From Nocardioides scoriae (GTDB taxonomy: Bacteria > Actinomycetota > Actinomycetes > Propionibacteriales > Nocardioidaceae): a DNA stretch of 64,000 bases. A model generated the notes under the pieces. The model was not told where the DNA came from. It saw only the letters and a list, made by a program, of their open reading frames with translations, and ran no database searches. The translations under genes and the position numbers were made by a program. The DNA lies in the NCBI RefSeq assembly GCF_900104965.1, contig NZ_LT629757.1, forward strand, positions 2,914,001-2,978,000, in the 5' to 3' direction. Of this stretch, positions 1 to 64,000 are shown in pieces; the first letter of the stretch is position 1, and the number at the start of each line of letters is the position of its first letter.

Positions 1-402
1 CGCCTCGACGTAGCCCCCGATGAACACCGCGATGGCGGCGGGTGCCACGGCGTACTCGATGAGGACGGCCATGCCCGTCGCGAACCCGCCCAGCGGTCCC
101 ATGGCGCGGCGCGCGAAGCCGTAGCCGGCGCCGGCCACCGGAAGGGCGGAGGACATCTCGGCCAGGCCGAAGACCATGCAGGTGTACATCAGCCCCATCA
201 GGGCGGTGGCGATGAGCAGCCCGCCCCAGCCGCCCTCGTCGAGACCGTAGTTCCAGCCCGCGAAGTCACCGGAGATGACGTAGCTGACGCCCAGGCCCGC
301 CAGCAGCACCCAGCCGGCCGCGCCGGACCTCAGGCGGCGCTGCTCGTGGTAGCTCGCGTCGACGTCCGAGGAGGTCTGGCCGTCCGAGGTCGCACTGGCC
401 AT
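1..402 (-). CDS. Ethanolamine permease-like APC transporter, N-terminal part
   Basis: Inner-membrane amino-acid/amine transporter of the APC superfamily. Only the first 134 residues are in the window; the gene runs off the left edge. After a short hydrophilic N-terminus (about 26 residues) come hydrophobic segments around residues 27-48, 58-80 and 100-130. The stretch VISGDFAGWNYGL and the motif PVAGAGYGFARRAMGP resemble bacterial ethanolamine permeases more than generic amino-acid permeases. The ATG at 402 is preceded by GGAGG at a good distance. No ethanolamine ammonia-lyase genes are visible, so the substrate is a family-based inference. Confidence 0.75.
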   Translation of the reverse strand, partial: MASATSDGQTSSDVDASYHEQRRLRSGAAGWVLLAGLGVSYVISGDFAGWNYGLDEGGWGGLLIATALMGLMYTCMVFGLAEMSSALPVAGAGYGFARRAMGPLGGFATGMAVLIEYAVAPAAIAVFIGGYVEA

Positions 403-486
403 CGTTGCCTCCGAGGCAGACAGGGGAAGGAGGTCCCGAGTCTGGGGCCGGGGGTGGCGGCGGTCAAGGAACGCCGGGGCGCCCGG

Positions 487-1461
487 CTACAGCAGCACGA
501 CCGACTTGCCCAGCGTGCGGCGCTCGGCCATGTCGACCAGCGCGCGACCGAAGTCCTCCGCGGCGTACGTCGCACCGACCGGCGGGGCGATCACGCCGGA
601 CTCCATCATCGGCAGGATCTGCTCCCACTGCCAGCGCATGTAGCCGGGGCGGGCCATCGCGTAGGCGCCCCAGCCGACGCCCCGGACGTCGACGTTGTTG
701 AGGAGCAGCCGGTTGACCTTGACCTGCGGGATGGTGCCGCCGGTGAAGCCGACCACGAGCAGCCGACCGAGCGCGCCCAGCGAGCGCAGCGAGTCGGTCA
801 TCAGGTCGCCGCCGACGACGTCCATGACGACGTCGACGCCCTGGCCGTCGGTCAGCTCCTTCACCCGGTCGCGGAAGCCCTCGACCAGGACGACCTCGTC
901 GGCCCCGGCCCGCCGGGCGACCTCGCCCTTCTCCTCGGTCGACACGACGGCGATGGTGCGGGCGCCGTACCCCCGGGCGACCTGGAGGGTCGCGGTGCCG
1001 ACCCCGCCCGCGGCGCCGTGCACGAGCACCGTCTCGCCCTCCTGCAGGTCGCCGCGGACGGCGAGCGCGAAGTGGGCGGTGAGGTAGTTCATCGGCAGCG
1101 CCGCGCCCTGCTCGAAGCTGAGCGCGTCGGGCAGCGGGAAGACGCTCTCGGCGCCCACGGCGACGACCTCCGCGGCCCCGCCGTGGCCGAGCACCGCGGC
1201 GACCCGGTCACCGGCGCTGAAGCCGGAGCCCTCGGGCGCCGAGCGCACCGTGCCGGCGAAGTCGACGCCGAGGGTGAAGGGCAGCTCGGGCTTGAGCTGG
1301 TACTCCCCGCGGCTCAGCAGCAGGTCGGGGAAGGACACCCCGACCGCCTGCGTCTCGACCAGCACCTGCGGGCCGAAGGCCCCGTCGGCTGTCGGCTCCT
1401 CGACGTCCTCGACCGTGATCGCCCCGGGTCCGTCGAGCGTGGTCACCCTCACTGCGCGCAT
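487..1461 (-). CDS. NADPH:quinone oxidoreductase, zinc-free MDR family
   Basis: Cytosolic NAD(P)H-dependent oxidoreductase of the medium-chain dehydrogenase/reductase superfamily, quinone oxidoreductase branch. The 324 residues match the family length. The GroES-like half contains SFPDLLLSRGEYQ and PFTLGVDFAG, and the nucleotide-binding motif VHGAAGGVGTA lies near residues 147-157. The cysteine/histidine ligands of zinc alcohol dehydrogenases are absent, which separates it from the zinc ADH at 45.7 kb. The natural substrate (quinone or enone) is unknown. It is probably transcribed alone. Confidence 0.85.
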   Translation of the reverse strand: MRAVRVTTLDGPGAITVEDVEEPTADGAFGPQVLVETQAVGVSFPDLLLSRGEYQLKPELPFTLGVDFAGTVRSAPEGSGFSAGDRVAAVLGHGGAAEVVAVGAESVFPLPDALSFEQGAALPMNYLTAHFALAVRGDLQEGETVLVHGAAGGVGTATLQVARGYGARTIAVVSTEEKGEVARRAGADEVVLVEGFRDRVKELTDGQGVDVVMDVVGGDLMTDSLRSLGALGRLLVVGFTGGTIPQVKVNRLLLNNVDVRGVGWGAYAMARPGYMRWQWEQILPMMESGVIAPPVGATYAAEDFGRALVDMAERRTLGKSVVLL

Positions 1462-1498
1462 GCAGCGCAGGCTAGCCGTACGCCGCGGCGCGCCGCCC

Positions 1499-2758
1499 TC
1501 AGCCCTTGACGAGCTTGGCGAGCTCGAAGTGCATCGGGTCGGTGTAGTTCCAGTCGCCGCCCCAGGCGAAGCCCCAGTTCTTGAAGATCCGGACGACGTT
1601 GCGGTCCATCGCCCCGGCGATGCCGCGGTAGTTGTCGGCGGCGTTGAGGTCGATCGCGGTGCCGTAGGTGTGGAAGCTCAGGCCGCGGGAGGGGTCGCGG
1701 GCGATGAAGCGCGGCACGTAGCAGCCGTCGTAGGTGTAGATCTTGGCCGCCAGCCCCTCGGTCACGACCTGGGTCAGGGCGCCCCTGAGCTGCGGGAGCA
1801 TCACCCGGTGGCCGGTGACGCGCCCGATGATCGGCATCGTCTCGGTGCGGATGTTGGCCGCGACCCAGGCGGGGTCGGGGTTGACGGTGCCGTCGGGGTT
1901 GGCGGTGTAGGAGAAGGACCCGACCGCGCGCGACACCGAGCCGCCGGAGAGCACCACGGTCTGGGTGGCGCCGATGTCGAGGTCGGGGCCGAGGATGAGC
2001 ACGCTGGCCTTGTCGCCCGCGGCGGCCTGCAGCTTCTTGCGCACGCTCTGCGGCGAGGTGGAGCCCATCGCGACCAGGGCGGCGTTGCCGGGGACCATCT
2101 CGAGCAGGTCGCCCCACTTGGTGTTGACGACCGCGTCGATGCGGCGGGCGCTGATCTCGGGCAGCAGGCCGGCGTACGCCCCGATGTGGATGGTGCGGGC
2201 GTCGGACTCGTTGCTGATCTTGAGGAACCCGTCCTTGGTCTGCAGCTTGCGGATCCGGGGCTCGACGGCGATCTCGCCGGCCGCGACCCGCTCCCAGACG
2301 GCCTGCGTCTGGGCGGTGCCGGGCTGGGTGAAGCGGCGGAACGTCGAGGGGTCGACGGCCGCGCAGGTGACCTGGGTGTCGTCGACGTAGAAGGAGGTGA
2401 GCGCCATCGGCTCGACCTGCACGATGCCGCCGATCGCCGCGATCTCGCGCAGCGAGGCCTTGCTGAGCGGGTCCTGGCTGTAGACCAGCACGTCGGAGGA
2501 GCGGGTGGGCGGCTCGAACGGTCCGGGCTCGGCGACCGCGACGTCCTCGGTGCCGGCGCCGGGCGTGGCCTTCGAGCCCTTCGCCGCGGGGGACGCCGAG
2601 CCCGAGGTGGCCGCGGACGCGCGTCGCGTCTCCTCGGGGCCGCTGCCGCAGGCCGCGGTCACCAGCCCCAGGCCTAGCAGGGAGAGCACGTGGCGGCGGT
2701 CGAGCTCGCGCCGACCGGAGGACGCGTCGGCGACGTGGTCGTCATGCTCGTCGCACAT
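1499..2758 (-). CDS. M15-family D-Ala-D-Ala carboxypeptidase-like lipoprotein
   Basis: Exported, probably lipid-anchored peptidase acting on peptidoglycan stem peptides. The 419-residue protein starts with a twin-arginine-like RRHVLSLLGLG stretch and a lipobox ending in VTAAC (Cys near residue 37), then a Ser/Ala/Pro-rich linker. The C-terminal about 130 residues form an M15_4-type metallopeptidase domain: SFHTYGTAIDLN gives the first His and Asp zinc ligands and DPMHFEL gives the second His. The large middle region (about residues 60-290) is not recognised and may be a wall-binding or inhibitory module. Whether export is by Tat or Sec cannot be settled by eye. Confidence 0.8.
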   Translation of the reverse strand: MCDEHDDHVADASSGRRELDRRHVLSLLGLGLVTAACGSGPEETRRASAATSGSASPAAKGSKATPGAGTEDVAVAEPGPFEPPTRSSDVLVYSQDPLSKASLREIAAIGGIVQVEPMALTSFYVDDTQVTCAAVDPSTFRRFTQPGTAQTQAVWERVAAGEIAVEPRIRKLQTKDGFLKISNESDARTIHIGAYAGLLPEISARRIDAVVNTKWGDLLEMVPGNAALVAMGSTSPQSVRKKLQAAAGDKASVLILGPDLDIGATQTVVLSGGSVSRAVGSFSYTANPDGTVNPDPAWVAANIRTETMPIIGRVTGHRVMLPQLRGALTQVVTEGLAAKIYTYDGCYVPRFIARDPSRGLSFHTYGTAIDLNAADNYRGIAGAMDRNVVRIFKNWGFAWGGDWNYTDPMHFELAKLVKG

Positions 2759-2834
2759 CTGGTCGTCCTCCCCCGGACGCGGCTCACCGTCGGGCCGCTC
2801 CTGCCTGGAGCGTAGCCGCCGCCCGGAGGACCGG

Positions 2835-3592
2835 TCAGGCGTTCTCCCTGCGGAAGACGGCGGTGCCCCACCACAGCGCCAGCACGAACAGCGCCAGCGC
2901 CCAGGTGACCCCCCAGAGCATGGCGTTGCCGGCCACCTCCCCGGCGAAGCTGCCCCGGGTTGCGTCGACGATCCAGCGGAACGGCATGAAGTCGCTGACC
3001 CGCTGCAGCCAGGCCGGTCCGAGCGTCATCGGCAGCAGGATGCCCGAGAGCAGCAGCACCGGCATCATGACGACGTTGATGACCGGTGCCATCACGTCCT
3101 CGCTCTTGACGGTGAGGGCCAGCGCGTTCGACGCCGCCGCGCAGGCACCGCCGATGAGCAGCGTGAGCGCGATGCCGGTGACGACGCCGCCGACCGAGGC
3201 ACGCATCCCCATCGCGAGGCCGAGCGCCACCAGGATGACCGCCTGGACCAGCAGCTGGACCACGTCGCGCAGCAGCCGGCCCACGAGCAGGGCGGTCCGG
3301 CTGGCCGGGGTGACGCGCTCGGCCTCGACGACGCCCTCGCGCCACTCGCCGATGAGGCCGAAGCCGGCGAAGAACGCCCCGAACAGGCCCAGCTGCACCA
3401 GCAGCCCGGGCACGAGGAAGGTGTAGGGGTCGACGTCGGCGCCGAAGCTGCTGACCAGCGGCTCCAGCAGCGGCCCGAACAGCACCAGGTAGAGGACCGG
3501 CTGCATGATGCCGATGAAGACCCAGGCGGGGTTGCGCAGGTTCATCCGCATCTGCCGGTTGAACACGATCAGCGACTCGCGGACGAAGCTGT

Positions 3593-3596
<4 letters not shown>
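2835..3596 (-). CDS. ABC-2 type exporter permease, DrrB-like
   Basis: Membrane subunit of an ABC exporter, 253 residues with about six hydrophobic segments, and the ABC-2 signature around FMPFRWIVDATRGSF near the C-terminus. It starts at the ATG at 3596, which overlaps the stop of the ATPase gene by four bases (ATGA), so translation is coupled. DrrAB-type pairs export lipophilic drugs or lipids; the cargo here is unknown. The downstream M15 gene is separated by 76 bp and is probably a different unit. Confidence 0.88.
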
Positions 3597-4660
<1,064 letters not shown>

Positions 4661-4717
4661 GGGCGGTGCTCCCCTGCTCTGGTGGTCAGGGAGGTGGACC
4701 ACCGGGGGCCGGTGGAG

Positions 4718-5308
4718 TCATCGGTGGGCGTCGGAGGCCAGCACGCGCGCGGCGATCCAGGCCACGGTCTCCGCGGTCTCGCGCGGCTCGCCCCGCGGCT
4801 GCATCACGTGGCTCAGCACCAGCCGGATCACCATGTCGATCATCACCGCCATCCGGTCCTCGTCGAGCGGGACGTCGTAGCGGCGCACGTGCTCCCCGAC
4901 GACCTGGCCGGCCGCCTCCAGGAGCGCCTCGGAGTGCGTGGTCAGCAGCGGCAGCAGGTCGGACTCGGCGCCCTGGCTGCTGCGCACCACCATGTGCAGC
5001 AGCGGGTCGGTGCCGGCCAGCTCGAGGACGTTGAGCGCGGCCGCCTCGATCGCGCGCACCAGGTCGGTCGGGTTGTCGGAGAACGCCGCCTCCACCCGCC
5101 CGAGGAACATCTCCAGCTCGCGCATGATCATGGCCTCGGCGAGCTGCGGCTTGCCGCCGATCTCGTTGTAGACCGTCTGGCGGCTGACACCGACGAGGTC
5201 GGCCAGCTTGGCCATCGTCAGGGCGCCCCAGCCCTGCTCGGCGGTGAAGGCCGCCGCCGCTTCGAGCAGCCGTTCGCGGTGGGAGACCGGGGCGGCGAGC
5301 GGACGCAT
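4718..5308 (-). CDS. alkX: TetR-family regulator, AlkX-like
   Basis: DNA-binding repressor of 196 residues. The N-terminal helix-turn-helix spans about residues 10-55 (ALTMAKLADLVGVSRQTVYNEIG). The ligand-binding half carries MVVRSSQGAESDLLPLLTTHSEALL, typical of the TetR group found downstream of alkB-rubredoxin genes and called AlkX. It starts 50 bp after the alkB stop in the same orientation, so it is probably co-transcribed. It most likely binds the 27-bp palindrome in front of alkB (6847-6873) and is relieved by alkane-derived fatty acids. Role assignment rests on family and position. Confidence 0.78.
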   Translation of the reverse strand: MRPLAAPVSHRERLLEAAAAFTAEQGWGALTMAKLADLVGVSRQTVYNEIGGKPQLAEAMIMRELEMFLGRVEAAFSDNPTDLVRAIEAAALNVLELAGTDPLLHMVVRSSQGAESDLLPLLTTHSEALLEAAGQVVGEHVRRYDVPLDEDRMAVMIDMVIRLVLSHVMQPRGEPRETAETVAWIAARVLASDAHR

Positions 5309-5358
5309 GCGGCCCAGCCTAAGCCGGACCTGCGCGAGCGCCCCCACGACCGGAGCCG

Positions 5359-6831
5359 TCACGGGGAGCCGGTGGCGCGCCCCGTCAGCCGGGCGGGGTC
5401 GACCGGCACGAAGTCGACCTTCTCGCGGACCGCGCAGTCGGGGCAGCACCAGGTGTCGGGCACGTCGGACCAGGCGGTGCCGGCCGCGAAGCCCTCGTGC
5501 TCGTCGCCGCGCTCGACCTCGTAGGTGTAGCCGCAGCCGGGGCACTGGGCCGCCAGCACCTCGTCGACCGCGGCCAGCGCGGCGGCGTCGGCGGCGTCCC
5601 GGGCGGCCTGCTCCCGCGCGGCCCGGGTGTCGGCGGCGTATAGCGCCAGGATCCGCTCGCGCTTGCGGGGCTGCAGGTTGGCGCGGGTGATGTCACCGCC
5701 GAAGTGCGCGAGCACCCGGGGGTCCATCACGCGGCGCCAGAGCGGGGGGACGACGGCGAGCACGATCATGCCGGCGTACCCGGTCGGCAGCACCGGGGAC
5801 TCCTCGAAGTCGCGCAGCGTCTGGTAGCGCCGGGTGGGGTTGGCGTGGTGGTCGCTGTGGCGCTGCAGGTGGTAGAGCAGCACGTTGGTGGCGATGTTGT
5901 TGGAGTTCCAGCTGTGGCTGGGGTCGACGCGCTCGTAGCGCTCGCGGTGGCCGACGCCGACCTTCTGGCGCAGCATGCCGTAGTGCTCCATGTAGTTGAC
6001 GACCTCGAGCAGCGAGAAGCCGACGACCGCCTGGACGACGAGCAGCGGCAGCACCTGCCAGCCCAGCACGGCCACCATGGCGCCCCACAGCACGGCCGAC
6101 ATCACCCACGCGTTGAGCACGTCGTTGCCCAGGCGGAAGGGGTGCAGGTCCTTGCGGGCGTAGCGCCGCTTCTCCAGGCGCCAGGCGCTCCTGAGCGACC
6201 CGACGACCGTGCGCGGCCAGAAGGCGTAGAAGCTCTCGCCGAAGCGGCTGCTCGCGGGGTCCTCCGGCGTCGCGACGCGGACGTGGTGGCCGCGGTTGTG
6301 CTCGATGTAGAAGTGGCCGTAGAAGCTCTGGGCCAGCGCGATCTTGGACAGCCAGCGCTCGTGGCTCTCCTTCTTGTGGCCGAGCTCGTGGGCGGTGTTG
6401 ATCCCGATCCCGCCGATGCACCCGATGGAGATCGCGACCCCGAGCTGGTCGACCAGCCCGAGCGGCGCCACGCCGAGCCACTCGGGCTTGGCGATCCACA
6501 CGAAGGCCAGCACGAAGCCGGCGTACTGGATGGGCAGGTAGGCGTAGGTGATCCACCGGTAGTAGCGGTCGCCCTCGAGCTGCTCGATGACGTCGTCGGG
6601 CGGGTTGGAGCGGTCGAGCCCGGCCACCAGGTCGATCGCCGGCACCACCGCCAGGATCACGATCGGCCCCACCCACAGCCACACCCCCCAGCCGGTCAGC
6701 TGGTGCATCCCGAACGCCACGACCGCCAGCGACGGCACCACCAGCCCGATCAGCCACAGGTAGCGCTTCTTGTCCGTCCACGCCAGCGTCGAGCCGTCCG
6801 GGACCGTCGAGTTGACCACGCTGTCAGCCAT
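5359..6831 (-). CDS. alkB: Alkane 1-monooxygenase fused to rubredoxin
   Basis: Integral-membrane di-iron enzyme that hydroxylates medium/long-chain n-alkanes at the terminal carbon, fused at its C-terminus to its own electron carrier. In the 490 residues the histidine boxes are HELGHKKESH (148-157), EHNRGHHVRVATPEDP (177-192) and LQRHSDHHANP (322-332), with the NYMEHYG motif near 279-285. Hydrophobic pairs lie at about 22-68, 96-116 and 240-275. The C-terminal rubredoxin domain shows QCPGCGYTYE and WCCPDCA iron-binding cysteine pairs. Start at the ATG at 6831, with AGAGGAG eleven bases upstream. A -35/-10 promoter and a perfect palindrome precede it; the AlkX-like gene follows. Confidence 0.96.
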   Translation of the reverse strand: MADSVVNSTVPDGSTLAWTDKKRYLWLIGLVVPSLAVVAFGMHQLTGWGVWLWVGPIVILAVVPAIDLVAGLDRSNPPDDVIEQLEGDRYYRWITYAYLPIQYAGFVLAFVWIAKPEWLGVAPLGLVDQLGVAISIGCIGGIGINTAHELGHKKESHERWLSKIALAQSFYGHFYIEHNRGHHVRVATPEDPASSRFGESFYAFWPRTVVGSLRSAWRLEKRRYARKDLHPFRLGNDVLNAWVMSAVLWGAMVAVLGWQVLPLLVVQAVVGFSLLEVVNYMEHYGMLRQKVGVGHRERYERVDPSHSWNSNNIATNVLLYHLQRHSDHHANPTRRYQTLRDFEESPVLPTGYAGMIVLAVVPPLWRRVMDPRVLAHFGGDITRANLQPRKRERILALYAADTRAAREQAARDAADAAALAAVDEVLAAQCPGCGYTYEVERGDEHEGFAAGTAWSDVPDTWCCPDCAVREKVDFVPVDPARLTGRATGSP

Positions 6832-6846
6832 CGCCTGCTCCTCTCG

Positions 6847-6873
6847 TTTGACATCTGGGAGTCAGATGTCAAA
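6847..6873. promoter_or_regulatory. Perfect 11-5-11 palindromic operator before alkB
   Basis: Arms TTTGACATCTG and CAGATGTCAAA are exact inverted copies separated by GGAGT. The site sits 13 bp downstream of the predicted -10 box and 16 bp upstream of the alkB start, so a bound dimer would block transcription at its origin. This is the expected shape of a TetR-family operator and the best candidate target of the AlkX-like protein. Confidence 0.85.
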
Positions 6874-6885
6874 GGAATGGACATG

Positions 6886-6914
6886 AACGTAGCGTTTGTA
6901 CAGTGGGTTGACAA
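6886..6914 (-). promoter_or_regulatory. alkB promoter (-35 TTGTCA, 17 bp, -10 TACGTT)
   Basis: On the minus strand TTGTCA (6914-6909) and TACGTT (6891-6886) are separated by 17 bp, close to the sigma-70 (SigA) consensus. Transcription would begin near 6879, just upstream of the palindrome at 6847-6873, giving a leader of about 50 nt. Confidence 0.7.
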
Positions 6915-6941
6915 CGGATTCGCAGATGTAAACCAGGACGT

Positions 6942-6975
6942 GGGCAGTTTCCCCGGTCGACCGGGGAAACTGCCC
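6942..6975. repeat. 34-bp perfect palindrome, left copy
   Basis: Arms GGGCAGTTTCCCCGG and CCGGGGAAACTGCCC around a central TCGA; all 17 base pairs match. It can form a strong hairpin in either strand. It lies 111 bp upstream of the alkB start and 65 bp beyond the stop of the DUF559 gene. Confidence 0.95.
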
Positions 6976-7039
6976 GCCGAATCGGACATGTCGCCCACGA
7001 AAGGGCAGTTCAGGCCGTCCAGCGCGCCCGATTCGTCGC

Positions 7040-7990
7040 TCAGGCGTGGACGGGGCCGCCCGCCAGCACGGCCGCGATGCGGGCCACGAGCTGGTCGGGT
7101 CGGGCGAGGTCGGCCCAGGTGACGCGCAGGCAGCGCCATCCGGTACGCCGGGCGATGTCCTCCTCGCGCCGCTTCTCGCGGAGCACGGCGTCGATGATCG
7201 ACTCCCCCGGCCTGCGGAACTTCAGGTACTTCTCGCGGCCGTCGAACTCCACCCACACCCGGTGCTGCGGCCAGGCCAGGTCGAGCCGGTAGACGGTGCG
7301 CCCGTCCTCGGTGATCTCGAACTGGGACACCGGCCGGGGCAGCCCCGCCCGCCAGCACCGGAACCTGAGACGGGTCTCGCCCAGGGACTCGGCACCCGGG
7401 TCGGCCAGACGGAAGGTCAGCTCCGTGGTCAACGACCCGGGGCACCGCACGAGCTCGGCGCACCGCTGCAGCAGGAGGCGCTTGGTCACCTTCTCGGTGT
7501 TCAGCAAGTGGTCGACCACGCCCAGCGCGACCTCGACCCCGCTGATGGTCGTGATGTCGAGGCAGGTGCGCGCGGGCGAGGTCACCCTCATCCCGTCGAG
7601 CGCCACGACGTCGTGCTCCTCGACCGGCGAACGGTGCTGGCGTACGCCGGCCTCCCGGCGCCCGCTCCGGTGATCCAGGCGCACCAGGTGCACGTCGTCG
7701 AGCGACAGCCCCCAGACGGGCGCGCCGTGCGCCACCGCGGCGCTGGTGTGGGACAGCGCGACCTCGGTCCCCGCGGTGCGGAGGACGCACCGCGCGACGA
7801 GCAGGTGGCGCTCGGTCTCGCTCAGGCCGTCCCAGTGCTCGCGCAGCGTGTAGGCCCCGTGGCGGATGCGGTGCAGCAGTCCGCCACGGACCAGGCGCCT
7901 GAGCGCCTTGTCACCGAGGCCGGCGGCCAGCGCGTCCCGACGGAGGAAGCAGCAGTGGCGGCCGAGCAGGAGCGCGAGGAGGTCGTCCAT
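7040..7990 (-). CDS. AbiEi-like winged helix plus DUF559 (Vsr/PD-(D/E)XK-like) protein
   Basis: 316 residues. The N-terminal part (about 1-75) resembles the winged-helix domain of AbiEi-type antitoxin proteins (RRDALAAGLGDKALRRLVRGG). The C-terminal part (about 200-312) is a DUF559 endonuclease-like fold: E205 in GETRLRF, D237 in RLDLAW, E248 and K254 in WVEFDGREKY fit a PD-(D/E)XK/Vsr active site, so the nuclease could be active. Many actinobacteria carry such proteins in multiple copies with no proven role. There is no partner gene, and it is framed by matching palindromes. The start is the ATG at 7990. Confidence 0.8.
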   Translation of the reverse strand: MDDLLALLLGRHCCFLRRDALAAGLGDKALRRLVRGGLLHRIRHGAYTLREHWDGLSETERHLLVARCVLRTAGTEVALSHTSAAVAHGAPVWGLSLDDVHLVRLDHRSGRREAGVRQHRSPVEEHDVVALDGMRVTSPARTCLDITTISGVEVALGVVDHLLNTEKVTKRLLLQRCAELVRCPGSLTTELTFRLADPGAESLGETRLRFRCWRAGLPRPVSQFEITEDGRTVYRLDLAWPQHRVWVEFDGREKYLKFRRPGESIIDAVLREKRREEDIARRTGWRCLRVTWADLARPDQLVARIAAVLAGGPVHA

Positions 7991-8184
7991 GGGCGCACCC
8001 TGCGCCCGATCGAGCCGCTCCGCGGCGCGAGATCGCCGGCCTGTGGACGGCGGGCGCCCACGGCGTACCTGTGGACGACGCCGAGGCCCGCGAACGGCCG
8101 CCGGCCCCCGCGTCGCCAACCGCACAACTCGGGCGCCGATGCCAGGCAATACTGCCCGTCGATACCCGGTATGCCGGGTTGCTC

Positions 8185-8218
8185 GGGCAGTTTCCCCGGC
8201 CGACCGGGGAAACTGCCC
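8185..8218. repeat. 34-bp near-perfect palindrome, right copy
   Basis: Differs from the left copy at one central base (GGCCGACC instead of GGTCGACC), so 16 of 17 pairs are kept. It stands 9 bp beyond the stop of the hydrolase gene at 8227, where it may also act as a terminator. A further stem (ACTGCCCG 8151-8158 with CGGGCAGT 8184-8191, enclosing ACCCGG/CCGGGT) can form next to it. Confidence 0.92.
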
Positions 8219-8226
8219 CAGCCCCG

Positions 8227-9237
8227 TCAGCCCCCCGCGCCACCCCCGAGCCCGTGGGCGTCGAGCCACCCCGCGAGCCGGTCGTACGCCGCGTGGCGGG
8301 CGTGGGGCAGGGACAGGAAGACGTCGTGCCGGGCGTCGGTGATCGGGACGATCGTGGTCTCGCCGCCGAGGCAGCCGGACCACCGGGCGATCTGGCGCAC
8401 GTCGAGCACGGTGTCGGCCCGGTCGCTGGCGTCGGTGTACTCCGAGGAGTAGTGGGTCTTGTCCGACCGGAGCACGAGCGAGGGGACGCCGACGTCGAGG
8501 CCGCGGTGGAGGCGGGCGTGGCCGCGGCGGACGGCGTTGAGCCAGCCGAGGGTCACCGGGAAGCCCTCGAGCGGCTTCCAGGACAGGTCGAAGTCCCACT
8601 CGCCGGTGCCGCTGACGTGCAGCGAGGTGCCGTAGTGACCGACCGGCATGGGCAGCGAGCGGAACGGCTGGACCTTGCCGACCACGCGCAGCGCCTGGGT
8701 CACCGGGCCGCGCTGGACGGGCTTGCCCTGGAGGTCGAACCACGGGCTGTTGAGCACCAGCGCCGTGACCGGCGACGGGGCGCCGCCCCGGGCGCGACGA
8801 CGGCGGTCGAGCCAGAGCGGGACCATCAGGCCGCCGGTCGAGTGGGCCACCGCGACGACCGGCAGGTCGGGGTGGGCCGCGGCGAGCTGCTCGACGGCGA
8901 GGTCGAGCTCGGCGTCGCACAGGGCGAGGTCGGAGACGTAGTGCGGGGTCTGGCCCTCGCGCGAGGCCCGCCCGCACTTGCGCAGGTCGAGGGCGTAGAA
9001 GGCCAGGCCACGCTCGGCGAAGAAGTCGGCGAGCTCGGTCTGGAAGAAGTAGTCGGTGAACCCGTGGACGTAGAGGACCGACCCGGTGACCTGCTCGCCC
9101 TCGCGGACCGTGCGGCGCACCAGCACCGCCTCGACGTCGGCCTCCCCGTCGGGGTCGGGCCCGAGCGAGAAGGTCAGCTGCTCGTAGCCCTCGCCGAGGA
9201 CGTCGGGGCCCCAGGCCCCCACCGTGGCGGTCCTCAC
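8227..9237 (-). CDS. Alpha/beta hydrolase, lysophospholipase-like, coupled to BVMO
   Basis: 336-residue serine hydrolase. The oxyanion-side motif is VLYVHGFTDYFFQTE, the nucleophile is the Ser in VAHSTGG, and the likely acid and histidine lie in [10 protein letters not shown] and [10 protein letters not shown]. The GTG start at 9237 overlaps the monooxygenase stop (GTGA), so the two are translated together. Baeyer-Villiger enzymes produce esters or lactones, so this enzyme is the obvious candidate to hydrolyse that product. A clear paralogue with the same partner sits at 47883-48863. Confidence 0.85.
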   Translation of the reverse strand: MRTATVGAWGPDVLGEGYEQLTFSLGPDPDGEADVEAVLVRRTVREGEQVTGSVLYVHGFTDYFFQTELADFFAERGLAFYALDLRKCGRASREGQTPHYVSDLALCDAELDLAVEQLAAAHPDLPVVAVAHSTGGLMVPLWLDRRRRARGGAPSPVTALVLNSPWFDLQGKPVQRGPVTQALRVVGKVQPFRSLPMPVGHYGTSLHVSGTGEWDFDLSWKPLEGFPVTLGWLNAVRRGHARLHRGLDVGVPSLVLRSDKTHYSSEYTDASDRADTVLDVRQIARWSGCLGGETTIVPITDARHDVFLSLPHARHAAYDRLAGWLDAHGLGGGAGG

Positions 9238-10769
9238 GCCACCGACTCCGCCGCGTCGTCGCGGGCACCGGCCAGCTCGGAGCGCGGGACGACCCGCAGC
9301 TCCTGGGTCAGGTCGCCGTGCAGGGTCTGGCGCCGGTCGATCGGGTAGCTCTGCGTGATCAGCCACGGCCGGCGGTGCCCCTGCTGCGGCAGCTGGTCGG
9401 CCGAGCGCTTGATGTAGCCCGAGGCGAGGTCGAGCAGCGGCCGCGGCTGCAGCTCGCCCTCGGGCTCCGGGACGGCGTACGCCGCGTCGCGCTCGCGCAT
9501 CAGGTTGAGCACCCGGGTCGCGAGCACGCCGGTGATGTCGGCGCGCAGCGTCCACGACGCGTTGGTGTAGCCGATCACCCGGACGTAGTTGGGCACGCCG
9601 GTCACCATCGCGCCGCGCCACATGAACTCCGAGCCGAGGTCCACCGGCGCACCGTCGACCTCGATCTCCATGCCGCCGGCGACGTCGAGGCTCAGGCCGG
9701 TCGCGGTGACCAGCACGTCGGCCTCGAGCACGCGGCCCGAGGAGAGCCGCACGCCCTCGGGCACGACGGAGTCGATGGTGTCGGTGACCACCTCGGCGTC
9801 ACCGCGCTTGATGGCCTTGAACAGGTCGCCGTCGGGCACCACGCACAGCCGCTGGTCCCAGGGGTCGTACGGCGGGGAGAAGTTGTCGGCGGCAGCCTCG
9901 GCGCCGAGGTAGCGGCCCACCCCGCTGGAGAGGATCTTCTTGCCCACGTCGGGGAAGCGCCGGAAGAAGGCGTAGGTGCCGGCCTGGTAGGCGATGTTCT
10001 TGGCCCGGATCACGCGGTACGCCGCCATCTCGGGCAGCCACCGCTGCGCCAGCCCGGCGATCTTGTCGTGGCGCGGCAGCGCGGCGATGTAGGTCGGCGT
10101 GCGCTGCAGCATCGTCACGTGGGCCGCCTCGCCGGTGATCGAGGGCACGATCGTCACGGCGGTGGCGCCCGACCCGACGACCACGACCTTCTTGCCGGTG
10201 ACGTCGAGGTCCTCGGGCCAGAACTGCGGGTGGACGACCTGGCCGGCGAAGTCGGCGATGCCGGTCAGCTGCGCGTCGTACGGCGCGTCGTAGCTGTAGT
10301 AGCCGTGCGAGCCGATCACGAAGTCGCAGGTCAGCTCCTGGCGGCCCGAGGCGGTCTCCACCACGAGCGTCCAGCGGCCGGTGGCGGTCGAGAACGACGC
10401 GTGGACCACGCGGGTCGAGTAGCGGACGTGCTCGTCGATGCCGAACTCGGCGGCGGTGTCCTTGATGTACTGCAGGATCCCGGGGCCGTCGGCCAGCGCC
10501 TGGTCGCCCTCCCAGGGGCGGAAGGTGAACCCGAAGGTGAAGATGTCGGAGTCCGAGCGCACGCCGGGGTATCGGAACAGGTCCCAGGTGCCGCCCATCG
10601 ACTCGCGGCCCTCGAGGATCAGGTAGTCGCGCTCGGGGCACTCGGTCTGGAGCCGGTAGCCGGCACCGATGCCCGAGAGCCCTGCACCGATCACGACGAC
10701 GTCGACGTGGTCGGGCAGGGCCCGCGAGCCGGCTCCGGCGGCAGCGCCGGGAAGGGACGAGGAGGTCAT
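9234..10769 (-). CDS. EthA-type Baeyer-Villiger flavin monooxygenase (copy 1)
   Basis: FAD- and NADPH-dependent enzyme that inserts oxygen next to a ketone. In 511 residues the FAD Rossmann motif is VVVIGAGLSGIGAG (24-37), the BVMO fingerprint FAGQVVHPQFWP is at 174-185, and the NADPH motif VVVVGSGATAVTIVP is at 195-209. GGTWDLFRYPGVRSDSD is typical of the EthA branch. The natural substrate is unknown; EthA-like enzymes take aliphatic and phenyl ketones. The neighbouring alkB suggests subterminal alkane or ketone breakdown. The 524-residue paralogue lies at 48860-50434. Confidence 0.92.
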   Translation of the reverse strand: MTSSSLPGAAAGAGSRALPDHVDVVVIGAGLSGIGAGYRLQTECPERDYLILEGRESMGGTWDLFRYPGVRSDSDIFTFGFTFRPWEGDQALADGPGILQYIKDTAAEFGIDEHVRYSTRVVHASFSTATGRWTLVVETASGRQELTCDFVIGSHGYYSYDAPYDAQLTGIADFAGQVVHPQFWPEDLDVTGKKVVVVGSGATAVTIVPSITGEAAHVTMLQRTPTYIAALPRHDKIAGLAQRWLPEMAAYRVIRAKNIAYQAGTYAFFRRFPDVGKKILSSGVGRYLGAEAAADNFSPPYDPWDQRLCVVPDGDLFKAIKRGDAEVVTDTIDSVVPEGVRLSSGRVLEADVLVTATGLSLDVAGGMEIEVDGAPVDLGSEFMWRGAMVTGVPNYVRVIGYTNASWTLRADITGVLATRVLNLMRERDAAYAVPEPEGELQPRPLLDLASGYIKRSADQLPQQGHRRPWLITQSYPIDRRQTLHGDLTQELRVVPRSELAGARDDAAESVA

Positions 10770-10791
10770 GCCCCCATGATGCCCAACGGGG

Positions 10792-13332
10792 CTACCGGCC
10801 GGTAGATCGGCGTCCGGGTCGGGGGTCGATCCCCACCAGGAGCGGGTCGTGGTCGGAGGAGCGGTAGGCGTCGGGGACGAAGAAGTCGGTCGCGTTGTAG
10901 TTGAACCGGCTGTACTCCAGCGCCACCGGCTCGACCGAGCTGATGTTCCACACGTGCGCGCCCCGGACCGTGCGCAGCGCAGCCGGGTTGGCGAGGACGT
11001 GGTCGAGCGAGCCGACGAGGCCGTCGAACAGGTAGGTGTGCTCCTCGGGCGCCCGGTCCGACCCGAGGTCGGTGTAGCCGGCGTCGCGGAGGACCTGCAT
11101 CGGGTCCTCGCGGGTGTAGGCGTTGAAGTCGCCGGCGAGGAAGACCCGGCCCGAGCGGACGGTGCGGGCCTGGCGGGCCGCGAAGTCGACGAGCTCCCGC
11201 GCCTGGGCCACGCGCGCCTTGTTGGAGGCGCCCTGGCCGGTGTCGCCGTCGCCGGCGGCGCCCGAGCCCTTGGACTTGAAGTGGTTGACCACGAGCACGA
11301 AGCGGCTGTTCTTCCCCCCGCTGCGGCGGGGCTCGAAGACCTGGGCGAGCGGGTCGCGAGCGTTGTCGAAGACCGCGACGTCGTCGATGACCGAGGCGCC
11401 GACGGGGCGCACCTGCGCCCGCTGGTAGACGAACCCGGTGCGGATCACGTCCTCGTCGGCCTGGGCCGCGGCGCTGTCGGCCGAGGCGGGCGAGCGCACG
11501 TAGTCCCAGGTGCGCGACCCGGCACGGGCGTTGAGCGCCCCCACCAGGGTGGCGATGGCGGCGTCGCGGTCCTGACCGAGCCGGGCGGAGTTCTCGAGCT
11601 CCTCGACCGAGACCACGTCGGCGTCGAGGCGGGTCAGGGCGTCGACGACCTTGGCCTGCTGGCGGGCCAGGTCGTCGGCCTGGGCAGCGCCGCGCGGACC
11701 GTCGCCGGAGGGTCCCTCGCAGCTGTCCACGGTGTCGGGGTTGCCCGCGCGGTCCGTGTAGTAGGTGCAGCTGCCACCCGCGGCCTCGAAGTCCTCCCCC
11801 GTGGTGGGGAAGTAGTTGAGGACGTTGAACGACGCGAGCTTCAGGCGCCCGCCCACGGCCGCCGGCCGCGCCGTGCGGGTGTCGGCGAAGGTGACGGGGA
11901 GCGGCTCGTCGGCGGTGAGCTGGTCGGTGGGCTGGAAGCGCCACTGCGAGAACCGGTAGTCCAGGACCACCGGCGCGTCGAACGCGACCGGGGCGCCGAC
12001 GCGGATCACGCGGTCCTGGGTCAGGTACGGCAGCGGGGTGTCCTTGGCGGTGAAGAAGTTCGTGCTCGAGCCGTCGTCCAGCGTGACGGACCGGGCGGCG
12101 TTGTCGGCCCGGACGGCCGCGATGGCCGCGGCGTCGGAGGGGTCGGCCACCTCGGTCGGCTGGAACAGGGGCGTGGTCCCGGAGGCCAGGCCGATCTCGG
12201 CGTACTGGTTGAGCGCGTAGTTGTCGGCGACGGTGAACCTGCCCCGCGGGCTGAGCAGCATGCCCTCGAGCCGCTCCCGCTCGGCGTCGGTGCGCGGCCA
12301 GGTCGTCGTCGTGGGCCGCACCGAGGCCGGGGCGGACAGGGCGACGACCTCGGCGGCCGAGGCCGGCGTCAGCTGCGTCATGCCCTGGTACTCGCTGACG
12401 GTGCCGGTCACCTGCACGTGCTGGCCGACCGTGACGGCCCTCGTGGCGGCCGAGCCGTAGACGAAGACCGCGTCGGAGCCGGTCCGGCCCTCGGCCGACC
12501 CGCCCGTGCCCGCGGTCTGGAGGAAGAAGCCGTTGAACCCGCCGGTGGGGTACGCCGCGGTGACGACGCCGGTGGTCCGCACCCGCCTGCCGGCGAGCGG
12601 GCTGGCGGCACCCGTGCCCTGGACCTCGGCGATGGTGGCGTCCACGGCGGCCGGCGGGGGCGTGGTCCCCGCGCCGGCGGGGGCCGCCTTCGGCGTCGGG
12701 GCTCCGGCCACGAGGTCGCTCGCGTTGTCGTCGGTGTCGGTGCCGCCGGCCGCGCGCGCCACCGAGGTCGAGGTCGTCGAGGTGGCCGAGGCGGCCTTCT
12801 CGAAGGTGCCCGAGGAGCCGTAGCCGACCAGGTCGAGGATCCGGGGGTCGCCGGTCACCGAGCCGGTGGCCGGCGCGTCGAGCGCGGTCGTCTGGCGCGC
12901 CAGGAAGACGGTGCCGCCCGTCGCGCCGAGCGCCGTGCTGCCGCTGGCGTCGGGGGTGGGGAGCGCGCCGGCGCCGGTGCCGCTGCCGGATCCGCTGAGC
13001 GCGACCAGGTAGTAGCCCCCGGCCGGCACCGAGCCGGTCAGCGGGGTGACGCCGGACGGGTTGCCGGCGCCGGCGGCCGAGCGGTACTGCACCGAGGTCC
13101 CGTCGAGGGAGACCGGCGCCGAGGTCGGGTTGAACAGCTCGACGTAGTCGCGGGCGAGCGTGGAGGCGGCCGAGCCGCCGCCGGCGTACACCTCGGAGAC
13201 CACCACCCGGTCGCCCGCGGGCGCCGCGGCCGACGGGGACGCGACCAGCGCGAGGGGGACCAGACCGACCGCGAGCGCGGTGAGGCCCGGGACCAGGGCC
13301 CGGTGACGGGCAGGACGAAGGGCAGGGTGCAT
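10792..13332 (-). CDS. Secreted ExeM/NucH-type endonuclease
   Basis: Extracellular DNase of about 846 residues. A signal peptide (residues 1-35, ending in PSAAAPAG) is followed by a lamin-tail domain (about 37-170; VVVSEVYAGGGSA, DYVELFNPT), an OB-fold-like region (about 220-330; ATIAEVQGTG) and a C-terminal endonuclease/exonuclease/phosphatase domain. The latter shows LASFNVLNYF, VVSVEELENS, VVNHFKSKG, GDFNAYT and SSDHDPLLV, which hold the metal and catalytic residues. The start at 13332 is preferred because it leads straight into the signal peptide and has GAGGAG upstream; the frame is open to 13404. Likely role: scavenging DNA phosphate or loosening matrix DNA. Confidence 0.9.
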   Translation of the reverse strand: MHPALRPARHRALVPGLTALAVGLVPLALVASPSAAAPAGDRVVVSEVYAGGGSAASTLARDYVELFNPTSAPVSLDGTSVQYRSAAGAGNPSGVTPLTGSVPAGGYYLVALSGSGSGTGAGALPTPDASGSTALGATGGTVFLARQTTALDAPATGSVTGDPRILDLVGYGSSGTFEKAASATSTTSTSVARAAGGTDTDDNASDLVAGAPTPKAAPAGAGTTPPPAAVDATIAEVQGTGAASPLAGRRVRTTGVVTAAYPTGGFNGFFLQTAGTGGSAEGRTGSDAVFVYGSAATRAVTVGQHVQVTGTVSEYQGMTQLTPASAAEVVALSAPASVRPTTTTWPRTDAERERLEGMLLSPRGRFTVADNYALNQYAEIGLASGTTPLFQPTEVADPSDAAAIAAVRADNAARSVTLDDGSSTNFFTAKDTPLPYLTQDRVIRVGAPVAFDAPVVLDYRFSQWRFQPTDQLTADEPLPVTFADTRTARPAAVGGRLKLASFNVLNYFPTTGEDFEAAGGSCTYYTDRAGNPDTVDSCEGPSGDGPRGAAQADDLARQQAKVVDALTRLDADVVSVEELENSARLGQDRDAAIATLVGALNARAGSRTWDYVRSPASADSAAAQADEDVIRTGFVYQRAQVRPVGASVIDDVAVFDNARDPLAQVFEPRRSGGKNSRFVLVVNHFKSKGSGAAGDGDTGQGASNKARVAQARELVDFAARQARTVRSGRVFLAGDFNAYTREDPMQVLRDAGYTDLGSDRAPEEHTYLFDGLVGSLDHVLANPAALRTVRGAHVWNISSVEPVALEYSRFNYNATDFFVPDAYRSSDHDPLLVGIDPRPGRRSTGR

Positions 13333-13462
13333 GAAGGAGGCTCCTCGAGAACGTGCACAGAAAGGACACAAGCCGACGTCCTTCCTATCCCGGACGGGCC
13401 GCACCCGGGAGGTCCGCGCGGTTAACGATTCGGCAACCGTGCACGACGTCGGGGGGTCGGGC

Positions 13463-13468
13463 TAGGTT
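13463..13468 (+). promoter_or_regulatory. -10 box TAGGTT, leaderless start of ppgK
   Basis: TAGGTT ends seven bases before the ATG at 13476, and no Shine-Dalgarno sequence precedes that ATG. The spacing predicts transcription starting at the start codon. No convincing -35 box is seen. Confidence 0.45.
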
Positions 13469-13475
13469 GACCCGC

Positions 13476-14219
13476 ATGGCAGACCCGATCGGCATCGACT
13501 TCGGCGGCAGCGGCATCAAGGCCGCACCCGTCGACCTGGCCACCGGCGAGTTCTCCGCGGAGCGCGAGCGCATCAAGACCCCGGAGAAGTCCACCCCCGA
13601 GGCCGTGGCGGAGGTGATGGCCGAGCTGCTCGAGCGCTTCGACGACACCACCTCCTCGGTGGGGGTCACGATCCCCGGCGTGGTCCGCAAGAACGGTGTG
13701 GTCGCCTCGGCCGCCAACATCGACAAGGGCTGGATCGGCACCGACGCCGACGACCTGCTCAGCAGCAAGCTGGGGCGCGAGGTCCACGCCATCAACGACG
13801 CCGACGCCGCCGGGCTGGCCGAGGCGCGCTACGGCGTCGCCCACGGGCGCCCCGGCCTGGTCATCGTCACCACCCTCGGCACCGGCATCGGCTCGGCCCT
13901 CCTCTACGACGGCGTGCTGATCCCCAACTCCGAGCTCGGCCACCTCGAGGTCGACGGCCACGACGCCGAGAAGCGGGCCGCCGACTCCGCCCGCAAGGGT
14001 GAGGACCTGTCGTGGGAGAAGTGGGCCGGCCGGCTGACGACCTACTACCGCGCGGTCGAGAAGCTGTTCTCCCCCGACCTGATCGTGGTCGGCGGCGGGG
14101 TCAGCAAGCACGCCGCGGAGTTCATGCACCTGATCGACATCGAGACCGAGATCATCTCGGCCACGCTGCGCAACACCGCCGGCATCGTGGGCGCCGCCGC
14201 ACTGGCGGCAGACCTGTGA
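13476..14219 (+). CDS. ppgK: Polyphosphate glucokinase
   Basis: Cytosolic ROK-family kinase that phosphorylates glucose to glucose-6-phosphate with polyphosphate (and often ATP). It is 247 residues long. Phosphate-binding motif 1 is IGIDFGGSGIKAAPVD at the N-terminus, the glucose-site sequence is INDADAAGLAEARYG, and the second phosphate motif is TTLGTGIGSALL. The C-terminal LIVVGGGVSKHA is also typical. Such enzymes are nearly restricted to actinobacteria and a few cyanobacteria. Its stop overlaps the start of the aldo/keto reductase gene (GTGA). Confidence 0.93.
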   Translation: MADPIGIDFGGSGIKAAPVDLATGEFSAERERIKTPEKSTPEAVAEVMAELLERFDDTTSSVGVTIPGVVRKNGVVASAANIDKGWIGTDADDLLSSKLGREVHAINDADAAGLAEARYGVAHGRPGLVIVTTLGTGIGSALLYDGVLIPNSELGHLEVDGHDAEKRAADSARKGEDLSWEKWAGRLTTYYRAVEKLFSPDLIVVGGGVSKHAAEFMHLIDIETEIISATLRNTAGIVGAAALAADL

Positions 14220-15259
14220 GCGGCACCGGCAGCTGGACGCCGGCGGCCGAGCGCTACGACTCGGCCGACTACCGCCGCTGCGGGCGCAGCGGCCTGGTGC
14301 TGCCGCCCCTCTCGCTCGGGCTCTGGCAGAACTTCGGCACCGACCGGCCCGAGGAGACGCAGCGGGCGATCCTGCGCCGCGCCTTCGACCGGGGCGTGAC
14401 CCACTTCGACCTGGCCAACAACTACGGGCCGCCCTACGGCCGCGCCGAGGAGAACTTCGGCCGCTACCTCGCCGAGGACTTCGCCGGGCTGCGCGACGAG
14501 CTGGTGATCTCCACCAAGGCCGGCTACGACATGTGGCCGGGCCCCTACGGCCAGGGCGGCGGGGGCCGCAAGTACGTCCTGGCCTCGCTCGACCAGTCGC
14601 TGGCGCGGATGGGCCTCGACCACGTCGACATCTTCTACAGCCACCGCTTCGACCCCGACACCCCGCTCGAGGAGACCATCGGCGCCCTCGACACCGCGGT
14701 GCGCTCGGGCCGGGCGACCTACATCGGCATCTCGTCGTACTCCCCCGAGAAGACCCGCGAGGCAGCCGCCATCGCCCGCGACCTCGGCACGCCGCTGCTG
14801 ATCCACCAGCCGTCGTACTCGATGCTCAACCGCTGGATCGAGGAGGGGCTGCTCGACGCCCTCGACGACGAGGGCATGGGCTGCATCGTGTTCACCGCGC
14901 TGGCCCAGGGCCTGCTCACCGACAAGTACCTCGACGGCGTCCCGGCCGACTCGCGCGCGGCCCGGGAGGGCAGCACGATCGGGGCGGACCACCTCGACGA
15001 CGCGACCCTCGCCCACGTGCGGGGCCTCCACGAGATCGCCCGCGGTCGCGGGCAGACGCTGGCCCAGCTGGCGCTGCAGTGGGCGCTGCGCGACCCCCGC
15101 GTGACCTCGGCCGTGATCGGCGCCTCCTCGGTCGAGCAGCTCGACGCCAACCTCGACGCGCTGCAGGGACCCGAGCTGACCTCCGACGAGCTGGCCACCA
15201 TCGACCAGCACGCCGTCGACAGCGGCATCAACCTCTGGGCCGGCTCCTCCGACCACTGA
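14216..15259 (+). CDS. Aldo/keto reductase, YghZ-like
   Basis: NADPH-dependent aldehyde reductase, 347 residues, single TIM-barrel domain. FDLANNYGPPYGRAEENFG holds the catalytic Asp/Tyr pair and LVISTKAGYDMWPGPYG the Lys. The GGGGRKYVLASLDQSL segment is typical of YghZ/L-glyceraldehyde-3-phosphate reductase and Kv-beta-like proteins. The GTG at 14216 overlaps the ppgK stop, so translational coupling is likely. A role in clearing toxic sugar-derived aldehydes is family-based. Confidence 0.88.
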   Translation: MSGTGSWTPAAERYDSADYRRCGRSGLVLPPLSLGLWQNFGTDRPEETQRAILRRAFDRGVTHFDLANNYGPPYGRAEENFGRYLAEDFAGLRDELVISTKAGYDMWPGPYGQGGGGRKYVLASLDQSLARMGLDHVDIFYSHRFDPDTPLEETIGALDTAVRSGRATYIGISSYSPEKTREAAAIARDLGTPLLIHQPSYSMLNRWIEEGLLDALDDEGMGCIVFTALAQGLLTDKYLDGVPADSRAAREGSTIGADHLDDATLAHVRGLHEIARGRGQTLAQLALQWALRDPRVTSAVIGASSVEQLDANLDALQGPELTSDELATIDQHAVDSGINLWAGSSDH

Positions 15260-15304
15260 TCCGCACCAGCGGTCCGGCCCACGGGACGGGCTGGACCGCT
15301 GGGC

Positions 15305-15310
15305 TAGCGT
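15305..15310 (+). promoter_or_regulatory. -10 box TAGCGT, leaderless start of the SDR gene
   Basis: TAGCGT ends seven bases before the ATG at 15318, the same geometry as at ppgK. There is no ribosome-binding site before the ATG, consistent with a leaderless transcript. Confidence 0.4.
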
Positions 15311-15317
15311 CGGGCGC

Positions 15318-16247
15318 ATGGCTGCCTCCACCTCCGCGCCCGACCTCGCCCGCTTCGGCCCCGCCGACCTCCCCGACCTCACGGGCCGGCGGATCGTGGT
15401 CACCGGCGCCAACTCCGGCATCGGCTTCCACGCCGCCAAGGCGTTCGCCCAGCACGGCGCCCAGGTGACCCTGGCCTGCCGCAACCTCGACTCCGCGCGC
15501 GCGGCCCAGGTCAAGCTGCCCGGCGTCACCGAGGTGGCCGAGCTCGACCTGGCCTCGCAGAAGTCCGTCGCGGCCTTCGCCGAGCGCTGGGAGGGCCCGC
15601 TCGACGTGCTCGTGGGCAACGCCGGCGTGATGACGCCGCCGCGCTACCGCGAGACCGAGGACGGCCACGAGCTGCAGTTCGGCACCAACCACCTGGGCCA
15701 CTTCGCGCTGGCCGGGCGGCTGCTGCCCCGCCTGCTGGAGGCCGACGCCCCGCGCGTGGTCTCGGTGTCCTCGATCGCCCACCACCGCGGCGACGAGCAC
15801 GTCCTCGAGGCCAACCCGCGGGCGACCTACAACGCCAACAAGGCCTACGGCCAGTCCAAGCTGGCCAACCTGCTCTTCGCCCGCGAGCTGCAGAAGCGCG
15901 CCACCGCGGCCGGCAGCGCCCTGACCGTGACCGCCTGCCACCCCGGCGTCTCCAACACCGGCCTGGTCACCAGCAAGGACGGCCTGGGCGCCCTGCCCGG
16001 CGTGCGCCAGCTGGCGCCGCTGGTGATGCCGCTGGTGACGCAGTCCTCGGCCGCGGGCGCCAAGCCGACGATGTGGGCCGCGACGTACGCCGAGCCGGGC
16101 TCCTACACCGGACCCACCGCCCTGGCCGAGGTGCGCGGCAAGCTCGGCCAGGCCAAGCTCAGCCGCTGGGCCCGCGACGAGTCGCTGGCGACCCGGCTGT
16201 GGACGGTCTCCGAGGAGGCGACCGGGGTCTCGTTCGACCTCGGCTGA
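15318..16247 (+). CDS. Short-chain dehydrogenase/reductase
   Basis: NAD(P)-dependent oxidoreductase, 309 residues. The cofactor motif is TGANSGIGFHAAKAF (about 35-49), the structural NAG motif is VGNAGVM, the catalytic Ser lies in VSVSSIAHH, and the catalytic Tyr/Lys pair is in AYGQSKLAN. The sequence resembles WW-domain oxidoreductase/retinol-dehydrogenase-like SDRs that are common in actinobacteria. Substrate unknown. Confidence 0.88.
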   Translation: MAASTSAPDLARFGPADLPDLTGRRIVVTGANSGIGFHAAKAFAQHGAQVTLACRNLDSARAAQVKLPGVTEVAELDLASQKSVAAFAERWEGPLDVLVGNAGVMTPPRYRETEDGHELQFGTNHLGHFALAGRLLPRLLEADAPRVVSVSSIAHHRGDEHVLEANPRATYNANKAYGQSKLANLLFARELQKRATAAGSALTVTACHPGVSNTGLVTSKDGLGALPGVRQLAPLVMPLVTQSSAAGAKPTMWAATYAEPGSYTGPTALAEVRGKLGQAKLSRWARDESLATRLWTVSEEATGVSFDLG

Positions 16248-16334
16248 CGGCCTCGCCGGGACGGCAGCACCACCTGGCGAGACGCGAGGACACGAACTGG
16301 TCACGAGACCGGGGGCAGGCCTTCCGGACGGTCG

Positions 16335-18101
16335 AGCGACCCCGACCTCGAGCGCATCGACGCCGAGGCCGCGTGGGCGCTCGCCAAGCCCGGTGCCCCC
16401 ACCCGCGCGGGCGAGGGCGTCAAGGTCGGCATCGTCGACACCGGCATCGACACCACGCACCCCTGCTTCTCCGCCAAGGGCTACCCCGCGCAGACCCAGC
16501 TCGGCGACAAGCGGTTCACCAACGACAAGGTCGTCGTGGCCCGGGTGTTCGCCAACAAGGCCGCCCAGCAGGGCCTGACGCCCGAGGCGGTGCAGGACCA
16601 CGGCACCCACGTCGCCGGCACGGTCGCCTGCAACCCGCGGACCCCCGCCTCGGTCGACGGCGCCGCGATCCCCTACGCCCCCAGCGGCGTGGCCCCCCGG
16701 GCGCTGCTGGGCAACTACAACGTCTTCCCCGGCGACATCGAGAACGCCCGCAGCGAGGACATCCTCGACGCCCTCCAGGCCGCGGCCGAGGACGGCATGC
16801 AGGTCATCAACATGAGCCTCGGCGGCAGCGCCCAGGGCAACCAGGACCTGCTCACCACGGCCGTCGACAACCTCGACCGGGCCAACATCGTGGTCGCCGT
16901 CGCGGCCGGCAACGAGGGCCCCGGCCACTACACGGTCGGCTCCCCCGGCTCCGCCGAGCGCGCGCTGACCGCCGGCGCCTCGTCGGTCGGCCACTACACC
17001 GGCGTCCCGGTGTACGCCGGCGCCACCGCGACCGGCACCCCCGTGAGCGTGACCGCCACCGGCGAGTTCCCGGTGCCGACCACGCCGCTCACCGGCACCC
17101 TGGTCCCGGCCAGCGGCACCACCGCGGCCCTGCCCTTCGGCGACGGCTGCGCCGCCGGCGGCTTCCCGGCCGCGGCCAGGGGCGGCATCGCCCTGGTCGC
17201 CCGCGGCACCTGCAGCTTCGGGGTCAAGGTCGCCAACGCCGAGAAGGCCGGCGCCGTCGGCGCGATCGTGGTCAACAACGTGCCCGGCGACCCGATCGCC
17301 ATGGCCGCCGACGCCGCCGCGCCCTCGACCATCCCGGCCGTGATGGCGCCGTACGCCGACCGCGCCACGCTCGCCGCCCAGGCCGGCAAGCCGGTCACCA
17401 TCGGCGTCACGCCGGCGTACGTCGACAGCAACAACGACGACATCATGGGCGACTTCTCCAGCCAGGGCCCGACCGACGTCAGCTACCGCGTCAAGCCCGA
17501 CGTGACCGCTCCCGGCGTCAACATCCTCTCCTCGCTGCCGCAGTCGTTCTGCGACCCGCTGCCCGCCGAGGGCTGCTGGGGCTTCAAGCAGGGCACCTCG
17601 ATGGCCACCCCGCACCTCGCCGGCTCCGCGGCCGTCGTGCGGCAGGCCCACCCCGGGTGGACCGCCGCCCAGGTGCGCTCCGCGATCGTCAACACCTCCG
17701 AGCAGGGCGTGCTGAAGAACGCCACGGCCATCACCTCCACCGAGACCGACCCGCTGGTCACCGGGTCCGGCCTGGAGGACCTGGACGCCGCGGTGCTCGC
17801 GAAGCTGTCGCTGTCCTCGGTCAGCACCTCCTTCGGCGCGGTGCCCTCGGGCAGCGGCCAGACGCTGAGCCGAACCGTCACGGTCACCAACCTGACCTCG
17901 ACCGCGGTCACTACCCCGGTCCGGGTCACCGGAGACCCGGCGTTCCGCGCCTCGGCCACCTCGCTGAGCGTGCCCGCAGGCGGCTCGGCGACGCTCACCC
18001 TCACCTACAGCCCCGGCAAGGCCGTGGCCAAGGGTGACCACTCCGCGACGCTGCAGCTGGGCGACACCGCCCACTCGGTGCTCTACGCGTTCGCGAGGTA
18101 G
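16335..18101 (+). pseudogene. S8 subtilisin-like peptidase lacking its 5' end
   Basis: The frame encodes a complete catalytic core: Asp in VGIVDTGIDTTHP, His in DHGTHVAGT, Ser in GTSMATPHLAG. A PA domain is inserted (about 17050-17410, GTCSFGVKVANAEKAGAVG) and a beta-rich CARDB-like tail follows. Upstream of the Asp motif the frame is open to 16248 but contains no ATG, GTG or TTG, and no signal peptide or propeptide is present. The first in-frame ATG (16536) would remove the catalytic Asp. The gene therefore seems to have lost its N-terminal coding part by deletion; an assembly gap is the alternative. Confidence 0.65.
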
Positions 18102-18128
18102 CCCGCCCACCGCAGCACCACGCACGAC

Positions 18129-18166
18129 CGACCGGGGGGCGCAGCAGCAGCTGCGCCCCCCGGTCG
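18129..18166. terminator. Bidirectional terminator-like hairpin, 17-bp stem
   Basis: Arms CGACCGGGGGGCGCAGC and GCTGCGCCCCCCGGTCG pair perfectly around a 4-nt loop. It lies between the convergent subtilase fragment and the TetR gene and can serve both. No T-run follows, as is usual in high-GC actinobacteria. Confidence 0.75.
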
Positions 18167-18186
18167 CTGCGTCTGCGGGACCGGGC

Positions 18187-18819
18187 TCAGTCGGGGGCGG
18201 CGACCGGGCGGCCGTTGACCGCGACGTCGAGCGCGCTGCGCAGCCAGTCGGCGTAGGCCTCCGCCGGGTGGTGGAGCTCCTCCACGACCTGCAGGTAGGT
18301 CTCGCCCGAGGTCAGCACGTAGACCTGCTCGACGGCCCCGCCGCGCGGCTGGCCGTCGCGGCTGATGATCCGCACCAGCTCCTGCGACGTCGACAGCCGC
18401 CGGGCCCGGGCCATCTCCACCAGCTCGCGGATCCGCTCGTCCTCGGCGATCGCCTGCTGCAGCGGGGAGATGAGCGGGGCGACGCGCTGCATCACCCCGG
18501 AGACGAAGTCGGCGATGGTGCCGAGGCGCTCGTCGACCGACATGCCGGCGTGCAGCCGCAGCCCGGCGTACGCCGCCTGCAGGTTGTCGTAGTCGCCGAA
18601 GCTGGCGCGCCGGAAGGCCGCCATCAGCAGCCCGGCCTTGTCGGTGTAGACCCGCGCCACCGACGCGACCGACGACCCCGACCGCTGGGCCACGCCCTCG
18701 AACGTGGTGCCGCGCCAGCCGTGGTCGGCGAACTCCGCGACCGCGGCGTCGAGCACCTCCATGCGTCGACGGTGGGCAGCCGCCTGGCGGCCGTCCGGAT
18801 CGAACCCCTTGATGGCCAC
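18187..18819 (-). CDS. TetR-family regulator, divergent from kynA
   Basis: About 210 residues. The helix-turn-helix lies near residues 15-60 (FADHGWRGTTFEGVAQRSGSSVASVARVY). The C-terminal half is a typical helical ligand domain with no recognisable effector site. The GTG at 18819 is chosen because GGAGG sits six bases upstream; the frame stays open to 18936. Head-to-head arrangement with kynA makes it a plausible regulator of tryptophan breakdown, but no clear palindrome was found between them. Confidence 0.72.
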   Translation of the reverse strand: MAIKGFDPDGRQAAAHRRRMEVLDAAVAEFADHGWRGTTFEGVAQRSGSSVASVARVYTDKAGLLMAAFRRASFGDYDNLQAAYAGLRLHAGMSVDERLGTIADFVSGVMQRVAPLISPLQQAIAEDERIRELVEMARARRLSTSQELVRIISRDGQPRGGAVEQVYVLTSGETYLQVVEELHHPAEAYADWLRSALDVAVNGRPVAAPD

Positions 18820-18965
18820 GACGGCCTCCACCACCTGTCCCGAGCAGGACGCGCTGGGCCGCGCCCGTCCGCAGGAGGGTATGCCCGCGACGGCGCAGAC
18901 CGCACCCGCCGCACGTAGCATCCAGGCGTCGGCCACCGGCGGTCGCGCCGAGCAGAGGAGGGACC

Positions 18966-19880
18966 GTGTCCCTGGAGCATGGGGAACGCCCGATCGAGGA
19001 GGGCGTCCGGACCGACCTGCGCGAGGCGCTCGACTACGGCACCTACCTCGACCTCGACCGCCTGCTGTCCGCCCAGCACCCGGTCAGCCGGCCCGAGCAC
19101 CCCGACGAGCTGCTCTTCATCGTCCAGCACCAGACCACCGAGCTGTGGTTCAAGCTGGTGCTCCACGAGCTGCGCGGCGTGCGCGCCCACCTCGACGCCG
19201 ACGACGTGGCCCGCGCCCGCAAGTCCCTGGCCCGGGTCAAGCACATCTTCCGCACGCTCACCGAGCAGTGGTCGGTGCTGGCGACCCTGACCCCCAGCGA
19301 GTACGTCGAGTTCCGCGACTTCCTCGGCCCCTCCTCGGGCTTCCAGTCCCACCAGTACCGCGCCGTGGAGTTCGTCCTCGGCAACAAGAACGCCGGCATG
19401 CTCCAGGTCTTCGACGGGCACCCCGAGGCCCGCGCCGTGCTGCAGGAGCTGCTCGAGAGCCCCACCGTGTACGACGCCCTGCTGGCCTTCCTGGCCCGCC
19501 ACGGCCACGACGTCCCCGCCGAGGTGCTCGACCGCGACGTCCGCCGGGCCTGGGTCGAGCGGCCCGAGCTGGTGCCGGTGCTCGCCACCCTCTACGAGGA
19601 CACCGCCACCCACTGGGAGGGCTACGCCATCTGCGAGGACCTCGTCGACCTCGAGGACGCCTTCCAGTTCTGGCGCTTCCGCCACCTGCGCACGGTGCAG
19701 CGCACCATCGGCTTCAAGACCGGCACCGGCGGCAGCTCCGGCGTGGGGTTCCTGCAGCGCGCGCTCGAGCTGACCTTCTTCCCCGAGCTGTACGCCGTCC
19801 GCACCGGCATCCGGGCCCCCGACCAGTCCCACCACCGCGCCCCCCACCGGCCCGACGACACCCCGAGGTACCACCCGTGA
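18966..19880 (+). CDS. kynA: Tryptophan 2,3-dioxygenase
   Basis: Haem enzyme that opens the indole ring of L-tryptophan to N-formylkynurenine, the first step of the kynurenine pathway. It has 304 residues. HQTTELWFKLVLHEL and SGFQSHQYRAVEFVLGNKN are the characteristic haem/substrate motifs, and FKTGTGGSSGVGFL near the C-terminus is the substrate loop. The GTG start has GAGGAGGG just upstream. Its stop overlaps the kynU start. No kynurenine formamidase gene is adjacent; it must lie elsewhere or be a promiscuous hydrolase. Confidence 0.95.
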   Translation: MSLEHGERPIEEGVRTDLREALDYGTYLDLDRLLSAQHPVSRPEHPDELLFIVQHQTTELWFKLVLHELRGVRAHLDADDVARARKSLARVKHIFRTLTEQWSVLATLTPSEYVEFRDFLGPSSGFQSHQYRAVEFVLGNKNAGMLQVFDGHPEARAVLQELLESPTVYDALLAFLARHGHDVPAEVLDRDVRRAWVERPELVPVLATLYEDTATHWEGYAICEDLVDLEDAFQFWRFRHLRTVQRTIGFKTGTGGSSGVGFLQRALELTFFPELYAVRTGIRAPDQSHHRAPHRPDDTPRYHP

Positions 19881-21136
19881 CCGCCACCCGCCCGGCCGTC
19901 CTCGACCTGCTCCCCGCCGAACTGGTCGCCGAGGCAGCCCGCCTCGACGCCGAGGACCCGCTGGCCGCACACCGCGAGCGCTTCGTGCTGCCCGAGGGCG
20001 TGGTGGCCTACCTCGACGGCAACTCGCTGGGCCGGCCGCTCAAGGCCACCCGCGACCGGCTGCCCGGGTTCGTGGAGCAGGAGTGGGGCGAGCGGCTGAT
20101 CCGGTCGTGGGACGAGCGCTGGATGGCCCGGCCCACCGAGCTCGGCGACCTCGTCGGCCGCGCGGCCCTCGGTGCGGCGCCCGGCCAGACGGTCGTGGCC
20201 GACTCCACCACCGTGCTGCTCTACAAGCTGGTGCGCGCCGCCGTCACCGCCCGGCCCGACCGCACCGTGATCGTGGCCGACACCGAGAACTTCCCGACCG
20301 ACCGCTACGTCGTGGACGCCGTCGCCCGCGAGACCGGCCGCGAGGTGCGCTGGATCTCGCCCGACCCGGCCACCGGCGTGCAGCCCGAGGAGGTGGCCGC
20401 CCACGTCGGCGCGGACACCGCGCTGGTGCTGCTGAGCCACGTCGCCTACAAGTCGGCCTTCGTCGCCGACCTGGCCGGCATCACCGCGGTCGCCCACGAC
20501 GCCGGCGCGCTGGTGCTGTGGGACCTGTCCCACTCCGCGGGTGCGGTCGAGCTCGCGCTCGACGACGCCGACGTCGACCTCGCGGTGGGCTGCTCCTACA
20601 AGTACCTCAACGGCGGCCCCGGCGCCCCCGCCTTCGCCTACGTCGCCTCGCGGCTCCACGACGAGCTCGTGCAGCCGATCGCCGGCTGGATGGGCCACGC
20701 GGACCCGTTCGCGATGGGCCCGTCGTACGCCCCGGCGGCCGGCGTGCGGCGCCTGGTCAGCGGCACCCCGCCGATCCTCGGGATGCTCCCGCTCCAGGAC
20801 ATGGCCGCGCTGGTCGAGCAGGTCGGGATGCCCGCGATCCGGGCCAAGTCGGTGCTGCTGACGGCGTACGTCCTGCGGGTCGCCGACGAGGCCCTGGCGT
20901 CCCACGGCGTCACCGTGGCCTCGCCCCGCGACCCGGCCGTCCGCGGCGGCCACGTCACCCTCGACCACCCCGCCATGCAGCAGGTCGTGGCCACGCTGTG
21001 GGAGCGCGGCGTGGTGCCCGACTTCCGCCACCCCAGCGGCCTGCGCGCCGGCATGTCACCGCTGTCGACCAGCTTCACCGAGGTCGCCGTCGCCCTGGCC
21101 CACGTCGTCGACTGCCTGCAGCCGACCGCCCCCTGA
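19877..21136 (+). CDS. kynU: Kynureninase
   Basis: PLP-dependent enzyme that cleaves kynurenine to anthranilate and alanine, 419 residues. The PLP lysine is K242 in CSYKYLNGGPGAPAF; LDGNSLGRPL near residues 46-55 and WDLSHSAGA with the PLP-binding Asp are also diagnostic. The GTG start overlaps the kynA stop (GTGA), giving a two-gene catabolic operon producing anthranilate. The stop codon lies inside the first unit of the repeat that follows. Confidence 0.95.
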   Translation: MTATRPAVLDLLPAELVAEAARLDAEDPLAAHRERFVLPEGVVAYLDGNSLGRPLKATRDRLPGFVEQEWGERLIRSWDERWMARPTELGDLVGRAALGAAPGQTVVADSTTVLLYKLVRAAVTARPDRTVIVADTENFPTDRYVVDAVARETGREVRWISPDPATGVQPEEVAAHVGADTALVLLSHVAYKSAFVADLAGITAVAHDAGALVLWDLSHSAGAVELALDDADVDLAVGCSYKYLNGGPGAPAFAYVASRLHDELVQPIAGWMGHADPFAMGPSYAPAAGVRRLVSGTPPILGMLPLQDMAALVEQVGMPAIRAKSVLLTAYVLRVADEALASHGVTVASPRDPAVRGGHVTLDHPAMQQVVATLWERGVVPDFRHPSGLRAGMSPLSTSFTEVAVALAHVVDCLQPTAP

Positions 21137-21266
21137 GGAGGTGGCGCCGCCCTTCCGGTCCCTGAGGAGGTGGCGCAGCAACCGCCCTCGGTCCCTGAGG
21201 AGGTTGCGCAGCAGCGGACCTGCCCTCGGTCCCTGAGGAGGTTGCGCAGCAACCGTCTCGAAGGGC
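21131..21266. repeat. Four copies of a GGTCCCTGAGGAGGTTGCG-type repeat
   Basis: CCCTGAGGAGG begins at 21131, 21160, 21193 and 21231. Copies 2-4 continue as TTGCGCAGCA or TGGCGCAGCA, and the last continues into ACCGTCTCGAAGGGCC. GGTTGCGCAGCAACC in the last copy is a small hairpin. The cluster lies between convergent kynU and the VOC gene and looks like an intergenic repeat family dispersed in the genome; a terminator role is possible. Confidence 0.85.
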
Positions 21267-21629
21267 CTAGGACACGCAGAGGCAGAACGGGTGGCCGGCC
21301 GGGTCGAGGAAGACCCGGAACGTCGTGCCCGGCTGCGTCTCGTGCTTGGTGGCCCCGAGCTCGACGACCGCCTTCTCGGCCTCGTCGAGGTCGTCCACGT
21401 TGACGTCGAGGTGGAACTGCTGGGGCCGTTCCTGCCCGGGCCACTGCGGCGCGGCGTACTCCTCGACGCGCTGGAAGCAGAACATCTGCCCGTAGTCGGC
21501 CTTGATCTCCGCCCAGCTGCCGTCGTCGTCGACCTCGACCGTCCAGTCGAGCAGGGCGCCGTAGAACTCCGCGAGCACGCGCGGGTCGGGGCAGTCGAGG
21601 ACGGCGACGGGGAACTGGGCGATGGCCAT
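21267..21629 (-). CDS. VOC (glyoxalase/bleomycin-resistance) family protein
   Basis: 120-residue single-chain vicinal-oxygen-chelate protein: two beta-alpha-beta-beta-beta modules beginning with VAVLDCPDPRVLAEFYGALLDW and FHLDVNVDDLDEAEKAVVELGA. Actinobacteria carry many such proteins with unknown ligands; binding or isomerising small molecules is possible. The C-terminal DPAGHPFCLC is conserved in the family. Confidence 0.82.
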   Translation of the reverse strand: MAIAQFPVAVLDCPDPRVLAEFYGALLDWTVEVDDDGSWAEIKADYGQMFCFQRVEEYAAPQWPGQERPQQFHLDVNVDDLDEAEKAVVELGATKHETQPGTTFRVFLDPAGHPFCLCVS

Positions 21630-21688
21630 CCGCCCACGCTAGACCCGCCCGCGCGCCCCCGGAAGCACCTGCCGTGGGTCGCTCCGGT

Positions 21689-21779
21689 CTCGCAGACGCG
21701 CGGACACAAGTCCGGGCCGAGCCCCGTTGCGTCCCGTTCTGCCCCCCACGAGGAGGACTTGTGTCCGCGCGTCTGCGAG
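21689..21779. repeat. Perfect 25-bp inverted repeat around a 41-nt loop
   Basis: The left arm (21689-21713, beginning CTCGCAGACGCGCGGACAC) is exactly complementary to the right arm (21755-21779), with a loop at 21714-21754. The 91-bp unit fills the gap between the VOC and PfpI-family genes. Perfect arms of this length suggest a MITE-like or REPIN-like unit rather than a simple terminator. Confidence 0.9.
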
Positions 21780-21790
21780 GTGCGGGCCGG

Positions 21791-22387
21791 TCAGGACCCG
21801 CTGGCGGGGGTACGCCGCTCGGTCCAGACGTAGTCGATCTGGCGGGCGGTGGCCTCGGCCAGCGACCGGTCGGCGAGGCGCTCGACGAGGTGGAGGGTCA
21901 TGGCGATCCCCGAGCTGATGCCGCCGGAGGTGACCAGGGAGCCGCTGTCGACCCAGCGGACGTCGTCGCGGACCTCGGCGCCGCGGGAGGCCAGCAGGTC
22001 GACGTCCTCCCAGTGGGTGGTGACCGGTCGGTCGCCGACCAGGCCGGTGCGGTGCAGGAAGAAGGAGCCCGTGCAGACCGAGGCCAGCACCTCGGAGCGG
22101 GCGGCCAGCTCGCGGACCGCGTCGTCGGGGGTCGCGGCCTCGAGGTCGATCGCCCCGGGCACCACCAGCAGGTCGAGCCGGCCGGCGTCGGCCACCGAGG
22201 TGGTGGGCAGGACCCGCAGCCCGCCGTACAGCTCGACCTCGCGCTCGCCCACCACCAGCACCTCGAACGGCGCCGCCCCACCGCGCCGCTCCGCCAGCCG
22301 GTTGGCGGTCAGCAGCACCTCCAGCGGGCCGACCAGGTCCATGCCGTCGCAGCCGTCGAAGGCCAGCAGTCCGCAGCGGGTCGTCAT
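21791..22387 (-). CDS. DJ-1/PfpI family protein, isonitrile-hydratase-like
   Basis: 198-residue glutamine-amidotransferase-like protein. The nucleophile elbow with its Cys is in VLASVCTGSFFLHRTGL, and the start LLAFDGCDGMDLVGPLEVL is typical of the PfpI/ThiJ group that includes isonitrile hydratase and the N-terminal half of GATase-AraC regulators. No AraC domain follows, so it is probably an enzyme. Substrate unknown. Confidence 0.82.
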   Translation of the reverse strand: MTTRCGLLAFDGCDGMDLVGPLEVLLTANRLAERRGGAAPFEVLVVGEREVELYGGLRVLPTTSVADAGRLDLLVVPGAIDLEAATPDDAVRELAARSEVLASVCTGSFFLHRTGLVGDRPVTTHWEDVDLLASRGAEVRDDVRWVDSGSLVTSGGISSGIAMTLHLVERLADRSLAEATARQIDYVWTERRTPASGS

Positions 22388-22435
22388 GCCGGGATCCTAG
22401 GAGGCGCCGCCCGGACGCGTGCCGCCCCGGGAAGC

Positions 22436-22470
22436 AGCCAGGCCCCCGACCATCGGTCGGGGGCCTGGCT
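22436..22470 (-). terminator. 16-bp hairpin, likely native tRNA-Leu terminator
   Basis: Arms AGCCAGGCCCCCGACC and GGTCGGGGGCCTGGCT pair perfectly around a 3-nt loop. Read leftwards it begins six bases after the CCA of the tRNA-Leu 3' fragment at 22476-22494, the position expected for that tRNA's own terminator. Confidence 0.7.
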
Positions 22471-22475
22471 GGTGG

Positions 22476-22494
22476 TGGTGCGCGAGGGGGGAGT
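22476..22494 (-). other. tRNA-Leu 3'-end fragment, probable attachment site of the island
   Basis: On the minus strand this reads ACTCCCCCCTCGCGCACCA, identical to the end of a typical actinobacterial tRNA-Leu: the T-arm 3' side, acceptor strand and CCA. To the right (upstream of the fragment) the similarity stops abruptly and no D-arm or anticodon arm follows. This is what remains when an element integrates into a tRNA 3' end and displaces it. Everything to the right is accessory in character. The intact tRNA is not in this window. Confidence 0.6.
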
Positions 22495-22633
22495 AGTGCA
22501 CCGAGCGGTGGGGTTTTCCCCATCTGAGGGGTTCAAGGACCCGTGCGGGGCGCGGCCACCGAGGCCCGCGCAGCGGCGCCATCAGCGTCGACACGCCAGA
22601 CGCTGCGCGTTGCTTCGGATCGTCCCGGGGGCA

Positions 22634-23089
22634 TCACACCTGGTCGTTGAACAGCCCGTCCAGCTCGCCGACGAGGTTGCTGAGCACGTCAAGGATGCGC
22701 GGGTCGGACGCCGTCGCGTACGCGGCGACGGCTCGCGCGTGCTGCCACGCCTCCCTGGCCCTGGTGCGCTGCTGCACCGGGTCGATCGCTGATGCGCCGG
22801 GACCCTCCTGGTCGCCGCGACCGAAGGCAGCGACATCGGACCGAGCTTGGCGAAGCAGCTTGTCGTAGTGAACGACCGCCCCCTGCGCCTGCTTGTACTC
22901 CCGGTCAGCGACCTTCTTGCACGTGTCCGAGCAGTACTCGCGAGGTCGCCCACGCTCGGTACTGCGCTGGAACTGCTCCCGGCACGCCGGGCGTGCACAC
23001 CGGTCCCAGAGCTCGTTCACCTGGCCCGCACCGTCGAAGGTCTCGCGATCGCGGGTCGCCTCTTCGGGCCGCGCGCTCACTGTTCGCAC
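22634..23089 (-). CDS. Zinc-finger-like hypothetical protein
   Basis: About 151 residues from a GTG at 23089 (an alternative GTG lies four codons in). The N-terminal third holds a probable Cys4 zinc-binding module, CARPACREQF followed by REYCSDTCKK, similar to the CGNR/sporozoite-like fingers of plant-type regulators. The rest is helical (KQAQGAVVHYDKLLRQARSD) and could be coiled-coil. It is the first gene inside the island. Function unknown; DNA or RNA binding is possible. Confidence 0.65.
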   Translation of the reverse strand: MRTVSARPEEATRDRETFDGAGQVNELWDRCARPACREQFQRSTERGRPREYCSDTCKKVADREYKQAQGAVVHYDKLLRQARSDVAAFGRGDQEGPGASAIDPVQQRTRAREAWQHARAVAAYATASDPRILDVLSNLVGELDGLFNDQV

Positions 23090-23435
23090 AATCCGCGCGC
23101 AAATGAGGGAGTCACGACCCGATCCTCGCGGACCGTCGCTACGAGACTCGATTCAACACGCTCACAGCCGTCGTCAATAATCGCGCGCAAATCAGATTCA
23201 GGTCAGATTGCATGCAGAAATAGGCCGCAGCCACGGGCGTGGCGCGACTTTGTCGAATGCCGGTCGGTGTACCTCTGAAGACAAGGGCTCGCCGAGTCCT
23301 TGAAAAGGGCGAACGCCCGGCCTGCAAGCCGGGCGTTCGAGTGCACGAGACGGTGGTCGTCTCACGCGATGTTGTCTCCGAATGACACCACCGATCTCGT
23401 GCCTCATGCAAGGAGGCTCGAGGAGGTGAACACAC
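23090..23435. other. Intergenic region, direct CGCGCGCAAAT repeats
   Basis: No gene is supported here. CGCGCGCAAAT occurs at 23094-23104 and again at 23182-23192, and CAGATT is repeated shortly after the second copy. The region separates the leftward zinc-finger gene from rightward small genes and probably holds both promoters. The hairpin at 23310-23339 is listed separately. Confidence 0.4.
23310..23339 (+). terminator. 12-bp hairpin before the 46-aa gene
   Basis: Arms CGAACGCCCGGC and GCCGGGCGTTCG enclose CTGCAA. It lies about 100 bp before the 46-residue gene at 23436 with no upstream rightward gene, so it may be a leader hairpin (attenuator-like or stabilising) rather than a terminator. 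Confidence 0.4.
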
Positions 23436-23576
23436 ATGGTGAACAAGCGTCAGACCAGCGCGCGTGCTGCACGCGCCGCAAGCAGGGCTCTGCGAAGCCG
23501 GTCCTCGTCGAAGGCCGCGCGCACCGCAGCAGCATCCGCTCTGTCGCAAACGCCGAAGCGGCCCAAGCGCCGCTGA
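23436..23576 (+). CDS. Small basic protein, 46 aa
   Basis: Reads MVNKRQTSARAARAASRALR at the start and ends in QTPKRPKRR. It is composed almost only of Ala, Arg, Lys, Ser and Thr, and strongly positive, like short histone-H1-tail or nucleoid-binding peptides. GAGGAGG lies about nine bases upstream of the ATG, and a strong terminator begins four bases after the stop, which supports a real gene. No homologue is recognised. It directly precedes the YegP-like gene. Confidence 0.65.
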   Translation: MVNKRQTSARAARAASRALRSRSSSKAARTAAASALSQTPKRPKRR

Positions 23577-23580
23577 AGCA

Positions 23581-23610
23581 GCCCGGGTGGGCGACCTCGC
23601 CCACCCGGGC
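23581..23610 (+). terminator. 14-bp perfect hairpin after the small basic protein gene
   Basis: Arms GCCCGGGTGGGCGA and TCGCCCACCCGGGC with a 2-nt loop start four bases after the stop at 23576. Position and strength fit a terminator; the YegP-like gene then needs its own promoter or read-through. Confidence 0.75.
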
Positions 23611-23664
23611 GTAGCGGTCGTCAATCGGCGTTCCGCTCCACTGTGGAGTCAGTAGGAGAAGCAC

Positions 23665-23979
23665 ATGCGTTTTCACGTAGGCAATGACACGGGAGGCCAC
23701 CCCAGTTGGTGGCTCTACGCCGCGAACAACAGGTTGGTGGCCTGGGCTGGCGAGTCGTTCTCAACGATCTCGAACGCTCGGCGGGCCGCTGAGGCCTTCA
23801 AGGCCGGCGCGAAGAGCGCCCGATACGAGATCTACTCGGATGCCGGTGGCCGATACCGGTGGCGTGCGTGGCGGTCTTCGGACAAGGTCGCTTCTTCGGG
23901 CGAGGCGTTCTCGAACGAGCAGTCCGCGCGTCGGGCGTCCGAGAACGTCCGAGACCACGCGGGAGGTGCCGACCTCTAG
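23665..23979 (+). CDS. YegP/UPF0339 (DUF1508) protein with two repeats
   Basis: 104 residues made of two DUF1508 units: WWLYAANNRLVAWAGESF followed by ISNARRAAEAFKAGA, and YRWRAWRSSDKVASSGEAF followed by NEQSARRASENVRDHA. Each unit forms a small beta sheet and helix. The family is widespread and of unknown function. AGGAGAAG precedes the ATG, and a terminator follows directly. Confidence 0.82.
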   Translation: MRFHVGNDTGGHPSWWLYAANNRLVAWAGESFSTISNARRAAEAFKAGAKSARYEIYSDAGGRYRWRAWRSSDKVASSGEAFSNEQSARRASENVRDHAGGADL

Positions 23980-23985
23980 CTCGCT

Positions 23986-24023
23986 AGGGCTCCCGGTGCG
24001 CTGCACGGCGCGCCGGGAGCCCT
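23986..24023 (+). terminator. 11-bp hairpin after the YegP-like gene
   Basis: Arms AGGGCTCCCGG and CCGGGAGCCCT enclose 16 nt, beginning seven bases after the stop. It separates this gene from the convergent PLD-like gene. Confidence 0.65.
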
Positions 24024-24119
24024 GGGCACCACCTCAGCGGTCCGCCTGAGCGGCGCCTTCTGGCAGCGATGCTGGGACCGTTCGACAGCTTCGAGGGTCC
24101 GGCCGTCCCAACGCGGTGC

Positions 24120-24965
24120 CTAGCAGGGGTCGGCGTCGTCGTTGAGACCGTCGCCGAACAGAAAGTCGAAGTCGCGCTCGCTCATGTACTCGGCGATGGC
24201 TGCGTCGTCGTACTCGACCGGCACGAGCTCTGGTTGCGAGTCGTCGCTGGGTGAGCGCAGCGGCTCGGACATCTCGACCAGTTGCAGCAGCCACCCCCGT
24301 GCCGCCTTCAGCAGCTCGGGGTCAGCGGTCCACATCCCCATCTCGAGGCTCTTGCGTGAAGCCTGCGTGAAGTTCGCCGACCCCACCCACAAGCGCTCGG
24401 GGACGAAGTACAACGTGTCGACCACATGCCCACTGGGGTGCTCATCGGTCCACCCCATCCGCCCTAGCAGCAGCATCTTCGCGTGGACGATCGGGACCAG
24501 CCGATTGCCGACGCGACGGAAGCCCAGTTCGCGCACGCCCCCGATCTCGCCCTCGTCGTCGGGCAGCGTCGAGAACGGCCCGACCACGGATGCCTGGCCG
24601 TCGACCCTGGGCGCGAGCTCTTCAAGCTCGGGATACGCACGCTGGGCGATACCGGTCCGCTCGGCAAGCGCCTCAAGTAACCCAAACTCCGACTGCTGGT
24701 ACTTGCGGGCCTGCTGCTTGGTGATCACGACGCACGCGTTCGCCATCTGACCCAGGACCTCGATGAGCTCGGGATCGTCCATCCACATGGCGCACCCGAG
24801 TACACCTGGACCCCAGCTGCGTTCCGTACGGCGAACGGACGCTGCCTCGCGCAACGGCCCGACGAGTGCGTCGAGCACGTTGGTGCCGAACACCGCGTCG
24901 CCATCGCCAGGGCGGCTGACCAGCCGGTCGAACCCAGCGCCAAACCCGGGCGGCTGCGTCGTCAT
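24120..24965 (-). CDS. Phospholipase D-like domain protein
   Basis: 281 residues from the ATG at 24965. A degenerate HKD motif is visible: HAKMLLLGRMG (161-171), then LWVGSANFTQASRKSLEMGMW (192-212), the usual Gly-Ser-Ala-Asn block of PLD nucleases and lipases. Only one HKD half is clear, so it would act as a dimer. PLD-like proteins in islands are often nucleases of defence or mobility modules, but no helicase partner is present. Function uncertain. Confidence 0.75.
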   Translation of the reverse strand: MTTQPPGFGAGFDRLVSRPGDGDAVFGTNVLDALVGPLREAASVRRTERSWGPGVLGCAMWMDDPELIEVLGQMANACVVITKQQARKYQQSEFGLLEALAERTGIAQRAYPELEELAPRVDGQASVVGPFSTLPDDEGEIGGVRELGFRRVGNRLVPIVHAKMLLLGRMGWTDEHPSGHVVDTLYFVPERLWVGSANFTQASRKSLEMGMWTADPELLKAARGWLLQLVEMSEPLRSPSDDSQPELVPVEYDDAAIAEYMSERDFDFLFGDGLNDDADPC

Positions 24966-25506
24966 CGACGGATCATCGCACCCGGTCGCCCTCACGATCG
25001 GCCATCGCATCTGTGCGGCCTCGCGTGTAGGTGTCAGCCAGCCGACTGCATGAGTGGTGTCGGACGAGGCGACCGGCGACCGAGTCGGTGTGTCGATTGC
25101 GGCGCCATCTTCACCGCCGTTACAGTTCTTGTGGCCCGTCGAGAGGCGGCCATCCAGATGGAGTGTCCGGAGACTGCGTTGTAGCCTCCGCTCACCCTGT
25201 GACTTCGGTCACCCAAGGCCTCCCTGTTGGCGCAGGGAGGCCTTCTTGGTTCGCACTCCATCGGACTAAGGTCACAAATCGGCACCTAGGGCGGCATCGG
25301 CGTGCCGCTATCTCGCGCCCAAGGCTTGCCCGCCTGATTACACCCATGGGATTCTTGGCGTGCTTCACCGACCAAAACTCACGCAAGCCTGGCGCCAACC
25401 GGGCGAGTTCGGCCGATGGGCAGTCCATCTGGAAGGTCGCCCGTCTGGGTCAGCCACGACCCGGAAGACCCGGCGGGCGGCCGCATACCGAAATGAGGTG
25501 CGGCCC
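24966..25506. other. Intergenic region with an orphan terminator
   Basis: No convincing gene on either strand. A strong rightward hairpin (25215-25244) ends something transcribed from within 24970-25210, although that stretch has no coding-like frame; a small RNA is possible. GTGACTTCGGTCAC just before it is another short hairpin. Confidence 0.4.
25215..25244 (+). terminator. 12-bp hairpin, AAGGCCTCCCTG/CAGGGAGGCCTT
   Basis: Perfect stem with TTGGCG loop, followed by CTTGGTT, the most T-rich tail of any hairpin in the window. No rightward gene precedes it within 240 bp. Confidence 0.7.
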
Positions 25507-26301
25507 ATGGCCCACATCCGCAGTAGCAGGCACCATCGCCTCGCCCGCTTGGCTACGGCCATGCTGGCGGCGCTCTTTCTTGTCGTCCTCGGCGGCGTGA
25601 GGGCCGAAGCAGACGACGGTCACCAGTATCAGGTGGCGTTCACCGACATCGGCATCTACCCGCGGGTCGCACCGTCAATGGACGCAGAGCGCGCCGGCGA
25701 CGTCCTCGCCGACGGATCCTGGGTCAGCATCGCGTGCGAACTGGAGGGAACACCTACCTCCAACGGGTACCAGACCAGCACCGTGTGGGAACGGCTGACG
25801 GACGGTACCTACCTCCCGAACGCGTTCACCGACACCCACGTCGACGGGTACACCCCGGGAATCCCGACCTGTGATGCCTCGACGCCCGGTGCTGCGCCCG
25901 CGGAGCCCAGCACCGAGTCGCCCGTGACGTACGAAGGCACCCCCATCCCCAACAGTGGCAGCGTTGCCTACGCGCTGTACGACCACTATCTGTGGGAAGA
26001 CGGGTCACCGGTGGTCGTGGACTTCTCGTACTTCGCCGACAACGAAGCGCTGATGGCGTGGGCAGAAATGTTGCCGGTAGGCGACTACGGCACTTACAGC
26101 GGTGCCAACGGGGCAACTGACCTCTACTGGGCTCTCGGGGCGTTCTCGGTGACGCGCACGTCGGAGCACTGCTACGCCATCAAGGACCACTACGACTTCA
26201 GACCCGACAAGCTCACCAACGCGCCGTTCTTCGTCTTCTGGGGCTACCAGATCAGCGGGGCGAGTGAGTTCGAGGTGCGTTCCTCGGGCTGCGTGAGCTG
26301 A
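25507..26301 (+). CDS. Secreted hypothetical protein with SH3-like N-terminal region
   Basis: 264 residues. The signal peptide spans residues 1-36 (RLATAMLAALFLVVLGGVRAEA). The mature part starts with VAFTDIGIYPRVAPSMDAERAG and ends its first module at cysteine GIPTC, resembling bacterial SH3 domains that bind wall or mediate targeting. A Pro/Thr/Ser linker follows, then an unrecognised about 120-residue domain with two cysteines. GAGGTG is placed seven bases before the ATG. No enzymatic motif is visible. Confidence 0.68.
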   Translation: MAHIRSSRHHRLARLATAMLAALFLVVLGGVRAEADDGHQYQVAFTDIGIYPRVAPSMDAERAGDVLADGSWVSIACELEGTPTSNGYQTSTVWERLTDGTYLPNAFTDTHVDGYTPGIPTCDASTPGAAPAEPSTESPVTYEGTPIPNSGSVAYALYDHYLWEDGSPVVVDFSYFADNEALMAWAEMLPVGDYGTYSGANGATDLYWALGAFSVTRTSEHCYAIKDHYDFRPDKLTNAPFFVFWGYQISGASEFEVRSSGCVS

Positions 26302-26559
26302 CAGTTCACGAACGAACGCCGGTCGAACTACCTAGCGGTACGGCGTGCCGGTACAGGCTTACTCGGCTCCGACTCTGGGTCGTCGCAAGACGCCACCAGG
26401 GTCCGAGTCGGGTGGCTGCGTAGGCGAGTGGCCGGGCGCGGTGTCGCGGTCGTGAGGGCTCGAAGTCGGATTATCGGCACCGCTTCACACCGGGACCGCT
26501 GAGTTCCTTCTTCAGCCCGCGTCACGAAAGCTGTCAGACCCGCCAGACACCATGGCGGC

Positions 26560-26727
26560 ATGGCGTCCTTCATCACCGGAACCCACCACTGCCCCGACTG
26601 CGGCGAACCCCACCAGGGAGCGCGGTCGTTCGAGGAGCACACCGGGGGTGTCCAGGTCGACTGGTGCGCCTTCCGCTGCGCATCCGGCCACGAGTGGGCA
26701 CGTCCCGGCAGGCAGGCAGTGAATTAG
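26560..26727 (+). CDS. Small zinc-ribbon-like protein, 55 aa
   Basis: Starts MASFITGTHHCPDCGEPHQG and later has WCAFRCASGHEW, giving a CxxC...CxxxC arrangement typical of tiny zinc ribbons. Codon third positions are GC-rich. No good ribosome-binding site precedes the ATG, so the start is uncertain. Function unknown. Confidence 0.42.
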   Translation: MASFITGTHHCPDCGEPHQGARSFEEHTGGVQVDWCAFRCASGHEWARPGRQAVN

Positions 26728-27024
26728 CGCGGGGACCGCGGGTGACGCGTTCTCGGATGCGCCGAACGGCAGGCCGCCAGGTGCTTGGACGACCCTAAGA
26801 CAGAGGGCCCCGCACTGCTCAAACGGAGGCGTTGATGGTGCGGCCGGCAACCGAGGATTGGCGCAGGTCGTTGACGCCATTCGGAGGCTGCTCAACACCC
26901 ACCTCGTCAACGCCGCGTGAGTCAGGCCCGATGCGATCGGTGCCGCGCTTCTCGCTTGGGCGGGGCGGATTTAGGCGGCCCGCGCACAACTGGCTCGGGG
27001 CTGTGATCATTGGTATGAGACCGG

Positions 27025-28131
27025 ATGAGGAGTGGCGTGCACAACGTAAGCGTGATCCGCGACGGCAACCGGTGGCGTCTCGATGTCCCCACAGTGGGTG
27101 GGTTCGTGCACGCAGAGCGCCTATCGACGGTGGGGGCTACCGCCCGGAACTACATCGCTACAGCCCTTGGCGTCCCCGCCGCATCGGTGCGCCTTGGCGA
27201 GGTAACCATCGTGACCGCAGCAGACCACCTCGAAGAGAACCCCGATGTAGACCTGGGGTTAGGGCCGCACCCGGCTGCGCAGGCCGCTATGAGGCTCGTC
27301 CCGAAGCTGGGTCCGGTGGTCGCGAGCTGGCGTCAGGACTCCTATGACAGGAACCAGCGTCGCGCTCAGAAGCTCGGTGAGGCAGTCTCCGAAACCATCG
27401 ACATCGAAGAGTTCTTCACCCACGTCGCGACCAATGAGCGGCTCAGCGACATGTTCGACGCGGCCGTTGAGGCGGCCATAGCCACAAGCTCAGAAGCAAA
27501 GGTCCGGCTGTTGGGTCGGGCCCTGGCTGCAAGCGCCACCGCTGAGGACGACGCATCGGTCGATGAGGTCGAGCAACTCTTGAGGATCGCGGTCGATCTT
27601 GAGCCAGTCGATCTCCGGGCCCTACGAGCTCTCGATCGCTGGCATCCCTCCGACGCCATCGACAAGGTCGGCTACGCACTTCGGGTCACCGAGGCCACCG
27701 CTGGCCCGATCGTGGCCAGATTGGAACGGCTTCACCTGATCAGCGTCGAGCGCACGGCAACAGTGCTGAACGAGCCGGACACCGATCAGGTGGCCATCGA
27801 CGAAGAGTGGACACTCACTGCCGCGGCACGCGCATTGTTGACCTTGTTGCGAGATCGCGTACATCCTCGCGAAGCCGCGACCGTCAGGGAGGACGGTCTG
27901 CCGTGGGGAGGATTCACCGACGCCCAAGCTCAGGCTCTCGAGCAGCTTGCGGAGTTGAGTCACCACGATTGGCGTCGTCACCCGCGACCCGACGAGAAGG
28001 TCGCCAGGACGCTTCGCCAGCTCGACATTCAAGGACTCACCTACGGCGACGTCCGAACGGCCATGCGTTCTGTTGGGTTCAGTGAAATGCGGCTGAAAGA
28101 GCTAGACCGCTGGTCGTCGACCACCCCCTAG
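27025..28131 (+). CDS. HicB-like N-terminal domain protein, 368 aa
   Basis: Residues 5-60 (VSVIRDGNRWRLDVPTVGG and RNYIATALGVPAASVRL) resemble the HicB antitoxin fold seen in actinobacteria. Residues 100-200 are helical, and the C-terminal 150 residues contain what may be a winged helix (GYALRVTEATAGPIVARLERLHLISVE). An alternative GTG start at 27037 has a better ribosome site (GAGGAG). No HicA toxin gene is next to it. Function unknown; a regulator is likely. Confidence 0.6.
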   Translation: MRSGVHNVSVIRDGNRWRLDVPTVGGFVHAERLSTVGATARNYIATALGVPAASVRLGEVTIVTAADHLEENPDVDLGLGPHPAAQAAMRLVPKLGPVVASWRQDSYDRNQRRAQKLGEAVSETIDIEEFFTHVATNERLSDMFDAAVEAAIATSSEAKVRLLGRALAASATAEDDASVDEVEQLLRIAVDLEPVDLRALRALDRWHPSDAIDKVGYALRVTEATAGPIVARLERLHLISVERTATVLNEPDTDQVAIDEEWTLTAAARALLTLLRDRVHPREAATVREDGLPWGGFTDAQAQALEQLAELSHHDWRRHPRPDEKVARTLRQLDIQGLTYGDVRTAMRSVGFSEMRLKELDRWSSTTP

Positions 28132-28243
28132 AGGCGGCACCGTGGACTCGGTGGTGACGCGCACCAGACGGCCGGTGGACTTGACCTACAGAGGCGGTCA
28201 TTAATTGACGCCATCGAGCTGCGAACGCCTAGGTGTTGGGTCC

Positions 28244-28792
28244 TCAATGTTCCTGACGGCGTCGTGATGCCAGAGCGGTGGTAGCCACCTGCAAGAAGTC
28301 ATTCACCTGTTCGGACAACACGTCGGTGTCCACGTACCGAGTGCCGTCAGGATCGAACGGAGGCAACGGCAACGTGTCGCCGCCCTCGAACTCGAGAAGG
28401 ACACCGGCCGACCAGTACCACTCGTTCTGACGTGGCCCCATGGTCGATGCCCTTGTGGCCGAGACATCGGTCAACGCGACGCGTTGCACATCGGTGAGGG
28501 GTCTCGCCCACGCCTGCAGCGAGTCGGCTCGGGACCCCACCGAGAAGGCATTCCACCGTTCCTCACCTTTGCTCGCCACGACGTGCCCGACCAGGTCATC
28601 GGTAATCCATGTGGCGGCCCACTCGGTGATGTCCGCTGTCCCGCGCGTCTGGAGAACCATCGCGCGCGGTCTGACACCCCCGGTGAGCGACAGGACGGCG
28701 CCCCAGATGACGACGGGGGCGACACTATTCGTGCCCGTCTCAGTCATGAACTGTTGCACTCCTTCGCCAAGCCACTCTGCGGGCATCTTCAT
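28244..28792 (-). CDS. Hypothetical protein, 182 aa
   Basis: Soluble protein without recognisable domain. It has beta-rich segments (APVVIWGAVLSLTGGVRPR, ITEWAATWITDDLVGHVVA) and an acidic C-terminal helix. Coding quality is fair (GC-rich third positions). It converges on the preceding gene. Confidence 0.55.
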   Translation of the reverse strand: MKMPAEWLGEGVQQFMTETGTNSVAPVVIWGAVLSLTGGVRPRAMVLQTRGTADITEWAATWITDDLVGHVVASKGEERWNAFSVGSRADSLQAWARPLTDVQRVALTDVSATRASTMGPRQNEWYWSAGVLLEFEGGDTLPLPPFDPDGTRYVDTDVLSEQVNDFLQVATTALASRRRQEH

Positions 28793-29196
28793 GTAGCGAG
28801 GCTAGGTGCGAGTACTGACACCGGGCCGTCAGAACCCTCGTAGCGTTCGCTGCCTCTGTGCGGCGGACGGCACCCGGGAGTCGTTTTGCCACGTCCAGAT
28901 GCTCTGTTGTGCTGGGCGCATCAACACAGACGCCCTTGCCAGGTATGTAGTTTATTCCCTACAGTAGTCCGAACGTTCCCCTCCCCGTCCACCGCACACG
29001 CCGCACCGGCCGGAGGCGTCGGCCACCACGCAGCCCATGAGGCTGGGCGATCGACCGGCAGCCGCCCCGTGCGCCATACCCAGCGAGCCGGGTGGTGCCG
29101 TCGTTCGAGCGTCAGGGAACAGGGGCGGCAACGACAAGACCTGCGTTCGGGCTCCCCCGGCCGCGTCCCGCCACCACCTACCAGCAGGAGACTGAA
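28793..29196. other. Intergenic region with an orphan promoter and long leader
   Basis: The promoter at 28936-28965 would start a transcript near 28972, but the next well-supported start codon is at 29197. The about 225-nt leader has no convincing frame and could be an untranslated regulatory leader or a small RNA. Confidence 0.4.
28936..28965 (+). promoter_or_regulatory. Promoter/operator TTGCCA-N18-TACAGT with TGTAG-N8-CTACA
   Basis: -35 TTGCCA (28936-28941) and -10 TACAGT (28960-28965) are 18 bp apart, and the palindrome TGTAG-N8-CTACA (28946-28963) overlaps the -10. 25 of 30 positions match the promoter at 34984-35013, so both are likely under one regulator. Confidence 0.65.
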
Positions 29197-29568
29197 ATGC
29201 CCCTGGCTCGCGCCACCCTGTTCGCTGAACTAGTCGACCGCAGTGACCCGCGGCGCCCAACCGTCCTGAAACGCGACGGGGTCCGGATAACTCTCGACGC
29301 AGGCGCCGACACCCAGTCGGAGTGTTGGCACGTCCAGGGCGATCAGATTCGCGGCGGGCACCAGCTTGGGCATGGCGACGTCATTTACGTTCGCACGGCC
29401 GATGACCGACTCTGGTGGCTGTGCGAGGTCACCGGCGTCCATGGCACGCCGGGACGCCCCCGCTATGACGTACGTCGTCTCTGCGTCGCCAACCGCGGCG
29501 ACAGCGTCGAAACCAACGACGACCCGCGGTGGCAACACCCCGGCGCTCGGTCCCGCCCCAGCGCCTGA
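29197..29568 (+). CDS. Hypothetical protein, 123 aa
   Basis: Small soluble protein with no recognised domain. Central sequence GDQIRGGHQLGHGDVIYVRT looks like a beta-barrel (SH3/OB-like) core. AGGAGA is eight bases before the ATG. It is probably transcribed from the promoter at 28936. The C-terminus is disordered-looking. Confidence 0.58.
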   Translation: MPLARATLFAELVDRSDPRRPTVLKRDGVRITLDAGADTQSECWHVQGDQIRGGHQLGHGDVIYVRTADDRLWWLCEVTGVHGTPGRPRYDVRRLCVANRGDSVETNDDPRWQHPGARSRPSA

Positions 29569-29604
29569 TCGCTGATCTTTTCGTCTTCTCGACCTGCCAA
29601 GACA

Positions 29605-29624
29605 ACAATCGGCAGTGCGATTGT
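29605..29624. terminator. Weak hairpin between convergent genes
   Basis: ACAATCG and CGATTGT pair around GCAGTG, midway between the stops of the 123-aa gene and the DUF4238 gene. The stem is only seven base pairs, so this is tentative. Confidence 0.35.
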
Positions 29625-29641
29625 CACTGTTGTGAGAGGTC

Positions 29642-30901
29642 CTAGCCGGGCACGGTGAGGCGCCGAGGGCGAAACCGGTCGGGTGGTGTGTTGACGGCGA
29701 GCGATGCGGCGTTCGTGCCGTCGCACACGCGCATGAGGGGACCGGTTGGCGGGAAGTGCCTCGTGTCGAAGGTCTTGTCGGTGACGCGGCCGGCGACCCA
29801 GTCGAGTGCTTGCGCCGACATCGCGGTGTTGGCCATGTCGGCGAACCGCTCTGCCTCGTGGCCGGTGAGGCGCAGTCGTTCGATGTCGCGCACGGGTGGA
29901 GTGTCCATGAGCGGCCCCCAGAGCAGTGCTGCGGTGGGGCTGAGCGTGAGAACGAGCTCGTCAGCGGTGCCGAAACCTGTGGGCACGGTCGAACTGAAGT
30001 GGACCTTCCGACCCGGAGGTGGGTGCCTACCCCGCTTCTTCTTCTTGGTTTTGCGCAGCCAGTTCTCGTAACGCTTCTTCACCTCGGCGTCGGTGAGGTG
30101 GCAGTCGTCGAGGTGGAAGGCCCCCACGGGTGCGTTGACGATGACTGGTTCGTCGCAGATGAGTAGTCGTGGGGCGTCGAGCCGGACCAGCGCGATGGGG
30201 CGGCACGCGAAGAAGGGAAGGATTTTGTCGGCGGAGCTGCTCGTGAGTTCGACGAGCTCGTTCTGGTGCGGCGCGATGGTGAGGCGTTGAAGCTCCTCGT
30301 CCGCGATGACTCCTTGCGCCATCGTCTTGGCATACCAGTCGACCTCCAACTCGATCTCGCGGCGGCGGCGTGGAGTTCGAGTGGCTTGGAAGGACGCGAA
30401 CTGGGCCAGACGGGCGATGTCTTCCATGGTCATGCGCGGCGTCCTCCACGGGCTGAGGAGGTCGTCCACGATTGGTTTGGTGGCGGACTCGATGACGCCG
30501 AGCAGTGACTCCATCGCTGAGTTCTTTCGGCCGTCGGTGTCGATGACGGTGTAAAAGTCCTTGATCGCGAGGTCGCGGATGTTGCAGGTGTCGAGACGTT
30601 GCTCAATGCGACGGAACACGCGCACCTGCCCGCGGTCGTTCGCCCAACGTTCGAGAAGGAAACGCGGGACGACGTGGTGGCGTGAGCCGACGAACGCCTG
30701 AGGGTTAGTAGCTGCGAGCCACTCTCGCGCTTCGGCGTCGGCTTGCTCACCGTCGTCGCTCATCGCGGCAGCGAATGAGTCGTGCACTGCTTGGGCGTGA
30801 GCGATGCGTGCCGCGTGGTCGCCTGCGGACGTGGGGGCCCAGTGCGGCTCGTCTGGGGCGCCACTGCTCATGCTCGGGAGGTTAGGGGCAACCTCCGACA
30901 T
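29642..30901 (-). CDS. DUF4238 domain protein
   Basis: 419 residues from the ATG at 30901 (another ATG at 30871 is possible). The family mark is SRHHVVPRFLLERWANDRGQVRVFRR near residues 85-110, as in DUF4238, whose members bear an N-terminal HHxxP motif. Later, ICDEPVIVNAPVGA and a basic KTKKKKRGRH loop are seen. The family is scattered in islands and phage-like regions; a nuclease- or defence-related role has been suggested only by context. No partner gene is obvious here. Confidence 0.72.
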   Translation of the reverse strand: MSEVAPNLPSMSSGAPDEPHWAPTSAGDHAARIAHAQAVHDSFAAAMSDDGEQADAEAREWLAATNPQAFVGSRHHVVPRFLLERWANDRGQVRVFRRIEQRLDTCNIRDLAIKDFYTVIDTDGRKNSAMESLLGVIESATKPIVDDLLSPWRTPRMTMEDIARLAQFASFQATRTPRRRREIELEVDWYAKTMAQGVIADEELQRLTIAPHQNELVELTSSSADKILPFFACRPIALVRLDAPRLLICDEPVIVNAPVGAFHLDDCHLTDAEVKKRYENWLRKTKKKKRGRHPPPGRKVHFSSTVPTGFGTADELVLTLSPTAALLWGPLMDTPPVRDIERLRLTGHEAERFADMANTAMSAQALDWVAGRVTDKTFDTRHFPPTGPLMRVCDGTNAASLAVNTPPDRFRPRRLTVPG

Positions 30902-31133
30902 TCGCTCGAGACCGATGACGCATCTGTCGCGGTCAGGGCGGTGAAGCGGAGCGCGCCGATGGAGTACCGGCCCGTGCCACGGCCGAGTGGGCGGCCACCA
31001 TTCACGGCAAGCCGGGCCGACGGGTGGCTCCGACGTTTCCTGCATCGACTGGTCCCGCGCCACGCAGCTAGGTGGCCGGCCGGCCACGTAACGTCCGCGT
31101 CATGACGTCGAACACGTCGAATCGGTCACCGTT

Positions 31134-31781
31134 ATGACGCCGCCAGCGATGGAAGAGCTTCGTGCCTCTGATCTGGAAACGCCTCTCACTCACGCGGACG
31201 CGGCGAGGCTGAGGGACGCCATCCTGGAACGGCTACCTCGGTCATTGCGTCTCGAGATCTATGGAGCTGTTCTCCAGTTCGACCTCACCGTGTCCGAGGA
31301 ATGGGGCGGGTACTGCTACATGTCTGGCCCGGCCGAGCTGGTGCTCAGTGCGGTCCAGCAGCAGTTGAAGTTCACGGTCGACTGGGTGGTCGTCGCAGAC
31401 TTCTCGGCGTTCAAGTTCACCGCGCGGATGGGCGGCCTCCGGTGGAGCTCGGATGGTGAAGACGCCGGGGTTTCGACAAGGCTCATCACCCAGCGGGAGA
31501 TCAGGACCGCATTCGAGGCCGCCTACCCGGCCGCCGCGCATGGATTCAACGCCAGTCGGAGCCTCCACCGTGTCGTCAACTCGATCACGGACGAGTACGA
31601 GCTCTACGACGACAAGGAGGCGGCAGCCGTCAACGGCGCGCTGTTGCAGTACTCGATGACAGTCTCGCCCGAGTTTCGGCACCTGTCGCCCCTCGCACTA
31701 GCGGCCGTTGAACAACTGGCCCCCACGTGGGAGGCCGGCCCCGCAGCGCTCGCGCTCGCGGTTGAAGCGGCCGCGAACTGA
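31134..31781 (+). CDS. Hypothetical protein, 215 aa, paralogue of the 32524 gene
   Basis: Soluble alpha/beta protein of unknown function. Its C-terminus (VSPEFRHLSPLALAAVEQLAP) matches that of the next gene (VSPEFAALKDAQYEAAEALAP), and both are about 215 residues with an early aspartate-rich beta region. No ribosome site precedes ATG 31134; ATG 31149 is an alternative. The two genes probably arose by duplication within the island. Confidence 0.6.
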   Translation: MTPPAMEELRASDLETPLTHADAARLRDAILERLPRSLRLEIYGAVLQFDLTVSEEWGGYCYMSGPAELVLSAVQQQLKFTVDWVVVADFSAFKFTARMGGLRWSSDGEDAGVSTRLITQREIRTAFEAAYPAAAHGFNASRSLHRVVNSITDEYELYDDKEAAAVNGALLQYSMTVSPEFRHLSPLALAAVEQLAPTWEAGPAALALAVEAAAN

Positions 31782-32523
31782 CTGGACCGCCCTCACGTCT
31801 CGCCCGATGCACGGGACGCGATACCTCAACTGTGACCCGCACACGCACCAAAGGCCGACATCGCACCAAGGGCCCATCGCGGGCGCCTCGGGCACCACGA
31901 CGGCTTCTAGGAAGCCCCCAAGCTCACCCCGACCGTCGGTGACGATCTGCTCCGGCGCTGCACCCTAGCGCCGGCGACTCGGCGCAGCGAGCGGCAAACT
32001 TCTGATACTCCGGGTCTGACGTGCTCCCGGCGGTTTGTGGCGGTGACCCGCCGGGATGCCTGAGTGGCTACCACGGAGCATCCGCTTCGACCTGTGAACA
32101 GAACCGGCCCCGTAGCGCGTTCGCTACGGGGCCGGCGAACCGAGCGCCACTCGGCTATGCCCGTCGACGCCCACCGGAAGTGCTGATTTTGGGGCGGGTC
32201 GTGACGGGGTTGGCTTGCCAAGTTTCCCTGACGCTCTTGAAGGTCCAGCCTGCCTTTGCAGCCGAGGGGCATCCAAGCCACGACAGCCCACACCGTGGCA
32301 CCCCCGTCGACCCAACTCTGTGTTGCCCGGGCGCTTCACGAGCGCGCAAGCAGGGCGGCGTAGGCGCGACACCCACCTACCGCCCTCGGAGGGCTCGACA
32401 CAGTTCGCCTCCCGCTGAGGGCAGCCCCTCCTGCGAGGCCGTTCGATACCTGGACCCTCCTGCGCCAAACTAGGCGGGATCCTGACGGCCCCAATTCATC
32501 GTGGCTCAGCCACTTCATTCCAC
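31782..32523. other. 742-bp gap without a supported gene
   Basis: Short frames are present on both strands but none has coding-like third positions or a ribosome site. The stretch contains the hairpin at 32104-32135. It may hold decayed sequence. Confidence 0.4.
32104..32135. terminator. 14-bp perfect hairpin
   Basis: Arms CCGGCCCCGTAGCG and CGCTACGGGGCCGG with loop CGTT. It lies 323 bp after the stop of the 215-aa gene at 31134, too far for a simple terminator of that gene alone. Confidence 0.5.
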
Positions 32524-33174
32524 GTGAAAGACGCGACCTTGCACGCTATTTCCATCTCCAGCGACGACCTTGCTCTACCCGACACCGAGAGCCCCGCCAG
32601 CCGGACGATCCTGGAAGCGATCATGCAGCGGGTCGTCACCGCGTTGCCCGACACGCTCGTAGTCGACCTGTGCGGCAGCATCGTCACAGGAAAGCTGGGC
32701 CGCGACGACATCGGACGCGTCTGCTACGTCGTCTCCGACCCGATCGTTCAGGACTACGACGGTCAGCCAGTCCGGATCCCCACAACGACCCTCGATTACA
32801 TCGCGCGCGTCGAGCAAGTCACCCTCGGCGATCAGGACGCGGATTCCGATTTCCGCGCCGCCGTCGAGGAAGAGTTCACCGAGGACTACAGAGATGCCGA
32901 GCCTCACATCACCCGCGCCATCGCGACATGGCACCAGTTGAAACGAGCAGACAGCGCTTTCGAGTTCTACGAGCGCTATGACGGCCCCGACAAGTTGGGC
33001 TACAGCCAAGTCGTCAGACTGCCTCAGCGATTTCTGGTGCTGCTCGCCATGCTCGTCTCTCCTGAGTTCGCGGCTCTCAAAGATGCGCAGTACGAAGCGG
33101 CCGAGGCGCTTGCGCCGGAATGGACACACACACCCTCCGAGCTCGCCGCGAGCGTGCGCGGAGCGGTTGGCTAG
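32524..33174 (+). CDS. Hypothetical protein, 216 aa, paralogue of the 31134 gene
   Basis: Starts with GTG (reads KDATLHAISISSDDLALP). The middle region (DYIARVEQVTLGD, RAAVEEEFTEDYRDAEPHI) is acidic and the C-terminus aligns with the 31134 product. No domain is recognised. Two diverged copies of an unknown protein within 2 kb suggest either a paired complex or diversification under selection. Confidence 0.6.
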   Translation: MKDATLHAISISSDDLALPDTESPASRTILEAIMQRVVTALPDTLVVDLCGSIVTGKLGRDDIGRVCYVVSDPIVQDYDGQPVRIPTTTLDYIARVEQVTLGDQDADSDFRAAVEEEFTEDYRDAEPHITRAIATWHQLKRADSAFEFYERYDGPDKLGYSQVVRLPQRFLVLLAMLVSPEFAALKDAQYEAAEALAPEWTHTPSELAASVRGAVG

Positions 33175-33392
33175 TGGCGCGCCTGCAGGGTCCCACTCCG
33201 GTGCGTGACGCGCCGGGCCCGGCGACTGGAAGCGCGTCGCTGCCCCGCCGCCACTCGAAGGACCACCCCGTCGTCGCCGACCTTGCTGGGCCCTCTGTAC
33301 GGCCAGCAGGTGCGGGGGCGTCCAGTGACGATTCAGCCACGAGTGCCCTGTGCGCTGCACCCCGCCGGGCGGCGTCTCGCGTCGTACAGTAA

Positions 33393-33410
33393 ATTGTAGA
33401 GCACTACAAT
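33393..33410. promoter_or_regulatory. Operator ATTGTAG-AGCA-CTACAAT over a -10 box
   Basis: Perfect 7-4-7 palindrome. Its right arm contains TACAAT (33405-33410), a near-consensus -10, 57 bp before the HTH gene at 33467. A bound repressor would block that promoter. Confidence 0.65.
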
Positions 33411-33466
33411 TAGTCAGGGTCGCCACTGCCCTCCCCCACGTCACCCACTCTCACTAGGATGCTTCA

Positions 33467-33799
33467 GTGCCGCGTCGCAGCAGCCTCTACCGGGTTCCGA
33501 ACCAGTGGCTGTCCGCAGGAACCTGGCCCCGCGGGACCTTCACTGCAGACGCCCCGGACGCGGTCGCCCACGCAGTCGCTATCGCCATGGCGCTCGCAGC
33601 GGCACTAGAGGGGCGCAACAAGAGCGAGGTTGCCGCCGCAGCCGAGATTGAGCGCTCCACGCTGTACGACATCTTGGCGGGCAAGTCGTGGCCAGACACC
33701 GTCACGCTCGCCAAGCTCGAGGCCCACCTGGGGCAGACGCTGTGGCCCGCTACCCCGGCTCCGCCCCTTCGTCGCGCCACCGACAAAGCACCCGACTAG
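33467..33799 (+). CDS. HTH (XRE/Cro-like) DNA-binding protein, 110 aa
   Basis: Starts with GTG. The helix-turn-helix is around residues 45-85 (GRNKSEVAAAAEIERSTLYDILAGKSWPDTVTLAKLE), as in Cro/C1-type repressors. Upstream lies a palindrome of the TGTAG...CTACA type, which it may bind to repress itself and the other genes with this site. The C-terminal tail is short and basic. Confidence 0.72.
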   Translation: MPRRSSLYRVPNQWLSAGTWPRGTFTADAPDAVAHAVAIAMALAAALEGRNKSEVAAAAEIERSTLYDILAGKSWPDTVTLAKLEAHLGQTLWPATPAPPLRRATDKAPD

Positions 33800-33923
33800 G
33801 ACGGACGGCCGGGAACCAGCCGGGAAACCAGCCGTGGCCTCAGAGCGTGCTGCGTGTTGCCGGACCTCAGGTCGATGGGCCACCTCGGCATCGCCCTGCA
33901 GGACGCACCCTCGGCGTGCCGAG

Positions 33924-34274
33924 TCATACCCGGCGCAACGCTTGCATCAGGGCTGTCCCCTCGAGCCACTGCATGTCGCTGAGGAAGATGAGATCTGGCA
34001 ACTTCGTATCCGGGTCAGACCAAGGACCGACCCACTCGTCGAAGTAGGTCAGGGCCGTTTCGAGCAGCGCTTCGCGCAAGCTCTGCACGTAGAAGTGCTT
34101 CGAGTTCGCGCGCAGCCAGGCCTGGAGGGCAGACCGTTCGCCGTCCGACATGTCGGCGAGCGGGTATCCCCACCCCTCGACATCCGTCCAGACGAGATCT
34201 TGCGCGAAGACACCGAGGTCGAAGGCCCTCGGGCTCGGCTCAGCCGCGCCCTGAGATGGATCGTCATCGGACAT
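33924..34274 (-). CDS. Hypothetical protein, 116 aa
   Basis: Acidic protein rich in Trp and Asp (VWTDVEGWGYPLADMSDGER, WVGPWSDPDTKLPD). No known domain. AAGGGG lies nine bases before the ATG. A TTGTAG...CTACAA operator stands 42 bp upstream, so it belongs to the putative shared regulon. Confidence 0.58.
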   Translation of the reverse strand: MSDDDPSQGAAEPSPRAFDLGVFAQDLVWTDVEGWGYPLADMSDGERSALQAWLRANSKHFYVQSLREALLETALTYFDEWVGPWSDPDTKLPDLIFLSDMQWLEGTALMQALRRV

Positions 34275-34315
34275 GTCGCTCTGCCCCTTGTTGTGCGCCG
34301 GGGTCGTTCGGTCAT

Positions 34316-34331
34316 TTGTAGTGGTCTACAA
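34316..34331. promoter_or_regulatory. Operator TTGTAG-TGGT-CTACAA
   Basis: Perfect 6-4-6 palindrome upstream of the leftward 116-aa gene. On the minus strand its downstream arm forms a TACAAA -10-like box. Confidence 0.6.
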
Positions 34332-34490
34332 GTACCACACGGGGCCCATTTGCGTCAGGTCCCAGCTCTCGCCCTCGGAGGGAACCCGAGGACGGACGTG
34401 ACGGACGTCGATCGATGGCACCCTGGCCGGCGGGGTGGGAGGGTTTGGCGCGGCTGCCACCAGGGACGGGGGCGGCCAACATGTGGGCCG

Positions 34491-34823
34491 CTACGGCCTA
34501 TCGGGCGCGTTCGGCGCAACCCGACCCTGAGCCCGCGCCGTCCGCGAGAGCTGCGCGGCTCGAGCCAAACTCAGGCCGGTCGCCTCAGCTATCCGCTCGT
34601 AGGTCCAGCCCTCGCCACGCAGATAGCCCACGGCGCGTAGCCGCACCTGTGCCAACTGCTCCAGTTCACCGTCCAGCGCAGCGAAGGCGTCGCCGACGGC
34701 ACGGATAACTGCCGGGGGCCCTCCGATGTTCTCCAGGCGAGCAGCCTCGTTCGCGATGGCAGCCTTGAACTCGTCCGAAAGGTGGCCGGGGCGAGAGCCG
34801 GCACGACGCCTTCGGGGGGGCAT
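34491..34823 (-). CDS. Small helix-turn-helix protein, 110 aa
   Basis: C-terminal half GYLRGEGWTYERIAEATGLS followed by LARAAQLSRTARAQG is a sigma-70-region-4/HTH-like motif; the N-terminus PPRRRRAGSRPG is basic. The ATG at 34823 is preceded too closely by GAGGAG for an ordinary site, so a leaderless or nearly leaderless start is possible. The CTGTAG...CTACAG operator lies 16 bp upstream. Confidence 0.65.
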   Translation of the reverse strand: MPPRRRRAGSRPGHLSDEFKAAIANEAARLENIGGPPAVIRAVGDAFAALDGELEQLAQVRLRAVGYLRGEGWTYERIAEATGLSLARAAQLSRTARAQGRVAPNAPDRP

Positions 34824-34839
34824 CTCCTCAGCACAGTTG

Positions 34840-34855
34840 CTGTAGAGGACTACAG
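34840..34855. promoter_or_regulatory. Operator CTGTAG-AGGA-CTACAG
   Basis: Perfect 6-4-6 palindrome immediately upstream of the leftward HTH gene, the third site of this pattern within 1.5 kb. Confidence 0.6.
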
Positions 34856-34983
34856 GGAACCAGGCGCGCCGCCCCAGCCACCCTCGTCCACGCCGCGACC
34901 GCAGCTGAAGCGCAGACCTGGCACGGACATCGCCACGACCGCGCGCTGTCTTCATGGGCGCGGGCGAGGAACACGATCAGATC

Positions 34984-35013
34984 TTGCCACGAGCGTAGTT
35001 TAATCCCTACAGT
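34984..35013 (+). promoter_or_regulatory. Promoter/operator TTGCCA-N18-TACAGT of the recombinase operon
   Basis: -35 TTGCCA (34984-34989), -10 TACAGT (35008-35013), palindromic GTAG-N8-CTAC between 34995 and 35010. Transcription is expected at about 35020, exactly the ATG of the next gene, giving a leaderless mRNA. It is almost a copy of the promoter at 28936-28965. Confidence 0.7.
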
Positions 35014-35019
35014 CGGGTG

Positions 35020-35571
35020 ATGAGCTCCACCCATCCCTCCCAAGAACCGGGACCCCTGCCGTCGACTGGAACAGGCCGCGGCCGGCCACCGATGCTGCAC
35101 TTCGACACCCTCGTCGCGGGCACCATCCCGCGGCTCGGCGCGGGTGCCCGGGGCGCGCCTCCCTCTGCCACTCGGCTCGACATCCCCAGCCAGATCGAAC
35201 GCACCGCACGGCTGGTCTCGGCGCAGCCAGTACTCGACTCCACCCGCAGAATCTGCGTCTCGCGGCTCCTGCAGGCCCTGGGGTGGGGCACCTCGACGCG
35301 CATCGAACAGGTGCCACGACCGGCAGCAGGCTCCGTGAGGTACCGCCTCGTCGACCCCACCGGGCCGCACCCCGGGCGACGTTTGATCTCCAGCCAAGGT
35401 CGTCTGACGTTCACGCCAGCTATGTGCTGGAGGCTCGGAACCGCCCCAGGCGAACAGGTCCAAGCCGTGGCCGACCTGGACGCAGGTGAGTTGCTGGTGG
35501 CATCCATGTCCGGGGTCCTAGCGGGGGTGGCCGTCGCTGCTACGACAGAGCCTGCGTCGCACCCGTCATGA
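35020..35571 (+). CDS. AbrB/SpoVT-like hypothetical protein upstream of the recombinase
   Basis: 183 residues. The C-terminal part, GRLTFTPAMCWRLGTAPGEQ followed by VQAVADLDAGELLVAS, resembles the swapped-hairpin AbrB/MazE DNA-binding fold. The rest is unrecognised. The ATG at 35020 is seven bases after the -10 box. Its stop overlaps the recombinase start (ATGA), so both are made together; a control factor or recombination accessory protein is likely. A GTG at 35017 is an alternative start. Confidence 0.6.
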   Translation: MSSTHPSQEPGPLPSTGTGRGRPPMLHFDTLVAGTIPRLGAGARGAPPSATRLDIPSQIERTARLVSAQPVLDSTRRICVSRLLQALGWGTSTRIEQVPRPAAGSVRYRLVDPTGPHPGRRLISSQGRLTFTPAMCWRLGTAPGEQVQAVADLDAGELLVASMSGVLAGVAVAATTEPASHPS

Positions 35572-36938
35572 GCACCCACCAGCACGAGGCGGGTGCGCCC
35601 ACCGGGGGGAGATCCGCAGCTTCGCTCGCCGCTCTCCTCGGCGGGGTGCAACCCACTCTCGCCGAGCTGTTGGAGGCCGCGGCCTTGGCCGGCGTGTTCA
35701 CCGCGGGCCAGGGCTCGTCCCAGTCCGCCCATGGCGCCCCGGCCAACAACACGGCCAACAACACGGCCGCCAGCCGGGCTCAGCAGCAGTCCGGGCAACG
35801 GTCCGGACAACAGTTCGGGCAACAGTTCGGGCAGGGGTCTGACGCACCCACCGTGGCGGAGTTCTATGCGCGCGTCGTCACACCGGTCGCGCGAGCCGCC
35901 TCGGGGGCCGAGAAGCGCGGAGGGGGCCTGTTTCGCACCTACGACTCCTACTGGAAGGTGTTGGTGTCGGGGTACCCCTACCAGCGCTGCGGTGTGGCGA
36001 CCCGTAGTGGCGACATCGTCGGCGGCGACCCGGTTCCCCCCGACGAACGGCTCTACGACGGGCTGGGCGACGTCAAACTCACCGACGTCCACTACAGCGA
36101 CCTCGTCAAGTGGTTGGGGTGGTGCCGCGTCCGAGCCGAGCTGGCAGAACACAAAGCGTCCCTGCGCCGCGAACGTCGTGGGCTCACCGTCAGGCATTCC
36201 GATCAGGAGGGCGCCGTCCGCAACGCGGTCGGAGCGATCCGCTACTTCTTCACCCAGGCCGTGCTCGACGGTCAACTCCCTGCCGACAGCGATGTCTCGC
36301 AACGGCTCCGCAAGCCCGGCAAACGGCCCAGCACACGCCGCGCCTTCACGGCCAGCGAGTACGAAGAGCTCTGGCGAGTCGTCAGTAGCGGCGGAGACGA
36401 CCCCGAGCTGGACTCGCTCCTTCTCGAGACGGTGCTGGTGACCGGGGCTCGACGCGAGGGACTGGTCAACCTGAACTGCAACCATCTGGACTACCAGCGC
36501 GTGACGCTGTGGCTCGACGAGAAGAACGGCCGCGTCAGCGAGCAACCCGTCACGACAGACCTGCTGCGACGGCTGTCGGTGTTCGCCGCCTCCAGGTTCT
36601 CTGCCACGGGCACCGACCCAGTGTTCTCCTTCAAGGACGCCATCACGGACCGTCGTCCGCACCGGATCACCGACCGCCGCTTCGACACGCTCCACAAACG
36701 CATCCAGCGTGAACTCGGCTGGGCCGACAGGCTGGGAGTCACCCTGCACTGGGCCAGACACCACGCCATCACCACCGTCGAACGAGTCTCGTCTGAGGCC
36801 GTCGCAGCCAGGTTCGCCCGTCACACCGCGCAGGGGGGTGTGACACGCACGTACGACAAAGCCAGCGGCGAGGAGGTGTGTGCAGTGGTCGGCTGGATGA
36901 CAGGCACCGAACACCCGCTCGCGGGCGGCGGTTGGTAG
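35568..36938 (+). CDS. Tyrosine-type site-specific recombinase
   Basis: 456 residues. The N-terminal 90 residues are low complexity (Asn/Gln/Gly-rich; QQFGQQFGQGSD) and form a linker. Residues 95-250 contain a core-binding-like domain. The catalytic residues are Arg 295/296 in VTGARREGLV, His 394 and Arg 397 in LHWARHHA, His 419 in FARHT and Tyr 429 in GVTRTYDKAS. It is therefore probably active and the candidate integrase of the island, though it lies far from the attachment site at 22.5 kb. Confidence 0.88.
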   Translation: MSTHQHEAGAPTGGRSAASLAALLGGVQPTLAELLEAAALAGVFTAGQGSSQSAHGAPANNTANNTAASRAQQQSGQRSGQQFGQQFGQGSDAPTVAEFYARVVTPVARAASGAEKRGGGLFRTYDSYWKVLVSGYPYQRCGVATRSGDIVGGDPVPPDERLYDGLGDVKLTDVHYSDLVKWLGWCRVRAELAEHKASLRRERRGLTVRHSDQEGAVRNAVGAIRYFFTQAVLDGQLPADSDVSQRLRKPGKRPSTRRAFTASEYEELWRVVSSGGDDPELDSLLLETVLVTGARREGLVNLNCNHLDYQRVTLWLDEKNGRVSEQPVTTDLLRRLSVFAASRFSATGTDPVFSFKDAITDRRPHRITDRRFDTLHKRIQRELGWADRLGVTLHWARHHAITTVERVSSEAVAARFARHTAQGGVTRTYDKASGEEVCAVVGWMTGTEHPLAGGGW

Positions 36939-37043
36939 CCCATCGCCCCTCGCCCACTCCGACGCGGCTGACCACGACCCCTCGTAGGGGTTGCCCCCGG
37001 TTACCGGGTCGGGTTCGTCATCGAAGATGGAGAAGTCAAGCTC

Positions 37044-37414
37044 GTGTCTGCACGGTCCCTGATGTTCGCCGTGTGGGCCAACAACCACGGCGGCGACCCC
37101 GGTGACCCGGTCGCGTCTACGCGCGCGGAGCGGAACCTGGATAGCGAGCGTGTCGAGGCCAAGTGGGAGCGTCTGGCGGCGCGGAGTGCCGCCGAGGTGC
37201 GCACCGAGGACGAGATCGAGGCGAACCTGCTCGACCAGCTCGGGCTTGCCCAGCGACCGTGGCGTCCGGCGGCGCGACCAGGTCCGCGCTGCCGCCGGTC
37301 TATCTGTGTCTCGCCTCCTCGACCGTGGTCAACCTCATCCGGAAGGAGCAGGGCTGGAAGGCAACGTCAGCGCCGGGCGGCGCTCGACCGACAACGAGAC
37401 AAGAGACGACGTGA
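37044..37414 (+). pseudogene. Frameshifted small HTH gene
   Basis: Three frames carry successive coding-like parts. Frame 1 from GTG 37044 gives EAKWERLAARSAAEVRTEDE then EIEANLLDQLGLAQ. Frame 2 (from about 37254) gives RRRDQVRAAAGLSVS. Frame 3 (from about 37310) gives STVVNLIRKEQGWKA and ends at 37414. Joined, they form a plausible protein with an HTH. Two +1 shifts suggest decay or sequencing error; programmed shifting is less likely. The last codons overlap the next gene's GTG (GTGA). Confidence 0.55.
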
Positions 37415-37611
37415 CTCTGTACAACGACCTGGGGCACATGTGCGGCCAGATCAAGCACGCCCCCGAACAGGTGGACCTCGACGCGGTGCGAGCCCTCTTG
37501 CGCCGCAGTCAGCACTACGTCGACAAAGTGCGGGACTCACTCGAGGACGCCACGGTGACGTTGCCTGGGGCCATGGTGGTTCAGCTCATCGACGCCAAGG
37601 ACGACAGCTGA
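37411..37611 (+). CDS. Small helical protein, 66 aa
   Basis: GTG start overlapping the previous stop. The sequence (LYNDLGHMCGQIKHAPEQVD, LRRSQHYVDKVRDSLEDA) is amphipathic, probably a short coiled-coil. Unknown function. Its stop shares a base with the next ATG (TGATG). Confidence 0.58.
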   Translation: MTLYNDLGHMCGQIKHAPEQVDLDAVRALLRRSQHYVDKVRDSLEDATVTLPGAMVVQLIDAKDDS

Positions 37612-37751
37612 TGCCAACCACTGCCCCGGGCCGCTTCGAGGTGCGCACCGCCTCCTCGAGATACCTAATCCACGCCGACTCGCTACGCGAATTCTGCGCC
37701 CGAAGCGAGACGAGCACGGTACTGCGAGTGCATCGAACAGGCCGGCCGTGA
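37611..37751 (+). CDS. Small hypothetical protein, 46 aa
   Basis: Starts MPTTAPGRFEVRTASSRYLI. The stop TGA overlaps the next gene's GTG (GTGA). It is supported mainly by the chain of start/stop overlaps on both sides, which indicates translational coupling within one operon. No family is recognised. Confidence 0.5.
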   Translation: MPTTAPGRFEVRTASSRYLIHADSLREFCARSETSTVLRVHRTGRP

Positions 37752-38173
37752 TCGAGGAGTCGAAACGCGAGACCGGTGGCGTGCGGCGCGTGCGCGCCCG
37801 GATGCTCACCCTCGACGACGTCGCGGAAGAACTCGCCATCAGCCGCGCCCAGGTGTACGCCCTGGTCCGCCGCGGCGATCTACGCGCCGGGAAGATCGGC
37901 GGCGGCGGCGGCCAGTGGCGCGTGGACCGTACCCACCTCGAGGCTTACCTCGAACGCACCTGGGCTGACACCGCCGCATGGGTCCAAGCCCGCCCGCTCA
38001 CCGACGGCGAAGAACCACCCGCAACCGAGAGCGGGCGGGTGAAGATCGTCCTCACGCCTGCGGACCGCGCAAAGGCCCTGCGAGCAGCCGTGCGCGACGA
38101 CAGCAAAGTCCGGGTCTCGCTGACCGGCACGAGACGGGTCGGACCGTCGCCCGAGGTGAGAGGTACCAACTAG
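37748..38173 (+). CDS. Excisionase-family (HTH_17) DNA-binding protein
   Basis: 141 residues. Residues 19-60 (MLTLDDVAEELAISRAQVYA followed by LVRRGDLRAGKIGG) form the MerR-like winged helix of excisionase/SinR-type proteins, followed by QWRVDRTHLEAYLE. The C-terminal tail is basic. In integrative elements such proteins direct excision, and it lies close to the recombinase gene, though in a separate operon. GTG start, coupled to the gene before it. Confidence 0.75.
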   Translation: MIEESKRETGGVRRVRARMLTLDDVAEELAISRAQVYALVRRGDLRAGKIGGGGGQWRVDRTHLEAYLERTWADTAAWVQARPLTDGEEPPATESGRVKIVLTPADRAKALRAAVRDDSKVRVSLTGTRRVGPSPEVRGTN

Positions 38174-38509
38174 TAGCGGTCACTGATCCCCAAGCCCGCG
38201 CGACGGCCGCGGCCCGACTACGCAATAACTCAGAGGCCGTGATGACGACCCCAAGGGTCGCGGTACTTGCCCCGCGTTTGAGCCGAGGCGAGACCGTTGG
38301 CGGCCCCGGCTGCGCCAGCAACCTAGTTGACTCCCAGCAGCCCTCTCGGGGTCCCGGGACCCCCCAGCCGCGCCCATGCCGGACTAGACGGTCAAAAGCG
38401 AGCAGTGTTCGGTATTCTCGCGAACCCCGTGGCCTCCATTCCGGTCACGTCACCCAGGAGCCGGGACCCTGAACAGGGCCCCGGCAACCCCCAGGCAGGA
38501 GCCCCACAC
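38174..38509. other. Gap between island genes and fadD, no gene seen
   Basis: Third-codon-position bias vanishes here. No tRNA or direct repeat of the left-end attachment site (22476-22494) is seen. The fadD promoter must lie in the last 150 bases. Confidence 0.4.
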
Positions 38510-40339
38510 ATGCCGCGGTCGTACACCGACATGACCTTCGTCGAGAATAGGTCGCCGAGCGTGGCCGCGCAGTTCCGGGAGCGGGTCCAGAAGTCTCCCG
38601 AGCGCGAGGCCTACCGCTACCCGGCCGCCGACGGGGAGCCCTGGACCTCGATCACCTGGAAGGAGACCGGCGAGCGCGTCGAGCGCCTCGCCGCCGGGCC
38701 GCTGGCGCTGGGCCTCGAGCCCGAACAGCGGGTAGGCATTGCGTCCAACACCCGGGTGGAGTGGATCTTCGCCGACCTGGCGATCATGTGCGCCGGTGGC
38801 GCCACCACGACCGTCTACCCCTCGACGATGGCCGAGGACGTCGCCTACATCGTCGCCGACTCCGAGTGCAAGGTGGTCTTCGCCGAGGACATCAGCCAGC
38901 TCGACAAGCTCAAGCAGCACCGCACCGAGCTGCCCCACCTCCACAAGGTCGTGCTCTTCGAGGGCGCCGGCGACGGCGACTGGGTGATCAGCCTCGACGA
39001 CCTCGCCACCCTGGGCGAGAAGCACCTCACCGAGAACGCCGACGCAGTCGACCGAGCCGTCAACGCCATCGGCCCCGACCAGCTCGCCACGCTGATCTAC
39101 ACCTCCGGCACCACCGGCCGGCCCAAGGGCGTCCGCCTCAAGCACTCCTCGTGGACCTACCAAGGCGCCGCCATGGAGGCCCACGGCATCCTCAGCGAGG
39201 AGGACCTGCAGTTCCTGTGGCTGCCGATGGCCCACTCCTTCGGCAAGGTGCTGCTCTCCACCCAGCTCGCCTGCGGCTTCGCCACCGCCGTCGACGGCCG
39301 GGTCGAGAAGATCATCGACAACCTCGCCGTCGTCAAGCCGACCTTCATGGGAGCGGCACCCCGCATCTTCGAGAAGGCCCACGGTCGGATCCTGACCATG
39401 CAGGCCGCCGAGGGCGGGGCCAAGGAGAAGATCTTCAACCAGGCCTTCGCCGTCGGGCGCAAGGTCGACGCCCTTCAGCGCGAGGGCAAGTCGGTCCCGC
39501 TGCCGCTCAAGCTGCAGCACGCCCTCTTCGACCGGCTCGTGTTCTCCAAGATCCGCGACCGCTTCGGCGGACGGGTGCGCTTCTTCATCTCCGGTGCCGC
39601 CGCGCTCAACCGCGACATCGCCGAGTGGTTCCACGCCGCGGGCATCCTCATCCTCGAGGGCTACGGCCTCACCGAGACCTCCGCCGGCTCCTTCGTCAAC
39701 CACCCCGACCACTACAAGTTCGGCACCGTCGGCCCCGTCGTTCCCGGCAGCCAGGTTCGCATTGGCGAGAACGACGAGATCCAGATCAAGGGCCCCGGGG
39801 TCATGGACGGCTACCACAACCTGCCCGACCAGACCGCCGAGACGCTCACCGAGGACGGGTGGCTGCGCACCGGCGACAAGGGCAGCCTCGACGACGAGGG
39901 CTACCTCACCATCACCGGCCGCATCAAGGAGCTCTTCAAGACCTCCGGCGGCAAGTACATCGCGCCCCCTGCCATCGAGGCGAAGTTCAAGGCCGTGTGC
40001 CCCTACGCCAGCCAGTTCATGGTCTTCGGCGACGAGCGCAACTACTGCGTCGCGCTCGTGACCCTCGACCCCGACGCGATCGTGGGCTGGGCCGAGGAGA
40101 ACGGCCTGGGCGGCAAGTCCTACAGCGAGATCGTCGCGGACCCCAGGACCGAGCAGATGGTCGACGCCTACGTCGAGGACCTCAACGGCCAGCTCAACCG
40201 CTGGGAGACCATCAAGAAGTTCAAGCTCCTCGACCACGACCTCTCGGTCGAGTCCGGCGAGCTCACGCCCTCAATGAAGGTCAAGCGCAACGTCGTCCAG
40301 ACCAACCACAAGGACCTGATCGACGTCATGTACGTCTAG
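38510..40339 (+). CDS. Long-chain fatty-acid--CoA ligase, FadD15-like
   Basis: 609-residue AMP-forming acyl-CoA synthetase that activates long-chain fatty acids for beta-oxidation or lipid synthesis. The AMP-binding motif is LIYTSGTTGRPKGV, with GYGLTETSAG and GWLRTGDKG further on; the C-terminal lysine region is SVESGELTPSMKVKRN. Start at the ATG at 38510, with CAGGAG eight bases upstream; the frame is open to 38327. The sequence looks like FadD15/AcsL-type actinobacterial enzymes. Codon bias resembles the core genome, so the island may end before it. Confidence 0.92.
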   Translation: MPRSYTDMTFVENRSPSVAAQFRERVQKSPEREAYRYPAADGEPWTSITWKETGERVERLAAGPLALGLEPEQRVGIASNTRVEWIFADLAIMCAGGATTTVYPSTMAEDVAYIVADSECKVVFAEDISQLDKLKQHRTELPHLHKVVLFEGAGDGDWVISLDDLATLGEKHLTENADAVDRAVNAIGPDQLATLIYTSGTTGRPKGVRLKHSSWTYQGAAMEAHGILSEEDLQFLWLPMAHSFGKVLLSTQLACGFATAVDGRVEKIIDNLAVVKPTFMGAAPRIFEKAHGRILTMQAAEGGAKEKIFNQAFAVGRKVDALQREGKSVPLPLKLQHALFDRLVFSKIRDRFGGRVRFFISGAAALNRDIAEWFHAAGILILEGYGLTETSAGSFVNHPDHYKFGTVGPVVPGSQVRIGENDEIQIKGPGVMDGYHNLPDQTAETLTEDGWLRTGDKGSLDDEGYLTITGRIKELFKTSGGKYIAPPAIEAKFKAVCPYASQFMVFGDERNYCVALVTLDPDAIVGWAEENGLGGKSYSEIVADPRTEQMVDAYVEDLNGQLNRWETIKKFKLLDHDLSVESGELTPSMKVKRNVVQTNHKDLIDVMYV

Positions 40340-40357
40340 AGCCCGACGGTGGCACCT

Positions 40358-40406
40358 GGGTGCAGGTGAGTATCGGCTTGCGCAAGGCCGGTCCCCACCT
40401 GCACCC
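40358..40406 (+). terminator. Terminator-like hairpin, 11-bp stem, after fadD
   Basis: GGGTGCAGGTG (40358-40368) pairs with CACCTGCACCC (40396-40406) across a 27-nt loop, 18 bases after the stop. Confidence 0.5.
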
Positions 40407-40510
40407 GGTTGGCGTCCCAGACAGGTGACTTCGCGCCTAGATCTGACGAGACCACGATCGTGAGCAGGCGTTACTGTGGCGTAGCCGACTGCTGCAGTTG
40501 GAGGTGTGCG

Positions 40511-40966
40511 ATGGGACGCAAGGCCGAACGCTTCACCCGGTTCGACGAGGCGCTCTACGAAGCCGCCGCCGTCGAGGGGTCGCGGCAGTCTCGATCGACT
40601 CGGCAGCAGCTCGAGCAGTGGGCACGACTCGGCGCCGCTCTCTCTGCCCAGATGCAGGCGCCGGGTAACCGGGTGCGACTCGGCGGCCTCGAAAGCACGA
40701 TCCCCCAGCGAGACATCACCCGCGACGAGGCGCGCCAGCTCGACGCCGTGACCACAGTTCGTATCGACGACGCCGTTGAACGGGCCGATTTCACTGACGC
40801 ACCTCTCCCAGACTTCACCACAGTCTCGCCCGACCCACACCGAGTCCTGGGCGACCTGGCCGCGCGCGCGCAGATCAGCGCACACGCCCGAGACCGGCTG
40901 CGTGATGCATTAGCCCACCTGGACAACGCCCTCAACGACCAGCAGCCGCCCAAGACCGGCCGATGA
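40511..40966 (+). CDS. ParD-like antitoxin-type protein
   Basis: 151 residues. The N-terminus MGRKAERFTRFDEALYEAAA continues as VEGSRQSRSTRQQLEQWARLG and resembles the ribbon-helix-helix of ParD-like antitoxins (TA_system family). The rest is unrecognised and acidic. GGAGGTG is seven bases before the ATG; upstream in-frame codons are poor. A toxin of the expected ParE type is not adjacent; the nucleotidyltransferase gene 183 bp downstream is the nearest candidate. Confidence 0.6.
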   Translation: MGRKAERFTRFDEALYEAAAVEGSRQSRSTRQQLEQWARLGAALSAQMQAPGNRVRLGGLESTIPQRDITRDEARQLDAVTTVRIDDAVERADFTDAPLPDFTTVSPDPHRVLGDLAARAQISAHARDRLRDALAHLDNALNDQQPPKTGR

Positions 40967-41149
40967 CGCTACCGAACCCTGTCGTCGGTCGAAACGCCGC
41001 CGGAGTTCGACGTCCGCGTCGGACCGATGCGACGCCGGGCGCCCAGGGCTACCGCGCGGCGGATGCGCTGCCCCGCGGTCGTGGGCCGCCACGTGCCCCA
41101 CAGCCTTCACTCAAGTGTCAAACTGCCAGTATTGTGGCACCATTCAGAT

Positions 41150-41812
41150 GTGGACCTGAGTTCGCCGTTGCGGTCGCTGGTTCCCAGCTTGGACTCGGCT
41201 GTGCTCGAGGTCTTGTCGCGCACAGAGTCCGGTCTTGGCCAGTCCAGGATCGCGCGGCTCGCGCCTCGCGGCAGCCGCTCCGGATTGAGCCTCGCCCTGG
41301 ACCGGCTGGTACTACACGGATTGGTCATGGCTGACCCCACCAACCACGGGTTCGTCTACCGGCTGAACCGGGACCACGTGCTCGTCGCCGCAGTTGAGGT
41401 CGCGATGCGTGCCCGCGCGACTGTATTGGAGCGCCTGGCGAGCGCCGTTGAGGCGCTCGTACCGGCGCCGACGCACGTGGCGGTGTTCGGGTCGTTCGCG
41501 CGCGGCGACGGCACTCCGCACAGCGACATCGACGTACTGGTCCTCCTCGAGCCCGGCCACCGCCTCGACGACGCGGCGTGGGTGGAACAGATGCGCCACC
41601 TGGGAGAGCAAGTCCTATCCTGGACCGGCAACCGCGCGGAGATGCTGGTGCTGGAGTCAGAAGCCTTCTCGCTATCAATCCGCACCGGCGAACCCATCAT
41701 CGCCGCGCTCCTGGAGGAGTCAATCCAGCTGCAGGGTCTGCCCCTAGAGGAGCTGGTACGTCGGCAGGCTGCACACACTCCCCCAGACGAGCCCAGGCCG
41801 AGCAGTGAGTAG
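41150..41812 (+). CDS. Winged-helix and nucleotidyltransferase (MNT) fusion
   Basis: 220 residues from GTG 41150 (TTG 41132 also possible). The N-terminal 75 residues form a MarR/ArsR-like winged helix (LEVLSRTESGLGQSRIARLA). Residues 108-133 hold the polymerase-beta motif AVFGSFARGDGTPHSDIDVL, with catalytic Gly-Ser and two Asp residues. MNT proteins act as AMP-adding antitoxins of HEPN partners or as antibiotic-modifying enzymes; no HEPN protein is seen next to it. It may AMPylate a target controlled by its own DNA-binding half. Confidence 0.72.
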   Translation: MDLSSPLRSLVPSLDSAVLEVLSRTESGLGQSRIARLAPRGSRSGLSLALDRLVLHGLVMADPTNHGFVYRLNRDHVLVAAVEVAMRARATVLERLASAVEALVPAPTHVAVFGSFARGDGTPHSDIDVLVLLEPGHRLDDAAWVEQMRHLGEQVLSWTGNRAEMLVLESEAFSLSIRTGEPIIAALLEESIQLQGLPLEELVRRQAAHTPPDEPRPSSE

Positions 41813-41938
41813 TCCGAGGCGTCCTTCGTGTGATCGGCACCAGTGACGAGCAGGCGGTCACGCCCGCTCGTCGACGACGCCGTAAGCCGCGTCGACGTGC
41901 ATGCTTGCGTCTTGGTCGGGAATCCGCACCTTCAGGCC

Positions 41939-42415
41939 ATGGACACTCCCGCACCGCCAATGCACCCCCGCACTTTCACCATCACCTCACGCGAACGCAG
42001 CGACGTCCCAACTCAGCCGCTCCTCGAACTACTCGACGAGGCGGTCGCTCATGACGACACGTGGAACCCCCACGCTAGGCGCATGCTGGCCCTCGCGGTC
42101 AACGCCGGCCCCGCCACCGCGCTCGTGCGTGCCCTCACGAACCGGTCCGCCTGCCTGCTGCCCCTCGTTGTGGCAGAAGGGCTGCTGCCCCCGTTCCTGA
42201 ACCAGGTCGCGGTGGCGCACTCGCGAGGGGTGGACCAGGGCGTGTCGACCGCGGACCTGCTGGGCTCACTCGCCCTGGCCTTCAGGGCGGGCGAGGAAGG
42301 GCTGGTCCACCGTGCGGCCCCAGCTGCTTCGTGCATCAGCCGGGACCCGGTGGTAGCTGTGAAGGCCGCGTACCTACTGACGCGTGAACTCGCCTGTTTC
42401 GGCGCAAGAGCCTGA
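41939..42415 (+). CDS. Hypothetical protein, 158 aa
   Basis: From the ATG at 41939; the frame is open from 41843. Helical and Ala/Leu-rich (LLELLDEAVAHDDTWNPHAR, LVVAEGLLPPFLNQVAVAHS), one cysteine near the end. No domain recognised. It may form a module with the preceding nucleotidyltransferase, but no coupling is visible. Confidence 0.5.
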   Translation: MDTPAPPMHPRTFTITSRERSDVPTQPLLELLDEAVAHDDTWNPHARRMLALAVNAGPATALVRALTNRSACLLPLVVAEGLLPPFLNQVAVAHSRGVDQGVSTADLLGSLALAFRAGEEGLVHRAAPAASCISRDPVVAVKAAYLLTRELACFGARA

Positions 42416-42622
42416 CGCCGGACGGTTGGCCAATCACGGGCTCGCCAAGCAGAACATCTCCGCGAGCGCTGGACCACCGCCAGGGCTGACGAAATTCGAT
42501 GCCCGCCCTGGGGTGCCGCAGCAACGGGTAGGCAGCGTTACCGCGGCTGACCGGCACGTCCCGCGCCCACCCCGCTGCCGGTGACTCATTCCATGAGCTA
42601 CTGCCCTCGAATCCATGCGGGC

Positions 42623-42671
42623 GGTATCATAAATCGAACCGTGAGGGGCCTATGGTCTGTTTTATGTTACC
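42623..42671. promoter_or_regulatory. Inverted operator repeats before hipB
   Basis: GGTATCATAAA (42623-42633) and TTTATGTTACC (42661-42671) are inverted copies differing at one base, 27 bp apart, directly upstream of the hipB TTG start. Paired operators of this kind are typical of HipB autoregulation. Confidence 0.65.
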
Positions 42672-42683
42672 GGGGGGATCCTG

Positions 42684-43016
42684 TTGAAGCGTGAACGCAC
42701 GTACCTTCCCATCACCGTTGCAGCGGTGAACGCGCTCGGCCTGCAGATCGCTGTAGCCCGCCGCGAGCTCGGCTGGACCGCCGCCGAGCTCGCCAGCCGC
42801 CTCGGAGTCACCAAGCAGACGGTCCTGCGCATCGAGAATGGCTCACCCAACACCGCCATCGGTACCGCCCTAGAAGCCGCAGTCCTGTGCGGGATAGCTC
42901 TGTTCGGACCCGACCCGCACGACAGCGCACGAGTTGCCGACCAGGAGAGGGCCCGCCTGGCACTTCTCCCGGCGCGGGTCCGCCTGAACACCCCGGAGCT
43001 CGACAATGACTTCTAG
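42684..43016 (+). CDS. HipB-like antitoxin, XRE-family repressor
   Basis: 110 residues, TTG start with GGGGGG about eight bases upstream. The HTH is at residues 15-55 (NALGLQIAVARRELG, AAELASRLGVTKQTVLRIENG). It overlaps the HipA start by 11 bp and is preceded by inverted repeats. In HipBA systems the HipB dimer binds operators and holds the HipA kinase inactive. Confidence 0.82.
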   Translation: MKRERTYLPITVAAVNALGLQIAVARRELGWTAAELASRLGVTKQTVLRIENGSPNTAIGTALEAAVLCGIALFGPDPHDSARVADQERARLALLPARVRLNTPELDNDF

Positions 43017-44379
43017 AACACCCACCGCCAAGACCCCCAGGGTCCCACCGACATCTGGCGCGCCCTCCGGCGAAACTGCGCCGGCCGCATCCGGCCGTAG
43101 GTCAGCCAAGTCCAGCAGCCAAGACCGGGCGTACGTGTGGGCGTGGTTGCCCGGAGCCACCACCCCGGTGGTGGCGGGGGTCCTGGGTGCTGCTGGTGCT
43201 ATGCTCGATAGCGAGCCCGTGCTCGCGTTTCGCTACGCGGCCAGCTACCTGGCCCGGCGCGACGCGATCTCCCTGTTTCAGCCCGAACTGCCCCTCACCG
43301 ACCAGGTCTTCGACCCCAGGCGCCCCGCCGGCCGCGGCCGCGACCCACTCCCGCTCGCCGGATGCCTGCGTGACGCGGCACCTGACGCCTGGGGTCGCCG
43401 GGTCATCAACCTTCGCCGAGCCGGCAACCCCGACGCCGACTTCGGCGAGATGACCTACCTGTTGTCGTCGGGCAGCAACCGCATCGGTGGGCTCGACTTC
43501 CAGGCCTCCCCCACCAAGTACGTCACCCGCGACGAGGACGCCACCCTTGAGCAACTGCTACAGCTGACCGACCTCGTCGAGGCCGGTCTCCCCGTACCGC
43601 CAACACTGGAGGCCGCCGCGCAGCACGGCACCAGCATCGGCGGCGCCCGACCCAAGGCGCTGTTGACCGACGGCAATCGTCACCTCGTCGCAAAGTTCTC
43701 CTCCACCACCGACACCCGGCCGGTCGTGAAAGCCGAGGCTGTCGCGATGCTGCTCGCCGCCCGGGCCGGCCTCAACGTGGCGCCCGTCGAGGTCCGACGC
43801 GTCGACGGGCGCGACGTGCTCCTGGTCGAACGCTTCGACCGAGTCGCCACCCTCCCGGTCCCTACGCGGCGGCTCATGCTGTCGATGCTCACCGTTCTCG
43901 GCTACACCGCGATGAGCTCGCGCCACGCCAGCTACGCCGAGATCGCCCAGGCTGTCCGTTCCGGCCCATGGACCGACGTGACCGGAACCCTGCTCGAGGT
44001 CTACAAGAGGCTCGTCCTCAACGTCATCGTCGGCAACAACGACGACCACCTGCGCAACCACGCCGCGTTCTGGGACGGTCAGCACCTCACCCTCACCCCG
44101 GCGTACGACATCGCGCCCCAACCGCGCAGCAGCCAGACCTCCACCCAGGCGATCGGCATCACCCGCGACGGCACCCGGTGGAGCCAGCTCGCAACCTGCC
44201 ACCAGGTAGCGCCTGACTTCCTCCTCACCCCCGCCCAAGCGAAGGACATCACCGAGGAGATCGTCGAGCTGGTGCACCGCGACTGGATAGAGGTCGCCGA
44301 CCAGGCCCAGCTCACAACCCCCGAGCGAGACGACCTGTGGCACCGGGAGATCCTCAACCCGTTCATCCACCAGACCTGA
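43006..44379 (+). CDS. HipA-like serine/threonine kinase toxin
   Basis: 457 residues. The glycine-rich SIGGARPKALL is at 210-220, the catalytic loop GNNDDHLRNHA at 343-353, and the metal/activation motif PAYDIAP at 365-371. HipA kinases phosphorylate glutamyl-tRNA synthetase (or other tRNA synthetases) and produce persistence. A 40-residue Ser/Thr/Pro-rich N-terminal extension is longer than in E. coli HipA. The substrate of this homologue is unknown. Confidence 0.85.
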   Translation: MTSRTPTAKTPRVPPTSGAPSGETAPAASGRRSAKSSSQDRAYVWAWLPGATTPVVAGVLGAAGAMLDSEPVLAFRYAASYLARRDAISLFQPELPLTDQVFDPRRPAGRGRDPLPLAGCLRDAAPDAWGRRVINLRRAGNPDADFGEMTYLLSSGSNRIGGLDFQASPTKYVTRDEDATLEQLLQLTDLVEAGLPVPPTLEAAAQHGTSIGGARPKALLTDGNRHLVAKFSSTTDTRPVVKAEAVAMLLAARAGLNVAPVEVRRVDGRDVLLVERFDRVATLPVPTRRLMLSMLTVLGYTAMSSRHASYAEIAQAVRSGPWTDVTGTLLEVYKRLVLNVIVGNNDDHLRNHAAFWDGQHLTLTPAYDIAPQPRSSQTSTQAIGITRDGTRWSQLATCHQVAPDFLLTPAQAKDITEEIVELVHRDWIEVADQAQLTTPERDDLWHREILNPFIHQT

Positions 44380-44447
44380 GCCCCAGGCGGCATGTGCCCG
44401 CACCTGAGCAGCTCGGTTCACAGCGTCCGAGCCCTTGGCCAGTTCGA

Positions 44448-45584
44448 TCAGGCGGGTACCTCTTGGGGGTTGCGCCGAACGCGACCTGGCAGCGTGTTGG
44501 TCATCATGACCACCGCGACGCCGACCAAGGCATAGATGACCAGCACGGTCGCCGGTCCCGCCACCGAGGCGTCCGGGAAGTACAAACGCTCACGGACGAG
44601 ACTCGCACCCGCGCCCGTAGGCAGCCCCTGACCCAGGACACGAGCCCAGTCGGGGAGGAACTCGGGGATGACCGAAGCGCCCGAGACGACGACCCCGACC
44701 AAGAAGTACAGCGTGCCCAAGTTGGCGCCGACCGGTCCGAGGAGGGCGACGGCTGCAGCCACCGACGCGGTCATAGCGAGGGACAGCAGCGCGAACGCTC
44801 CGAGCAAGGACCAAAGTTCTCCACTCGGGATGACCCCGAAGATGCTGGCGCCCAGTGAGACGGCTGCCGCTGAGAGGAACGCGTACGCCAACAGGATCGA
44901 CACGTGGGCCACTCCCCTCATGGGTGACCGGGCCGTGCGGGGGCCCAGCCTCCCCAGCGCGGTGGAAGCGACAGTGGCCCCAATTGCCAGCACCTGCACC
45001 AGAAGACCAAGCGCTGACCCGCCGCGATCAGCGGCAGGGAGGGGCACCAGATCAGTCACCTTGGCCGGTGTGGAGAACGCGGCGAGGGTGGAGGGGGACA
45101 CAGGCGTGTCTGCCGCAGCGATCTCCTCTACCTGTCGTGCTCTCTCTTGGGTGACGACGGTGGTGAAAGCTGTTCGCAAGGCGGTGGCGGCGCTCGGGCC
45201 AGCGGCGCTAGCGACGAACAGCTCCGGCGAACTCGAACTTACGTCGACGCCGCCGTAGACGGCCTTGCTCTCGACCGCGCGTGACAACTCATCGGCTGAG
45301 TCGTACTGACGGGCGTCGTAGTCACCCCCCGCCTCGATCTGCGCCGTCACGTCCGCCCGCTGGGCGGAATTGGCCACCACACCGACCGGGAGGTCGCGCG
45401 GCCGGGGACTGTGAACGGCGCCCATGTAGTACATGATGAGGACGACTTGCACCACTGCTCCGATGAGGAGAACCCCCACCACAGTGCGTCGCAGGGACCG
45501 CGCCGTGGATCGGGCGGCACCTGGGTCCGAGGTGAAGGTGTCGGCTGTTTGGCTCTTCCCCGCTTCGGGACTTGTCTGGGCCAT
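44448..45584 (-). CDS. DUF3533/YhgE-Pip-like membrane protein
   Basis: 378 residues. One N-terminal hydrophobic segment (about 30-52) is followed by a 150-residue extracytoplasmic domain. Six further membrane segments then run from about 185 to 365, the arrangement of ABC-2/phage-infection-protein (YhgE/Pip) type permeases without an ATPase. ATG at 45584 with AAGGAG well placed; the frame is open to 45857. It is last in the BVMO operon; export of an intermediate or cell-envelope role is speculative. Confidence 0.7.
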   Translation of the reverse strand: MAQTSPEAGKSQTADTFTSDPGAARSTARSLRRTVVGVLLIGAVVQVVLIMYYMGAVHSPRPRDLPVGVVANSAQRADVTAQIEAGGDYDARQYDSADELSRAVESKAVYGGVDVSSSSPELFVASAAGPSAATALRTAFTTVVTQERARQVEEIAAADTPVSPSTLAAFSTPAKVTDLVPLPAADRGGSALGLLVQVLAIGATVASTALGRLGPRTARSPMRGVAHVSILLAYAFLSAAAVSLGASIFGVIPSGELWSLLGAFALLSLAMTASVAAAVALLGPVGANLGTLYFLVGVVVSGASVIPEFLPDWARVLGQGLPTGAGASLVRERLYFPDASVAGPATVLVIYALVGVAVVMMTNTLPGRVRRNPQEVPA

Positions 45585-45702
45585 GGTGTCTCCTTGTTCG
45601 GCGAGCTCGTCGCGTACTGCTGTTCGGTAGCTGCTTCGCGGCGCAGGCGGACGGCGGCCTATTCGGGGCCTATGCGGGCCGTGGTTGCGGCGGATGCCTC
45701 GA

Positions 45703-46767
45703 TCAGGCGGCGTTCGGCTGCACGAGGATCCGCACGGGGCTCCCGGTGCCGTCTCGCAGGAGGCTGATTCCGTCCGCGATGTCCTCGAGCGCGACGACGT
45801 TGCTGATCGAGGCGGACAAGTCCAGACGTCCGGTGGACACGAGCCGGGCCAGGACACCGATGTCGCTGGGGTCGTACCCGAGGTGACCCAGCACCTGTTT
45901 CCGGCTGAGGCTGAACATCATGCTCATCCCCACAGACAACTCCTCGGCACTCATGCCGACTCCGACCAGGCGCCCACCGTTGGCCAGGGCGCCTAGCGCC
46001 TGGTCGAAAGTGACCTGACGGCCGACTGCGTCGAAGACCGCGTCGAGGCCCCGACCGCCGGTCACCTTGGCGACGTGCGCTGCGAGGTCGGGGTCTCGCG
46101 GGTCGAGCGCGAAGTCCGCGCCGAGATCCAGGGCACGCTGCCGGGCGGCGGGGTCGAGGTCAACGGCGATGATCGGGGCGGCGCCGACCAGTCGAGCGAT
46201 CTGCAACACGTGGGTTCCGACCCCACCTATACCCCATACCCCCACGGACTCTCCGACGCGCACCTTCGCCGTGTGCGCGACTGCGGCGAAAGGTGTGGAG
46301 ACGGCGTCGGCCAGGATGGCGGCGTGCTCCATCGAGACGTTCTCGGGGATCAGCGTCAGACCCTGCGCCTGGGCGACCGTGTACTCGGCCCAGGCGCCGT
46401 CGTAGGCGAACGCCATCAGCTGCAGCGCGGTGCAGCGGCCGTACTCGGCTCGTCGGCAGGCCGAGCATCGCCCGCATGGGCGGCCAGCGGCCGGCACGAC
46501 CCGGTCACCGACGTGCCAGCGCTCGACGCCGGCGCCGAGCTCAGCGATAGTGCCGGAGGCCTCGTGCCCCTGGGTGATTACCCGCGGCCCCATTGCCGGG
46601 AACGTCCCGTCGAGCAGCGAGAGGTCGGAGTGGCAGATGCCGCTGAACGCAACCTTGATCAGTACTTCGCCTGGCCCTGGGGACGGCAGGGGCACGTTGG
46701 TGACCTCGAAGGTCCGCGTGGTCGTGTCGAGTCGCTGTGCGCGCATCGTCGTGGTGTTGGCAGCCAT
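45703..46767 (-). CDS. Zinc-dependent alcohol dehydrogenase, class III-like MDR
   Basis: 354 residues. GHEASGTIAELG and SGICHSDLSLLDG contain the catalytic zinc ligands (Cys, His), and CGRCSACRRAEYGRC the structural-zinc cysteines. VGVWGIGGVGTHVLQIA is the NAD-binding motif. It oxidises primary or secondary alcohols to aldehydes or ketones. In this operon it would process the alcohol released by ester hydrolysis. ATG 46767 is favoured over 46794 because of the upstream AAAGGG. Confidence 0.86.
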   Translation of the reverse strand: MAANTTTMRAQRLDTTTRTFEVTNVPLPSPGPGEVLIKVAFSGICHSDLSLLDGTFPAMGPRVITQGHEASGTIAELGAGVERWHVGDRVVPAAGRPCGRCSACRRAEYGRCTALQLMAFAYDGAWAEYTVAQAQGLTLIPENVSMEHAAILADAVSTPFAAVAHTAKVRVGESVGVWGIGGVGTHVLQIARLVGAAPIIAVDLDPAARQRALDLGADFALDPRDPDLAAHVAKVTGGRGLDAVFDAVGRQVTFDQALGALANGGRLVGVGMSAEELSVGMSMMFSLSRKQVLGHLGYDPSDIGVLARLVSTGRLDLSASISNVVALEDIADGISLLRDGTGSPVRILVQPNAA

Positions 46768-46822
46768 CAGTGGGGCACCCTTTCCGGTGGTCATGAGGTG
46801 GTCGTGAGGTTGGTGGGAGGTG

Positions 46823-48859
<2,037 letters not shown>

Positions 48860-48863
<4 letters not shown>

Positions 48864-50434
48864 TGTGAAACGTCCACCGGCGTGAGCTGCTCGCTAGCGC
48901 GGGGGGCGACCGGGGTCACCGGAATCAGTGTGCGAGCCAGATTCGTGCGCAGAGTGGTGATGGAGTCGAGCACGTACTCCTGCCGGACCCGCCACGGCGC
49001 ACGGTCTCCCTGCCTCGGGAAGGCGCCGATGGAGCGTTGCACGTAGCCGGCCGCAAGGCCCAGCAGCGGCTGGGGTGTCAGGTCGGCGTCGGGCTTGGGG
49101 ACCACGGCGGCGTGTCCGCGGCGCTCCATCCAGCCCAGCACCTTGCAAACCAGGCGGTGGCTGAGGTCGGCGCGAAGCGTCCATGAGGCGTTGGTGTAAC
49201 CGATGCAGACGGCGAAGTTCGGGACACCGGTCACCATCGCGCCGTTCCACACGAACTGTTCTGACAACTCCACCCGCCGGCCGTCCACGTGCGGGTCGAT
49301 TCCCCCGAAGGCGAGCAACTTCAACCCGGTGGCGGTGACGATGACGTCGGCCTCGAGCACCCGCCCCGACGCGAGCTCGATGCCTTCGCGCGTGAACCGT
49401 TCGATCCGGTCCGTCACAACGTCGGCGCGGCCGTTCTTGATGGCGCGGAACAAGTCCGCGCTCGGCACCGCGCAGAGCCGCTGGTCCCACGGGTCGTAGG
49501 AGGGGGTGAAGTGCTCGGCGACGAGTTCCGGGTCACCGAGGATCTTTGTCGTCGCCTGGGTCAAGAGCTTGCGTGCCTGCTGCGGACGACGCTGGCAGAA
49601 CTGGTAGAAGGCCGTGGAGAACGCGATGTTCTTCACACGGATAGCCGCATGTGCCAGTCCGGCGGGCAGCGCGGCCTGCAGCTTCTCGGCCTTCTTGTCC
49701 CGTCCGGGAACGGCGCTGATCCAGGTCGGGGTTCGCTGCAGCATCGTCACGCGTTCGGCTGCACTGTCACCCTTCAACATGGAAGGTACGAGCGTTACCG
49801 CGGTCGCGCCTGACCCGATCACCACGACGCGCTTGCCGGCGTAGTCGAGGGTCTCGGGCCAGAACTGCGGGTGGACCACTGTCCCGGCGAAGTCCTCGGC
49901 GCCGTCGAAGGCTGGGGCATGCGGCTGGTCGTAGTCGTAGTAGCCGGCGCAGGAGTACAAGAACGTGCACGTCAGGGTGCGGCGGTCGCCGGTGCGCGGG
50001 TCCTCTACCGTCAGCGTCCAGCGAGAGGTCGTGGTGTCGAAATCAGCCGCGACGACCTTGCTGGAATACTGGATGCGCTCGTCGAGGCCGAACTCTTGCG
50101 CTGTCTCACGGATGTAGCTCAGGATCTCGGCCCCGTCGGCCAGTGACTTGCTGTCACTCCACGGCCGGAACGAGTAGCCCAGGGTGTACATGTCGGAGTC
50201 TGATCTGACGCCGGGGTACCGGAAGAGGTCCCACGTCCCTCCGAGATCTTCGCGGGCCTCCAGCACGACGAACGAGGTCCCCGGACGCTCGGTCTGCAGC
50301 CGGTACGCCGCCCCCACACCGGACAGCCCTGCCCCCACCACCACGACGTCCACATGCTCAGCGGCGTGTCCCCGACTGTGCATATCTGCAGGTGCGGCGG
50401 CGGACGCAGTCGAGTTTTCTGGGTGCGGATCCAT
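48860..50434 (-). CDS. EthA-type Baeyer-Villiger monooxygenase (copy 2)
   Basis: 524 residues. The FAD motif is VVVVGAGLSGVGAAYRL (30-46), the fingerprint FAGTVVHPQFWP is at 182-193, and the NADPH motif VVVIGSGATAVTLVP follows. It resembles copy 1 along the whole length but has a different N-terminal tail. It is probably controlled by the AraC-type regulator whose likely site is the repeat upstream (50465-50505). It shares its operon with hydrolase, NMO, ADH and membrane protein genes. Confidence 0.92.
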
Positions 50435-50464
50435 GGATCCATGGTCTCGTCACACACCGCGTTG

Positions 50465-50505
50465 CCCTTTACCTGAAACGACAGACCCTTGACCTGACGC
50501 GACAA
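50465..50505 (-). promoter_or_regulatory. Two direct repeats spaced 21 bp, AraC-type binding site
   Basis: CCCTTTACCTGAAACGACAG (50465-50484) and CCCTTGACCTGACGCGACAA (50486-50505) agree at 16 of 20 positions and begin exactly 21 bp (two helical turns) apart, upstream of the BVMO start. AraC-family activators bind such direct repeats. Confidence 0.72.
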
Positions 50506-50530
50506 ACAGACATCCTTCCACCCGACGACG

Positions 50531-51553
50531 TCAGGCCGGGACCGCCGGTGCCTGTTGCTGCCGTACCTGCGAGGGCGTCTGATCCCACCAGCGGCGGCAA
50601 CACCGGGTCAGTGCGGACTGCTCGGAAAGGCTGAGGAGACCCGCTATCTGCGTGAAGGGCATGTCGGTTCTTCGCAGGTAGCGCAACGCCGCCTCCTTGC
50701 GGACTTCGTCGACGATCTCGACGAAAGTCGTGTCTTCCTGGAGCAACCGACGTTGCAGGGTCCGGGGGTGCATGTAGAGCAGGTGAGCGATCGCCCCGAC
50801 GTTCACCTCGCCTGTGCCGAGCGCCTCCGCCACGGCGACTCGCACGCGCGCCGAGACCGTCGCGGTCAGGCTCGGCGTGAGGTGGTCGAGGTAGGCGACG
50901 GCCAGCTGTCGCAGGAAGTCGTCACGGCCCGCGACGGGCTGCCGCAACAACGAGGACGGCACCCGGAGCAGTCCGACGGGGCGCCGGAAACGCACCTCTG
51001 TCCCGAAGTACGCGCGGTACACCTCAGGTGCAGCCAGCGGCGCGTGAGGCAGATCGACGGTGCGAAGCCCGTAGGGCCCGTCAGTCAGCGCCTGCAGTGT
51101 GCCGTGCGCGAACCCGAGCCCCAGGTCGGTGACCTGGACGGGCACCGGCCCTCCGTCGGAGGCCGCGCTCCAACGGAGCCCGACGAGGCCGGCGTCCCCG
51201 TAGGGGTCGGGTTCCACCGTCAGCCCGACGGAGCGTGCATGCACCGACAGGTAGCGCGAACAGCACTCGAGTGCCTCGCCCACCGTGGATGAGGACTGCA
51301 CAGCCAGAGCAAGGCCGCCGAGCATGGACAGGTCCTGGCGGTCCGCGACGCGCAGCCCCAGGTCCGGACAGTCCAGTTGCTTCGCCGCGATCTCCAACGC
51401 GGCGGCCACTGCTCGCCCGGGCACGAGCAGCTCGTCGGACCGCAAGGCCGCCGGATCGAGGCCGGCATAGGCAGCTACTGCCTCCGGGTCCCCGCCCAGT
51501 TCGAGCACCAGGGAGTCGAAACCGCGCAGAGCGGCAGAGCGCACCACCGACAT
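50531..51553 (-). CDS. AraC-family transcriptional regulator
   Basis: 340 residues. The N-terminal part (about 1-200) is an Arabinose_bd/OruR-like ligand domain; the C-terminal 100 residues carry the double HTH (EVNVGAIAHLLYMHPRTLQR, then MPFTQIAGLLSLSEQSALTR). It precedes the BVMO operon in the same direction. The repeat 25 bp past its stop is the likely target. The inducer could be the ketone or its product. Confidence 0.85.
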   Translation of the reverse strand: MSVVRSAALRGFDSLVLELGGDPEAVAAYAGLDPAALRSDELLVPGRAVAAALEIAAKQLDCPDLGLRVADRQDLSMLGGLALAVQSSSTVGEALECCSRYLSVHARSVGLTVEPDPYGDAGLVGLRWSAASDGGPVPVQVTDLGLGFAHGTLQALTDGPYGLRTVDLPHAPLAAPEVYRAYFGTEVRFRRPVGLLRVPSSLLRQPVAGRDDFLRQLAVAYLDHLTPSLTATVSARVRVAVAEALGTGEVNVGAIAHLLYMHPRTLQRRLLQEDTTFVEIVDEVRKEAALRYLRRTDMPFTQIAGLLSLSEQSALTRCCRRWWDQTPSQVRQQQAPAVPA

Positions 51554-51798
51554 GCGCCAAGAGTCAGCGTTCTCGATGGGTGAGTCAAACCCACCCACAT
51601 CATCTTGTACGGTCCGGACGCTGTCGCAGTAGGTCAAGCGTGCGTCGCTCCAGGTCAAGTGCACGGGCGCAGTGGTGCTCACACTGAAAGGGCTAAGGGG
51701 AGGCCACCGGGGCACACCGGCAGCGGCCCGGCGTGCCGGGGGAGCCTCGGCCCGCCTGTGCCTATGCCAGACCACGACAGCTGACCAGGAGTTATGAA

Positions 51799-52944
51799 AT
51801 GAAGCGCGACATCTACGACGAAGACCACGAAGCGTTCCGGGCATCAGTTCGCGGTTTCCTGAGGGGGTCGGTCACGCCGAACCTCGACCAGCACGTGACC
51901 GAGAAGGCCATTCCCCGGGAGTTCTGGCTCGACGCCGGCATGCAGGGGTTCCTGGGCCTAGAGATCCCCGAGGAGTACGGCGGCGCGGGCGCCGAGGACT
52001 ACCGATTCAATGCTGTCGTCGCCGAGGAGCTGTCAAAGGTCAATGCCGCTCTCGGTTCCTGCTGGGGCATCCACGCCGACATCACGGCGCCGTACCTCGT
52101 CGAGCTCGGCACCGAGGAGCAGAAGCAGCGCTGGCTGCCCGGCGTCGCCGCCGGCGAGATCCTCCTCGCGATCGGCATGACCGAGCCCTCCGGCGGCTCC
52201 GACCTGGCCGCGCTCAAGACCACGGGTGTGCGCGACGGCGACCAGTGGGTCATCAACGGCTCGAAGACCTTCATCACGAACGGCTACTCCGCCGACCTGG
52301 TCATCACCGCGGTGCGAACGAGCCCGGAGAAGAAGGCGCGCGGCATCACCCTGTTCGCGATCCCAGCATCCGCCGAGGGCTTCAGCCGCGGACGCAAGCT
52401 CGACAAGGTCGGGCAGGACGAGGCCGACACCGCGGAGCTGTTCTTCGAGAACGTCCGGCTCACCGATGACCACATCATCGGCGAGGTCGACAGCGGCTTC
52501 ATTCACATGATGCAAAAGCTCCCCCAGGAGCGACTCGGCTGCGCGATCTCGAACCTCGCGCACGCCAAGCAGATCCTCGAGGAGACGTTGCAGTACACCA
52601 AGGAGCGCACCGCGTTCGGCGCCCCGATCGGTAGCTTCCAGCACAGCAAGTTCCTACTGGCGGAGATGTTCACACAGGTCGACGTCAGCCAGGCTTACGT
52701 GGACCAGTGCGTTGCCGCCCACGACCGAGGCCAGCTGACCCCGATCGACGCCGCCAAGGCGAAGTTTTGGACCTCCGAGATCCAGAACAAGGTGATCGAC
52801 CACTGCGTCCAGCTGCACGGCGGCTACGGCTACATGAACGAGTACCGCGTCGCCCGCGCCTGGCGCGATGCCCGCGTGTCCCGGATTTGGGCCGGGTCGA
52901 ACGAGATCATGAAGGAGCTCATCGGCCGCGACCTCGGCCTCTGA
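51799..52944 (+). CDS. Acyl-CoA dehydrogenase
   Basis: 381 residues, FAD enzyme that introduces the alpha-beta double bond in acyl-CoA. AIGMTEPSGGSDLAALKT is the FAD-binding site, LPQERLGCAISNLAHA the substrate region, CVQLHGGYGYMNEYRV and IWAGSNEIMKELIGRDL the C-terminal FAD/catalytic motifs. ATG 51799 has CCAGGAG eight bases upstream. It points away from the AraC gene, so both may share one intergenic control region. Confidence 0.92.
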   Translation: MKRDIYDEDHEAFRASVRGFLRGSVTPNLDQHVTEKAIPREFWLDAGMQGFLGLEIPEEYGGAGAEDYRFNAVVAEELSKVNAALGSCWGIHADITAPYLVELGTEEQKQRWLPGVAAGEILLAIGMTEPSGGSDLAALKTTGVRDGDQWVINGSKTFITNGYSADLVITAVRTSPEKKARGITLFAIPASAEGFSRGRKLDKVGQDEADTAELFFENVRLTDDHIIGEVDSGFIHMMQKLPQERLGCAISNLAHAKQILEETLQYTKERTAFGAPIGSFQHSKFLLAEMFTQVDVSQAYVDQCVAAHDRGQLTPIDAAKAKFWTSEIQNKVIDHCVQLHGGYGYMNEYRVARAWRDARVSRIWAGSNEIMKELIGRDLGL

Positions 52945-53060
52945 GCTGTCTGCGATAACGCGACCCCCAAGGCGCCCCTGGCGCCTGGATCCACCAGGCC
53001 CCCTCCTGGCCCGTGCCGTAACCCGGCGCTGCGACAGCGTCCAACCCGTCAAACAGACGG

Positions 53061-54502
53061 GTGGGCAACGAGACCTGCAACCCCACTGACCGCCGCGCTC
53101 CCACCCTCGAGCTGCGCACCGACACTGGAGCACGTGTTGCACACCGAAGCCGACCCTCCCGCGACTCGGCCGACGCGCGCGCCCCGACAAGGCGAGTGGG
53201 CCCGGGCCGCGTGGAGGGTCGGCCTCGCCTGTTGCTCTTGATTGCCGCCCTCGTCGTGATCCTCGCGGTCGTACCCGCCGTCCGGCGCTCGGACAACTGG
53301 ATCAGCACGGTCGCGACTGTCTTCATCTGGCCAACTTTCGGACCGTGGGTCGTCATCATCAGCGCGCTCGCCCTGATCGTGGCCGCCGTGGGGTATCGCA
53401 AGAAGCCCTACAGGCTCGCACTCGCTACCACCGCAGCGACCGCTCTCGCCCTGATCTGCGCCTTGATCGCGAACATCCACTTCATGGCGGCTGTCTCGCA
53501 GGCCGGCGGGTCGGTGAACCCGTTCCGCGGGCTGGCGCTGTCCTCGATGACCGAGGCAAAGCCGGACGAGTCCACGAAGTACCGCAACGCCGACGGCGAC
53601 CTGCTCGACATCGACGTCTACCGCCCCGCCGGCGCCGCGCAGTCGGCGCCGGTGATGCTGTACATCCACGGCGGCGGGTTCATCGGGGGTTACCTCGACG
53701 AGACCTCCTCCGACCTCCGATGGTTCGCCGACCAGGATGGCTCATGCTCAGCGCGGACTACCGCCGCGCGACGCCGACCCAGCCCACGTGGGACAAGGTC
53801 CCTCAGGACGTTGCGTGCGCGTTGGTGTGGTCGACGCGCAACGCTGGCCGCTTCGGCGGCAACCCGAGCCAGCTCGCAGTCCTTGGGGACTCCGCGGGCG
53901 GCAATCTCGCCACGAACCTCACCTTGTCTGCGTCTTCCGGTAAAGCAGCAGGCGGCTGCGGGCCAGTACCGAAGCCAGACGCACTCGTCGCTCAGTACCC
54001 CCAGGTCGACGTAGCGGCTACGCGGGAGGCATTCGTGATTGGCGGCCCCGACACCGACCCGGAGCACCTGGTCGAGCTGTACATCGGCGGCACGATGGAC
54101 GAGCACCCCGATCGGGTCAAGGCGATTTCGTCACAGACGTACCTGACCGACCAGGCGCCACCCACGCTGCTGATCGAGCCGGAGCGCGACGGCATCATTC
54201 GCACCGATGCCGTGCTCGGCTGGGCGAAGAAAGCCGAGGACGCCGGCGTCGACCTCACCGTCGCGAAGATTCCATTCGCCAACCACGTCTACAACCAACA
54301 GGCGTACAACTCCATCGGGAACCAGGCCCGCCGCACCATCACCCAGAACTACCTCGTGGACCAAGGCCTCACCAACCAAGGAACGCCGGTCCCGCCTATC
54401 TGGACGCACCTGACCCTGACCCTCAGGCACAGTCGCTCGGTCGGCAAGACCGAGGTTGCAAGGTGGAAGCGAACGGACCTGCGCGGGCTATGGCGGCGGT
54501 AG
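53061..54502 (+). pseudogene. Membrane-anchored alpha/beta hydrolase with a frameshift
   Basis: The frame from GTG 53061 encodes hydrophobic segments (about residues 54-72, 85-105, 112-138) and the oxyanion motif LYIHGGGFIGGYLDETS. Around 53737 it passes into the +1-related frame, which continues WLMLSADYRRATPTQPTWDK, the nucleophile motif GDSAGGNLATNL and FANHVYNQQAYN with the catalytic His. Either a one-base deletion has inactivated it or the sequence has an error. The C-terminal 30 residues are basic and unusual. Confidence 0.68.
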
Positions 54503-54577
54503 GCGTTCGCGGGCGACACGCCGGCCGTGTCGGGACCCTTGCCTGATGGACCCGGTGCGCCAGACCCGCAACCAGCT

Positions 54578-55651
54578 TCAGCTCGTCATGCCCGCCACCC
54601 CGCCGGTCAACCAAGTGCGAAGGCGGCGCACCGCCTCCTGGCCATCCGCGGTGCCTGGCCGGTCCAGCGGCGCGTGCTCGGACTCATCGAAGAGGTCGTG
54701 CCACACAGGAACTCCCGCTTCACCGATGCGGTCGGCAAATGGCTCGCTCGCACGCCGGAGGGTGTCGCGTCCGCAGGTCAGCACGTAGGTGGGAGGCAGC
54801 CCCGTCAGGTCCGCGAGGCCGGGAGCCACGTAGGGGTCATCCCAGGACGCGTCGCCGGCCCAGTTGCTGAACATGTCGCGCACCCATTCCTCAGAGACGA
54901 CCTTGGGTGAGGAATCGAGCGCACTGCTGGCTTGGGGCGTGGCTGCTGGGAGGTTGCCTTGCAGCACCGGGTAGGCGAGGTAGAGGGACGCAGGCATCTG
55001 CTGGTCGGTGTCTCGCAGCCGCAGGGCAGCGCCCGCCACCAGGCACCCTCCGGCGCTGCCGCCGCCGAGGTGTAGCTGAGTCCGGTCGACCCCGAGCTGG
55101 TCGGCGTGCTCCACCGCCCAGCGCCAAGCTGTGAGGACGTCGTCCTGCGGCTTCGGGTAATGCACCCCGTTGATGCACATGCGGTAGTCGACCGACAGCA
55201 CCGGTATCCCTGACGCGGCCAGCTCGATAGCGGGCCAGTGCGCCTCTTGCTGGTCCAGGCTCCCGATCACGAAGGCGCCACCGTGCACCCACACGAGTGC
55301 TGCCGTCGGCGGCGGCGCACCGGTCGGCGGGAGGTACAGACGTGCGCCGTGCAGACCCGCGTCTCTGCTCACCACGTCTTGGACTCGGACTCCGCGCAGC
55401 TCCAGCTGAGCAGCAACCAGCCGGTCCTGCCATCGGCGGCCGTCGGGAACGCCGCCAGCCGCTTCCACCAGGCGCAGGATGTCGCGGAACGGCGGCAGGC
55501 TGGAACTGACACCGCCCTTGGCGCCGTCCAGCAACCGCTCCCGCAGCGGTGCAGGAAGCGCCTTGACCACGCGAAGGCCGTACCCGATGGTGGCGAACAG
55601 TCGTCTTCCCTGCCCCGGGGGCAGTTGCTTCTCCAATGGCGTCTCGGTCAC
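54578..55651 (-). CDS. HSL-family alpha/beta hydrolase (1)
   Basis: 357-residue esterase. The oxyanion motif is VWVHGGAFVIGS, the nucleophile is Ser in LGGGSAGGCLV, and the acid/His pair lies in CGRDTLRRASEPFAD and DESEHAPLD. The N-terminal 60 residues are a helical cap. The GTG start at 55651 has AAGGAG nine bases upstream. Substrate unknown; short-chain acyl esters of hydrophobic alcohols are typical. Confidence 0.82.
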   Translation of the reverse strand: MTETPLEKQLPPGQGRRLFATIGYGLRVVKALPAPLRERLLDGAKGGVSSSLPPFRDILRLVEAAGGVPDGRRWQDRLVAAQLELRGVRVQDVVSRDAGLHGARLYLPPTGAPPPTAALVWVHGGAFVIGSLDQQEAHWPAIELAASGIPVLSVDYRMCINGVHYPKPQDDVLTAWRWAVEHADQLGVDRTQLHLGGGSAGGCLVAGAALRLRDTDQQMPASLYLAYPVLQGNLPAATPQASSALDSSPKVVSEEWVRDMFSNWAGDASWDDPYVAPGLADLTGLPPTYVLTCGRDTLRRASEPFADRIGEAGVPVWHDLFDESEHAPLDRPGTADGQEAVRRLRTWLTGGVAGMTS

Positions 55652-55714
55652 GAGGGGGATCTCCTTCGGTCGGCGGGGATGCTGCGGTGGGTGGCGACGC
55701 GTGGCCCGGCGGGG

Positions 55715-56635
55715 TCAGGGCATCCTGGTGTCGACGAAGTCGCGAAGACGTCGTCGGTATCGCCGACCCTCTGGTAGGGGTAGAGCCGTGAAGCCGTGGA
55801 TTGCACCAGGCCACTCATCAAGGTCGACGTCTACGCCCGCAGCGGCCATTGCCCGGGCGACTCGGCGGGCGTCGTCCAGGAGCACGTCGTGGGTGCCGAC
55901 TGGGATCCAGGTGGGTGGAAAGCCTTGAAAGGACCCCTGCAGCGCAGACACGGCCGGGTCCTGCAGGTCGCGGTCCCCTGCGAACCACGCCGCTTCCTGA
56001 ACCAACTCCGACCGGCTCAGCAGGTCCTTGCCTAGGTTTGCGGTTGCGCTGGGCCCGCTCATCGACAGGTCCGCCCACGGAAACACGGCAACGGCCGCTG
56101 CCGGCATCGCCATCCCCTCCTGGAGAGCTCGTTGCAGCGTGAGGAGTAGCAGCCCACCTCCAGCCGATTCACCGCACGCCACGATCCGCTTCGGCCCGGG
56201 CGAAACCAGCAGTGCCCGGTAGACGGCGAGCGCATCATCGAGTGCCGCCGGAAAAGGATGCTCGGGAGCTAGCCGGTACTCAACGCTGACTATGTCGGGG
56301 CCGCCGTCTGCGCAAACCTCAGCCTGGGTCAGGGCTTGACGCGCCGAGCCGAGGGCGAAGGCTCCGCCGTGGAGGTAGAGCAGGGTCCCGCGTGTGCCGC
56401 CACCGGAGGACAGCCGCACTACTGGGACGCCACCGATTGTCTCCTCGGTGAGGGTGACACCCCGAGGAACGCGCATGAATCGTTCGACCCTGCTGTTGGC
56501 TTGCCGCTCGCGGGCCAGTTCGACCGGCGCGCCTTCTCGACGCCGTGCGCGCGCTCCGGCCAGCGCGCCCACCACCCGCATGGGCAGGCTCGGGCCAGGG
56601 TGGGCTGCGTCCCGTGGCACGAATGCGTCGGTCAC
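55715..56635 (-). CDS. HSL-family alpha/beta hydrolase (2)
   Basis: 306 residues. The oxyanion motif is LLYLHGGAFALGS, the nucleophile motif is ACGESAGGGLLLL, and PVGTHDVLLDDA with AIHGFTAL contribute acid and His. The GTG overlaps the stop of the beta-glucosidase gene (GTGA), so both belong to one operon, suggesting removal of acyl groups from a glycoside or its aglycone. Confidence 0.84.
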   Translation of the reverse strand: MTDAFVPRDAAHPGPSLPMRVVGALAGARARRREGAPVELARERQANSRVERFMRVPRGVTLTEETIGGVPVVRLSSGGGTRGTLLYLHGGAFALGSARQALTQAEVCADGGPDIVSVEYRLAPEHPFPAALDDALAVYRALLVSPGPKRIVACGESAGGGLLLLTLQRALQEGMAMPAAAVAVFPWADLSMSGPSATANLGKDLLSRSELVQEAAWFAGDRDLQDPAVSALQGSFQGFPPTWIPVGTHDVLLDDARRVARAMAAAGVDVDLDEWPGAIHGFTALPLPEGRRYRRRLRDFVDTRMP

Positions 56636-58938
56636 GATGCGCCTTGGGTGGCCGCGGCTCCGGTCGCGGGACGGCTCAGCGCCAAGAGGTCCTGAAACAT
56701 CGACAGCGGGACGGCGTCTCCAAGCATGTCGACGACCTTCTGCATCGGCATCGAGCCGATCATGCGGAGCAGTTCAGGCGTCGGGGCTGGGATGTTGCTG
56801 TCGCTGGGCACCCCGGTGGCCAGGGCGGTGAGGAGCGCCGGTCCGACCGTCGGGTGCGTGTGCCATTCCTCGACGGTGGAGTCGAACGTGAGCTCATGAG
56901 TCCACGCGTCGCCAGCGAGATCGACGGTCTGCTCGAGCTGCACGGTCGCGGCGTCCTGGCACACCTGAACGGTGTGAGCGCCTGGTGCGACGGCCCACCC
57001 GGCCCGCTCGACGTCCCAGTAGGCGAAGGCGCGGCGGTCCAGACGCACGGGCACGGTGCGAGCCTCACCCGGCTCCAGGTGGACCTTGGCGAATCCCCGC
57101 AGCTCGCGCACCGGTCGGCGTACCGGCCCCGCGGTGGTCGAGACGTAGACCTGAACGACGTGGGCGCCGGCACGGTCCCCAGTGTTCGTGACAGTCACTT
57201 TCGCCTCGACCGTGCCCGGGCCGGTGACTTCTGTGGACAACTCGCTGGTGGCGAAGGTCGTGTACGACAGCCCGTGCCCGAACGGGTAGCGGGCCTTGAT
57301 GCCGACCGTCTCGTGCCACCGGTAGCCGACCATCACGCCCTCGCCGTAGCGCACGTGACCTTGCTCGCCGGGGAAGTTGACGTAGCTGGCGGTGTCGGTC
57401 AGCCGTGCGGGGACGGTCTCGGCGAGTCGGCCAGATGGATTAGTGACGCCGAACAGCAGGTCGGCGACCGCACCACCGCCGGCCTGACCGAGCAGGTGTG
57501 TCTCCAAGATGCCGTCCACCTCCTCGTGCCAGCCTTCGACGGCGACCACACCGCCGTTGGAAAGCACCACCACCGTGCGCTTGGCGGATCGAGCCACTGC
57601 CCGGATGAGCTCGACCTGGACGGTTGAGAGAGCCAGATCCGCGCGGTCGAAGCCCTCAGACTCATCAGGCTCAGCCAGCCCGGCGAACACCACCGCGACG
57701 TCGACCGAGCGCGCCACAGCAACGGCGGCCGCTTGAAGCATCTCCTCCGAGTTACCGGCCTTGCTGGACACGTCGGCTGAGGTGTAACCCGGCGTGAAGA
57801 CGATCTCGCAGCCGTGCTCGGCGCCCCGAGCTTGGATCTCGGTCAGGGGGACGTCGACGCGGGTGGCGTTCACCCGGGAGCTCCCGCCGCCCTGGAAGCG
57901 GGGCGTGCGAGCGAACTCGCCGATGACGCCGATCCGGGCGCCAGGAGCAAGGGGCAGCGCGTCGTTGTTCTTGAGCAGTACAGCGCATTGCGCGGCAAGG
58001 GTGCGGGCCAGCGAATGATGCGCGTCAAGGTCGAGGTCGCCCGCTGTCCGAGCGTCGGACTCAGGGGCGTGCTCCGTGGTCTGACGGGTCAGGGCGAGGA
58101 CTCGGTTGACCGCTGCGTCGACGATGCTCTCGTCAAGCGTGCCGTCGTTGACGGCTTCGACAATGCGGTGGCTGCTCTTTCCACCGGTGCCCGGCATTTC
58201 CAGGTCCAGTCCAGCGATGAGCGAGGCGACTGGGTCGTGGACGGCCCCCCAGTCCGAGATGACGGCGCCCTCGAAGCCCCACTCGTCTCGCAACAGGTCG
58301 GTGAGGAGCCACCGGTTCTCCGCGGCGTAGACCCCGTTGAGCTTGTTGTAGGCGCACATGATGGTCGCGGGAGCTGCCTCAGCAACCACCCGCTCGAATG
58401 CCGGCAGGTAGATCTCTCGCAGGGTGCGCATGTCGACGTCGGCGCTGACGCGCATCCGCTCGGTCTCCTGGTTGTTGGCCGCGAAGTGCTTCAACGCAGC
58501 CCCGACACCCTGCGCCTGTTGTGCGCGCACATGCGCGGTCGCGAGGACACCAGCTAGCAGCGGATCTTCGGAGTAGTACTCGAAGTTGCGCCCGCACAGA
58601 GGGGAGCGCTTCATGTTCACGCCCGGTCCCAGCACGACGTGAACCCCCAGCGCCCTTGCCTCTCGGCCTACTGCCTCGCCGATCTGCTCGGCCACATCGG
58701 GATCCCAGCTAGACCCGACGGCAACCGCAGGCGGGAAGCAGGTGGCGGGCTGGCTCGTGTTCTCCCCGAGGTGATCGGCGGCTGCTGCTGCCTGCCGCCG
58801 CACGCCGTGCGGACCGTCGGTAAGGACGATCGAGGCGACGTCGGCCCGATCGATAGGCTGGGTGGTCCAGAAGTCACGACCAGACAGAAGGCCGGCCTTC
58901 TCCTCCAAGGTGAGGTCACCGGCGTGAACGTGGGTCAT
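56632..58938 (-). CDS. GH3 family beta-glucosidase
   Basis: 768 residues, probably cytoplasmic (no signal peptide). The nucleophile is D229 in GAVISDWGAVHDP, KHFAANNQE is at 150-158, and the second domain holds VVVLSNGGVVAVEGW. A fibronectin-III-like C-terminal domain follows (VTNTGDRAGAHVVQVYV). The start at 58938 has AGGGAG nine bases upstream; an earlier frame reaches 59016. It hydrolyses terminal beta-glucosyl residues. The neighbouring MFS transporter may import the glycoside. Confidence 0.9.
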   Translation of the reverse strand: MTHVHAGDLTLEEKAGLLSGRDFWTTQPIDRADVASIVLTDGPHGVRRQAAAAADHLGENTSQPATCFPPAVAVGSSWDPDVAEQIGEAVGREARALGVHVVLGPGVNMKRSPLCGRNFEYYSEDPLLAGVLATAHVRAQQAQGVGAALKHFAANNQETERMRVSADVDMRTLREIYLPAFERVVAEAAPATIMCAYNKLNGVYAAENRWLLTDLLRDEWGFEGAVISDWGAVHDPVASLIAGLDLEMPGTGGKSSHRIVEAVNDGTLDESIVDAAVNRVLALTRQTTEHAPESDARTAGDLDLDAHHSLARTLAAQCAVLLKNNDALPLAPGARIGVIGEFARTPRFQGGGSSRVNATRVDVPLTEIQARGAEHGCEIVFTPGYTSADVSSKAGNSEEMLQAAAVAVARSVDVAVVFAGLAEPDESEGFDRADLALSTVQVELIRAVARSAKRTVVVLSNGGVVAVEGWHEEVDGILETHLLGQAGGGAVADLLFGVTNPSGRLAETVPARLTDTASYVNFPGEQGHVRYGEGVMVGYRWHETVGIKARYPFGHGLSYTTFATSELSTEVTGPGTVEAKVTVTNTGDRAGAHVVQVYVSTTAGPVRRPVRELRGFAKVHLEPGEARTVPVRLDRRAFAYWDVERAGWAVAPGAHTVQVCQDAATVQLEQTVDLAGDAWTHELTFDSTVEEWHTHPTVGPALLTALATGVPSDSNIPAPTPELLRMIGSMPMQKVVDMLGDAVPLSMFQDLLALSRPATGAAATQGAS

Positions 58939-59012
58939 GGTGCAACTCCCTGCAGGACGGGACGTGGTCCCTGCCGGTGTGGCAGGGGTGGAGGCGGCGG
59001 GTAGGGCCGGGC

Positions 59013-60320
59013 TCAACGGACGGACTTGATGGGCAGAATGGCAAGTGCGCCGATGACGGAGATGACGATGCCGAGCGGGAAGATCGCGGAGTACCCGAGG
59101 GTGCTCACCACAGTGCCCGCGACAGCGGCCGCCAGCGCTGAGGGAAGCGCCACGGCGATGTTCAGCACCCCGAGGTAGCGGCCATTGTCCTCAGTGCTGG
59201 GCAGCACCTCCGACAACAGCGCCTGATCGACCGCGAGGTACGCACCAAACCCGAGCCCGGCCACCAGCGCGTAGATGAAGAAGCCGGTCACGGTCGGCAT
59301 GAGCCAAGGCGCGATGAGCGACGCGCCGATCAGCAGTCCAGCGACGACCGCGACCGGCTTGCGACGACCGATTCGGTCGCTGAGTGGGCCGCCAAGGACG
59401 GTGCTGAGCAGTGTCGCGCCCAGTGCGGTGAGCGCCAGCAGGGGCAGGACATCCACTGCCTCATCTCCCAACCCGACGTAGTCCTGCAGCAGGAAGAGCT
59501 GGAAGGTGTTGACGAGGTAGAAGCCCATCAGTGTCATCAACCGGCCGAGGAAGCCGAACGCGAAGTCGGGGTGCTGGCGCGGGCTCACCCAGAAGGTGCG
59601 CAAGAGCATCGACCAGTGCATCGGTTCGCGGGGCGCCTCGCGGTTGTCGTGGTCGGGGTTGAACCGCACCAGTCCGACGCCGGCAAGGACGATCATCACA
59701 GCAAGGATGCTGTAGCCCACGAACGGCGCGGACGAGAGGACGGCGCCAACCACTTGGCCACCGAGCACACCGAAGAGGACGCCGAGACCCGCCACGGCTG
59801 AGAACAGACCCCGGACTCCCCGCGGGACCCGGTCCGGCATGATCGCGGTCTTCGGGCCCAGGTACAGGTTGAGTGCCACGTTGAGAAAGATGTAGACGAT
59901 GACCAGACCGACAAGGCTGCTCATCCCGCCTAGCACGACGAGGGCAATGGCAGCGCCCAGCGCACCGCTGACCATCCAAGGTGCCCGTGCTCCGCGCTTG
60001 CTGCGAGTCCGGTCCGACAGGAGCCCCGCTACCGGTTGGGCGACCATTCCCGCTACTGCACCCAACGCCGCGGCGAACGCCAAGTTGGCGGCCTTGTTCG
60101 CAGGGTCGAGTTGCTCGATCTGCAGTGGCAGCAGGACTGCGTTCACCGCTCCGATGCAAACGTAGGCACCAAAACTTGCCAAGCCGTACCAGACCAGGAG
60201 GCGGCGGAGGCGGCCCGTGACCTTGAACCGTTCGATGCTCTGGGGATCGAAGCCTTCAGGGCTCAGTGATGTGGAGACACTCGAGCTCGACGATGTTGCG
60301 GACGGAGGGGTGTGCTGCAT
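59013..60320 (-). CDS. MFS transporter, sugar/glycoside-type
   Basis: 435 residues with about 12 hydrophobic segments. The MFS motif A variant is GLLSDRTRSKRGARAPWM between helices 2 and 3, repeated as GGPLSDRIGRRKPV in the second half. It ends 75 bp before the GH3 gene and is co-transcribed. ATG 60320 is preceded by GAGGTC; the frame is open to 60365. Uptake of a glycoside is inferred from the neighbour. Confidence 0.85.
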   Translation of the reverse strand: MQHTPPSATSSSSSVSTSLSPEGFDPQSIERFKVTGRLRRLLVWYGLASFGAYVCIGAVNAVLLPLQIEQLDPANKAANLAFAAALGAVAGMVAQPVAGLLSDRTRSKRGARAPWMVSGALGAAIALVVLGGMSSLVGLVIVYIFLNVALNLYLGPKTAIMPDRVPRGVRGLFSAVAGLGVLFGVLGGQVVGAVLSSAPFVGYSILAVMIVLAGVGLVRFNPDHDNREAPREPMHWSMLLRTFWVSPRQHPDFAFGFLGRLMTLMGFYLVNTFQLFLLQDYVGLGDEAVDVLPLLALTALGATLLSTVLGGPLSDRIGRRKPVAVVAGLLIGASLIAPWLMPTVTGFFIYALVAGLGFGAYLAVDQALLSEVLPSTEDNGRYLGVLNIAVALPSALAAAVAGTVVSTLGYSAIFPLGIVISVIGALAILPIKSVR

Positions 60321-60404
60321 GGTGACCTCGACAGATCGGTAGACGGGCGAAGCGACAGCGGCCAAGGTGGCCGATGGGCGGCGGCTTGGCGCACCAGCCG
60401 GGGC

Positions 60405-61442
60405 TCAGGCGTCCTGAGTCGCGCGGGTCTCCATCTCGGCCGGTGCGCGGTGGGTTGCGGCCGCCCGACGGCGGCGCCGCCACACCAGAACGCCTGCGAG
60501 TACGAGCAGGAGCAGCCCCCCTGCTACGCCGACCAGCGGGGCGGTGACGCGCAGCAGGTGCAAGCTGGACGCGGTTTCCTGAGCGTCCTTCGCACCCAGC
60601 GCGATGTCCTCGTCGGACACGGCGAACTCGCCCTTGGTGATGGTGATGACACGCTCGCCATCCAGTTCCGCGTAGGTGTCGAGCTTTGACTTGCCGCCGA
60701 TGACGAGGCCCGTCTCCGGCTCGATGATCAGGGTGCCAGCGGAGGAGAAGACGCGGTCGGTGGTGACCGTCGACTCTTCGCTGCCGGCGAGTGACCCGGG
60801 CAGGTCGAGTTCACCGACCACCGTCGGCGGGACGGCCGTCTGGTACTCAAAGGCGCGAACTCCGGCCACCTTGGTCTCGCCCACGTACTTGGCCGTCACG
60901 GTCTTCTCAAGCGTGCTGTTCCAGAACTCGTACGACTTCTTCTGGGCGTTGAAAGGCAGCTTGACGATGTAGCCGGCGAACGGCACGTCATCGACTACCT
61001 CGCCGCTGCTTTCCTTCATGCTGCCGCTCCAGGTCACGAGCTCGCCGGTCCGCTCGTCGATCGCGTAACGGGTGAGTTCGCCGGACAACGGCAACTCGTT
61101 CGCGCGGCAGTCTTTGCCACCGTCGGGGTAGTCGAAGTCGGTCGGGTCCGAGCACACGTACGCCTCGACGGCCAGAACGTCGCGGCCCGTCTCGCGACGT
61201 GCCGCCCCGGTGTCATCGGGTTGGGCCACGACGCGGGTGACGTTGGTCAAGGACCCGGTCACCTCGGCCAGCTTGGCGATGCTGAAGTAGGTGGCCGGTG
61301 CCCCTTCGACGGAGCGGGCGATCACGGTCGCGTTGGTGTCGGCGGGGATGACGGCCAGCTCTGGGTAGGCGTACGTGCGGGAGAGCACCCCAGCAGTGAT
61401 CAGTAGCGACCCGAGCATGATGAGGACGTAGATCTTCTTCAA
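60405..61442 (-). CDS. DUF3068 (PorA-like) membrane protein
   Basis: 345 residues, TTG start at 61442 with GGAGAAC at ideal distance (a GTG at 61466 is an alternative). The N-terminal hydrophobic segment (about 4-24) is followed by a beta-rich extracytoplasmic domain of about 270 residues, then a C-terminal transmembrane helix (LVGVAGGLLLLVLAGVLVW) and a basic cytoplasmic tail. Family members (DUF3068/PF11271, described as PorA family) occur in actinobacteria; a porin or envelope role is uncertain. Confidence 0.75.
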   Translation of the reverse strand: MKKIYVLIMLGSLLITAGVLSRTYAYPELAVIPADTNATVIARSVEGAPATYFSIAKLAEVTGSLTNVTRVVAQPDDTGAARRETGRDVLAVEAYVCSDPTDFDYPDGGKDCRANELPLSGELTRYAIDERTGELVTWSGSMKESSGEVVDDVPFAGYIVKLPFNAQKKSYEFWNSTLEKTVTAKYVGETKVAGVRAFEYQTAVPPTVVGELDLPGSLAGSEESTVTTDRVFSSAGTLIIEPETGLVIGGKSKLDTYAELDGERVITITKGEFAVSDEDIALGAKDAQETASSLHLLRVTAPLVGVAGGLLLLVLAGVLVWRRRRRAAATHRAPAEMETRATQDA

Positions 61443-61535
61443 GGGTTCTCCAGGAGTGGCGTACACCGAGGGCGATTGGTCGGTGACGAGGCGGGTGATC
61501 AGGGACGAGGCACCAGAGCGCTGTGGCTGTCATCA

Positions 61536-61567
61536 CAAACCGTACGATGTTTGGTTTTCGTCGTCAA
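61536..61567 (-). promoter_or_regulatory. Promoter TTGACG-N17-TACGGT with CAAAC/GTTTG palindrome
   Basis: -35 at 61567-61562 and -10 at 61544-61539 on the minus strand drive the DUF3068 gene. CAAAC...GTTTG (61536-61553, eight bases between, core CGTACG) overlaps the -10 box and is a likely operator for the divergent TetR protein at 61755. Confidence 0.65.
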
Positions 61568-61754
61568 TGACTTCTCGGCACCCGATCTGAACGGCTAGCC
61601 GCATGCGAGGGCATTTGCGCACCCGGACGTGGTTTGCCGGGGTGTGGGCCGGCCGCCCATCACGGCTCAGAGGACGTCGTGACGGCCGCCACAGGGGCAT
61701 GTGTGCGCGTATCGCCCCCCGACTGGCCTCAGCGCACGGACGTAGCATCGGGGC

Positions 61755-62351
61755 GTGAACGCTGTCGTGCGCCGTTATCCCAAAGGGGTGGCGAAGCGTG
61801 CCGTGATCCTCGAGGCCGCCCTGGATGTGCTCGAGAGGGAGGGCGAGATGGGCGCCTCGTTGCGCACCATCGCCAGGGAGGCCGACATCAGCTTGGCCGG
61901 ACTGCTCCACTACTTCCCGTCTCGCGACGGTCTCTTCACAGAGTTGCAGCACGAATTGGACCAGCGCGCGATCGATACGTACTTCGCCGGCTTCACCTCT
62001 GAGGACCCAGGGTCGCTGCTCGGCGCAGTGATGCAGGCCATCGTGGAGCGCCCCGCGTTGGGGATGCTGCACCTGATGCTCGCGACCGCAGCCCTCAGGC
62101 CCGGCCACCCGGTTGCCACCTACTTCGAGGAGCGGTACGCGCGCATCCACCAGGTGTTCGCAGATCACGTGCGTGCGCTGCAGTCCGCCGGTCACGTAGA
62201 CACGGACCGCGACCCGGAGTACATCGCCACGGCGATCATTGCCGCCGCTGACGGCATCCGCTTCCAGTGGCTCTCGAACCGTTCCATCGACATGCCCGGT
62301 CACGTGCTGCGAACCTGGGACATGCTTCTAGGACGCTCGTCCCAGAACTGA
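61755..62351 (+). CDS. TetR-family regulator (61.8 kb)
   Basis: 198 residues. HTH at about 22-65 (GEMGASLRTIAREADISLAG, then LLHYFPSRDGLF). The GTG start is six bases after a TAGCAT -10 box, so the mRNA is probably leaderless. It stands divergent to the DUF3068-MFS-GH3 genes and is their most likely repressor, through the palindrome at 61536-61553. Confidence 0.85.
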   Translation: MNAVVRRYPKGVAKRAVILEAALDVLEREGEMGASLRTIAREADISLAGLLHYFPSRDGLFTELQHELDQRAIDTYFAGFTSEDPGSLLGAVMQAIVERPALGMLHLMLATAALRPGHPVATYFEERYARIHQVFADHVRALQSAGHVDTDRDPEYIATAIIAAADGIRFQWLSNRSIDMPGHVLRTWDMLLGRSSQN

Positions 62352-62494
62352 ATCAACGCCAGCACCACCACTCGCCGGCACTGCGGAAAGGTGGCGCACC
62401 CTGGAGCACCCCATCTCGGCAGGCTCGGGTCAGAGGTTGGGACCGCACGGGATGGTCGACGTCACGCGTCGAAAGGGCCGAACCCAATTGGCCG

Positions 62495-62509
62495 GTTGAG
62501 CGGCTCAAC
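62495..62509. promoter_or_regulatory. 15-bp palindrome GTTGAGC-G-GCTCAAC
   Basis: Perfect 7-1-7 palindrome 38 bp upstream of the TetR gene at 62548 and just ahead of its TACGAT -10 box (62536-62541), likely its autoregulatory operator. Confidence 0.6.
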
Positions 62510-62547
62510 GGCCTCATTCCCGGGACTTGCCCACCTACGATCGAGCA

Positions 62548-63165
62548 GTGCCAAACACACAACCCGCCTCCCGCCCACGGGGGCCGTACGCGAAGTCTCG
62601 CGCCGTCCAGGCGGACATCCTCGACCAGGCTGTCAGCGTCTTCACGAAGCGCGGGTTCCACGGAACGTCGATGCGGGACATCGCCGCAGCAGCAGGGCTG
62701 ACACCGCCGGGCTTGACCCACCATTTCGGTGACAAAGCTGAGTTGCTGATGGCCGTACTGGCCAGACGGGATGCCGCGAGCGCCGAGCGCCTGAACACCG
62801 CCGATGACCAAACGACGGCTGAGAAGCTGCGAGACGTCGCAAAGAACAACCGAGACGACCCCGATTCCGCCCGCCTGTTCACGACCCTGGCAGCCGAGGC
62901 GGCTGATGCTGGTCACCCCGCGCACCAGTGGTTCCAGGACCGGTACAGGCACGCCAGGGCGCTCGTCGTAACGGCGGTCCGCACCGGTCAAGAGCGGGAC
63001 GAGCTGCGCCAGGACGTTGCTCCTGAGGCTGTGGCGGACCTGATCATTGCCGTCCTGGACGGTCTCCAACTTCAATCTCAACTGGACTCAGGGGTAGACA
63101 CCGACCCCGCCCTGGAGGCCCTCCTGACGTTGCTGCACCCCGGACTGGACAGACCCGCGGACTGA
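62548..63165 (+). CDS. TetR-family regulator (62.5 kb)
   Basis: 205 residues from GTG 62548, which lies six bases after TACGAT (leaderless start); the frame is open to a TTG at 62527. HTH at about 20-60 (FTKRGFHGTSMRDIAAAAGL, then LTHHFGDKAELL). It follows the other TetR gene and may have arisen from it or serve a different effector. No obvious target other than its own upstream palindrome. Confidence 0.83.
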   Translation: MPNTQPASRPRGPYAKSRAVQADILDQAVSVFTKRGFHGTSMRDIAAAAGLTPPGLTHHFGDKAELLMAVLARRDAASAERLNTADDQTTAEKLRDVAKNNRDDPDSARLFTTLAAEAADAGHPAHQWFQDRYRHARALVVTAVRTGQERDELRQDVAPEAVADLIIAVLDGLQLQSQLDSGVDTDPALEALLTLLHPGLDRPAD

Positions 63166-63801
63166 ACGTCCAGCCCGACAACCGGAAGCCGGCGGAGGTG
63201 CATGTGGCACCGCGGGCCACCCCTGTCTCGGCACGAGCAGCCGTCCGACGGCGACACAACCAAGAACCGACCCGCCTTGGCTCCTGGCGGCGCGGTCGCG
63301 CGGCTAGGTCTGGGGATCGGGTCCGAGGCTGGGTCCGGCGAACGGTTGCATGTGGCCCTAGGACAGCGCGCAGCACGCTCGGCGTCGAGAGGCTCCTGGG
63401 GCCAGCAGCACTGTACGAACGGGCTGCTGGCGCGGTCGATCGGGGTCTTGGTCGGGTTGCGGTTGAACTGCGCCGCGGCTAGGAGGTAGTGGTCTAGGCA
63501 CCGGCCACGAATGCTTTACCGATGAACGGTTTTCATGCCACAGTGGCGCCCATCACACGCCCCCACCGGCCCACTCGGCCCGACTGGTCCCACCCAAACT
63601 TGCTCGCACCCACCTCAGCCGCGGCTACCTGCCGGCGGCGTGCACTCGACACGAGGTGGCGGGGCGCATGTGCCGCATCCCCTCGCCAGCTCTGCAGCGC
63701 AGCCGAGCCCGAGTGCGTGACCCGCGCCCCGGCCGACCTGGGTGCGTCCCCTCGTTCCTGGTCGGGCAGTCCGGCCAGGCCTCGCCGTTTGGAGTCAATC
63801 A
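63166..63801. other. 636-bp gap without a supported gene
   Basis: Frames across this stretch have no ribosome site and poor third-position bias. No hairpin or repeat of note is seen. It may hold the promoter of the SGNH hydrolase gene that follows. Confidence 0.4.
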
Positions 63802-64000
63802 GTGAACAGTTCACGCAGCCTGAAGAGAATCGCGACCATCAGTGCCTCGGGATGCGTCGCGGCGGTGGCAGCGATCCTGTCCTCGCCCGCAGCCGCGATC
63901 GCCGCAGCCCCGACACCGGTTCCCGTAGGCGCCGAGTACGTCGCCCTGGGTAGCTCGTTTGCCTCCGGGCCGGGAGTCCCGACCACCCTCGACCCGTTCT
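63802..64000 (+). CDS. Secreted SGNH/GDSL hydrolase, N-terminal part
   Basis: Starts with GTG at 63802 and runs past the right edge; 66 residues are visible. A signal peptide (about 1-36; ISASGCVAAVAAILSSPAAA) is followed by GAEYVALGSSFASGPG, block I of SGNH esterases with Ser in the GSS position as in mycobacterial-type enzymes. It probably cleaves acyl esters outside the cell. The Gly, Asn and His blocks lie outside the window. Confidence 0.78.
   Translation, partial: MNSSRSLKRIATISASGCVAAVAAILSSPAAAIAAAPTPVPVGAEYVALGSSFASGPGVPTTLDPF

Follow-up and report, generated by a model that had tools for sequence, protein, structure and literature searches.

A gene for a predicted AbiEi-Vsr-like nuclease in Nocardioides scoriae, framed by inverted copies of a dispersed palindromic repeat, resembles a REPtron without a RAYT

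RAYTs are the enzymes usually named for the spread of REP sequences. According to two studies, REPtrons comprise a single-copy chromosomal RAYT gene beside palindromes that are dispersed outside genes, several distinct gene/repeat pairs may share a genome, and inheritance is mainly vertical at the species level (PMC3116915, PMC8266576). A 2013 survey describes TIRtrons, in which the gene for a tyrosine transposase (TIRYT) lies between long inverted repeats (TIRs), some of them double-palindromic, with moderately abundant dispersed copies of the TIR, as well as CGTC-tagged REPs, for which it states that a dedicated transposase is lacking (PMC3733652). The survey left open which enzyme, if any, serves RAYT-less REPs, and a word-start search of it yields 0 occurrences of 'Actinobacteria' (PMC3733652).

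Here, we compare with these systems a palindrome-framed gene for a predicted nuclease of the actinomycete Nocardioides scoriae. The window, i.e., the whole stretch of 64,000 nucleotides that was analysed, corresponds to positions 2914001-2978000 of a 4.06 Mb, one-contig genome (G000, hereafter the own genome). The relevant features, in window coordinates, are as follows:

5359..6831, minus strand: left neighbour, rubredoxin-fused gene of the fatty-acid-desaturase family (AlkB-like; Pfam FA_desaturase, Rubredoxin)
6942-6975, no strand: left palindrome, outer end of the unit, 34 bp, perfect, with 17-bp arms
6942..7037, plus strand: left inverted repeat E, with palindrome, 27-nt spacer, second hairpin from 7003 and tail to ~7037
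7003..7010, plus strand: left half-site GGGCAGTT, the 5' arm of the second hairpin of E
7040..7990, minus strand: gene for a 316-aa protein with an AbiEi-like DNA-binding half and a Vsr/I-Bth0305I-like nuclease (predicted from Pfam, AlphaFold2 and VIA-align)
8119..8218, minus strand: right inverted repeat E, in mirror orientation to the left E
8151..8157, minus strand: right half-site ACTGCCC, an arm of the second hairpin of E
8185-8218, no strand: right palindrome, outer end of the unit, 34 bp, with one mismatched central pair
8227..9438 (start approximate), minus strand: right neighbour, alpha/beta hydrolase gene (Pfam Hydrolase_4)

As a preceding sequence-only reading of this DNA had proposed, there is a 34-bp palindrome at each end, and an inner half-site lies exactly 27 bp inward of the nearer palindrome on both sides, in mirror symmetry. 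The two palindromes are identical at 33 of 34 bases, and the right one is located just past the stop codon of the hydrolase gene. Their arm, GGGCAGTTTCCCCGG, has 4 mismatch-free occurrences in the window, all within these two palindromes. If up to 3 mismatches are allowed, it has 10 matches; shuffled sequences average 4.0, and none of 100 reached 10. The half-sites, however, are not lone, as had been thought. When genomic copies were set side by side, the palindrome proved to be part of an oriented two-hairpin repeat of ~100 bp, denoted E, in which it is followed by a 27-nt spacer, a second hairpin starting GGGCAGTT, and a tail close to GCGCCCGATTCGTCC. The half-site is an arm of this second hairpin, because the arm (at least 10 of 13 bases) recurs at the same distance, on one side, in 32 of the 36 genomic palindromes and in none on the other side. 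In 4 of these 32, a second full palindrome occupies the place of the second hairpin, and the arm is clearly absent at the own-genome copies 14075 and 2643462. The two E copies in the window face each other with their tails gene-ward, and both form hairpins better than shuffled sequences (left E, 6942-7041, z -4.63; right E, z -5.83); an Rfam scan of 6800-8300 produced no match near the gathering score. Tandem palindrome pairs at 61-62 bp occur at G000:1680217/1680278 and G000:2388067/2388129 and, in another genome of the genus, at G002:1099157/1099219; in these pairs, the full palindrome replaces the second hairpin, as if converted or duplicated. A separate short inverted repeat, TTTGACATCTG...CAGATGTCAAA (window 6847-6873), upstream of the AlkB-like gene, is nearly unchanged in the genus genomes G002 and G009 and altered in a third, G001, and is perhaps an operator.

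The gene consists of a single open frame, 316 codons long (7043-7990, followed by the stop). Its product, modelled by AlphaFold2 with a pLDDT of 94.9 and a pTM of 0.90, is predicted to be split into an AbiEi-like part (~1-197) and a nuclease (~198-316). In VIA-align comparisons, in which Z scores of 7-10 speak for a shared fold, not activity, and scores below 8 may reflect a common arrangement, the Streptococcus agalactiae AbiEi antitoxin (6y8q; Z 9.8, rmsd 5.9, 182 aligned) is matched by residues 1-197, as is Rv2827c (1zel; Z 8.1), and residues 202-313 match the catalytic domain of the homing endonuclease I-Bth0305I (3r3p; Z 8.4, rmsd 2.6, 96 aligned), the next nuclease matches being NGO0050 (3hrl; Z 7.8) and Vsr (1vsr; Z 7.1, rmsd 3.5, 106 aligned). 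Sequence models agree for the first part: Pfam AbiEi_4 matches residues 3-49 (E 1.4e-8) and is found in 36 of 48 aligned homologues, and the PADLOC AbiEi model matches at E 5e-16. The Pfam DUF559 model, by which the gene had originally been named, matched a single one of the 48 members (E 0.0099), and NCBIfam matched none of them, so that the designation as a nuclease rests on structure and on conserved residues: in an alignment of 26 genus members, E205, D237, E248, D250 and K254 show either no variation or a conservation of at least 90%. The initial reading as a winged helix joined to a Vsr-like domain agrees with the predicted structure. The protein is predicted to join an AbiEi-type DNA-binding half to a Vsr/homing-endonuclease-type nuclease, and it is under purifying selection, with dN/dS of 0.18-0.39 among the three orthologues. 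No match to it was found in plasmid and phage collections at E 1e-10, and plasmid or phage cargo was rejected on this ground.

The resemblance to AbiE type IV toxin-antitoxin systems is confined to the N-terminal two thirds of the protein; here, the AbiEi-like part is fused to a nuclease, and none of the three neighbours scanned with Pfam (the desaturase-rubredoxin gene, the hydrolase gene and an FMO-like gene) encodes an AbiEii-type toxin. Binding to inverted repeats is reported for both AbiEi and Rv2827c, and bending of DNA for AbiEi (PMC7319586). EDxHD/Vsr-like homing endonucleases such as I-Bth0305I share the nuclease fold, as judged by structure comparison, but the protein described here differs from them in its AbiEi-type DNA-binding half, in the intergenic location of the unit with its palindromic ends, and in the presence of dispersed solo repeats.

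Contrary to what would be expected of a peculiarity of this locus, the 34-mer is found, with up to 3 mismatches, at 36 places in the own genome, the window pair included; the reversed pattern has 0 matches there. Like REPtrons, then, the gene is flanked by palindromes that are dispersed outside genes, both at these 36 own-genome places and in the case of four further palindromes described below. As judged by a crude codon-usage gene finder, at least 22 of the 36 lie 3-20 bp past the stop codon of a gene reading towards the palindrome, and 2 lie inside a predicted gene. Three differences from REPtrons are apparent: the enzyme is predicted to be AbiEi-like plus Vsr-like, not an HUH/Y1 tyrosine transposase; no conserved GTAG tag was seen by eye at the palindrome foot among the 36 own-genome copies set side by side; and most of the dispersed copies consist of one E repeat instead of an inverted pair. 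Nor was a RAYT found: a search of the own genome with Y1_Tnp (PF01797) gave 0 matches at E <= 0.001, with a control positive in 5 of 14 genomes. For this genome, the original suggestion of a RAYT-like layout that lacks a RAYT therefore holds. The closest architecture is that of the TIRtron, with its gene between long, partly self-complementary inverted repeats of which dispersed copies exist; TIRYTs, however, retain the HUH motif and the catalytic tyrosine, whereas the fold predicted here is another, and no TIRYT protein of the IS200/IS605 group was found in the own genome, in keeping with the lack of a Y1_Tnp match. With CGTC-tagged REPs, the repeat shares dispersal outside genes without a RAYT, but those REPs are in other phyla and have another repeat structure. 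In short, the unit behaves like a REPtron but is none.

The position of many copies just behind stop codons invites an explanation at the RNA level, whereby E is a 3'-UTR hairpin active as a terminator or in stability, the protein processes or protects the RNAs that carry it, and E marks regulated genes. This agrees with the folding of 106 of 125 flanking repeat copies at z < -2 under RNA parameters and has a parallel in FASTKD4, a Vsr-like protein reported to act on mRNA (PMC11879112). Nevertheless, we find this explanation improbable: taken alone, it accounts neither for the mirror-image copies at the gene nor for the gains of E and the joint difference between lineages presented below, and the AbiEi-family domains studied so far are DNA binders.

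The distribution of the repeat across genomes follows that of the gene. A close orthologue of the window protein is encoded in 3 of 24 genomes of the genus, i.e., the own genome and, at 65%, G002 and G009; the best match in the other genus genomes is 52%. The window palindrome is confined to the same three of the 24 genus genomes searched, with 36 copies of a CCCCGG type in the own genome and copies of a CACCGG type in G002 (23) and G009 (32); one mixed own-genome copy also matches the CACCGG-type pattern. A second palindrome, found at the own-genome paralogue at 2475781 and also at the related L074 and L076, occurs at 28 own, 7 G002 and 11 G009 places and is absent from the other 21 genus genomes. 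That of the paralogue at 2365088 occupies 8 own-genome places, three of them at the gene, and none in the 23 other genus genomes. In the genome of the homologue L118, from Pimelobacter simplex, the corresponding palindrome is found at 10 places, two of which coincide with the coordinates of the gene's flanks, and 13 other genomes have none. The pattern of the L089 palindrome was searched in 14 genomes other than that of L089 and matched in three, namely, those of L083, L085 and L093: of 13 places in the L083 genome, 12 are identical to one of the two palindromes flanking L083, and the 5 and 9 places in the L085 and L093 genomes are variants of the copies at those genes. The latter two are weaker cases of co-occurrence because the matched copies differ from the copies at the genes. 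Across the genomes searched, five flanking palindromes were thus each dispersed together with the matching gene and essentially absent elsewhere, and we regard it as well supported that gene and repeat belong together.

Different members of the family have different repeats. The own genome holds 7 matches to the protein, the six others being 51, 48, 41, 32, 31 and 34% identical, and no near-identical full unit is among the seven. The window palindrome was not seen near these paralogues, which does not count against the pairing because they carry other repeats of their own; among the six, L050 is without a flanking repeat and the repeat of L049 is a low-complexity tandem repeat. Most of the homologues inspected in the same genus are flanked by inverted repeats, the sequence of which differs from homologue to homologue. 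For a wider comparison, 80 named public loci out of at least 548 relatives were fetched with the pattern [GLV]EFDG[RKF]xKY, mainly from Nocardioides but also from Pimelobacter, Pseudonocardia, Phytoactinopolyspora, Geodermatophilus, Blastococcus and others; 79 of the 80 were testable (the flank of L142 is too short), and the named-set alignment A2 takes in 47 of the 80, L136 having been left out for a stop codon in the stretch. An own flanking inverted repeat (self score >=25; median 38) was detected in 63 of the 79, whereas shifted windows at the same loci yielded 0 of 415 at this score (highest 18.5) and pairs across loci 4 of 469, which presumably represent homologous flanks. When the flanks were limited to 300 bp, such a repeat was carried by 62 of the 79 homologues but by 0 of 131 real neighbouring genes (highest 18.5). 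Chance or general hairpin richness was rejected by these three comparisons. Pairs of homologues have matching repeats (score >=20) in 11 of 11 cases at a protein identity of >=85%, in 22 of 25 at 65-85%, in 10 of 60 at 55-65%, in 22 of 619 at 45-55% and in 13 of 2771 below 45%; matching thus falls with protein identity, which indicates that most genes have their own repeat and that both diverge together. As to the question whether homologues are flanked by the same palindrome, most of those tested have flanking inverted repeats, though of other sequence.

The flanking repeats could also be the operators or terminators of the gene itself, the protein being a mere repressor and the dispersed copies owing their spread to a different transposase or to ordinary recombination. 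Autorepression through inverted repeats at the promoter is reported for AbiEi and Rv2827c (PMC7319586), and one repeat of the unit lies upstream of the gene start, the other beside its 3' end. We consider this reading very unlikely, in view of the mirror-oriented copies at both ends in the 63 homologues, the absence or near-absence of the repeat families from searched genomes without the gene, and the retention of E205, D237, E248, D250 and K254 in the nuclease half, with the reservation that, in the named set, the invariance of E248, D250 and K254 is by design because these residues are fixed by the search pattern. The remaining 16 of the 79 homologues, including the two Blastococcus loci, have scores below 25; L143 and L144 (Blastococcus) and L120, L125 and L129 (Nocardioides), which lack a detectable flanking repeat (scores 10-12.5), may represent units that have decayed or been domesticated. 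The outer palindrome is not always the longer hairpin: some homologues have a longer second hairpin, with a perfect arm of 25 in L141 and of 16 in L087, so that subfamilies may differ in which hairpin is mainly bound.

The unit occupies the same place between the AlkB-like and hydrolase genes in G000, G002 and G009. The AlkB-like gene is present in 20 of the 24 genus genomes (E <= 1e-150): three of these have the unit beside it, one has the hydrolase gene beside it without the unit, and the other 16 have neither within 1.5 kb (two are cut by contig ends) and so are uninformative. In the single genome with the hydrolase gene alone, G001, ~110 bp separate the matched parts of the two genes, as expected of an empty site. 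The unit ends at or near the outer edges of its palindromes: on the left, similarity to G001 stops within ~10 bp of the edge, and on the right, the short intergenic stretch aligns less sharply. Terminal inverted repeats together with an empty site recall an insertion sequence, but several near-identical full copies, as such an element would have, are lacking in the own genome. The same evidence bears on the possibility of a homing-type selfish element that moves as a whole, its nuclease cutting the empty site and the unit being copied in, with solo E repeats as what is left of one-ended or incomplete conversion. The G001 empty site and the likeness of the nuclease half to the I-Bth0305I catalytic domain (Z 8.4, 96 aligned, i.e., a shared fold) would fit such an element; still, we deem it unlikely because the own genome has only diverged paralogues (31-51%) and no near-identical full units, solo copies are far more numerous than units, the site is intergenic and not a conserved coding target, and the unit is at the same place in three genomes.

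Solo repeats, too, have empty sites. In G009, a solo E (C2:98979) lies directly behind a stop codon and is missing from both G002 and G000, the flanks of which are 91-94% alike; its absence in both points to a gain in G009, and a recent one is probable, although the insert holds a further ~110 bp of non-E sequence and two independent losses are possible instead. At a second site of this kind, E is present in G002 and G009 and absent from G000. Inspection of three empty sites revealed no evident target-site duplication, and no excision footprint was seen.

The dispersed copies also differ jointly between lineages. Twelve places in G000 have an orthologous place in G002 or G009, seven identified by both flanks (five solos and two unit ends) and five by one. 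All 12 G000 copies have C at arm position 11 in both arms, and their orthologous partners have A in both arms, apart from two G009 copies with A in one. Genome-wide, 35 of the 36 copies in G000 are C/C; in G002, 21 of the 22 compared copies are A/A and the remaining one is mixed, and in G009, 21 of the 29 compared copies are A/A, 7 are mixed and 1 is C/C, the 22 and 29 places being a subset of all places in these genomes. Thus, dispersed copies at the same places differ together, mostly on both arms, between lineages. Simple vertical inheritance is insufficient to produce such a difference, whereas conversion between copies or repeated replacement would fit. The same outcome could have arisen from nuclease-independent recombination among the repeats or from insertions that recur at preferred places.

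Taken together, we favour, as the probable explanation, that the gene and its flanking repeats are a unit of a REPtron/TIRtron-like system run by an unrelated AbiEi-Vsr nuclease and not by a RAYT. We infer that the protein binds, cuts and spreads the repeat. Because of the fold and the pairing of gene and repeat, the AbiEi half would bind the cognate palindrome, in the way reported for AbiEi and Rv2827c with their inverted repeats (PMC7319586), and the Vsr-like half would nick or cut at or beside it. Because of the gain and the concerted difference, repair of the break, templated by another E copy, may be envisaged to create new solo E copies, and the same repair to overwrite variant copies, which would produce the concerted difference. 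As with RAYTs, inheritance of the whole unit now seems to be mainly vertical. In a broader formulation, the chances of which we put at about even, there is a whole class of bacterial repeat systems in which a protein combining an AbiEi palindrome-binding domain with a Vsr-like nuclease spreads and homogenises its cognate palindromes by a transposase-free break-and-copy route, a gene-conversion drive; in Nocardioides and other actinomycetes, a genome would have several such gene/repeat pairs, each private. The boldest proposal of the sequence-only reading, that of a RAYT-like arrangement around an unrelated nuclease, has largely held up: the palindrome is not unique to the locus, most homologues have flanking repeats, and empty sites exist both for the unit (G001) and for a solo repeat (the G009 E missing in G002 and G000).

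The arrangement looks like a hitherto undescribed route by which DNA repeats spread in bacteria; a search of open-licence PubMed Central, preprints excluded, returned no description of an AbiEi-nuclease fusion or DUF559-type gene with flanking palindromes. An unrelated protein with the genomic signature of a repeat-spreading enzyme, found in actinomycetes in many gene/repeat pairs, provides new material for testing how bacterial palindromic repeats originate and spread, namely, dozens of natural pairs that differ in sequence and close relatives with filled and empty sites. The concerted difference between lineages is, in itself, an observation that demands explanation. Furthermore, the findings offer a function for a large set of nuclease genes unnamed by NCBIfam and, perhaps, might yield small palindrome-specific nucleases.

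Two observations concern the palindromes of G009. This genome has two further units, L223:2877-4074 (C2:221376/222540) and L216:1931-3142 (C1:706930/708108), with palindromes close to the type at its orthologue of the window gene, 1.16-1.18 kb apart, and with inverted inner repeats of their own. They enclose open frames that are only remote relatives of the family (E 4e-19 and 1e-8 with the A1 profile) and have no Pfam match below E 0.04, and one palindrome type may serve, or have been converted into, several nuclease units. In L219, three palindromes lie 227-228 bp apart (G009 C1:1013242, 1013469, 1013697); the same place holds one palindrome in G000 and two in G002, apparently as a consequence of tandem amplification.
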